The notes below the pieces were generated by a model that was not told the origin of the DNA, did not search any database, and saw nothing but the letters and a program-made list of their open reading frames with translations. Shown here piece after piece: positions 1 through 33,017 of a stretch of 33,017 bases of DNA (the first letter of the stretch is position 1; every line of letters starts with the position of its first letter). A program made the translations under genes and the position numbers. This stretch comes from a virus. The DNA lies in the IMG/VR virus record IMGVR_UViG_3300032213_000991, positions 1 through 33,017 of that record. One strand, given 5' to 3'.

Positions 1-123
1 GCTTTTTGTTCAGCGTACTGGGTCTGCTGTTGAAAGAGTTGTGCTTTAGCAGCTTCTGCAGATGCAGCTTGTTGAGTTGTAAGTCCCTGCATCAGCTTGG
101 CTTGTTCTGCTGCACTTAATTGA
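1..123. repeat. Left copy of 123-bp terminal direct repeat (circular join)
   Basis: Bases 1-123 are identical to 32895-33017. The repeat lies inside a coding sequence that reads in frame across the join. This is what an assembler produces from a circular or circularly permuted molecule, and implies a unit length of 32,894 bp. A genuine short terminal repeat of a linear virion DNA is less likely because it would cut a gene in two. Confidence 0.93.
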
Positions 124-443
124 GCGGCTGCCAATGAAGATGTAGCGCTTGCTTGTTGCGCAGCAATCTGATCTTTAGTTAGTTGACTTTGCTGAGCAGC
201 AAGGGCAATTTGTTGATCTCGTGTGAGCTTGGCTTGTTCTGCAGCAGAAAGACGATTTTTTTCAGCCTCGGATGCAGCTAAATCACGGGCTAATTTAGCC
301 TCTGCTGCAGCTTGATTCCGATTAAGAGTGGCTTGTTCAATTGCTGCAGCAGCATTTTCAGCTGCTTGCTTTCTGGCTTTATTTGCATTACTTACACCCG
401 CAACAGCTGCTGTTGCACCAATGACAGAAGCTACAACTCCCAT
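1..443 (-). CDS. Ala/Gln-rich coiled-coil virion-region protein A, 5' part (gene continues at 32894-32690)
   Basis: This is the N-terminal part of a 215-residue protein whose 3' part is at 32894-32690 once the circle is closed. The frame is continuous: the ATG at 443 is exactly 117 codons upstream of a Met codon in the repeated segment. A good GGAGG ribosome site sits 5 nt before the ATG and overlaps the end of the acetyltransferase gene. Residues 2-17 are small and hydrophobic. The rest is a long Ala/Gln/Glu/Lys helix, probably coiled coil, with the block LSAAEQAKL occurring twice. Position between terminase and portal genes suggests a structural or head/tail accessory role, but I recognise no family with certainty. 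It shares a C-terminal motif with the next gene (32101-32688). Confidence 0.85.
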   Translation of the reverse strand, partial: MGVVASVIGATAAVAGVSNANKARKQAAENAAAAIEQATLNRNQAAAEAKLARDLAASEAEKNRLSAAEQAKLTRDQQIALAAQQSQLTKDQIAAQQASATSSLAAAQLSAAEQAKLMQGLTTQQAASAEAAKAQLFQQQTQYAEQK

Positions 444-444
444 A

Positions 445-903
445 TCAACCTCCAATATATTTCACAAACAAACGCTCGGTCTCTTTATGACCAAGGCGAC
501 TCAATAAAACACCCATGTCTTTGTGCAACTTGGTGCCTGTATAGACACGTTCACATCCTCTTGCACTCAAAGACTTCTCTGCGTACTTGAACAAATCAAT
601 TCCAACTCTTCCTTTCCTGTAATCAGGATGGATAAAGTACATGTCAACATACGCAGTCAAACTATCCTTGTAATGCAGATGCGGTCTCACTATGCTTGCG
701 TGATAACCCACTAACTTGCCGTCATCTCTCAAAGTCACGATGTGCAAACCGTCTGCATCTTCAAGCAATTGAAAAGTTTCTATGTCTGGGTTGAGCTTTA
801 TCTTCTCTTTATCAAGAGCAATCTCATCCCAATGCATTGACCACAAATACCTCATGTCATCAATGCACTCAGATATCTTTTCAACAGCAAAGATTGTTGT
901 CAT
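445..903 (-). CDS. GNAT-family N-acetyltransferase
   Basis: The 152-residue product looks like a GNAT acyl-CoA transferase, which would move an acetyl group from acetyl-CoA to an amine; the substrate is unknown. The acetyl-CoA-binding motif A is visible around residues 87-110: a beta strand (AYVDMYFIHP), then RKGRVG at 96-101 (the R/Q-x-x-G-x-G/A loop), then a helix. The length is typical for a single GNAT domain. The gene sits 56 nt after the large terminase gene and directly before coiled-coil gene A, whose ribosome site is inside its last codons. It is therefore expressed with packaging and virion genes. GNAT genes do occur in podovirus genomes; modification of a virion or host protein is inference. 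Confidence 0.8.
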   Translation of the reverse strand: MTTIFAVEKISECIDDMRYLWSMHWDEIALDKEKIKLNPDIETFQLLEDADGLHIVTLRDDGKLVGYHASIVRPHLHYKDSLTAYVDMYFIHPDYRKGRVGIDLFKYAEKSLSARGCERVYTGTKLHKDMGVLLSRLGHKETERLFVKYIGG

Positions 904-931
904 ACAAAAATTTTATGGCTTAGTTTTACGA

Positions 932-976
932 ATATCAAATGGCATATATCAAGCCGATATCAAGTGAAAATATCAA
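932..976. repeat. Four direct repeats of ATATCAA
   Basis: ATATCAA occurs at 932-938, 946-952, 957-963 and 970-976, with start-to-start spacings of 14, 11 and 13 bp. The array covers the end of the large terminase gene and the short gap before the acetyltransferase gene. Spacing close to one helical turn suggests a protein-binding array (iteron-like, operator or packaging-related). No function can be read from the sequence alone. Confidence 0.55.
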
Positions 977-2513
977 AGTCAAGAACAGCTGTCGTCATGC
1001 CAGAAGCGCGGCCACCGAGCTGGTGTGTGCGGGTCATTCGGTTGTACTCGCCACCGCCCAGCATCAGATATCCAAATGAGTCACCAATGTGTGAGTGTTC
1101 GTTCTTGTTTGGTGCGTCTTTGAAGCGTTCATGGCCGGCACCTACTGCAACTCGCTTGAAATGGTAGCCACCGGCCAGTGCTTTGCGCAGAAGCTTGCAC
1201 TCTCTGTTCACAATCAGGCCAGGCTTACCCATAACCAGCCGCATCATGGGGGCGGCCGACGCTTCCCGACGCACTTTGAAGTCATTTGACGCAGTTGGCT
1301 GCGCTTTTAGACCCAGTGTTCGCAAGAAGTCAAAGGCTGTGACCTCATAGATGGCATCTCTGGCCATACCGGCTGGGTCACCCCAGATCAAAACCTGGTG
1401 ATTCGGATATCGAGCGTTGAGTTCAGCCAGCAGCTGCGTGCCAAAGCGCTCCAGGCCCATGTCGAAGGTGACAATTTCCTGGTGTATCACCCACCGCCCA
1501 TTGGGTAGACGCTGGCCAATGGTGGCTGCAGGCGTTAAACCGAAGTCAAGGCCCACCTGGATAGGCACGTTGGGGTCAATGTCGGTGTCGCCAGACATGG
1601 TCGAGTCGTCATACTCTGGCCAGACAGATCTACCCTCCTGGACATAGACGTATTCACCGCCTGCATAGCAGCGTATCCAGTCCAACGTCTTGCCGCCCAG
1701 CATCTGGAGGTAGTAACCAGGTGGCAAGTTGTTGCGGTTCTCAGCCTTGGGGTTGACCTTCCACCACTTGGCTGCTGCGAAGATGTGATCGTTGGCCTCT
1801 GGCATCTCTGGCAAGTTCTCAGGGTCAACCGGCACCACGCCACCAGGCTGCTTGAAAAACTTCCAAGCAAACTGGCCGGTAAGCTTTTCTTTTTCAGCCA
1901 GTTTGTACCACCAGTGGTCGTCATCCATCGGGTTGGTGTCCATCCAGATCCCCGACCAGGTCGCACCGCCATCACGCTTGGTCGGATATCGGCCCACACG
2001 GTGGGTCAAGCCATCGATCACAGCTTTGGGCAACTCACGCGCTTCATTCACCCAGGCACCAGTCAGCTCAAGAGACAGCAACTTGCGCACGTCTTTGGGT
2101 TGGTCAAGGGCTAAGAAGATCACCTCGCAGTCAATGCCGGCTGCGTCACCACGGCTGGGCAGTTTGATGTGGTGCGTGATAGGCGGTGTCCACAGTAGTG
2201 GCCCAAAGGTTGACTCAGGAAAAAGATCGATCCACGTTTTGATCGTGGTGGTCTTGAGCATGGGGTAGCTGTTACGCACAATGGCAAAGCGCGAGTAGCG
2301 GATGCCGTCAATGGGGGAGGGCTTTTGTTTAACAGCACGCATCATGATCTCGGCTGCGCACGCATAAGACTTGCCCGAGCCCACCGGCCCCATCATGCCG
2401 CGCACAAATGCGTTGCTTTGCAAGAAACCCCAAACCTGGGGGCTTTCGCTGAAGTCCAGGTTCAGCCCCGTTGTGGGCATCTGCTTGCCGCTTTGTTCTT
2501 TAGTCCGGCTCAT
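960..2513 (-). CDS. terL: Terminase large subunit (packaging ATPase/nuclease)
   Basis: The 517-residue motor protein translocates DNA into the prohead and cuts it. The N-terminal ATPase has a Walker A GPVGSGKS at residues 42-49. A Walker B-like strand TGAWVNEA follows, with the presumed catalytic Glu at 157; the usual Asp before it is Asn156. A coupling motif MDTNP comes later. The C-terminal RNase H-like nuclease has its acidic residues at about Asp323 (VGLDFG), Asp379 (WGDPAG) and Asp478 (HIGDSFG). Length is normal for the family. The start at 2513 has an AAGG ribosome site 6 nt upstream and overlaps a 51-codon gene by 14 nt. The small subunit lies just upstream of that gene. The motifs fit the terminases of podoviruses with head-to-tail connector portals. 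Confidence 0.96.
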   Translation of the reverse strand: MSRTKEQSGKQMPTTGLNLDFSESPQVWGFLQSNAFVRGMMGPVGSGKSYACAAEIMMRAVKQKPSPIDGIRYSRFAIVRNSYPMLKTTTIKTWIDLFPESTFGPLLWTPPITHHIKLPSRGDAAGIDCEVIFLALDQPKDVRKLLSLELTGAWVNEARELPKAVIDGLTHRVGRYPTKRDGGATWSGIWMDTNPMDDDHWWYKLAEKEKLTGQFAWKFFKQPGGVVPVDPENLPEMPEANDHIFAAAKWWKVNPKAENRNNLPPGYYLQMLGGKTLDWIRCYAGGEYVYVQEGRSVWPEYDDSTMSGDTDIDPNVPIQVGLDFGLTPAATIGQRLPNGRWVIHQEIVTFDMGLERFGTQLLAELNARYPNHQVLIWGDPAGMARDAIYEVTAFDFLRTLGLKAQPTASNDFKVRREASAAPMMRLVMGKPGLIVNRECKLLRKALAGGYHFKRVAVGAGHERFKDAPNKNEHSHIGDSFGYLMLGGGEYNRMTRTHQLGGRASGMTTAVLDFDIFT

Positions 2514-2655
2514 GCATACCTTTTTTCATTTTGCGAAGGTCAATCAACAAGTCCAGCTTGTCATCGCAGATGTCTTCCCATGCCTGGTCATCCAGGTCGG
2601 TATCCAGCTCAAGCATTAGCACGTCAATGATCCGATCAATCAGCTTTTCATCCAT
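2500..2655 (-). CDS. Small acidic helical protein between the terminase genes
   Basis: A 51-codon gene fills the gap between the two terminase genes. Its ATG lies one base past the small-subunit stop (TGAcATG), a GGGAG ribosome site precedes it, and its end overlaps the terL start by 14 nt, so translation is probably coupled. The product is strongly acidic and predicted helical (blocks such as LDTDLDDQAWEDI and DDKLDLLIDLRKMKKG). I recognise no family. A helper in terminase assembly is possible by position only. Confidence 0.7.
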   Translation of the reverse strand: MDEKLIDRIIDVLMLELDTDLDDQAWEDICDDKLDLLIDLRKMKKGMHEPD

Positions 2656-2656
2656 G

Positions 2657-3091
2657 TCAATCTCCCTTTACGTCAACAATGTCACTGATCGGAGACTTGA
2701 TATTGATCCCGATCACCGAAGGCTTGTCAGATTCATCTGGGTTGTCCAGCAGTCCAGAAGCCTTGGCCAGAATGCGCAGCACCCCGACCTTGTCATACAG
2801 CTCGATCTCAAGCGTTGAGTTGCCATCCCGATCAACCTTCTGCTTGATTGACTTGATGGCCGTCAAAGCATGCTCAGGAATCTGGTGCGCAGCCTTCACG
2901 GTCACGTTGCCACCTTCATCCCAAGTCATGATGTCGCTGATCTTGGTGTTGGCCATGCAAAGCAATGCATACGCCACAGCCTCACGGTTGCCGGCCAGCG
3001 TGGTAGACCTCTCAAGCCTGCGCTCAATCGAGCGAGTACCACCCCAGCCAGTCAAGTTGGGGATGTTCGATGGCGACTTAGGTCTGGCCAT
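2657..3091 (-). CDS. terS: Terminase small subunit
   Basis: The 144-residue product is called the DNA-recognition subunit of the packaging enzyme. The evidence is its size, its place just upstream of terL, and a typical C-terminal part (ALTAIKSIKQKV, then STLEIELYDKVGVLRIL and AKASGLL at about residues 75-117). This segment recurs in small terminases of podoviruses with this gene order. The basic N-terminus (MARPKSP) would suit DNA binding. Its ATG shares one base with the stop of the preceding gene (TGATG), implying coupling. It would choose the packaging site; whether packaging is cos- or pac-type cannot be read here. Confidence 0.85.
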   Translation of the reverse strand: MARPKSPSNIPNLTGWGGTRSIERRLERSTTLAGNREAVAYALLCMANTKISDIMTWDEGGNVTVKAAHQIPEHALTAIKSIKQKVDRDGNSTLEIELYDKVGVLRILAKASGLLDNPDESDKPSVIGINIKSPISDIVDVKGD

Positions 3092-3351
3092 CAGAACGGT
3101 ATATCGCTATCGTCAGATGCCATCACAGGCGCTGCTGCAGCTGTGGCCTCAACAGGCTTAGCAGCTTTGGGCTTACCGACCTTGACGCGAAACCACCACT
3201 CACCAGCCGATGTTTTGCCAGGCGTGATCTCCAAAAAGTGTGTAGCGCCATCAGGCAATATCACCTCGCCAGAGTAAGGCGCGTGCCAGTCCTCCACCTT
3301 GTTCTTGTTTACAAAAGCTTTGCCTTGTCCAGGTTTAAGTTCGTATGCCAT
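3091..3351 (-). CDS. Small protein with SSB-like acidic C-terminal tip
   Basis: The 86-residue protein has a compact, beta-rich N-terminal part (about residues 1-60, containing WHAPYSGEV and GEWWFRVKVGKPK), an Ala/Pro linker, and a C-terminus ending DDSDIPF. That ending matches the conserved acidic tip of bacterial single-stranded DNA-binding proteins, which recruits host repair and replication enzymes. The body is too short for a standard SSB OB fold, so it may be a divergent ssDNA-binding protein or a mimic of the SSB tip. A ribosome site AGGA is 7 nt before the ATG. It overlaps terS by one base and lies next to replication-type genes. Confidence 0.65.
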   Translation of the reverse strand: MAYELKPGQGKAFVNKNKVEDWHAPYSGEVILPDGATHFLEITPGKTSAGEWWFRVKVGKPKAAKPVEATAAAAPVMASDDSDIPF

Positions 3352-3360
3352 AAGTCAATC

Positions 3361-3711
3361 CTATCTGTTGGTAAGTGTACAAAATTGCGGAGAATGTTGG
3401 GAAAAATTGTGGGTAACCCCCGTATCGCTACGGTGAGGGGGAGGGGGGAAGGGTCGTTTTTCTACGCGCCCGTCAACGCGCCCGGTATTGCGCGTGTCAT
3501 GCCTGCGCATATGCTTTGCGATCGCTTCCAAGGCCACACGTCGCAGCATGCCCCCTGCTTGTACATAATCCATACGTTCGTATGCCATATGTACAGATTG
3601 ATTTAAACGACGTAGGAGCGATTGCAACATGTACAGGCTACCCATGCCTAGGCTTGCCTGTGATCGAAGCTTGGCGGTACCTTCTGACCCGCGGAGGAGG
3701 CATTGATTCAT
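3361..3711 (-). CDS. Possible 116-residue protein, or regulatory region mistaken for a gene
   Basis: An open frame of 116 codons starts with an ATG that overlaps the stop of the preceding gene (ATGA), as for neighbouring real genes. Residues 20-75 look like a plausible basic helical protein (for example LQSLLRRLNQSVHMAYERM). The last 40 residues are odd (PFPPPPH, coming from a G/C tract). The same DNA holds four TGTACA palindromes, two hairpins and a G-rich run. I keep it as uncertain: either a fast-evolving small gene with embedded sites, or a chance open frame in a control region. Confidence 0.4.
   Translation of the reverse strand: MNQCLLRGSEGTAKLRSQASLGMGSLYMLQSLLRRLNQSVHMAYERMDYVQAGGMLRRVALEAIAKHMRRHDTRNTGRVDGRVEKRPFPPPPHRSDTGVTHNFSQHSPQFCTLTNR
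3376..3635. promoter_or_regulatory. Cluster of TGTACA palindromes with hairpins and a G-tract
   Basis: TGTACA occurs at 3376-3381, 3560-3565, 3590-3595 and 3630-3635. Several are preceded at fixed distance by a TTGCA/ATGGA-like block (TTGCAACA before 3630; ATGGATTA before 3565 on the minus strand), as at other control regions of this phage. The segment also holds a 5-bp hairpin with a GCGA loop on the minus strand (3420-3433), a perfect inverted repeat CATACG-TT-CGTATG (3571-3584), and G runs at 3437-3441, 3443-3448 and 3451-3453. It could control the SSB-like and terminase genes downstream. No classic promoter is clear. Confidence 0.45.
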
Positions 3712-4646
3712 GACGCATCCCGCTTCAACTGTATCAATCCATCAACCAGGTGCTGCTCTTTCGGTGTGATGCCTTCAGCTGCGTAGATGGCCAGCAGGGT
3801 TGCGAGGCCGTCATCGATGTCCTGGTCGGTCAATCCGGCATCGATCAACTTTGGAACTTGGTTGCCTAGAACTAACCTTAGTCTTTCTTTTGTATTTAAA
3901 TAATTATCTATACTAGTCTTTCTTATGTGTTCTTCTGCGTTAAGGGCAACCGTATTAGGTTGCCTATATGGTTGCCTATGGAGCGCTTCATTGGCAACTT
4001 TAGAACTCTCTACATGGGCAACCTCTGGGGTTGCGTATGTAGGTTCCTTTGGTGGCTTCTTTTTAGCGATCTCTTCCTTCATTTTTCTGACAGTCATGCT
4101 GTCCTTTTTCTCTGCCATGGTTGGCTCCTTTCTTGGTTGGTTATTCCTGAGTGCTTGACCGATCAGCTTGGCAATGCGAGCCTGGCCAGCTCGGTCTATC
4201 TCTTGCTGTTCAGCCATGGCTTGCTCCTGTTTGATCACTGGTGGCCGTGTGTCCTCGATTGAGTTGGTCACTGCGATGGCCGTGGCTGTGTCTACGGTGA
4301 TATCAAAGATCACACGCACTGTGTTTGATCTCTCGCCTCTAAAGCCTTTCCTGACCACCTCAACGTAGCCTGCAGCGATCAGCTTGGCCATCTGCTTGGT
4401 GATGGCCTGGCGGCTGACCTTCATGTCCTCGGCCAGCTTCTTCTGGCTAACCCAAGTAAAGCCTGCTCGGTTGCAATAGCTGCACAACACGGCGAGTATT
4501 CGCAGCATGTTGTCTGTGATGGCCTTGTCAGTGACGGCTCTGATCGGCAGCACAGACACCTTGCGCTGATCCGGCATCGGATCTTTTTCTTTGATGCGCG
4601 GCTTCTTTGGTAGCGCAAATGCTATTTGTTCAGACATGTCGCTCAT
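3708..4646 (-). CDS. Helix-turn-helix replication-type protein
   Basis: The 312-residue protein has a winged helix-turn-helix near residues 45-115. The core WVSQKKLAEDMKVSRQAITK is followed by a wing (MAKLIAAGYVEVVRKG). This resembles the N-terminal HTH of phage and plasmid replication initiators of the HTH_36 type. The middle (about 140-230) is a charged, low-complexity linker rich in Lys, Pro and Glu. The C-terminal 80 residues are helical. It lies in a block with RusA, a winged-helix protein and an SSB-tail-like protein. With no polymerase or helicase gene present, it is the best candidate for starting replication and recruiting host machinery. A transcription regulator is the alternative. 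ATG at 4637 is an alternative start. Confidence 0.65.
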   Translation of the reverse strand: MSDMSEQIAFALPKKPRIKEKDPMPDQRKVSVLPIRAVTDKAITDNMLRILAVLCSYCNRAGFTWVSQKKLAEDMKVSRQAITKQMAKLIAAGYVEVVRKGFRGERSNTVRVIFDITVDTATAIAVTNSIEDTRPPVIKQEQAMAEQQEIDRAGQARIAKLIGQALRNNQPRKEPTMAEKKDSMTVRKMKEEIAKKKPPKEPTYATPEVAHVESSKVANEALHRQPYRQPNTVALNAEEHIRKTSIDNYLNTKERLRLVLGNQVPKLIDAGLTDQDIDDGLATLLAIYAAEGITPKEQHLVDGLIQLKRDAS

Positions 4647-4866
4647 TCTTTGCTATCTCTCTCATGTACTGGCGCACCCTCAAGTTGGCGTTTACGCCAT
4701 AGACTTTGTCGACGGCTGCCAAGTGCCTGTCCACCAGGGGTTTGTCTTTGGTGATCTCCCATGTCGTCAACAGCTCTCTGGCCACAGCGGTGAGCAGGAT
4801 CGTCATGTCTGGCTCTACTGGGCCTTTGTGTTTGTGATAGTGAGGTTTCCATGGCCGCTTAATCAT
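4630..4866 (-). CDS. Hypothetical 78-residue protein
   Basis: This small gene is locked in the leftward series: its ATG overlaps the preceding stop (ATGA at 4866-4863) and its end overlaps the next gene by 17 nt. The N-terminus is basic (MIKRPWKPHYHKHKG); the rest is predicted helical with a central TILLTAVARELLTTW. I recognise no family or motif. Tight packing in the replication block supports a real gene of early function. Confidence 0.65.
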   Translation of the reverse strand: MIKRPWKPHYHKHKGPVEPDMTILLTAVARELLTTWEITKDKPLVDRHLAAVDKVYGVNANLRVRQYMREIAKNERHV

Positions 4867-5087
4867 TCTGGTTTGGGGCAGTCTTCGGGCACATCAACAA
4901 CACACCACACCGCAGCCCACTGGCCACGCTCTGGGCCTGTCCAACGGTCAATATATGAGTCCGGCATGACCTTGAGTGATCTGGTGATGTCACGCATGCC
5001 TGAGTCAGTACGGTGGGACAGCTGCCTGGTAGTCATACCTTCATGGCCACGCAGCAATGCGCGTAGCTTCGCCTGCAGCTGTGTCAT
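4863..5087 (-). CDS. Small winged-helix DNA-binding protein
   Basis: The 74-residue product has a helix-turn-helix-like segment (GMTTRQLSHRTDSGMRDITRSL, within residues 17-38) followed by a short wing and the C-terminal pattern WCVVDVPEDCPKPE. Similar small HTH proteins ending in a PEDCPKP-type tail occur in phage replication regions, from memory. The start at 5087 is chosen because its ATG overlaps the stop of the upstream CxxC gene (ATGA); a GTG further upstream would lie inside that gene. A role in regulation or replication is inferred. Confidence 0.6.
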   Translation of the reverse strand: MTQLQAKLRALLRGHEGMTTRQLSHRTDSGMRDITRSLKVMPDSYIDRWTGPERGQWAAVWCVVDVPEDCPKPE

Positions 5088-5257
5088 CTGCGGCCCTTCA
5101 TCTTGTCCACCCAGCACACTGCGCAGTACCACCGACGTGGGCTGGTCTGCACACCGCCTTCTGGTGGCTTTCGTTCTTCACATTTGTGGCACAGCTTGAA
5201 TGGCTGGCCATTGACGCTGCTGCCCTTTAAGCTGACCTGGTGTCTTGCAAAACTCAT
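5084..5257 (-). CDS. Small CxxC-CxxC putative zinc-binding protein
   Basis: A 57-residue protein carries two cysteine pairs, CHKC at residues 23-26 and CAVC at 45-48. The 18-residue spacing is typical of a zinc ribbon or treble-clef finger. The rest is basic (EERKPPEGG, SPRRW, KMKGRR), suiting nucleic-acid binding. Its ATG overlaps the RusA stop and its stop overlaps the next start, both as ATGA. Function beyond likely zinc and nucleic-acid binding is unknown; phage zinc-ribbon proteins often accompany resolvases in such blocks. Confidence 0.7.
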   Translation of the reverse strand: MSFARHQVSLKGSSVNGQPFKLCHKCEERKPPEGGVQTSPRRWYCAVCWVDKMKGRR

Positions 5258-5676
5258 TTCAATCTCTCGTGGATGTAGACCTCGATGCGCGGGTCATACG
5301 AATATTCTTTTTCTATGACCAGGCGAGTGACTTGTTTGTCATCAACGTAGACCACATGGCATGCGTCAAGCACCGCCTTGGCCACGTTGTCGATGTCTGG
5401 CTTACCTGGTATCAGTGCGTTGTTCAGCGCCAGCATTTGCTTGTGCTTAGGCCAGCTTGGCGGTATGCCGTAGAAGGCCACAATGCGCATGCTGATGGGT
5501 GTTGTGAGCAATGCCATGCCGTTCATTGCAAACGTCGCCTGGCGTGCGATAGCCTGCTCATACGTCACAGTCTTTGCAGGCGTGTACATGCGCACATAGC
5601 CGCCCTGGCTGCTGGCCCGTGGCCGGCCCTTGCCGACTGGTTGACCAGGAACAACAAAGTACAGGGCAACGCTCAT
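5254..5676 (-). CDS. rusA: RusA-family Holliday junction resolvase
   Basis: The 140-residue endodeoxyribonuclease would cut four-way junctions formed during recombination-driven replication, clearing DNA for packaging. Family marks are the N-terminal PGQPVGKGRPR (about 10-20) and the catalytic region GKPDIDN (Asp94, Asp96), followed by VLDA and VYVDDKQV (Asp112/113). These match the acidic metal-binding residues of E. coli RusA. Length is normal for the family. Its ATG overlaps the preceding stop (ATGA). It is functionally linked to the YqaJ-type exonuclease and RecT-type annealase of the rightward unit. Confidence 0.92.
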   Translation of the reverse strand: MSVALYFVVPGQPVGKGRPRASSQGGYVRMYTPAKTVTYEQAIARQATFAMNGMALLTTPISMRIVAFYGIPPSWPKHKQMLALNNALIPGKPDIDNVAKAVLDACHVVYVDDKQVTRLVIEKEYSYDPRIEVYIHERLK

Positions 5677-5849
5677 AGGTAGCCTGCTTGACGCATGTCT
5701 TTGACAAATGCATCAACGTCAGGGCAGGGGATATCACGCCAGCAGGCACCGTCCCCAGTGAGAAAGAGCGCCTCGGTCAACACGTCCTCTGGTATGGGCT
5801 TGCCATCCTTGGCCATGTTGAGCATCTTCAGAGCTTCTTCGTGGTTCAT
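5673..5849 (-). CDS. Hypothetical 58-residue protein upstream of rusA
   Basis: A short gene fits exactly between the ribbon-helix-helix gene and rusA, with ATGA overlaps at both ends. The product is acidic (EDVLTEALFLTGDG, CPDVDAFVKDM) and has no recognised motif apart from two cysteines at 36 and 42. The exact tiling argues that it is translated. Function unknown. Confidence 0.65.
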   Translation of the reverse strand: MNHEEALKMLNMAKDGKPIPEDVLTEALFLTGDGACWRDIPCPDVDAFVKDMRQAGYL

Positions 5850-6040
5850 TGTTTGACCCCAGACAGAAAGCGCTCCAGGCGTGGGCTGAGCTGGCCATAG
5901 CGGGGCTGCAGCTGCTCACGCACACACTGGTCAATGAGTGAGGCGCGAGAGCGGCTTTGATCTTCGGCAGCTCTGTCAAGCAGCGACCTGGTGTCAGGAC
6001 GTAAGCGCATTAGGAATGGTTTGGGTTTGGTGTCTTGCAT
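5846..6040 (-). CDS. Ribbon-helix-helix (Arc/MetJ-like) DNA-binding protein
   Basis: A 64-residue protein with a short N-terminal strand (KPFLMRLRPDTR, about 6-17) followed by two helices (SLLDRAAEDQ; SRASLIDQCVREQL) matches the ribbon-helix-helix plan, in which dimers insert a two-stranded ribbon into the DNA groove. The ATG at 6040 is chosen because earlier in-frame starts would run through the control region; no strong ribosome site is seen. It is the first gene of the leftward unit and faces the recombinase gene across a stretch with three TGTACA-type sites. It is the prime candidate for an autoregulator acting on those sites. Confidence 0.75.
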   Translation of the reverse strand: MQDTKPKPFLMRLRPDTRSLLDRAAEDQSRSRASLIDQCVREQLQPRYGQLSPRLERFLSGVKQ

Positions 6041-6080
6041 GGTGGATATGTCAGTTAGATATACCCTCCGATTGTTGCGT

Positions 6081-6181
6081 TTGGATTGTGTACACGCAAG
6101 CAAATAATAATACCCGGCCAAAGTGTAGGGTTTGCATATTGTACGAATTGATATACATCTGCTACATTTGCGTTATGTACA
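6081..6181. promoter_or_regulatory. Divergent control region with three copies of the TTGSA-TGTAC motif
   Basis: Three motif copies lie in the same orientation: TTGGATTG-TGTACA at 6081-6094, TTGCATAT-TGTACG at 6132-6145 and TTGCGTTA-TGTACA at 6168-6181. Each has exactly eight bases from the first T to the TGTAC core. They lie between the ribbon-helix-helix gene (leftward) and the recombinase gene (rightward), as expected of operators for a divergent genetic switch. GTGTACAC at 6088-6095 is a perfect palindrome. Confidence 0.65.
6132..6159 (+). promoter_or_regulatory. Candidate sigma70-type promoter for the rightward unit
   Basis: TTGCAT at 6132-6137 and TACATC at 6154-6159, spaced by 16 bp, form a weak -35/-10 pair. 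The spacer holds the TTGTAC core of the recurrent motif. The capsid promoter candidate (28985-29012, minus strand) has the same layout with the same spacing. A bound repressor would cover both elements. The -10 is poor, so this may be purely an operator. Confidence 0.45.
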
Positions 6182-6214
6182 CAACAGCGCAGATAAAGCG
6201 CACAGGAGTTAGTG

Positions 6215-6889
6215 ATGACAGTCCACAACGGTAAATTCGTAGCCTACTTCCGGGTCTCTACAGATCGCCAGGGCAAGTCAGGTCTTGGCCTTGATGCACA
6301 GCGCGAGCGCATCCTGGGCTATCTCAACGGTGGCAAGTGGTCGCTGATCGGTGAGTACACAGAGATCGAGTCGGGCCGCATGAATGAGCGCCCAGCCCTG
6401 GCTAACGCCATCAAGCTGTGCAAGAAAGAGAAGGCCACCCTGGTAGTCGCATCTCTTGACCGTCTGACCCGCGACCTGGCATTCGGTGCGCAGCTGCTCA
6501 ACGACACCAAGGTTAAGTTTGTGTGCGCAGATTTCCCAGAAGCCAGCCGAGAGTTGCTGCAGATGCGTATGGTCTTCGCTGAGTGGGAAGCACGCAAAAT
6601 CGGTGAGCGTACCAAAGCAGCGCTGGGTGAGTTAAAGAAGAAGGGCGTAAAGCTTGGCAGCCCGACACCCATGCACGGCTCAGTGGCCGGCACCAAAGTG
6701 ATCATTCAAAAGGCCGATGCCTACGCAGAGCGCGTTCGGCCCCTGGTCTTGGAAGCTATTAAGAAGTCTGGTGCCAAAACCCTGCGCGAGATCGGCCAGG
6801 CACTGGCCAGCCGTGAAATCGAGACACGTCGCGGCAACATCGAGTGGTCTCCAACTCAGGTCAAGAACCTGATGGCACGAATCAAATGA
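6215..6889 (+). CDS. Small serine recombinase (resolvase/invertase type)
   Basis: The 224-residue protein has the serine-recombinase catalytic domain: AYFRVSTDRQG with nucleophile Ser15, the conserved SLDRLTRD (80-87), and the helix E with GERTKAAL. A short C-terminal region (about 155-224) with TLREIGQAL resembles a helix-turn-helix DNA-binding part. It is far shorter than large serine integrases (400 or more residues), so it is more like a resolvase or invertase. ATG at 6215 has AGGAG 6 nt upstream; a GTG just before is an alternative. It opens the rightward unit. It could resolve multimers or act in an unusual integration; no invertible fibre segment or att site was seen. Confidence 0.9.
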   Translation: MTVHNGKFVAYFRVSTDRQGKSGLGLDAQRERILGYLNGGKWSLIGEYTEIESGRMNERPALANAIKLCKKEKATLVVASLDRLTRDLAFGAQLLNDTKVKFVCADFPEASRELLQMRMVFAEWEARKIGERTKAALGELKKKGVKLGSPTPMHGSVAGTKVIIQKADAYAERVRPLVLEAIKKSGAKTLREIGQALASREIETRRGNIEWSPTQVKNLMARIK

Positions 6890-6939
6890 ACATTCAAATC
6901 ATGAATACCCTTAGTGTTGTTAAATATAAAAAAATACAT

Positions 6940-6969
6940 TTGATTTGTATATCTTTGTTAACTTATAGT
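6940..6969 (+). promoter_or_regulatory. Candidate sigma70-type promoter after the recombinase gene
   Basis: TTGATT at 6940-6945 and TATAGT at 6964-6969 are spaced by 18 bp in a very AT-rich gap of about 120 bp, ahead of a gene starting at 7011. It lacks the TGTACA motif seen at other control regions, so it may be a constitutive early promoter for the 7011-10288 genes. Confidence 0.45.
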
Positions 6970-7010
6970 GAACAACCATTGCTTGATTTAGGTCAAGAAA
7001 AAAGGTTTGT

Positions 7011-7454
7011 ATGTTGAAAGGATCACAAACAATGGCAGACAGAAACACACCAGAGTTGGTGAATTGGGCACAGTTTTTTCCATCAGAAGACGGCAAGTTG
7101 GGTGCGTTTTTGGCACGCTCTGGCCGGCCAGTTAACTGCAGGCTTGACTTTAGATTGACCCGCATGGAAGAACTTAAAAAGGCTGCTGTTGTTGTTTCAG
7201 AACTTAACCGCGAGCTGCAGAAACTTGCATATGAAGTTGAAGGCGATCCGGTTTTGCGCGTGATGCTGGCTCGTGGCCATTTTCAAAATGCTCAGTTTAA
7301 ATTGCGTTATGTAGACCCATCCCATGTCCTAAAAGCTGCGGCCAAAAGGACTGCTGAAGCAGCTCAAAAACTCAAGAAAGTAAGAAAGGAGAAAACACTA
7401 CCTATAGCGTTAGGAGACATTTTGGGGTTTGGAATTGATACAAACCGACCCTAA
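7011..7454 (+). CDS. Hypothetical 147-residue early protein
   Basis: I recognise no family. The product has a globular N-terminal half (VNWAQFFPSEDGKLGAFL, RPVNCRLDFRLTRMEELKK) and a helical, very basic C-terminal part (about residues 105-130, rich in Ala and Lys), which would suit nucleic-acid or protein binding. ATG at 7011 has AAAGG 5 nt upstream; ATG at 7032 is an alternative giving 140 residues. It is the first gene after a candidate promoter in the recombination-bearing rightward unit. Confidence 0.7.
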   Translation: MLKGSQTMADRNTPELVNWAQFFPSEDGKLGAFLARSGRPVNCRLDFRLTRMEELKKAAVVVSELNRELQKLAYEVEGDPVLRVMLARGHFQNAQFKLRYVDPSHVLKAAAKRTAEAAQKLKKVRKEKTLPIALGDILGFGIDTNRP

Positions 7455-7487
7455 TAAATACTGTAATTAATCAAAAAGGATTAAATA

Positions 7488-7724
7488 ATGAACATAATCA
7501 AAGCGCAATCGAATATGTGTAATGTTGGTTCTAACTCCAGCTGGCCACAAAACTACGTCCAGCTGGATCTCACTTCATACGATGTATATAGTGTTTATGA
7601 AGTTGAAAAACACTACCTATGGTGTACCGGCCAATCTGAAACTACCCTCGAAAAACTAACTGTAGCCGTTTGTTTCCTGGCTTCAGTTGTAGTTTTGTGT
7701 TTTTCTGTTTTTGTGGTTTTCTGA
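7488..7724 (+). CDS. Small protein with C-terminal membrane helix
   Basis: The 78-residue product has a polar N-terminal part with three cysteines and one strongly hydrophobic segment at about 57-78 (TVAVCFLASVVVLCFSVFVV), ending at the stop. It would be a tail-anchored inner-membrane protein with its N-terminus in the cytoplasm. AAGGAT lies 6 nt before the ATG. A role in early takeover or superinfection exclusion is possible by analogy with small early phage membrane proteins, but nothing in the sequence shows it. Confidence 0.65.
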   Translation: MNIIKAQSNMCNVGSNSSWPQNYVQLDLTSYDVYSVYEVEKHYLWCTGQSETTLEKLTVAVCFLASVVVLCFSVFVVF

Positions 7725-7725
7725 T

Positions 7726-7914
7726 ATGCAGAAAACTACATACCCGACAAAAACTCTCGCCCAGGGCTGCGAGTACACAACAGCTGCTGCAACCAATGTG
7801 CAGCTGACCTGGCGACGTTTTGGCTGGATTCCCATGGCCGAAGTGGCTGCCAATGAGGAAGCTAAAAGCACTGTCAAGCGTGCCAAAACACCCAAAGAGG
7901 TGAGCCATGCTTGA
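7726..7914 (+). CDS. Hypothetical 62-residue protein
   Basis: The ATG lies one base after the stop of the membrane-protein gene (TGAtATG) with no ribosome site of its own, so translation is probably coupled. The product contains LTWRRFGWIPMAEVAANEEAK and a basic C-terminus (VKRAKTPKE). I recognise no family. Its end overlaps the next gene by 8 nt. Confidence 0.6.
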   Translation: MQKTTYPTKTLAQGCEYTTAAATNVQLTWRRFGWIPMAEVAANEEAKSTVKRAKTPKEVSHA

Positions 7915-8200
7915 GCAAACTGCTGGCCAACAAATCCGCAATTCCCAGCTCGACATGTTTGAGGTTCGGGATGCTGAGTTCTTAACCAGGTGCCGAAGCA
8001 TTGCCATGCAGATCGCCATGCGCAAGGGTGAGGTATCCATCAATGACATTCGGGCCCACATCCAGGTGCCTAACGGTGTCCACCCCAGTGTCTTGGGTGC
8101 AGTCTTTCGCACCAAACAATTCAAAAAAATCGGTCTTTGCGAGGCTTCCCATAAAGAAGCCCATGCAAGGGTCATCCGCGTTTACGCATTAGCAGACTAA
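7907..8200 (+). CDS. Hypothetical winged-helix-like protein
   Basis: A 97-residue protein whose middle (GEVSINDIRAHIQVP then HPSVLGAVFRTKQFKKIG) has the helix-turn-helix-plus-wing order seen in small phage proteins that lie beside recombination genes. It ends EAHARVIRVYALAD, like the C-terminal strand of such folds. The start at 7907 overlaps the previous gene (8 nt). It probably binds DNA and may act in replication or regulation; this is inference from pattern only. Confidence 0.6.
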   Translation: MLEQTAGQQIRNSQLDMFEVRDAEFLTRCRSIAMQIAMRKGEVSINDIRAHIQVPNGVHPSVLGAVFRTKQFKKIGLCEASHKEAHARVIRVYALAD

Positions 8201-8215
8201 AAAGGACATTTCAAA

Positions 8216-9175
8216 ATGGCTGGGAAATTAACAGACGACCGAAGCATGAGTGCAAGCCGCCTGCCTGGATTATTGGGTTTCAGTAAATATTCGACACCCA
8301 ATGATGAACTGCAGTATTCACTATCAGCAATTGACGGTAAGGAGAGACCAGATATAGGCAATGAAGCCATGGCATGGGGGAATACCCTAGAGCCTGTGAT
8401 TTTGACTCAAGCAGCTGCGCGGCTGGGTCTGGATAAATTTGACACAGAGATCAACCAGGCTTACAGCCACGACAGTGTGCCGATCAGCTGCAGCTTAGAT
8501 GGTATTGGCATTGGCAACGGTCAGACAATCGTTACCAATACCAAAGAAGGCATCTATGTAGTGGGCCAAGACTCCATTGTCTTAGACGGCCCAGGCGTGC
8601 TTGAAGCCAAGTTGACCAAGGCTATGCCAGAGGACACCCCTCACCTGGCGCGTGGGCCTATCCAGCTGCAAGGTCAGATGCTCATCACTGGCCACAAATG
8701 GGGCGCTGTGTGCGTGCTGTACCAGGGCATTGAGCTGCGCGTGTTTTTGTTTGCTGTGCATTTTGATACTCAGAAAGAAATAATCAAAAAAACTGTTGAG
8801 TTTCAAAGCAAGCTAGACAAATACGCCAAGACAGGGGAGATCGACTGGTATCCACCGGCCAGCAGCAAAGAGCTGGATCGGATCTATCCCCATGCTGCAG
8901 GCAAAGAAGAGATCGAGCTGCCGGTCAACGTGACTGACCTTGCCAAAGGCATTCTGGAAAACAAAGCAGCGATCAGAGCAGCCGAAGCCAGCATTGAAAC
9001 GGCAGAAATGTTAATCAAGTCAACCCTCGGTCAGGCTGAGCGTGGCCGCTGTGGCCAGTATGTGATCAGCTGGCCCATGCGCAACTTTAAAGCAGCGCCT
9101 GAGCGGATCATGCCGGCCAAAGAGGCATACACCATTCGCCAATCAACATTAACAATCAAGGAGTACACAGCATGA
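8216..9175 (+). CDS. YqaJ-type viral recombinase exonuclease
   Basis: The 319-residue protein has the PD-(D/E)XK nuclease pattern of the lambda-exonuclease/YqaJ family: WGNTLEP (about 54-60), the metal-binding Asp95 in SLDG, Glu130-Ala-Lys132 in LEAKL, and a QLQGQM motif after it. Such enzymes degrade one strand from a double-strand end to expose ssDNA for the partner annealase. The partner gene (RecT type) is encoded 160 nt downstream in the same unit. The C-terminal 80 residues are helical. AAGGA lies 9 nt before the ATG. Confidence 0.9.
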   Translation: MAGKLTDDRSMSASRLPGLLGFSKYSTPNDELQYSLSAIDGKERPDIGNEAMAWGNTLEPVILTQAAARLGLDKFDTEINQAYSHDSVPISCSLDGIGIGNGQTIVTNTKEGIYVVGQDSIVLDGPGVLEAKLTKAMPEDTPHLARGPIQLQGQMLITGHKWGAVCVLYQGIELRVFLFAVHFDTQKEIIKKTVEFQSKLDKYAKTGEIDWYPPASSKELDRIYPHAAGKEEIELPVNVTDLAKGILENKAAIRAAEASIETAEMLIKSTLGQAERGRCGQYVISWPMRNFKAAPERIMPAKEAYTIRQSTLTIKEYTA

Positions 9176-9354
9176 ACGTCAAAACAATTCACGAAGCCTA
9201 TGAAAAGGCAGTCTTGGCCATGCTTGAAGCTGCCCCAGACATGCCCAGAGAACTGGCAGAGAGAGCCGTTGAGGCCATTGCTGAGCTAGTTATTGCAACC
9301 ATCAGCGCAGAGCTGTCAAAAGAGGAGATCGAAGATGCAACTCACAACCACTAA
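9172..9354 (+). CDS. Small helical acidic protein between exonuclease and annealase
   Basis: The 60-residue gene starts with an ATGA overlap with the exonuclease stop, has a strong AAGGAG ribosome site inside that gene, and overlaps the RecT-type gene by 20 nt. The product is almost entirely helical and acidic (MLEAAPDMPRELAERAVEAIAEL begins at about residue 17). No family recognised. Tight coupling to both recombination genes suggests an accessory role. Confidence 0.65.
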   Translation: MNVKTIHEAYEKAVLAMLEAAPDMPRELAERAVEAIAELVIATISAELSKEEIEDATHNH

Positions 9355-10288
9355 CCAGCGCGGGTTTGCTCCCACTACCTTGGGGGAAGCAGTCCAATTC
9401 AGTGAGATGCTGGCCAGCTCTAGCATGGTGCCCAGGGCATACCAGGGCAAGCCCAATGATGTCCTGGTCTGCCTGCAGTGGGGCTATGAGATGGGCATGG
9501 CACCCATGCAGGCGCTGCAGAACATTGCTGTGATTAACGGCAAGCCCAGCATGTATGGTGACTCAGCCATGGCTTTGGTGCAGGCCAGTTCTGTCTGCGA
9601 GGACATCGAGGAATACTTTGAAGGCGAAGGCACCCAAAACCCTGTTGCTGTTTGCGTGGCCAAGCGCAAGGGTCGCAAGCCTGTGACCGTTAGATTTTCT
9701 GTGCAAGATGCCGTAAAGGCACAGCTGTGGGGCAAGCAAGGCCCGTGGACTCAATACCCTAAGCGCATGATGCAAATGAGGGCAAGAGGCTTTGCATTGC
9801 GTGATGCCTTTCCTGACGTTCTCAGAGGGCTTATCACCGCTGAGGAGGCACATGACTATCCTGACGAAGCCAAGCCAGCTCCAGTGCCCAAGCCGGCCAA
9901 CCCGCTTGACCTGGTAGCCAAGCCTGTTGAGATCCCAATGGCCGAGCCAGATGTGGTGAAGCAAAGCATCATTGAGGTTGCAGACGAAGTGATTGAGGTC
10001 GAGAGCGCCCAAGTAACTGATGCTCCCATTGGCTACGGCCTAATGGTGCCAGGCAAAGAGCAGCCACACACAGTGCTGGCCACGTTGGACGAATGGCAAG
10101 ACGCATACGAAGACCTGGCAGAGGCAACAGCCAGGGCAGGCAAGCGCCCGGCCAGAGAGCGCATGACAATCTTGAAAGAGCTGAAAGAGTGCAACGCTGA
10201 CACGCTTGGCCGCATCGACACCATGAAACGTGTCAGGCACACAGCTGGCTATCAGCGTCGGATCAATGCCCTGGGCGCTGCTCAGTAA
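9335..10288 (+). CDS. recT: RecT-family single-strand annealing protein
   Basis: The 317-residue protein matches the RecT/Redbeta-like annealase family in its N-terminal 190 residues: PRAYQGKPNDVLVCLQWGYE (33-52), then MGMAPMQALQNIAVINGKPS, MYGDSAMALV, and a basic PKRMMQMRARGFALRDAFPD. It would coat ssDNA made by the exonuclease and anneal it to complementary DNA. The region after about residue 200 is a variable linker plus a helical tail. The ATG at 9335 has GAGGAG 8 nt upstream; an earlier TTG in frame is rejected. It ends with a stop directly abutting the convergent endolysin gene. Confidence 0.93.
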   Translation: MQLTTTNQRGFAPTTLGEAVQFSEMLASSSMVPRAYQGKPNDVLVCLQWGYEMGMAPMQALQNIAVINGKPSMYGDSAMALVQASSVCEDIEEYFEGEGTQNPVAVCVAKRKGRKPVTVRFSVQDAVKAQLWGKQGPWTQYPKRMMQMRARGFALRDAFPDVLRGLITAEEAHDYPDEAKPAPVPKPANPLDLVAKPVEIPMAEPDVVKQSIIEVADEVIEVESAQVTDAPIGYGLMVPGKEQPHTVLATLDEWQDAYEDLAEATARAGKRPARERMTILKELKECNADTLGRIDTMKRVRHTAGYQRRINALGAAQ

Positions 10289-10903
10289 CTAGCTCAACAA
10301 AACCTTGATTGCTTTTTCAATGTGGTGAATGCGGTCTTCAAGACCGATAAAGCCACCATTGATTTTCTTGGTCAGGGTTTTGTAATCTGCAGAGTCAGCA
10401 AATTGATTGAGCTTGTGTGTCTGCCAGAACCAGCCAGCTGTCATGGCTGCATACTTTGGCGTGCGCACCAGCTCTGGCTCCATTACAAAGTCAACACCCA
10501 GCGCTTGCCCAGCGTGGTAGAAATTGCTATGCCCGGTTAATTGTAAAAATCCGGATCCGCGAAACCGAAACCCATCCCCAGAAGCTTCATCCCTGTTGCC
10601 CATCCGATTGCCATAGATGCGGTTGGCGATCTTCTTTGGCTGCTTCTCATACTCGGCAGCCGACTCAGGGGTAAAGCCCCATGCACGCTTTGGCGTTTGA
10701 GGAAATAACTTGAGCAGGGTGGGAGCGCGGTAGTTAAGGTTCTCTTCCATGATTCTGAAGTTGCCACATTCATGGCCACACTGACCGATCCAGCATGCTT
10801 GCTGCTCAACTGTTACCAGGCCAAAGCGATCAAAGGTTTCATTGAATGCGTCAGCAAGGCTTGGATCAATGCTTAGCCGCTTGAGTTGTTCACTGTTTAC
10901 CAT
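10289..10903 (-). CDS. Endolysin, glycoside hydrolase family 19 type
   Basis: The 204-residue muralytic enzyme would cleave the glycan strands of host peptidoglycan. The GH19 active site is visible as GQCGHECGNF with catalytic Glu45, followed by ENLNY, and the second conserved region RDEASGDGFRFRGSGFLQLT (about 103-122). Length fits a single-domain phage enzyme with no added binding module. There is no signal peptide, so export should depend on a holin. It overlaps the spanin gene by 14 nt and is the last gene of the leftward unit. Its TAG abuts the TAA of the RecT-type gene coming the other way, with no terminator between. Confidence 0.93.
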   Translation of the reverse strand: MVNSEQLKRLSIDPSLADAFNETFDRFGLVTVEQQACWIGQCGHECGNFRIMEENLNYRAPTLLKLFPQTPKRAWGFTPESAAEYEKQPKKIANRIYGNRMGNRDEASGDGFRFRGSGFLQLTGHSNFYHAGQALGVDFVMEPELVRTPKYAAMTAGWFWQTHKLNQFADSADYKTLTKKINGGFIGLEDRIHHIEKAIKVLLS

Positions 10904-11360
10904 TGATCAGCTCCCTTACTTCGTTGTAGGCGCTGACGCAGGCTGCGTGCTTGGTGATGGCTTTGTCTCCTTCGGCTGCGAGGTCGATAAGAGCTGCAAT
11001 AGTCTGTCGCTCAGATTCGCTTGCATCGGTGTTGCTATTTCCTGGGGCAGGGGTGGGATCTGCGGAGGCTTGTGGACAACTTGGGGCTGGGAGCCGCAGC
11101 CGGCCAGTCCGAGCAAGCTCATGCATAGCAGACTGCTTTTTAGTGATTTCATTTTGAGCCTTTCTTAATTGGGTTTCTTGGTCTTGCAGCTTGACTCCAA
11201 GCTCTTGCTCAGTCTTGCGAGCTTCATCATTCTTTTTGGCAATGGCGATCTTCATGTCGTTGTCGCGCTCTAGCCAGCCGTAGTGGTGGCCAACACGGTA
11301 AGTTCCAAAGAGTGAGACCAGGACTCCGACAATCAACCAGGGCAGGGGTATAGGTAGCAT
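10890..11360 (-). CDS. Rz: Rz-like inner-membrane spanin
   Basis: The 156-residue protein has an N-terminal membrane anchor (about 5-22, LPWLIVGVLVSLFGTYRVG), then a long charged coiled-coil region (30-85) and a periplasmic tail, the standard inner-membrane spanin plan. It joins with the outer-membrane lipoprotein encoded inside it to disrupt the outer membrane in the last step of lysis. Its ATG shares a base with the preceding stop (TAATG), and its 3' end overlaps the endolysin gene by 14 nt. Confidence 0.85.
   Translation of the reverse strand: MLPIPLPWLIVGVLVSLFGTYRVGHHYGWLERDNDMKIAIAKKNDEARKTEQELGVKLQDQETQLRKAQNEITKKQSAMHELARTGRLRLPAPSCPQASADPTPAPGNSNTDASESERQTIAALIDLAAEGDKAITKHAACVSAYNEVRELINGKQ
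10916..11152 (-). CDS. Rz1: Rz1-like outer-membrane spanin lipoprotein, nested in Rz
   Basis: The 78-residue product is encoded wholly within Rz in another frame, the classical nested Rz/Rz1 arrangement. It has a short signal (MKSLKSSLLCMSLLGLAGC) with a lipobox LAGC and lipidated Cys19. A Pro-rich mature part (VHKPPQIPPLPQ) and a Thr/Ser/Pro-rich C-terminus follow. Mature Rz1 lipoproteins are typically short and Pro-rich. This confirms both the Rz call and a Gram-negative host. Confidence 0.88.
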   Translation of the reverse strand: MKSLKSSLLCMSLLGLAGCGSQPQVVHKPPQIPPLPQEIATPMQANLSDRLLQLLSTSQPKETKPSPSTQPASAPTTK

Positions 11361-11866
11361 TAGTCAACCTCCTTGCGAGCAGCTGCGATCTCTTCACGAT
11401 CCTCATCTGGCTCCATGTGTTCGGGCGGGGTGGTGGGTGGTGGCCCTGGTGTCCAGGACTCATCTAGCTCTGGGTTTTTCCAGACCGGCATTGCTCCAAA
11501 TGGCTGGCTTGGCAGGCCATAGGCAGACTGGGGTGGTGCGTAGCTTGAGCCGTACTGCATCGGCTGGCAGCCTGGTTGCATAGTTGGCTGCGGTGGCGTG
11601 AAAGCTCTTGATGCTGCACCAGCTGCACGCTTGGTCATTACCCCACCGATGCCACCAACGATCAACAACACAATGTCGTTCAACATCTTGGTGTATGCCT
11701 GGTCAATGGGAGCCATAGACTTGATCGGCTGAGTCACAAAAGTCACCGAGTACAAAAGTGCAATGACGATGAAGCAAAGGATCAGCGTGACCACCGCGAC
11801 CACAAAGCCCCAGATCCGGACTTCAAACTCTTCAGTTGTTAGGTTTGGCTTCTGACTGGACATCAT
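11360..11866 (-). CDS. Two-membrane-helix protein, candidate holin
   Basis: The 168-residue product has two hydrophobic helices, at about 18-40 (IWGFVVAVVTLILCFIVIAL) and 62-77 (LNDIVLLIVGGIGGVM). They are joined by a short loop with SMAPIDQAYTKM, and a long Pro-rich C-terminal tail follows with an acidic end. Its place directly before Rz/Rz1 and endolysin, with a TAATG junction to Rz, makes it the best holin candidate, though the long tail is unusual. The ATG at 11866 (or 11863) is preferred over an upstream start that would overlap the lipoprotein gene more. It overlaps that gene by 35 nt. Confidence 0.7.
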   Translation of the reverse strand: MMSSQKPNLTTEEFEVRIWGFVVAVVTLILCFIVIALLYSVTFVTQPIKSMAPIDQAYTKMLNDIVLLIVGGIGGVMTKRAAGAASRAFTPPQPTMQPGCQPMQYGSSYAPPQSAYGLPSQPFGAMPVWKNPELDESWTPGPPPTTPPEHMEPDEDREEIAAARKEVD

Positions 11867-12035
11867 TGACTTTTTTCTCCAGGATTGGTGCGACCAGGTA
11901 TTCGGGGCACTGCTGCGTAAATAAGCACTTAGGTTTTTGACACTCTTCAGCATGGAAATAATCTGGGTTTTGGCATTTGTATCGATAGCGGTCTTCACAG
12001 CCAGCCAGCAGCAATATCAGTAACAGATATCTCAT
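11832..12035 (-). CDS. Small cysteine-rich lipoprotein
   Basis: The 67-residue product has a very short signal MRYLLLILLLAGC with a lipobox LAGC and lipidated Cys13. The mature part has five further cysteines (KCQNP, EECQKPKC, QQC). Similar tiny lipoproteins with DRYRY and cysteine pairs sit before the two-helix gene in podoviruses of this kind, from memory. It may be an envelope protein acting in lysis or superinfection exclusion. The ATG overlaps the preceding stop (ATGA). Confidence 0.75.
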   Translation of the reverse strand: MRYLLLILLLAGCEDRYRYKCQNPDYFHAEECQKPKCLFTQQCPEYLVAPILEKKVNDVQSEAKPNN

Positions 12036-12187
12036 TTGCCAAGACCAACCTTTCCAAGTAATAAGTTCACGATCTTGTCGGACAGATCGTCAGGAAGAAA
12101 CTTGAGGAAGCCCAGAAAGTAAAGCGCCACAACCCCATAGACAAAAATCTTGAGGCATAGGTCAAAGGTCTTCTGGTACTCATTCAC
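12032..12187 (-). CDS. Small membrane protein (GTG start)
   Basis: A 51-residue protein has one hydrophobic helix at about 12-30 (LKIFVYGVVALYFLGFL), then FLPDDLSDKIVNLLLGKVGLG. The GTG start at 12187 overlaps the previous stop (GTGA), with AAGG 8 nt upstream. The stop overlaps the lipoprotein ATG (ATGA). This double coupling argues for a real gene. A role in lysis as holin or antiholin is possible but unproven. Confidence 0.7.
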   Translation of the reverse strand: MNEYQKTFDLCLKIFVYGVVALYFLGFLKFLPDDLSDKIVNLLLGKVGLGK

Positions 12188-12681
12188 CGACCGCACCTTC
12201 TTGTTGTGGCACAGAATTCCATCAACTCATTCACGCCAACAAACACCAAGAACAAAACAAATGCCACACCGCCAATGATCATGGCCAGCTCGTTCATCTC
12301 ATCTTCTTTGGCTTTGGCTTCTTTTTCTGCCTTCTTTAAAGCGCTTAGTTCTTTGGCATCTGCCAAGTCCATCTCGGCCTGCCTGGCTTTAATCTTGTTC
12401 CAGACATCGATCTTGCCGGTCTGCATGAAGAGCATCTTTAGCTCTTCCTCAAATGCCCTGGCCTGCTCAAGCGCCATCTCGATCTGCAACGCTGTCCCCA
12501 TGTTGGAACCCTTGCCAGACTGCTTGGCTTGCAGCATGGCTTTGGTGGCCACAGACTTGGCATCAAACATCTTGCCAATCATTGGGGCAAGACTGCCCAG
12601 GTCATTGGCCACCTTGCTGGCCTTCTTGACCATGCTGATTGCTGACTGTATGCCAGCAAGTGCTGTCATCGGATCAATCAT
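12184..12681 (-). CDS. Coiled-coil protein with C-terminal membrane helix
   Basis: The 165-residue protein is mostly helical. It has a hydrophobic start (MTALAGIQSAISMVKKA), a charged likely coiled coil (about 64-130), and one membrane segment at 132-151 (LAMIIGGVAFVLFLVFVGVN). The very short basic tail after it ends RRCGR. It begins the distal group of small membrane genes that leads into lysis. Function unknown; virion DNA-ejection or lysis-timing roles would both fit. Confidence 0.7.
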   Translation of the reverse strand: MIDPMTALAGIQSAISMVKKASKVANDLGSLAPMIGKMFDAKSVATKAMLQAKQSGKGSNMGTALQIEMALEQARAFEEELKMLFMQTGKIDVWNKIKARQAEMDLADAKELSALKKAEKEAKAKEDEMNELAMIIGGVAFVLFLVFVGVNELMEFCATTRRCGR

Positions 12682-12787
12682 TTTCTATCTACCTTTTTCC
12701 ATTCAATACAGTAGACCTTTCGGTTGTACACATCGCCAACCCAGACCCACTTAATACATCTGTATTCGATAGATACAGCCAGAAAAA
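12682..12787 (-). promoter_or_regulatory. Candidate control region before the distal lysis-side genes
   Basis: This 106-bp gap is AT-rich and holds TGTACA (12725-12730), a 14-base inverted repeat AATACA-TC-TGTATT (12753-12766) and TGTAT/ATACA arms around TCGATAG (12761-12777). No convincing -35/-10 pair is seen. Its place before the lysis genes suggests a control element for late timing. Confidence 0.4.
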
Positions 12788-12880
12788 TTATTGATAGCAC
12801 CATGCTATGAAATAGGTGCCGGCAATTACCATGCAAGTCACAGCGGCTGCAGCAATCAATGCTTCAGCCAAGTCGCTCAT
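12788..12880 (-). CDS. Thirty-residue membrane peptide
   Basis: A 30-residue open frame starts with an ATGA overlap on the preceding gene and encodes almost only a membrane helix (LIAAAAVTCMVIAGTYFIAW) with a short MSDLAEA start. The overlap with the upstream stop and the clean hydrophobic segment support a real gene. Such peptides can act as holin partners or antiholins; no direct evidence here. Confidence 0.5.
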   Translation of the reverse strand: MSDLAEALIAAAAVTCMVIAGTYFIAWCYQ

Positions 12881-13074
12881 AGCCCAAATATCTTTTTCAC
12901 AAACTCAGCAGCCACACCAGGGCCGAGCAGCACAGCAAGCATCACCGCATAAAGCAAGTACTCAATCTTTGTCATGCGTTTATCCCCATCCTTTAAAGAT
13001 GAAGCAATGGCGCTGTATCGCTCGGCACAGATAGCTTCATGCACGGCAAGCCTTTTATCAACATCAGAGTCCAT
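12877..13074 (-). CDS. Small single-pass membrane protein
   Basis: The 65-residue product has a soluble N-terminal helix (VHEAICAERYSAI, about 11-23) with a charged linker and one membrane segment at about 38-58 (IEYLLYAVMLAVLLGPGVAAE), followed by a basic end. This short plan, with an ICAERY-type motif, is common beside tail-fibre and lysis genes in phages of Gram-negative hosts, from memory. Holin or holin-accessory function is plausible. It follows a 35-bp gap holding a TGTACA-type motif. Confidence 0.65.
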   Translation of the reverse strand: MDSDVDKRLAVHEAICAERYSAIASSLKDGDKRMTKIEYLLYAVMLAVLLGPGVAAEFVKKIFGL

Positions 13075-13093
13075 GATTACCCAATTGTAAGTT

Positions 13094-13107
13094 ATGGATT
13101 TTGTACA
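13094..13107. promoter_or_regulatory. Copy of the recurrent intergenic motif
   Basis: ATGGATTT-TGTACA on the plus strand fills the gap between the tail assembly chaperone gene and the small membrane-protein gene. It matches the copies at 6081 and 3573 in both sequence and spacing. On the minus strand TTACAAT follows it and could serve as a -10 element for 12877-13074. Confidence 0.5.
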
Positions 13108-13109
13108 GT

Positions 13110-13571
13110 TTAAATACCAGAAGGCTCAACCCAGTCAGGGTTGTGTGGCCATGCGACAGTCGCCCTTGCATCAGAAACAGTCGATGGAAAGTCTCTCAAT
13201 GTCTGACGATATGTTGCCCACTCAGCCTTCTTAGGAATGGTGCAATCAGCAATCTGAGTCCAATCACAAGCAAGCAATAAAGCATTGCGTGTGGCTCTCA
13301 GTTGAGACATTGCAGAATCCTTGGCTGCTTGGATTTCTTCAGCACTCAGACTTTCCACTTGGACAACAGAAACAAATGCACCATCGTCATAGGCAGAGCA
13401 TGAAACCAACTTTTGAGTCAGTCTGTCATGTGCTTTAAAGGCATTGACCTTCTTGGCATTGTTGGCAGTCAAGAATTCATCACTTGGGCCGTTAGCGTTA
13501 AATGATGTATTGCTAAACAGTTCACGATAATCGCCTACTGTAATGGGACTAGTTAAGATTGCAATTTGCAT
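13110..13571 (-). CDS. Tail fibre assembly chaperone-like protein
   Basis: The 153-residue product has the C-terminal pattern RATRNALLLACDWTQIADC, then KKAEWATYRQTLRDFP, which is typical of phage tail assembly chaperone domains found after fibre genes (Phage_tail_APC-like). It would help fold or assemble the adhesins encoded just upstream and need not be in the virion. AAGGA lies before the ATG. The N-terminal half is not recognised. Confidence 0.7.
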   Translation of the reverse strand: MQIAILTSPITVGDYRELFSNTSFNANGPSDEFLTANNAKKVNAFKAHDRLTQKLVSCSAYDDGAFVSVVQVESLSAEEIQAAKDSAMSQLRATRNALLLACDWTQIADCTIPKKAEWATYRQTLRDFPSTVSDARATVAWPHNPDWVEPSGI

Positions 13572-13579
13572 GATGTTCC

Positions 13580-15547
13580 TTAATATGGGCCTGTATCTGA
13601 AAATGCCGCAGTTGGCATTGTGTAGGTTGTGCCTGAGTATCTTGCATAACCCTTGGTAATTCTTAAGTCATCAATGTAGCCAGTAAAAAAACTTGAGTAC
13701 CCTTGACCAAGATTTCCAATAGAAACTGCGGATGTTGTTGTTCGCATTGTTTGGGCGGCTACTTGAGCAACCCTAGAACCATTTACATAGAACTCAATGT
13801 TTGAGCCATTTCGCTCTAATGCAAAATGATTCCATTGATTTTTTGCTGGTGCTGAACCCGTGTAAATTGTTAAATACGATGTTGTACTGTAGTAGGTATA
13901 AACATCCCAACTAGACCCACTAAAACCAATCGCCCAACTTGCTTGATTTCCAGCTTCATATTTGCAACAAATTTGACCACCATCTGCTGTTTGGTAATAC
14001 CACCCTTCGATGGTGAAATCTCCATCTCTCATGTCATAGTTTGGAGAGTTTGGTGCTTTTAACCAATCACTTCCATCAAACGCTAAAGACCCTGTGCCAA
14101 ACTTTTTAACGCTTGTAGAAATCTGTGCGTTATCTAAAGTTTCTAAGTCGTTCATCATGGCGTTGTCAAAGATTGCGCCATTGGTGAAGTTTTCCAAAAA
14201 TTGCGTGTCTGTTATCGCAGTCAATGGCGCAGTTGGAGGCGTAAACGTAGCCGTGTATTGAGCAGTACCTTTGATGATTCGCACATCGCAGATATAGCCA
14301 GTAGAAGGGCTTAAGTTGTTCAGATTTGCACCAATATTGAATGGCGATGAGTTAGCTGTATTTACCGAACTGGTAACTGTTGAAACAAGAGTGCCATTTA
14401 AGAACGATCTCATGCTTGAGCCGCTTCTACTTACAGCAACGTGCATCCATGTGTTTATTTGCGGTGTGCTTGCAACAGTTACTGGAACATTTGTTCCTCC
14501 GCTGTTTCTCGTCATAAAACGCAAGCCTTGACCCGTATAAATAAACAACGCCCAACCAGCCGCATCAGGCCCAAGTGCGTTGTGTCCACCCTTAGAGATG
14601 AAAGTTTGGTTGTTTGTGTTTTCCAGATACAGCCAGCACTCCACAGTGAAATCTCCGCTGAAATCAAATGCAGAATTGTTTGCAACTTGTAAATAATCCC
14701 CGCTACCATCAAAGTACCCTGACCCACCAATCACGCTTGTGGAGTAGGCAGTTGTTGTACCAAATGGGTTGAATCGTTGAACGCTTGGTGTGCCGTTGAC
14801 GGTGAGTGGTAAAGGACTTGCGCTGTAGTCAATAAAGCGATTACTTTGGCAAGTCAGGAATATAGTTCCAGATACAGCCGTCAATGGTGTTGTTGGTACT
14901 GCGTTAATTGCAGTTGTGTTATTTACTCGGAAATTACTGATGTACCCAGACATTGATGAATAATAAACACCACTATAAAACTCAGCACCAACTTTAATTG
15001 TTCCGCTAAATGTTGCGCTTGATGTCCAAGTGCCCTGTGAAGCACCGTTGATATACATCGTTACGGTTGAGCCGGTACGAGAAATAGAAATATACGTCCA
15101 TTGACCAACTACCGCAGCAGAACCTGCAATTCTTTGCGCAGCGTTCGACCACATTACCCAGTTCCCACCGCTGATATACACTTCTAACCCTGTTGACAGA
15201 GAGCTGTCGCCCAAAGTAAACATGTTAGCGTTGCTACCAACGCCATCCCAATATACGTACCCCTCAATAGTAAATGTTCCAGACAAAGAAACGCTACTTG
15301 TTGTAAGGTAATTTGCGGCAGTAGAGTTGTACGCAAAGTAGTTAGACCAATTAGACCCATAAGGCGAGAAAGAACCTTGGGTTGTATTACCGTTGCGGGT
15401 AATTGAAAAATTGTTTGAACTACTGTCTACAAATGTATTGTTCTGTGCGCCATTAGTCCCATCTCCATGTAAGAGCATGGTGACGTAGTTGAATTGGGCA
15501 TCTGCTGTTGCCCCAGAGACTGAATCTGTTTTTGATGCTGCAAACAT
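13580..15547 (-). CDS. Receptor-binding adhesin with three LamG/concanavalin-like domains
   Basis: The 655-residue protein carries three related beta-sandwich domains of the LamG_3 type, roughly residues 20-225, 230-450 and 450-645. Each repeats a core of the form GxFTIEGYVYW / GDFTVECWLY / GDFTIEGWYY, a later QWTYISISR-like strand (TWMHVAVSR, QWNHFALER), a YINGA / FLNGT / YVNGS turn, and a closing YISNFRV / YICDVRI / YIDDLRI strand. Such domains bind carbohydrates, so it probably recognises a surface polysaccharide. It follows the T7-type fibre gene and precedes the chaperone gene. AAGGA lies 7 nt before the ATG. How it attaches to the tail is not evident. Confidence 0.85.
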   Translation of the reverse strand: MFAASKTDSVSGATADAQFNYVTMLLHGDGTNGAQNNTFVDSSSNNFSITRNGNTTQGSFSPYGSNWSNYFAYNSTAANYLTTSSVSLSGTFTIEGYVYWDGVGSNANMFTLGDSSLSTGLEVYISGGNWVMWSNAAQRIAGSAAVVGQWTYISISRTGSTVTMYINGASQGTWTSSATFSGTIKVGAEFYSGVYYSSMSGYISNFRVNNTTAINAVPTTPLTAVSGTIFLTCQSNRFIDYSASPLPLTVNGTPSVQRFNPFGTTTAYSTSVIGGSGYFDGSGDYLQVANNSAFDFSGDFTVECWLYLENTNNQTFISKGGHNALGPDAAGWALFIYTGQGLRFMTRNSGGTNVPVTVASTPQINTWMHVAVSRSGSSMRSFLNGTLVSTVTSSVNTANSSPFNIGANLNNLSPSTGYICDVRIIKGTAQYTATFTPPTAPLTAITDTQFLENFTNGAIFDNAMMNDLETLDNAQISTSVKKFGTGSLAFDGSDWLKAPNSPNYDMRDGDFTIEGWYYQTADGGQICCKYEAGNQASWAIGFSGSSWDVYTYYSTTSYLTIYTGSAPAKNQWNHFALERNGSNIEFYVNGSRVAQVAAQTMRTTTSAVSIGNLGQGYSSFFTGYIDDLRITKGYARYSGTTYTMPTAAFSDTGPY

Positions 15548-15557
15548 TTATCAGTCC

Positions 15558-17507
15558 TTATGGTGTGTAGTTTTGACCAACTGTCACGCCATACCAGTTT
15601 GTGCCATCAGCAAAGAAAGAATAAATATCTTGTCTGCTTGCGGTAGCTGTGATTGTCGGTGCAGTACCACCTGGCCACTTAACTGTTGACCAAGTAACTG
15701 TGCGTGACCCTGTTCCATCTTGCTTTAAGAACATAATGAAAGACTTGCCACTTGTTGCTGTTGGCATGGTAATCGTTGCACTACCTGTCAGGGTAATGAT
15801 TTGTACTGTGCCATTGGTCAGAGCAATCGTAATGGCTGTAGAACTATTAGCCGTAAATGGAGTCTCAACATAGTTTGTGACTGTAGGGTTTGTCAGAGTC
15901 TTGTTTGTTAAAGTTTGAGTATCTGTAGTTCCGACAACAGTGCCTGATGGTGCCGTTGTGCCTGCCCATGTAGTTAAGTTAGCAGCATAGGCTTGTACGT
16001 CAGTACCAATGGCTAGTCCAAGAAATGACCTAGCGCCAGAACCACCAGCACCTAATGTGGTTAAGTCAGCGTCATAGGCCTGCACGTTGGTGCCAATAGC
16101 CAAGCCAAGGTTAGTCCTAGCTGTTGCCACGCTACTTACGTCTGACAAGTTGTTGGTCGCTGCTAGATAACCAGAACCAGATACATAGGCCGCGACCCAC
16201 GCGCTACCAGTCCAAAGCTGCATTGCCCCAGACACACTGTTGAAATACAAAGCGCCAGCAACTAATGCGTTTCCGTCATTGTCAACAGTTGGGTTGCTTG
16301 TCTTTGCACCCAAATATCGGTCATCAAATGAATCATATGCAGCCAATGTTGCGTCGCGTGCAGACTCTGCTGCAGTCTGTGCTGATGCCGCGCTGGTTGC
16401 ACTGCCAGCTGCAGACGTTGCTGAGGTAGCTGCGTTAGTAGCCTGTGTGCTTGCAGTAGATGCGCTACCAGAAGCAGCTGTGGCCGAGCTGGCTGCGTTG
16501 GTGGCTGACGTTGAAGCACCGGAAGCAGAAGTGCTTGCATTGCTGGCTGAGGTACTTGCATTACTGGCAGATGTACTGGCAGCACTGGCACTGCTGCTTG
16601 CACTTGATGCACTTGCTGCAGCTGCCGTTGCGCTGGTGCCTGCGTTAGTTGCTTGTGTGCTTGCCGTTGATGCAGAGCTAGAGGCAGCACTTGCAGAACT
16701 AGACGCATTGCTGGCCGAGGTCGAAGCATTGCTTGCCTGGGTGCTGGCCGTGCTTGCTGAACCAGACGCAGCTGTCGCTGAACTGGCTGCAGCAGTAGCG
16801 CTGGTTGAAGCAGCCGAGGCAGATGTCGCTGCGTTTGTTGCGCTTGTACTGGCAGCAGCTGCGTCAACAAGCAGTGTCCACTTAGCGGAGTCAGTATTGG
16901 TGCCAATTGGTAGCGATCCGCTCGATGTGTGCTGGACTGTTGCTTGCCAAATGTTATTGTTGGTTGTGTCCTTAATGATGTCTCGGACGTAGTACAACGT
17001 GGTTGCAGCCCAGTTGCCACGGTTGGTACCTAGGGTGTCAGCGATGGCAGGGTTGCCGTTGGCATCAAATCCCAGCGCTTTGTTGGCGCGCAAGGCAGCG
17101 CGTGGTAGCGTCATGTTGATTGAGGTCGGGTCAGTTTGGGGTGCGCTCAATGCACGCTGCAAACCTTCAGCATTCTGCTGCGAAAAGATGGTCTGTTGAT
17201 CCATCTCATCATTGACTGTATTGGCAAAAAAGTCGCCACCAGTCACGAAGTCTGTGGTGCGCTGAATAGTACGGTTGCCCACAATGGCGATCTGTGTGGC
17301 ACCAGTAGGTGCCGCCACCAAAGTGATTGAGCCTGTGCCGTTGGATGCAATGGTCACCGTGTAGTCGGTGGTCAATGTCAGCAGGGTGTCGTCTTTGTAA
17401 ACAGCAATGTCAGTATTTGCCAGAATTTCAAAGGTGAACGCATACGGGCCAGTGCCACTGGCCGAGTAAACAACTCGACGGGTTACGTTGGAAATAGCAA
17501 TTGGCAT
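15558..17507 (-). CDS. Tail fibre protein with T7-type N-terminus and heptad-repeat stalk
   Basis: The 649-residue protein starts with a domain (about 1-150) like the N-terminal tail-attachment domain of T7 gp17: PYAFTFEILANTDIAVY, TTDYTVT, GATQIAIVGNR, FANTVNDEMDQQTIF. A linker follows, then an Ala/Ser/Thr-rich stalk of about 22 seven-residue units (219-372). The distal part contains a doubled LGLAIGTxVQAY block and a beta-rich C-terminal head ending YGVTVGQNYTP. It should attach to the tail and reach the host. AGGAAGGA precedes the ATG. A TTGTACG motif lies in the 36-bp gap upstream. Confidence 0.9.
   Translation of the reverse strand: MPIAISNVTRRVVYSASGTGPYAFTFEILANTDIAVYKDDTLLTLTTDYTVTIASNGTGSITLVAAPTGATQIAIVGNRTIQRTTDFVTGGDFFANTVNDEMDQQTIFSQQNAEGLQRALSAPQTDPTSINMTLPRAALRANKALGFDANGNPAIADTLGTNRGNWAATTLYYVRDIIKDTTNNNIWQATVQHTSSGSLPIGTNTDSAKWTLLVDAAAASTSATNAATSASAASTSATAAASSATAASGSASTASTQASNASTSASNASSSASAASSSASTASTQATNAGTSATAAAASASSASSSASAASTSASNASTSASNASTSASGASTSATNAASSATAASGSASTASTQATNAATSATSAAGSATSAASAQTAAESARDATLAAYDSFDDRYLGAKTSNPTVDNDGNALVAGALYFNSVSGAMQLWTGSAWVAAYVSGSGYLAATNNLSDVSSVATARTNLGLAIGTNVQAYDADLTTLGAGGSGARSFLGLAIGTDVQAYAANLTTWAGTTAPSGTVVGTTDTQTLTNKTLTNPTVTNYVETPFTANSSTAITIALTNGTVQIITLTGSATITMPTATSGKSFIMFLKQDGTGSRTVTWSTVKWPGGTAPTITATASRQDIYSFFADGTNWYGVTVGQNYTP
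16392..16853 (-). repeat. Heptad-coding tandem repeat in the tail fibre stalk
   Basis: About 22 degenerate 21-bp units encode seven-residue repeats of the type ASTSATN, ASSSASA, ASGSAST. The block ASGSASTASTQ occurs twice. Ala and Ser alternate with Thr/Asn, a pattern of trimeric fibre stalks. Repeat number may vary between relatives by slippage or recombination, changing fibre length. Confidence 0.8.
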
Positions 17508-17523
17508 AACTCAATCCTTCCTA

Positions 17524-17537
17524 ATGGAAATTGTACG
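17524..17537. promoter_or_regulatory. Copy of the recurrent intergenic motif before the tail fibre gene
   Basis: ATGGAAAT-TGTACG on the plus strand lies in the 36-bp gap between the 946-residue protein gene and the tail fibre gene. It keeps the eight-base spacing to the TGTAC core seen at 6132 and 13094. The minus strand reads TACAAT here, a possible -10, but no good -35 is present. Confidence 0.5.
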
Positions 17538-17543
17538 ATTTTT

Positions 17544-20384
17544 CTAAGGTTTGTAATAGAGGCCATTGGCCTTGCGCAGCTCAACCATTTCATCAATTCT
17601 GGCCCGTAGTGCAGGGTCTTCTTGCTTGAGTTGATTGTGGGCTGCTTGCATGTATTTACTGTGAACAGACTGAACTGTCTTTTGCTGGTCATCAAGTGAC
17701 AGCATTGTGAAACCAGGCGATAGAATGACATCCATAATGCCTTGCTTGGAAGGCAATTCTTTGCCGTAAATTGTCAGCAATCGGTTGTATTGCTCAGCCG
17801 TCATTTCGACACCATCAATCTTTTTGTCGGGCATACCAACGGGTGAGCCAATGCGCACCAGGGCATCATCAACCAGGCTGAACTGGGCAGGGCTTACACG
17901 GGTCGGCAGCACCAGCTCCATAGGATTGCCACGGGATGTCATGACTGGGTCGCCCCAAAGGTTCAATGCCTCTGGCAGATCCGAGTTGAAGTAGGGCAGG
18001 CGGGACTTGTACTTGTTAAATGCCTCGACAAACCCACGCACACCCATCGGCAGCTCAGGATCTGCGCGTGTGTCTTTCCTGGTTGGATCTGACAGGCGCG
18101 ATATACCAGCTACTAAAGAGCTGTAAACGCCAGCAGGGGAGCCGCCAATGGCAAAGCCACCAAACTGCTTAACCAGACCATCAACAATCTTCTTGCCATC
18201 AACAGCGCCTTGCTGGTTGGTGCCGATTAGCTTGGCCACGTCAGCTACACCCTGCAGATAGGGCTGCTCTTTTATGTATTCGTATAGTCCATAAGTAGCA
18301 CCTAAAAACACTTCTTCGATTTTGCTGGCATCTGGTTCGTACTTGGCATATTCAGCGTAGTCGGCAGCGATGGCCATCAAAGCGGAGACTGGCTCCATGC
18401 CCTGGTAGCTGTAGTAGCTGTCGCCAACCTTGATGGAGTAGGGCATCCAGCCGTCACGCATCAAAGCCTCGCGGTCAGCTTTGCGCTCTGGGCCGCGACC
18501 AGTTATGTGGCCCTCGGCTGACAAGGCAGCATAGGTGGCCAGAAACGCTGATCCCAGCGTAACCTTAGCCAGAGCCATGTCGCGATAGATACCGCCCTTG
18601 GCCACCTCTTCACGCCACTGTGATGACAGCGGGGCAAACGGTGTGCGCTCAATTACTTGCAAGCCAATGTTGGCCGGTGTCTTAAAAAACGGCACCACAA
18701 TTTTTAGCAAAGGATGATTAAAGACTTCTTGCAAATTCTTTAGTCCTGGTGGCAGCTCAGCAGTGAATGTGCCTTTTTGGGCAAACAGCATGGCTGCTTC
18801 GTCCAAGTCTCGCGGTGGGTTTGTAAATAAACCCTCGACTTCAAGCGATGCCTTGGCCATAGCGTCTGTTTCAGACAAGCCAGACTCAACGCCTTCGCGG
18901 TAGACAACCTTACCCCTGCGTGTGATCTGAGTGTTTAGCTCCATGCGGTACAGAACACCCTTGAAGAACTCATCTTCTGTGAGCAGGGCACGACCAGGAA
19001 TGGTTACCGCTGTGCCGTAGTAATCTATAGCCTTGGCAAACCATTTGTCTTGCTCGATACCAAACGCGCCAGAGCTAATCGTGGGTTCATTACCGCCCCG
19101 CTGCATCTCGATCTTACTGAGTAGATCACTGGGGGCGTTGTTCTTCCAGGCAGTGCTGGCCAGCTGCATGCCTTCAACAATGCCATTGCGCAAAGACTGC
19201 ACCATGGTCAACGCTTCGTCCATGCCAACCTTCTCGGCCTCAGAGCCTGGCACCAATGCTTTCCAGCTGCGCACACCAGTTGGCAACACGTTGCCGTACA
19301 TGGCCGCAACCATACGCTCAGGTATTTGATAGGCACCAAACAAAGTATTCGATATTACATTTTTGGCATGTGATACAGGCGAGGACAACAGGCCGTTGAT
19401 ATAGGTGGTGAACCAGACATCCTTTACGCCAGACATCATTGACTTTTCAATCATGGCATTCTGGGCAGCGCGAGACTCTAGCGACAAGTAGCTCTTGGCC
19501 ATGTCTTGCAAAGCACCGTCACCACCGTACTCATCCAAGACTTGGCGAATGACCTGGGCATTGCCGTCGCGGGGTATGCGAAACACTGCCAGAGATCGAG
19601 CTGTCTCGGTCTGGATACCCTTTACACCCTTTTGGATCAGGCCATGAAAGGCTACTTGCTGACGCAGCATGAGCTTGTCAGCGTCGGTGGCCATGCCAGA
19701 GTTGACCAGCTTAAACAGCTTGTCTAGCTCATTGGCACTAGACTCCAAAACTTCCAAAGCTTTATACGTTTCAACAGCGTTGGCCATCATCTTGCCATCG
19801 GCACCAATCAACCTGGTCAAGAATGATTCGCCAATGCCAGACTCAGCAGCCTTGGCCTTGATCTCATCAAACGTCACAGCCTTGGTTCTGATGTTTAGCG
19901 CATCGGCAACGCCACCAACAATGGCAGCAGCGTCCTCGGTCTGGTAGCGCGACAAGTTGAATGGCTCATCAGGCGTGCCGCCAGGCTTGCCTTGCGTGAT
20001 GCCAAACGTCTGCCTGCGACTGACGGCTGCACCAACAGCATCAGTCAAGGGCTGGTCAGCTTCTGGGATAAGTTTGTAACGTCCAGCCTTTGACGCTTCT
20101 GGCAAAGTGCCCTCGGCTGCACGCGCAGCTTCTGGCACCAGGTTGCGCTCGGCCTTGGTGCCTTGGCGTGTGATTAGTTTGCGAAGTGCTGCATCAACTG
20201 GGCCAGCAATTTGAACACCCTCTGTCATGCTGGGCGTACCAGGCTTGTCAGTAATGATGTCTACTTCCATTGGTGCCTGGTCGGCAGGCATGGGTTCCAG
20301 CTTGGTTGGATCGGCTGGTGCTGCAGCTGGTGCAGCGGTAGGCAAGATGCTGCTTAGGCGTTGATCAAGTGGTTGAATGGCCAT
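17544..20384 (-). CDS. Giant internal virion / polyvalent-type protein
   Basis: The 946-residue product is encoded last of four internal-protein genes after tail tubular protein B, where T7 encodes gp16. The first 70 residues are Pro/Ala-rich and disordered. The rest is mainly helical, with a segment HPLLKIVVPFFKTPANIGLQ (within about 555-575) typical of large virion-associated polyvalent proteins that enter the host with the DNA. Several hydrophobic stretches (TLGSAFLATYAALSA) could insert in membranes. No Asn/Glu pattern of the T7 gp16 transglycosylase was found. ATG at 20384 has GGAG 7 nt upstream and overlaps the preceding stop (TGATG). Role in ejection is inferred from order and size. 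Confidence 0.7.
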   Translation of the reverse strand: MAIQPLDQRLSSILPTAAPAAAPADPTKLEPMPADQAPMEVDIITDKPGTPSMTEGVQIAGPVDAALRKLITRQGTKAERNLVPEAARAAEGTLPEASKAGRYKLIPEADQPLTDAVGAAVSRRQTFGITQGKPGGTPDEPFNLSRYQTEDAAAIVGGVADALNIRTKAVTFDEIKAKAAESGIGESFLTRLIGADGKMMANAVETYKALEVLESSANELDKLFKLVNSGMATDADKLMLRQQVAFHGLIQKGVKGIQTETARSLAVFRIPRDGNAQVIRQVLDEYGGDGALQDMAKSYLSLESRAAQNAMIEKSMMSGVKDVWFTTYINGLLSSPVSHAKNVISNTLFGAYQIPERMVAAMYGNVLPTGVRSWKALVPGSEAEKVGMDEALTMVQSLRNGIVEGMQLASTAWKNNAPSDLLSKIEMQRGGNEPTISSGAFGIEQDKWFAKAIDYYGTAVTIPGRALLTEDEFFKGVLYRMELNTQITRRGKVVYREGVESGLSETDAMAKASLEVEGLFTNPPRDLDEAAMLFAQKGTFTAELPPGLKNLQEVFNHPLLKIVVPFFKTPANIGLQVIERTPFAPLSSQWREEVAKGGIYRDMALAKVTLGSAFLATYAALSAEGHITGRGPERKADREALMRDGWMPYSIKVGDSYYSYQGMEPVSALMAIAADYAEYAKYEPDASKIEEVFLGATYGLYEYIKEQPYLQGVADVAKLIGTNQQGAVDGKKIVDGLVKQFGGFAIGGSPAGVYSSLVAGISRLSDPTRKDTRADPELPMGVRGFVEAFNKYKSRLPYFNSDLPEALNLWGDPVMTSRGNPMELVLPTRVSPAQFSLVDDALVRIGSPVGMPDKKIDGVEMTAEQYNRLLTIYGKELPSKQGIMDVILSPGFTMLSLDDQQKTVQSVHSKYMQAAHNQLKQEDPALRARIDEMVELRKANGLYYKP

Positions 20385-22381
20385 CACTTAGCTCCAGAAG
20401 TGCGAGCCTGACGGCTACGTTTTACGCTTGTCGAATCTCCTGTGGGAGTCCCATCTCGTTCTGCACGTCCCAATCCTGGGGTATCCCCTCCGGGTACGCC
20501 AGTCCCAGGTAGTTGTCCCTGGTTAACGGTAGGTTGAATTTCTTGAGAAGCTCCAGAACGTAGTCCGGCCCGTTCCCACTCTGGGGCGTTGATTCCGCCT
20601 GCTGCATTGAAGACTTCATTTCGTGCCTCGTCTTGTGAGAGTTTTCCCTTGCGGTATTGTAGCCAAATGCTATCAATCTTGTCAGCATTTGTTGATGTTT
20701 TAAACGTGTCGGGGAACAACCCGCGAACAGCTTCCCATGTGATTGATTGCATCTCACGGGGCAAGATGCCGCGCTCTTGAGCTGCTCTGCGATAAGCCTC
20801 GGCATAAATGCCGTATGTGCCTTGCACGCCAGTTATAGAGCTGTTCTTTGGGCCACCTTCGCCAGTAATACCTGAGCCAAAGTTGTGCAAGACCTCACGG
20901 CTGTTTCCAGACAACGGCCTTAGCAAGCCAGCAGCCACCGCATGGGTGTCAATCGTCACGGCACCAGATGCATCGTTTGGTGCATAGATGTTGTTGTAGA
21001 AGTTACGAACCTTATGCATTTCACCTAAGTTGGTACTGATGTTGGCTTTTGATGGATTATCAAAAATCACAATGGCTTTGCCGATTTCATTTAGTGAACC
21101 CCAGCCCGTCTTTGTTGGTGTCTTGCCGTCTGAATTCATGCGCAAACCAGCAAAGTCGCCTTCTGGTGTAACGATCTGATGTTCGCGTGGGTTGTATGCC
21201 TGGTCATAAGTGCGCAGCCACATGGCCTTAAGACCTGGCTCTGTAATCTCAGCTAGGGTTTTACCTTTGATGGCATCAACCATCGGTGCATATTGCGGCT
21301 TAGACCAGATGACTTTGCCAACCTCGGTCATTGCATCATCCCACTTGGCAGTCTGTTTGCCGGTCATGATGCCCAGCACACGCTCGCCCAGCGACACATT
21401 CATGAACCAATCTTTTTGTGGCGATAAAACCGCCAAGATGCCAGACACTGCCTGGTCAGGAACTTGGTACTCGTTAGACCATTTGCTTGTAATGTTGCGC
21501 GCACCGTCGTACCAGAGCTTGCTGCGCTGACGTGTGGCATCTGGTACCTGGTCATGCAAGAACAGCAAGTTGTCTTTGACCTCTGTAATAAAGTCCTCGG
21601 CCTGCTTGTCTGGCGTGCGTGACTTTGATGCAAAGTTGGGATATTGCTTGATTAACCCGACGTTGTAATTGAATGCTGCCGGGTCTGATTTTGCAGACTG
21701 CAAGTCAATCACCAGGTTGCTGGCCAATGGATCTTCTGTGGCTTTGACAGCTGTAGGCAAACGGGTGCTGACCACGTTAGGCCCAGACTCAACAATGCCC
21801 AAGCCTCGGGCAGGCATGCCGCTCTTTTCCAGCGCGTCGATTGTCATCTCGGCTGCTTTTGGAATCAGTGGCTTAGCAGCTTTGACCGTACCGGCCACGC
21901 CTGGAATCAGTCCTAGTACAGCGCCACCAGTTTGCATGGCAGCTGTGCCGTAGTTGCCTTGCTGTGCTGATGTGATTGCATCCTCACCCATACGCACAGC
22001 TTCTTGTGTTTGCAAGCCAGTACCTAGAAAGGGCACAACGTCTGCAAAACCAAGGTTTAAAGGTAGGTTGCTACTAGGGCCGCCTAAAAGGGTTTGCGCG
22101 TTCTGACGGGCTTTAAAGCGATCCACGCCCATGCCTTCAAAGCCAGCCTGTAAAAAGCTGGCCAAGCGCTCGCGCACCGTAGGGTCGTACTCTTTCATCG
22201 TGTCAGGCGAGCGTCCACTGTAAGCACTGTCCGGTAAACCCCTAGATCCGACCTCGGCTACCAGGATGTCGCCAGGCCGCTGGCCGGGTGCCATTGGTCT
22301 GTCAGGCTCCATCGGTTCTGTTGGAAACTGTACTGCGGTCAGAGCCGACAAATATTTGTTTTCAATTGCATTGAAAGCCAT
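20384..22381 (-). CDS. Internal virion protein with possible enzymatic domain
   Basis: The 665-residue protein has a Pro-rich start, a Gly-rich hydrophobic segment (about 150-165, VLGLIPGVAGTVKAAKPL), and a well-structured central domain (about 270-560) containing GILAVLSPQKDW, HKVRNFYNNIY and VTIDTHAVAAGLL (Asp478, His480). A disordered Ser/Gly tail follows. The VTIDTH strand recalls the catalytic Asp motif of HhH-GPD DNA glycosylases, and similar blocks occur in unnamed domains of phage polyvalent proteins, from memory. Placement among internal-protein genes suggests it is carried in the virion and injected. It overlaps both neighbours (TAATG, TGATG). Confidence 0.65.
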   Translation of the reverse strand: MAFNAIENKYLSALTAVQFPTEPMEPDRPMAPGQRPGDILVAEVGSRGLPDSAYSGRSPDTMKEYDPTVRERLASFLQAGFEGMGVDRFKARQNAQTLLGGPSSNLPLNLGFADVVPFLGTGLQTQEAVRMGEDAITSAQQGNYGTAAMQTGGAVLGLIPGVAGTVKAAKPLIPKAAEMTIDALEKSGMPARGLGIVESGPNVVSTRLPTAVKATEDPLASNLVIDLQSAKSDPAAFNYNVGLIKQYPNFASKSRTPDKQAEDFITEVKDNLLFLHDQVPDATRQRSKLWYDGARNITSKWSNEYQVPDQAVSGILAVLSPQKDWFMNVSLGERVLGIMTGKQTAKWDDAMTEVGKVIWSKPQYAPMVDAIKGKTLAEITEPGLKAMWLRTYDQAYNPREHQIVTPEGDFAGLRMNSDGKTPTKTGWGSLNEIGKAIVIFDNPSKANISTNLGEMHKVRNFYNNIYAPNDASGAVTIDTHAVAAGLLRPLSGNSREVLHNFGSGITGEGGPKNSSITGVQGTYGIYAEAYRRAAQERGILPREMQSITWEAVRGLFPDTFKTSTNADKIDSIWLQYRKGKLSQDEARNEVFNAAGGINAPEWERAGLRSGASQEIQPTVNQGQLPGTGVPGGDTPGLGRAERDGTPTGDSTSVKRSRQARTSGAK

Positions 22382-24117
22382 TACAGATTCCCTTCTGCCT
22401 GGTCAAGCAGACGCTTAATTTGTGTGATTTCTTGTGGCTTGAGCTTTTTGCTTTGCTCTAAAGCAGGCAGGGTATCGCGTGTGATCTTGCCGCCAGCTTT
22501 CTTTTCCCAGACTGTCTCAAGTGTGCGCTGCGCGGCCTTGGCCTGCTCGGTATTACGGCTGGCCTCTAGTTCTATTGATAACTGCCGAAGGATAGCGTTA
22601 GGCTGCAAAACTTTTCCTTCAGCTGTGGCTTGCGACTGGATAGCTTGAGCCTGTGATTTCAACTTCTGCAGGCGCTGGAACTCTTGACCTTTTGGATCAA
22701 TGATCGTTACTGCGCCTGGCGTGGTCGGAATGCCTGCCAGTCTGGCCAACCCAGAGTTCAGCTCATGCTGGTCGCGTCGGTCTTCACCCATGAAAAACTT
22801 CAGCGCTCCAACTTTTTGCTTGGCGTTTAATGTGTTGTTGCCCATGATCTGCTCAGGGCTAGTCACGGTGCCATTGAAGATGCCGTTCAATATGTTGAAC
22901 TCAGCAAGCGGGTTGCCCTCTTTGCTTGGCTCTAGCAAGTCTTTAAGTACACCCAGCGGCACAGCGTCTGGTGATCTTCTTGCAAGTGCTGCAATATCGT
23001 TGGCAAATTGTTTGCGCGCTGGGCTGCCTTCTGGGGCTGCAACAGCCTTTTCATACAGCGGCACAAACTCTAGGACGGCTGCACGTTTGTCAGCTGCAAT
23101 CTTGTTATTTAGCGCAGTATTGCGTGCATTAACGGCCACCATGTAATTGGCAGAAACTTTTTCTATGCTGCCATAGTCTGACACCAACATGCCCTTAACC
23201 AAGTCGCTCATCCGGCCCACATTGCCAATTTGAATATTTTTAAGTGTGGCTTCGGTATCGGCCATTGCTGTTTCGTCAGTAAGAAGAAACTTCGTTACAG
23301 CATTGATTTTGGCCCCCTTAAGAGCTGCTTCAAACTTATCGCTGTATTGTTTTTGTACTTGAACATCACCAAGAAGCAAAGCACTGGTGGTAATTGTTGA
23401 CCGATACACATCAGCCAAGTCCTCAATGCTGCGCTTTTGCTGTGTCTTTGGATCAACCCAGAAACCTTGTGACACAGCTGCTTCGAGCAATCGTGTGCTG
23501 TTGTCAAAGTCAGCATCAAACTTAGCCAGGCGCTGCGCTTTCTCGCGCTTCATCTCAAACTCAGCTGCCTTGGCCAGCACGGTGTTACCCATGGTTGCAC
23601 TGGTAGCTCTAAACTTAAGTGATGCCTCTGGGTCAACCTGAGACAAGCTGCGGCTAAAGCCATCCATCATTGTGGCCAGCTTGTTCTGTACTTGCTCAGT
23701 GGTAGCTTTGCCCATTTCCACGGCTGTAAGCATGGTGGTCATTTGGCTGCGCGCTTCCATCTCAAACGTACTGGACAGCTCAAAGGATCTAGCCTTGCGC
23801 ACTGCCTGGTCAAACACATTAAACGTACCGCCTAGCTTTAATGGTTCAGCATTACCAGCTTTGGCTGCCTGGATCTGCTCATCAGTCAACGGGTTATCGG
23901 CTGCATATTGCAAGCCAGCCTCATTGGCCGCAGTTTTTGCAATGCCAAACAGCTGGTTGCTTAGTCGATCCAAAGTCTGAGCCACAGTACCTTGGTATTG
24001 AGCTGCAGCCTTTAAGCCCACATAGTCAACTTGCGGTGCATTGACCGTTGGCAGTACAGCACCAGGAATGCCTGCTGCCTCGACTCTGCCGGACTGAAGG
24101 AGTGGTAGGTCTGCCAT
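22381..24117 (-). CDS. Helical internal virion protein (T7 gp15-like position)
   Basis: The 578-residue protein is almost wholly helical and rich in Ala, Lys and Glu, and has no membrane segment. Its place, size range and composition match the second internal core protein of T7-like phages, which helps build the trans-envelope channel. Segments such as TFEMEARSQMTTMLTAVEMG and PEASLKFRATSATMGNTVLA look like repeated helical hairpins. Sequence similarity to T7 gp15 is not evident, so this is a call by gene order and plan. Its stop overlaps the next start (TAATG). Confidence 0.65.
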   Translation of the reverse strand: MADLPLLQSGRVEAAGIPGAVLPTVNAPQVDYVGLKAAAQYQGTVAQTLDRLSNQLFGIAKTAANEAGLQYAADNPLTDEQIQAAKAGNAEPLKLGGTFNVFDQAVRKARSFELSSTFEMEARSQMTTMLTAVEMGKATTEQVQNKLATMMDGFSRSLSQVDPEASLKFRATSATMGNTVLAKAAEFEMKREKAQRLAKFDADFDNSTRLLEAAVSQGFWVDPKTQQKRSIEDLADVYRSTITTSALLLGDVQVQKQYSDKFEAALKGAKINAVTKFLLTDETAMADTEATLKNIQIGNVGRMSDLVKGMLVSDYGSIEKVSANYMVAVNARNTALNNKIAADKRAAVLEFVPLYEKAVAAPEGSPARKQFANDIAALARRSPDAVPLGVLKDLLEPSKEGNPLAEFNILNGIFNGTVTSPEQIMGNNTLNAKQKVGALKFFMGEDRRDQHELNSGLARLAGIPTTPGAVTIIDPKGQEFQRLQKLKSQAQAIQSQATAEGKVLQPNAILRQLSIELEASRNTEQAKAAQRTLETVWEKKAGGKITRDTLPALEQSKKLKPQEITQIKRLLDQAEGNL

Positions 24118-24120
24118 GGT

Positions 24121-25026
24121 TTAACTTGTAAATGGGTTTCTAACGGTCTGAGTAAAGTTCAGACCACCTTGCAGCAATGTCGCATTTGAAAGTACGCCAC
24201 CACTTGCCACAGCATATTGACCAGCCAAACGCATCTGGCTGGCTTGAGCCTCGGCTGCACTCATTGTCAAATCAGCCTGTTCTTTAGATGCCAAGATCAT
24301 GGCTCCGGCATCCTCAAACCCTAAGATTCGAGCTGTTAAAGCATTGAGGTTTGACATGCCTACGTCGCGGTAAGTAGCACCCACATTGGCAAGTTGAACA
24401 CCAGCGGCAGATCCTTCGTTGTAGACAATGCCGTTGGCCGCAGCACGGGCACGCACAGCGGCATTAGAGCGCTCCATACCGCGCAACAGTGAATTGCCCT
24501 GGATGGTGTAGTTCAGTGCCTGGCGCTCAGCCGAAAGCAGCTTGCGACCAGCCTGGATGGCTGCATACTTTTGATCCTGGTCAGTGCGAATCTGTGCCAA
24601 GCGTAATGTATCAACAGCCTGTACCTCGTACAAACCCTGCTGATATATGGCAGCAGTCTTTTGAGCGCCAGCTGCTGTAATAGAAGAGGCCAATTGCAAA
24701 TATGGAGCCGCTGCATTCAATCCAGTTTGAAGTCCTGTAAATGCTGATCCGGCCACACTAGCAATGCTTTTAACAATACTGCTTGCAGAATTTAGTGTAT
24801 CCGCCCAGTTAAAGCCGCTTGATGTATCTATTCCAGAAAATAAACTGTAATCGTAACTGCCAATTTTGTAAGCGTCTGTAAAGTTGTATGCAGAAGTATT
24901 TAAACCACCACCAAAATTAGCATTAGAACCAAAAACTCCAGCACTTGCATCATAGGTCATGTTGCTCGTGCTAAATGTATTAAAGCCACCTCCTGTTAGA
25001 CCAGAAAAATCTAAGCTGTAATCCAT
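24121..25026 (-). CDS. Internal virion protein (T7 gp14-like)
   Basis: The 301-residue protein has a Gly/Ser/Asn-rich N-terminal 90 residues and then a long helical region (about 105-290) with GRKLLSAERQALNYTIQGNS, RAAANGIVYNEGSA and ILASKEQADLTMSAAEAQA. The pattern of a long helix with an AAANG turn followed by a Gly-Ser stretch is typical of gp14-type core proteins in T7-like podoviruses. It directly follows tail tubular protein B, as gp14 follows gp12 (with gp13 between) in T7. ATG at 25026 is chosen because GGAGG then lies 6 nt upstream; ATG at 25029 is an alternative. Confidence 0.75.
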   Translation of the reverse strand: MDYSLDFSGLTGGGFNTFSTSNMTYDASAGVFGSNANFGGGLNTSAYNFTDAYKIGSYDYSLFSGIDTSSGFNWADTLNSASSIVKSIASVAGSAFTGLQTGLNAAAPYLQLASSITAAGAQKTAAIYQQGLYEVQAVDTLRLAQIRTDQDQKYAAIQAGRKLLSAERQALNYTIQGNSLLRGMERSNAAVRARAAANGIVYNEGSAAGVQLANVGATYRDVGMSNLNALTARILGFEDAGAMILASKEQADLTMSAAEAQASQMRLAGQYAVASGGVLSNATLLQGGLNFTQTVRNPFTS

Positions 25027-27005
25027 CATGTACCTCCAGTCACTGCGATCTTGTACTCAAGACCAAGCAGGGTCATCTTGAGTGGCAAGCTCTGTGATAT
25101 TTCAATGCTTGCTTCGCGGCTGTAACCAAGCACGCCATTGACTCGCTTACTGCCGGTGAAGGTAGGCTCAGGCAAGTTGAGCAGCGGGTTGTCAAATGTT
25201 CGGAATGGCACAGGATTTTGATTGAGCGCCAAGTGCTGCGTGTTGTCTACCAACGCATTGATCTCAACGATTCGTTTCTTAAATCCAATACGGGTGCCAG
25301 TCTGCAGCTTAATCTCAACTGGCATGGTCTTGGCAAATACGGTAAACGGTAGGCCGACCTCGTAACTGGTAGTTGACTCTCGGTCAAACGTAACAGCCCC
25401 ACCGCCACTCACAGTTTCATTGCCCTGCGGAACGCCATCACAAATGACGTTAAGGGCCTTGCCAATGTGAGGCAGGCCAGACCCAACACCGCCTGCTGAA
25501 CCACCAATAAAAGCACAATCAGTAAAGCGATCAAAGCTAAACAGCTCCACAAAAAATTTGTTGGTGCTGTTGAATGTGCGTCTGACAACTGCATAGATGT
25601 CGGTCACATCGATGCTGACATCCTTAAACAATCCGTCAGTAATGAACTCAGAAGGCGCGGTAATCTGCTGCGAACGCATGATACTGAATGCAGCCATTGA
25701 GCCATCAGTGTCATTGACCATTAAAAGCAAATCACCCTCATCTGTACTGTTGGCACGACGCAAGGCCATCCTTGTTGGAGCTTTTAACAAGTGCCCAGAC
25801 AGCAAAGAGATACGCTGCGTCACATACGTCAATTGCGTGTCAGAGAATAAAAACTCATTGATTGACTTACCTTGGCGCTGAATATACACAGTGCCAGACT
25901 CAAGGGACTGCACACGGGTACCAGGCTTGATGCCATTACGGCTAACACCTTTAAAGGTCAAAGTCGTTGGAGTGATGGGATCTGTTCCAGCTTGAGGCAC
26001 ATAAAACTCAGCGCCAGTTGTGAACACTTGCAAGTCACGGCCAGAGATCATGTCAACAATTACGTTAAGTGAGCTGGTGTCTAGCGTTGCCTCAACAGCG
26101 TCGTCATCAAATGCCTCTGTTGGCATGAACTCATCAAAGATTCCAATCTTGCTACCCCAAATTGTGGATGGGCGAGACTTAGAACCGCCAAAGTACAGAC
26201 GGCCTTCATGGAATGTGACGGTGCGTGGCCAGCCTTTTCCGCTGCTCCACACATCCTCATAGCCTGATTCGATTTCCCAGCTGCCTTGAGCAATGTTGCT
26301 GGTGTCAAAGAATGGATACTCAGTGACAGCTTTTACTGAATTGTTTGAAATGTATTGAATAATCCGCGCACGACCTTGGGGAGTTGCGTTGACATATTGA
26401 CCAACACTGCCTGCACTAAATGCTGCATTTTGTGATGTCAACGTCACGTTGCCAGAAACAGCGCTAGGCGTTAAATGACCAGCTGTCGGAGTTGTTGTTG
26501 TTAGGGTAAACGCATACTTTGGAATGTTGGAAAAAGTGTATGTGCTGATTGTCCAAGTCGCGTCTGTACCGCCTCGCACCAACTTAACAGGTGCCAGGTC
26601 AGGGTGAACTATAAACATCGTGTCAGCAGACTGCGTCCAGTTGAGCTGGCTGAGCATTGCGCTTGTGATGCTAGTAGACAAATATGGGTTTGCACCACCA
26701 TTGATGGCTGTGATCTGAACACCGTCTTTAAATACATACATTCGTTCATTAACAAAACAAAGCATGTAGCTGTCGTCAACACTAAACTCAAACGGCACCA
26801 GGCGAACGCCATCAGCTGCAGAGCTTGGCAGCTCAGCAATATGCTTTAGACCAGGACGACGACGAATGCCGCCTTGAGGCTGCACAACAACATTGGTGGC
26901 CTTGGCCAGCGCGTTGTTGTACTGAGCCAGATCGATGCGCGAACGCAGCAATGGATCTAACTCGCCAGAGCTGAAGTTGGTTTGGATGTCAACAAAGCGT
27001 GGCAT
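25026..27005 (-). CDS. Tail tubular protein B (T7 gp12-like nozzle)
   Basis: The 659-residue protein forms the tail nozzle in T7-like podoviruses. Marks are the N-terminus FSSGELDPLLRSRIDLAQY and NNALAKATNVVVQPQGGIRR (a family signature near residues 12-49), then the beta-rich body with SADTMFIVHPDL (about 123-134) and FHEGRLYFGGSKSRPSTIW (about 263-281). A later WxxG-type region precedes the C-terminus. Length is near the family norm. Its ATG shares one base with the stop of tail tubular protein A (TGATG). Together the two proteins extend the portal into a tail. Confidence 0.93.
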   Translation of the reverse strand: MPRFVDIQTNFSSGELDPLLRSRIDLAQYNNALAKATNVVVQPQGGIRRRPGLKHIAELPSSAADGVRLVPFEFSVDDSYMLCFVNERMYVFKDGVQITAINGGANPYLSTSITSAMLSQLNWTQSADTMFIVHPDLAPVKLVRGGTDATWTISTYTFSNIPKYAFTLTTTTPTAGHLTPSAVSGNVTLTSQNAAFSAGSVGQYVNATPQGRARIIQYISNNSVKAVTEYPFFDTSNIAQGSWEIESGYEDVWSSGKGWPRTVTFHEGRLYFGGSKSRPSTIWGSKIGIFDEFMPTEAFDDDAVEATLDTSSLNVIVDMISGRDLQVFTTGAEFYVPQAGTDPITPTTLTFKGVSRNGIKPGTRVQSLESGTVYIQRQGKSINEFLFSDTQLTYVTQRISLLSGHLLKAPTRMALRRANSTDEGDLLLMVNDTDGSMAAFSIMRSQQITAPSEFITDGLFKDVSIDVTDIYAVVRRTFNSTNKFFVELFSFDRFTDCAFIGGSAGGVGSGLPHIGKALNVICDGVPQGNETVSGGGAVTFDRESTTSYEVGLPFTVFAKTMPVEIKLQTGTRIGFKKRIVEINALVDNTQHLALNQNPVPFRTFDNPLLNLPEPTFTGSKRVNGVLGYSREASIEISQSLPLKMTLLGLEYKIAVTGGT

Positions 27006-27619
27006 CAGCCCCTCACTGCGATAAGGCTGAAGTCTTCAATTACACGGGTTGGCGTGCCTTGGCCATCAATGTTCATCGCGGTGCGCATATAGCCACCACG
27101 GCCATTTTCAGCAGGGCCACCAACAGCAACGCCTTGCCAGTACCCTGCACGGTCGCTTTGCTCGGTAATAGGCATGGCCAAGTGCCAGGCCATCATGTAC
27201 TTGAGCAGCTGAACAAAGTATTGCGGCATTGCAAACTCGCCTAAGCTGTACTGGTAATCCAAGTAAACAGCAGGGAGGTTTGTCAAAAGCTTGTCGCCCT
27301 GGATTTCCCAGTCTTTGTTTGCATAGGAGTTTTGCGCTGCGCTTGCATAGGCAGCACGAACGGTGCCAAGCCTGTCACCTGGCAGCTGATACTCATAGCG
27401 CCAGATCGAATTTGGCGTGGTAATCAGCTGAGCCAGCTGTACCTTTTTAGTGTTAAATGTCCACGGGTAAGTGGTCAACACAGAGTCACGAATGTCGGGA
27501 TATAGGCGGTCGCATACGCTGGCCGCATCGGTGCCATCATTAAATGACGTGATTGACTTTGCACCCAGCATCAGCAGGGCATCAGAACATATTGAAACGC
27601 CAGTATCGCCAGCAGCCAT
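27005..27619 (-). CDS. Tail tubular protein A (T7 gp11-like adaptor)
   Basis: The 204-residue protein fits the gatekeeper/adaptor below the portal in T7-like tails. Family marks are ICSDALLMLGAKSITSFNDG near the start, CDRLYPDIRDSVLTTYPWTF (about 36-55), and LDYQYSLGEFAMPQYFVQLL (about 119-138) before the C-terminal helix LKYMMAWHLAMPIT. GAGAGG lies 5 nt before the ATG. It is translationally coupled to tail tubular protein B. A hairpin lies in the leader between it and the preceding 93-residue gene. Confidence 0.93.
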   Translation of the reverse strand: MAAGDTGVSICSDALLMLGAKSITSFNDGTDAASVCDRLYPDIRDSVLTTYPWTFNTKKVQLAQLITTPNSIWRYEYQLPGDRLGTVRAAYASAAQNSYANKDWEIQGDKLLTNLPAVYLDYQYSLGEFAMPQYFVQLLKYMMAWHLAMPITEQSDRAGYWQGVAVGGPAENGRGGYMRTAMNIDGQGTPTRVIEDFSLIAVRG

Positions 27620-27640
27620 GTGAACCTCTCAATGTGAGAA

Positions 27641-27672
27641 GGGCCAACCTCCGAGTGATCAGAAGTTGGCCC
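27641..27672 (-). promoter_or_regulatory. Leader hairpin between the 93-residue gene and tail tubular A
   Basis: GGGCCAAC (27641-27648) and GTTGGCCC (27665-27672) form a perfect 8-bp stem with a 16-base loop, followed on the minus strand by TTCTCACATT and the ribosome site. A second small stem (TCTCA/TGAGA) lies just downstream. There is no T-run, so it is more likely an RNA stability or processing element, or an attenuator, than a full terminator. Confidence 0.5.
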
Positions 27673-27691
27673 GTCGTGTTTCCTGATCCGA

Positions 27692-27973
27692 TTAGTCGGT
27701 ATCAGTTGCAGTTACGGTAACACCGTCAGTGATGTCAACCACGCCAGAGGCATTGCTGACCACATAAGCAGTGGACATTACTGGAGTGCCACCCGTTGCT
27801 GAGTAACAGAAAATGATGTCGCCAACTTGAAGGATGGATGACAAAGAGTTGAAGTAACCAGATGCACGAATTACCGACTGTGCGTCAGTCGATGCGTAGG
27901 TGTAAATGGATGGTGCGTTACCAGACTTTGCCTGACCGCCAACGGTATTAAAACCAGTAGATGAGAAAGCCAT
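27692..27973 (-). CDS. Putative head decoration or head-completion protein
   Basis: The 93-residue protein has a predicted small beta fold: MAFSSTGFNTVGGQAKSGNAP, then ASGYFNSLSSILQVGDIIFC, VVSNASGVVDITDG and a Thr/Asp tail. Short proteins with the GYFN and GD-hydrophobic pattern follow the capsid gene in many podoviruses, from memory, and are taken to be head accessory proteins. The gene lies 15 nt after capsid and has a strong GGAGG 8 nt before the ATG, suggesting high expression. Function inferred from place and pattern. Confidence 0.55.
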   Translation of the reverse strand: MAFSSTGFNTVGGQAKSGNAPSIYTYASTDAQSVIRASGYFNSLSSILQVGDIIFCYSATGGTPVMSTAYVVSNASGVVDITDGVTVTATDTD

Positions 27974-27988
27974 TTTGTGACCCTCCTA

Positions 27989-28843
27989 TTAAGCTGCAGC
28001 CGCTGTATCGCGTGCAGTAATTTTGACGATACCCTCGACATCAATCGCTATGGCACCGGCAGAGAACAAAGCATTCACAAGATAGCTTGTTTTCTCGGGG
28101 ACATAGTTGATTTCTGTGCGAGGAGCAATGCCTTCTGCGTAGCCGATGGCATCGCGGTGGAAGGCAAACAAGGTGCGATCGCTAGAACCGTCGATGGGCA
28201 AGCCACCTTCAGTGCGATCACCCAAGACGTGGAACGTAAAGCCCATGAACTGGTTGATCTCGCCTTGAACCAACGCCTTAACGGTGTTGAAGTCCGAGCT
28301 AGTTACCGAAGTCTGCTCCAACATTGATGCCAAAGAGTTAGCATGAATGATGATGTTGCGACCTTCGGAAGGCACGTTCTTGGTGTTCAAGATCTTTGCG
28401 GCTTCGCGCAGCTTGGAAATATTCATGTTGGTGTTTGCACCACCAATAGAATTTGCCACAGTACCAGTGCTAGACGCAGCAATAAGCGCATCCAAGATTA
28501 ACTGATCTTGACGACGGCCAATCGCATTGCCAACCACTTGCACAAGCTCTGAGCGCTCGTCAAAGTTGACCTTCTGCTGAGAGAAGATGTCCGAATACTC
28601 AGCAGCGTTGAAATCACTCATCGTGCAAGTAACGGTTGAGAATCCGACATTCATCGGGGTGACATCAGTCTGAGAAACGCGAGCAGTAGCCACGCCTCGA
28701 CCGACTTTAGGAAATTTAACAGTGGAGCCTTCGACACCACGACGCTGACGTACAGCACCTACCAGCATTGCTTTGCCTTGGTAAGCCTGCTTGACCTCTG
28801 CGTCGAATAGTGTGACAAAGGCGTTTGATAAAGAAACGCTCAT
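27989..28843 (-). CDS. Major capsid protein
   Basis: The 284-residue protein is the head shell subunit by place, after scaffold and before tail tubular genes, and by pattern. It has a short N-arm (SNAFVTLFDAEVKQAYQGKA), a VKFPKVGRG strand, the helix RSELVQVVGNAIGRRQDQLI (about 94-113), and a late AGAIAIDVEGIVKITAR strand as in HK97-fold capsids of podoviruses. Length is on the short side for such phages. GAGG lies 8 nt before the ATG. It is preceded by its own terminator and candidate promoter, which would let it be made in great excess. Confidence 0.85.
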   Translation of the reverse strand: MSVSLSNAFVTLFDAEVKQAYQGKAMLVGAVRQRRGVEGSTVKFPKVGRGVATARVSQTDVTPMNVGFSTVTCTMSDFNAAEYSDIFSQQKVNFDERSELVQVVGNAIGRRQDQLILDALIAASSTGTVANSIGGANTNMNISKLREAAKILNTKNVPSEGRNIIIHANSLASMLEQTSVTSSDFNTVKALVQGEINQFMGFTFHVLGDRTEGGLPIDGSSDRTLFAFHRDAIGYAEGIAPRTEINYVPEKTSYLVNALFSAGAIAIDVEGIVKITARDTAAAA

Positions 28844-28984
28844 TTGATATACCTCATTCGGTTGTTGATCAGGGTTTGTCGCGACGGTTAGCCTTTTGCG
28901 AGGGCCGATTGCTTGCTGTTTACGTCAGCCAATCGTCAGCATCCACTGCGGTAAGGGCCAGTTGCCTGGTATGCCTTGTGCGCG

Positions 28985-29012
28985 ATTGTATGAGTATTTG
29001 TACAAAATGCAA
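28985..29012 (-). promoter_or_regulatory. Candidate promoter for the capsid gene with embedded TGTACA
   Basis: On the minus strand TTGCAT (29012-29007) and TACAAT (28990-28985) are spaced by 16 bp, a fair sigma70 pair. The spacer carries TTTGTACA, completing the recurrent TTGCA-N3-TGTAC motif (29012-28999), as in the 6132 promoter. It lies directly downstream of the scaffold terminator and about 140 bp before the capsid ATG. The leader between has no long open frame. Confidence 0.6.
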
Positions 29013-29024
29013 ATGGTACTTAAC

Positions 29025-29055
29025 AAATAAAAAAAGACCCAGCCGAAGCTGGGTC
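29025..29055 (-). terminator. Rho-independent terminator between scaffold and capsid
   Basis: On the minus strand GCTGGGTC/GACCCAGC arms (29048-29055 and 29036-29043) pair perfectly over 8 bp around a TTCG tetraloop and are followed by TTTTTTTATTTG. This is a textbook intrinsic terminator for leftward transcripts. It lies 21 bp after the scaffold stop and immediately before the capsid promoter candidate. Confidence 0.9.
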
Positions 29056-29076
29056 AAAATGGCAACTACAAGGAGA

Positions 29077-29865
29077 TCAGGAAAGGTGCTGCTGAAACAT
29101 TCGCTCCACTTTTTGGCGGAAAGCAGCATCGGTTTTGTATTTGGGATCACCGACCATTTGGTAAAGCTCTTCCTTGCTAGGAGCGCCTTCCATCGGGGCA
29201 ACTTCAATTGGCACTCGGCCTTCATAGGCAGAGCGAACTTTCATCAAAGCGCTCAAACCTTTGGCTGTGCCGCCCATGATCTTGAACTCTTCAAAGTCGT
29301 CTTTGCTCCACACACCCTTGTTGACCAGGCCACGCGCCCAGTCCACCATGCCGTTTACCACCGCATTGGCGTTGGGGCCAAGAGATTTCATTTCTGCCTG
29401 GGTATCTATGGCTGGCCCAGCCATCTCGGCAGCCATCTCATTGACGTTCTGTGCCAGTTCATCAAATGCCACCTGACTGATCCCATACTTCTGTGCCCAG
29501 CCAACATAGCTTTTGGCCAGAGGATCATTGTCAATATCTTGAGTTTTAAACACGCTGGTGTCATATTTGCCATCTTCTGGGGCTTTGTGTTTGCCCTGGC
29601 TAACTACCTTGCGCAAGTCAGCATAAGACTTGGCCATAGCTTCTAGGTTAGCTTCGCCCTTGTCTTGGTTCCAGAAGTTCTCTGGTAGCCAATCTGGGCG
29701 ATCTTTGGGCGTGCCAGAAGTGCCTGGTGCCAACTCTGTTGCTGTGCTTGCCTTGTGGTCAATCTCAACAGCTTGTGAGTTTTCTGTCTTACTTTCGTCT
29801 GCTACCTGGACACTATCGAGTAAGCCAGTGCTGGGCTCGACATTGGTTTCGGTTTCTTGGGTCAT
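29077..29865 (-). CDS. Scaffolding protein
   Basis: The 262-residue acidic protein fits head scaffolds. It has a disordered acidic N-terminus, then RPDWLPENFWNQDKGEANLE (56-75) and MAKSYADLRK, a pattern shared by scaffolds of podoviruses. The middle is helical, and a basic C-terminal helix (FRQKVERMFQQHL) would bind the capsid. It lies between portal and capsid genes, the usual place. AAGGA lies 5 nt before the ATG, which overlaps the preceding stop (ATGA). A terminator follows its stop. Confidence 0.85.
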   Translation of the reverse strand: MTQETETNVEPSTGLLDSVQVADESKTENSQAVEIDHKASTATELAPGTSGTPKDRPDWLPENFWNQDKGEANLEAMAKSYADLRKVVSQGKHKAPEDGKYDTSVFKTQDIDNDPLAKSYVGWAQKYGISQVAFDELAQNVNEMAAEMAGPAIDTQAEMKSLGPNANAVVNGMVDWARGLVNKGVWSKDDFEEFKIMGGTAKGLSALMKVRSAYEGRVPIEVAPMEGAPSKEELYQMVGDPKYKTDAAFRQKVERMFQQHLS

Positions 29866-30125
29866 AGTTTCCTTGCTTGATTGATCCGCGCCTCGATGTC
29901 CCGAACCACGTTTCTCTGCCCTTCAGCAAAGAACGCATGGGCCGGGTCTGTGCCTGGCACGGCTATAGGCACATTCACATACACATCTCGCAGCCACTGC
30001 AACAGCTTTTGGCCTTCTTCAGAGCCAAAGACACGCAGGGTTAAGCGCGCCAAGTCATCTCGTTGCTGAGTGACTTCGCGTATGTCTGGTGTTTGGCCAA
30101 TGGCATCTAGTTCGTCCCAGCTCAT
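29862..30125 (-). CDS. Small conserved protein between portal and scaffold (Bbp19-like)
   Basis: The 87-residue protein has the pattern ARLTLRVFGSEEGQKLLQWL then FAEGQRNVVRDIEARI, which recalls the small phage proteins named after Bordetella phage Bbp19 found beside portal genes. It is helical and may cap or regulate head assembly. It overlaps both portal and scaffold genes (ATGA junctions), supporting coordinated synthesis. The family assignment is from memory of the motif and is moderate. Confidence 0.6.
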   Translation of the reverse strand: MSWDELDAIGQTPDIREVTQQRDDLARLTLRVFGSEEGQKLLQWLRDVYVNVPIAVPGTDPAHAFFAEGQRNVVRDIEARINQARKL

Positions 30126-31741
30126 GCTGGCGCTCCCGTTGGTGCCGGCAATGCTTGCTGACCAGGCGGTGCCATGCCTTGCTGCTGCATGGCCATTTGC
30201 GCTGCCATGGCCTGAGCCTGCTGTGCTTGCTGCTGCTCAATGGCAAACCCACGCTCTGCAGCGCTGTTGCGCAGGGATGCAGGCACACCGAGCTTGTCGC
30301 CCAGGTAGTCGATCATGTCGCCAAACTTGACGGCCACCTGGCCCTCGGCACCCATCTGCTGAGTGATCTGGGCGAACTGCAAAGCTGCGTTAACTTCATC
30401 CATTGCTTGAGCATTGGCCAGCGGTGAAGTGGGGGAGACCTTAACCTCTAGTCCATTAACACGCAGTGGCAAGTCAATCAGGCCGCGCTCATCCATGACT
30501 TCCAAGATCTTGGTCACCACAGGGATCATGGTCTCGTTAATCAGTCGGCCAAAGGCAGAGCCAAGGTTCTGTGACAGCTCCTTCATGCGCTCGACAATCT
30601 CTGTGGCCGAACGGGCGCTCATGTTCTCTGGTGGCAGTGATTCGTCTAGCAATATGCGTTTGACGTTTCCGCGAAGATCGTTGATCACCAGCTGCGACAC
30701 ATTGAAGTCGCCAGAGCGGGGCAGGGCCATGAGCGATGGGCCTTGTGGGCCACCATTACGGGCCACAGGAATAATCCCACCAGGAACAATCTTGACTGTG
30801 TTGGGGTTAAGCACGCCATCATCTGCAGCCGTGTACACGCCAGAGACTGCAAGCGATGCGTTTTTGAGCAGCAGCTCAATGGTCTTGTTCAGCGTCTTAA
30901 TGTCGGGCAGAGCGGTCATCAATGGGCCACGGCCATAGATCTCACCGGCCACCTTCATGTAGCGCGAGATCACCCAGGGGGAGACCTTGCGTCTGCGGTA
31001 GACCAGCTCGGCCTTGCTGTGCTTGTCAATGACGTGGTAGCAGTAGTCACCACGGTTTGCGTCATAAATGGTTGCCTCAAGCAGCTCAATGTCATCTGTT
31101 GGCTTTTCACCAATGCGACGCTGCATTTCTTCCGGTATCTGAGCATCTGGCCACTGGCGCTGGATGCTTTCGCCTTTCAAGCGCATGCGTCGGTAGACGT
31201 TGTCCACTTGGCCATTTGCGCCTTCTTCGTAGCTGACCAAGAACAATGGCACAGGAATAAAGTTAAGCGGGTTGGTATCGTCGCCAGGCTGCACCATCAT
31301 GCAAGACGTGCCCACGGCCAGGTCAAGCAAAAACTCACCCATGGCAATGTCAAAGTTAGACTGACGCAGCAGCGCAAACATCTTTTCGTTGTACAGCTCA
31401 AGGATGGCTTGGGCTTGTGGCTTGCGATCTACTGGAATATCAAGACCAGGCTCAAGGCGGCACCAACGACGCTGCGGTGGGAAGACTACAGACTGCAATC
31501 TGTTCGCAAACCTTTGGGTGCTATTAATTGCTGTACTGTCGAAAACTCGTTGCATCTTTTTGGAGCCAGTGCTGCCGCCTTCCCACACGCCATAAAGCTG
31601 GCGCTGGGGCAGGGCAAACTCATAGGCATCCTGGTACAGCTGCTGAAACTCATCCTTCTTTGTCTGGGCGACTGCTTGGCGCTTAATGATCTGCTCAGGC
31701 GTTAGACGCATTCCACCTTTTTGGTTTGTACCGTATTCCAT
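30122..31741 (-). CDS. Portal / head-to-tail connector protein
   Basis: The 539-residue protein fits the podovirus head-to-tail connecting family (PF12236 type): EFQQLYQDAYEFALPQRQ near the start, then FDSTAINSTQRFANRLQSVV and PPQRRWCRLEP, VGTSCMMVQ, and the later SRYMKVAGEIYGRGPLMTAL with TLNKTIELLLKNA. The tail end is Gln/Ala/Pro-rich and variable. It forms the dodecameric DNA channel where terminase docks. ATG at 31741 is chosen because it lies just after the upstream stop; an earlier ATG at 31762 would lie inside the previous gene. T7 gp8 is the functional equivalent. Confidence 0.94.
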   Translation of the reverse strand: MEYGTNQKGGMRLTPEQIIKRQAVAQTKKDEFQQLYQDAYEFALPQRQLYGVWEGGSTGSKKMQRVFDSTAINSTQRFANRLQSVVFPPQRRWCRLEPGLDIPVDRKPQAQAILELYNEKMFALLRQSNFDIAMGEFLLDLAVGTSCMMVQPGDDTNPLNFIPVPLFLVSYEEGANGQVDNVYRRMRLKGESIQRQWPDAQIPEEMQRRIGEKPTDDIELLEATIYDANRGDYCYHVIDKHSKAELVYRRRKVSPWVISRYMKVAGEIYGRGPLMTALPDIKTLNKTIELLLKNASLAVSGVYTAADDGVLNPNTVKIVPGGIIPVARNGGPQGPSLMALPRSGDFNVSQLVINDLRGNVKRILLDESLPPENMSARSATEIVERMKELSQNLGSAFGRLINETMIPVVTKILEVMDERGLIDLPLRVNGLEVKVSPTSPLANAQAMDEVNAALQFAQITQQMGAEGQVAVKFGDMIDYLGDKLGVPASLRNSAAERGFAIEQQQAQQAQAMAAQMAMQQQGMAPPGQQALPAPTGAPA

Positions 31742-31742
31742 T

Positions 31743-31919
31743 TCAGTCGTCCATTTCTTCATTAAGCAAAGCGTTAGCCAGCAGCTTGCGATCCTTGCGG
31801 CTCAGCGTGGCGGCCTTTAGCTTCTTAACCATCTCTGCAATTTGTTCTGGAGACAACTCTTCGTCTTCCATCTCTTTGTCTTCGCCACCTTTTTCAATTG
31901 AAATTTCAATTTTCATCAT
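31743..31919 (-). CDS. Small acidic protein upstream of portal
   Basis: A 58-residue product starts ATGATG at 31919 and ends one base before the portal ATG. It has an acidic middle (EKGGEDKEMEDEELSPEQI), then a basic helix (KKLKAATLSRKDRKLLANA) and an acidic end. Coupling to portal and place after the DUF6496-type gene argue for a real gene. The ribosome site is weak. Function unknown. Confidence 0.6.
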   Translation of the reverse strand: MMKIEISIEKGGEDKEMEDEELSPEQIAEMVKKLKAATLSRKDRKLLANALLNEEMDD

Positions 31920-31921
31920 GA

Positions 31922-32104
31922 TCAGTCTTTCAATGTTGCGTTGGCCATGAGGCCGCCACGGGGTTTGCGCTTTATTCCAGCCTCTGACATTGCAATGGCA
32001 ACGGCTTGCTTTCTGCTTTTGACTACCTTGCCGTCACCACCGCTGTGCAGCGTGCCTGCCTTGTATTCGTGCATCACTTTTTGAACTTTGTCTTGCGGTT
32101 TCAT
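31922..32104 (-). CDS. DUF6496-like small basic protein
   Basis: The 60-residue product matches the short family with the pattern KVMHEYKAGTLHSG, GDGKVVKSRKQAVAIAMSEA at about residues 9-42, known as DUF6496 to my memory. Such proteins occur widely in phage and bacterial genomes, often near portal genes; the function is unknown. It is strongly basic, so nucleic-acid binding is possible. Its ATG overlaps the stop of coiled-coil gene B (ATGA). Confidence 0.7.
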   Translation of the reverse strand: MKPQDKVQKVMHEYKAGTLHSGGDGKVVKSRKQAVAIAMSEAGIKRKPRGGLMANATLKD

Positions 32105-32688
32105 CCACCGACTCCTAGTGTTTGAGTTGTACCAAGGCCAGCACCAAAGCCGCCAAGTCCATTGCTGCCACCTAATGTTTGTGGGCCGCTAGCTTCTGGG
32201 GCATAACCAGCCAAAATTGATCTGTTTGAAGCAGACCTACCAGCGCGCCTGCTTCCCGCAATCTTTGCTGCAGAAGTTCTTTGTATGGCTTCCATTTCTG
32301 CTTTGGTTTTAGCTGCTGATTCCGCAGTAAGCCGCTGTGTTTCAGCCAGCTGCTTCGCAACTTCAGCTTGTGCGGCTTGCGCATCTTTTGCTGTTTGTGC
32401 TGCAGCTGCCTGTGCTGACGCTTGCTGCGCTGCAAATGCATCTTTTTGCTTTTGCAAATTTGTCATTTCAGTGCTAACCATCAACGCAATTTCGGCTTGT
32501 GCTTTTGCAAACGCATCAGCATCAGCTTTAGATTGAAGTTCTAGTTGCGTTTTTAGTGCCAGATCAAGCGCATCTTGTTCCGCTCTAAATGCATCATCAT
32601 CTGCCTTAATCTTGGCAGCTGCTGCAGCTTCATCTGCTGCAAGTTGAGCAGCAAATTCATCTTCTATATTTACTTCGTTTTCCCCCAC
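32101..32688 (-). CDS. Ala-rich coiled-coil protein B
   Basis: The 195-residue product has an acidic N-terminal helix (NIEDEFAAQLAADEAAAAAK), a long Ala/Lys/Glu/Gln coiled coil to about 140, and a basic C-terminal motif SRRAGRSASNRSILAG followed by a Gly-rich tail ending GVGG. The C-terminal motif matches that of coiled-coil protein A (RRRAGRRSLLSTA then LLGG), suggesting a shared ancestor or shared partner. A GTG start at 32688 overlaps the region of gene A's stop. Structural or head-tail accessory role is inferred from position before portal. Confidence 0.75.
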   Translation of the reverse strand: MGENEVNIEDEFAAQLAADEAAAAAKIKADDDAFRAEQDALDLALKTQLELQSKADADAFAKAQAEIALMVSTEMTNLQKQKDAFAAQQASAQAAAAQTAKDAQAAQAEVAKQLAETQRLTAESAAKTKAEMEAIQRTSAAKIAGSRRAGRSASNRSILAGYAPEASGPQTLGGSNGLGGFGAGLGTTQTLGVGG

Positions 32689-32689
32689 A

Positions 32690-33017
32690 TCAACCGCCTA
32701 ACAAAGTCTTTAGTTGATTTTCGTCATTGGCTGCTGACGGCAAACCAAGCTCTGGGTTTATCCTGGCGGTGGATAGCAAAGATCTACGGCCAGCCCTGCG
32801 ACGTGCGGTCATCTGCCCAGATTCACGCTCAGCAATCTTGCGACGCTCAGCATCAAGCGCAGCCGTCTGGTCTTTGGCTTGCTTTTCCATCAGTGCTTTT
32901 TGTTCAGCGTACTGGGTCTGCTGTTGAAAGAGTTGTGCTTTAGCAGCTTCTGCAGATGCAGCTTGTTGAGTTGTAAGTCCCTGCATCAGCTTGGCTTGTT
33001 CTGCTGCACTTAATTGA
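32690..33017 (-). CDS. Ala/Gln-rich coiled-coil protein A, 3' part (continues from 1-443)
   Basis: This is the C-terminal part of the 215-residue protein whose start lies at 443; bases 32895-33017 repeat 1-123. The frame joins without gap on a circle of 32,894 bp. The segment contains Gln-rich helix (FQQQTQYAEQKALMEKQAKD), then the basic motif TARRRAGRRSLLSTA, and ends KTLLGG. The stop TGA at 32690-32692 overlaps the start area of gene B. No hydrophobic segment is seen in this half. Confidence 0.85.
   Translation of the reverse strand, partial: QLSAAEQAKLMQGLTTQQAASAEAAKAQLFQQQTQYAEQKALMEKQAKDQTAALDAERRKIAERESGQMTARRRAGRRSLLSTARINPELGLPSAANDENQLKTLLGG
32895..33017. repeat. Right copy of 123-bp terminal direct repeat
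   Basis: Identical to 1-123. See the left copy for the argument that this marks closure of a circular or circularly permuted molecule rather than a biological terminal repeat. Confidence 0.93.

Follow-up and report, generated by a model that had tools for sequence, protein, structure and literature searches.

An asymmetric 14-letter motif, WTGSNNNN-TGTACR, recurs in the intergenic DNA of a small tailed phage from freshwater and of its relatives, where, judging from its sequence and placement, it very probably serves a phage protein as binding site. We consider it probable that a repressor encoded by the phage uses the motif as its operator in several transcription units, and that the likeliest binder is a 64-aa Arc-like ribbon-helix-helix (RHH) protein whose own promoter carries three of the sites.

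The window, meaning the whole 33,017-base stretch of DNA that was analysed, corresponds to one complete virus record of IMG/VR. Its termini (1-123 and 32895-33017) repeat the same 123 bases exactly and in direct orientation, so that the contig closes on itself, though the record is classed as linear, and the genome unit is ~32.9 kb. Genes were recognised for a terminase, a head-tail connector, a capsid protein, tail tubular-like proteins, RecE/RecT-like proteins, RusA and an O-like initiator, partly via comparison with the nearest isolate, Methylophilales phage MEP301, to which the capsid is 74% identical. Relatives are numerous among metagenomic viral contigs, and a DNA search of a phage collection with positions 5800-7500 gave zero matches. 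The sites and the features around them are as follows.

3352-3707, no strand: conserved noncoding segment with four sites; no codon-position bias.
3368-3381, plus strand: site just upstream of the SSB-like gene, TTGGTAAG-TGTACA; missed in the first-pass annotation.
3560-3573, minus strand: left arm of a 36-bp inverted pair around CATACGTTCGTATG, ATGGATTA-TGTACA; kept in many relatives.
3582-3595, plus strand: right arm of the same 36-bp inverted pair (3560-3595), ATGCCATA-TGTACA; identified by match and conservation.
3622-3635, plus strand: third site in the gap between the O-like and SSB-like genes, TTGCAACA-TGTACA; close relatives only.
5846-6040, minus strand: 64-aa Arc-like RHH protein, proposed binder and autoregulator; identified by profile matches.
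6081-6094, plus strand: site 1 of the divergent promoter, TTGGATTG-TGTACA; exact match.
6132-6145, plus strand: site 2, TTGCATAT-TGTACG; relatives have TTGGGGCT-TGTACG and TTGGGGGT-TGTACA.
6168-6181, plus strand: site 3, TTGCGTTA-TGTACA; relatives have TTGGGTCA- and TTGGGCTG-TGTACA.
6215-6889, plus strand: serine recombinase of 224 aa with a resolvase domain (Pfam PF00239, 1.8e-25), transcribed away from the RHH gene.
13094-13107, plus strand: site on the lysis side of the tail genes, ATGGATTT-TGTACA; exact match.
17524-17537, plus strand: tail-fibre site, ATGGAAAT-TGTACG; abuts the ribosome-binding site of the tail-fibre gene on its upstream side.
28999-29012, minus strand: capsid promoter site, TTGCATTT-TGTACA; TTGCAT is the -35 and TACAAT (28985-28990) the -10, with a 16-bp spacer.

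The earlier observation holds, and more strongly than first stated. The first-pass annotation had proposed nine sites under the consensus WTGSAWWN-TGTACR, and all nine are present in the window, correctly placed, on the right strand and with both orientations represented. The consensus itself holds exactly in six of the nine, against 0.03 exact matches expected in shuffles, and has to be relaxed for the sites at 6168, 3582 and 3622, which deviate within SAWW. The loosened form WTGSNNNN-TGTACR finds 10 sites in the window where dinucleotide shuffles predict 0.78, and none of 100 shuffles reached 10; the spacing is likewise non-random, with WTG fixed eight bases ahead of TGTACA. All 10 matches lie in intergenic DNA and none in coding DNA, in a record that is ~4% intergenic (binomial p ~1.5e-14). 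Perfect TGTACA is indeed scarce in coding DNA, with eight of its 12 occurrences intergenic and four coding (p ~4e-9). Taken by itself, TGTACR shows no genome-wide enrichment (31 versus 23) and was rejected as a signal, and the signal therefore consists of location together with the fixed WTG.

As the pattern had been read off the window, these statistics are partly circular, and an independent test was therefore made in relatives. Thirty related viral records yielded 101 matches, 10 of them supplied by the close relative G001, versus a single match for the reversed pattern. Among nonredundant relatives, 99 distinct contexts were intergenic and 26 coding, in 213 and 852 kb respectively, corresponding on approximate gene calls to densities of 0.47/kb versus 0.03/kb, or ~15-fold; because of those approximate calls, the coding matches probably include misassigned gaps. 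The reversed control gave one intergenic and three coding matches, ~0.004/kb in both. Motif density is thus low in shuffles of the window and in the coding DNA of both the window and its relatives. The motif also recurs at the same junctions in diverged relatives, namely the RHH gene promoter, the gap between the O-like and SSB-like genes, the capsid promoter, the tail-fibre leader and the region downstream of the terminase. Intergenic restriction, shuffles and shared junctions together support the earlier suggestion of a genome-wide, protein-bound regulon. A Hyphomicrobiales contig with a capsid homologue (L258) was set aside, as no RHH gene was found in its genome and its motif matches are mostly coding and look like chance.

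A logo built from 50 sites with distinct flanks shows conservation of C at -2, T at 0, WTGS at 1-4 and TGTACR at 9-14, with a free right flank, and the refined consensus should be WTGSNNNN-TGTACR with C preferred at -2, two bases before position 0. Each site can be read as a pair of hexamer boxes, CNTWTG and TGTACR, whose centres are 11 bp apart. In some relatives, a third box on the opposite side creates a 22-bp palindrome, TTGSNNNN-TGTACA-NNNNSCAA. In L253 and L252 (G013 25721 and G010 24735), TAGAAT comes immediately after this palindrome, downstream of the terminase gene.

The segment between the O-like and SSB-like genes carries four sites; it holds a 116-codon open frame, and its coding status had been considered doubtful. 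Substitutions relative to relatives are spread evenly over codon positions (e.g. 23/21/19) and frameshifting indels occur, while the neighbouring genes show the usual third-position excess; these counts mark the segment as noncoding, and the open reading frame at 3361-3711 was rejected as a gene. Searches for other signals gave no Rfam match, no RNA structure over 3361-3700 (z-scores 0.07 and -1.0) and, in a simple scan of 3.4-3.7 kb, no sigma-70 layout (TTGNNN, 16-18 bp, TANAAT). The site at 3368 is kept in L007, L008 and L046, and as ATGGCGAG-TGTACA in L039, and the inverted pair at 3560-3595 is retained in diverged relatives (in G014 as TGTCCA...TGGACA), some of which have lost one arm. As a whole, the ~350 bp of 3352-3707 are strongly conserved, with 10 changes in 302 bases versus L007, and possibly constitute a replication origin. 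The adjacent small protein encoded at 3091-3351 ends in DSDIPF, resembling an SSB acidic tail, and its positional counterpart in MEP301 is annotated as an ssDNA-binding protein.

With four sites in the noncoding gap adjoining its gene, and the inverted pair there among the best conserved, the O-like replication initiator (3708-4646), which has a winged-helix domain, could be the binder; the adjoining sites would then be origin elements and the others regulatory. It is the main rival to the RHH protein because its presence tracks the motif about equally well. Three relatives without the motif, G011, G028 and G029, in which the RHH protein is 57% identical, have a shortened O-like homologue or none, so that presence and absence cannot separate the two proteins. 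Sites at the capsid, terminase-downstream and RHH promoters are, however, ill-suited to an initiator. Moreover, G008 keeps its sites at the RHH promoter and in the gap between the O-like and SSB-like genes with an RHH protein that is 65% identical and an O-like protein that is just 27% identical over part of its length, which mildly favours the RHH protein. We therefore regard the initiator as an unlikely binder.

At the capsid operon, the window reads TTGCAT-TT-TGTACA-AATACTCA-TACAAT, a sigma-70-like promoter that satisfies the layout TTGNNN, 16-18 bp, TANAAT, with the box within its 16-bp spacer. The same layout, TTGNNN-NN-TGTACA-N8-TAGAAT, is found downstream of the terminase in relatives, and ~20 distinct sequences of the form TTGNNN-NN-TGTACA-N8-TANAAT were collected from relatives, in which the box sits in the 16-bp spacer. 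In the close relative G001, a terminase-downstream operator promoter occupies the place where the window has a GNAT acetyltransferase gene (445-903). At the capsid operon, many relatives have the motif upstream of a TTGACA or TTGCAT -35, and others have no recognisable copy. The earlier preference for a protein-binding site over a simple promoter is accordingly upheld as to the protein site and qualified in that the capsid and terminase-downstream sites lie within sigma-70-like promoters. Since TTG serves as the -35 element at those two promoters, the motif might be imagined as a promoter feature only, a -35 TTG plus spacer with no binding protein of its own. That reading is highly improbable, as TGTACA is not a sigma-70 element, and the full motif is kept with no -35 role in the head-to-head pair at 3560-3595, in the relatives' sites upstream of the -35 and in sites of opposite orientation.

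Two further sites of the window are less widely shared. The tail-fibre site at 17524 overlaps a minus-strand TACAAT box that resembles a -10 element and is the weakest of the set, because distant relatives keep TACAAT and lose the GTAC core; there, it may be mainly a promoter. The site at 13094, among few homologous gaps, is kept in L195 only.

The region between the RHH gene and the serine recombinase contains three sites that are kept in the window's clade, with one or two in many other relatives. Site 1 (6081) is kept as TTGGNNNN-TGTACA in eight of nine other aligned sequences, and a simple scan for the sigma-70 layout (TTGNNN, 16-18 bp, TANAAT) finds none at 6.0-6.2 kb. As three sites adjoin the recombinase gene, the motif could in principle be a res- or att-like binding site for that enzyme. 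This is extremely improbable: many relatives have the recombinase gene at another place in the operon and their sites stay with the RHH gene, as they do where the divergent gene differs, and sites at the capsid and tail promoters do not fit. Immediately 5' of the recombinase Shine-Dalgarno is a 5' leader hairpin, GCGC-AGATAAA-GCGC (6187-6201). The same element precedes the first early-operon gene in relatives, where changes in the stem compensate each other and the loop reads AGATRAM; the count of such covariation is biased because the examples came from a search requiring pairing.

Assignment of the candidate binder to the Arc-like RHH proteins comes from profile matches across its family. 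Of 26 family members, 19 match the Arc-like repressor family phrog_3431 (best 1.5e-7) and four match Pfam Arc, while the window protein alone matches weakly (3e-4 in PHROGs, 0.1 in Pfam). The AlphaFold monomer is a single long helix with no PDB match in Foldseek; it is uninformative as to the RHH fold. The gene is present in 30 of 30 relatives, a figure that is partly due to selection because many of them were fetched by an RHH query, with six first fetched for other genes. Speaking against this candidate, G022 and G023 keep the motif with an RHH protein just 44% identical, and in the L143 group (77-78% identical) the RHH promoter retains no more than a degenerate site. In MEP301 the motif is absent and the RHH-like protein only weak. 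A second conserved palindrome, TAGGGNNTTACCCTA, separates the RHH gene from the gene divergent to it, in single copy, in 15 of 30 relatives (e.g. G002 5285-5299 and G017 6021-6035) and is absent from the window's clade; it could be an RHH operator in place of the motif, or another operator. The features expected of an Arc/RHH operator are found here, namely an RHH-domain protein, boxes about one helical turn apart and sites at the protein's own promoter, and binding of the sites by the RHH protein is plausible from what the genomes contain.

Two broader classes of binder were also weighed. Several small early proteins belong to no family, and YefM-type antitoxins, which are not RHH proteins, use TGTACA cores (PMC4803016), so another phage-encoded regulator, unrecognised here, could bind the motif. 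Since YefM has another fold, the box by itself is not diagnostic of its binder. This alternative is nevertheless rather unlikely, as no Phd/YefM Pfam match was obtained in ten small or early proteins, the RHH protein included, and a 97-aa gene (7907-8200) is missing from the motif-bearing G012 and G015, which led us to reject its product as a necessary partner or binder. A host transcription factor would be in keeping with the use of host machinery implied by MEP301, a cultured relative without an RNA polymerase gene of its own (PMC8024684). The presumed host genus, taken as that of the MAG holding a related capsid contig, showed no enrichment across 31 genomes, with 663 matches versus 710 for the reversed pattern, a result that still leaves room for a small host regulon; a host factor is very unlikely.

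With the phage-encoded Arc-like repressor as the preferred reading, its action can be sketched as follows. At 6081-6181 the protein would occupy promoter DNA of both the RHH gene and the recombinase gene, and the presence of sites at the RHH promoter points to autoregulation. Binding at the capsid and terminase-downstream promoters would mask the spacer that separates -35 from -10 and keep RNA polymerase off; as a protein in the 16-bp spacer would block the polymerase, its position there suggests a repressor and not an activator. The repressor would thereby control the early divergent region, the SSB and replication region, the capsid operon, the tail fibre and the lysis side together, and in relatives also the operon downstream of the terminase.

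Dispersed operators are known from other phages. The C1 repressor of P1 has 22 dispersed, asymmetric operators of 17 bp (PMC8546580), which the present set resembles in having an asymmetric site repeated over the genome for one (here predicted) phage repressor, and from which it differs in sequence and in the proposed Arc-like RHH binder. With regard to lysogeny in this family, the part of the genes searched yielded only a 224-aa resolvase-type recombinase in the early region, and a capsid query retrieved only eight contigs from bacterial assemblies, none demonstrably a prophage. The stoperators of L5 and cluster A phages, asymmetric 13-bp sites that number over 20 and occupy promoters and short gaps between genes, are bound by a monomeric repressor with two HTH-type domains (PMC9283540, PMC6550527). 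The sites described here share the intergenic and promoter placement, the asymmetry and the multiplicity, as well as a site at the candidate repressor's own promoter; they are fewer (up to 10), occur in both orientations where L5 sites are oriented with transcription, and have an RHH candidate in place of the cluster A monomer.

Among smaller systems, the RHH repressor RelB binds hexads [A/T]TGT[A/C]A, its dimers lying on one DNA face (PMC2812701). The hexad resembles the TGTACA box, and P22 Arc and RelB share with the present case a small RHH protein, short boxes that are spaced by about one helical turn and share a DNA face and, as predicted here, autoregulation; RelB acts on its own operon, in contrast to a set that spans early and late units. 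The YefM-YoeB operator, which overlaps its promoter, has a TGTACA core hexamer and two boxes 12 bp apart (PMC4803016). The motif likewise has a TGTACA core and two boxes, with the differences that the spacing here is 11 bp, that YefM is not an RHH protein and that no YefM homologue was present among the early and small proteins tested. Our search of the literature on RHH operators and related phages, incomplete in its coverage, found no Arc-type genome-wide operator set. No Arc-type repressor with sites spread over the genome in this way is known to us, and while dispersed phage operators as such are known from P1 C1 and L5, an Arc-type, family-wide version appears to be undescribed.

A more speculative extension, which we hold only tentatively and think doubtful in its full form, is that a small freshwater podovirus-like family uses one Arc-like RHH regulator and at most 10 dispersed operators to run both early and late genes, with replication titrating the repressor and so timing the early-to-late switch with neither a lysogeny repressor nor a phage RNA polymerase. 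To our knowledge, next to nothing has been learned of how genes are controlled in the abundant freshwater phages, as yet uncultured, that are related to MEP301. With an operator defined, a repressor proposed and its target promoters conserved, gene control in these phages becomes experimentally answerable, and the motif would be a simple sequence mark by which promoters and transcription units could be annotated across hundreds of related metagenomic genomes.
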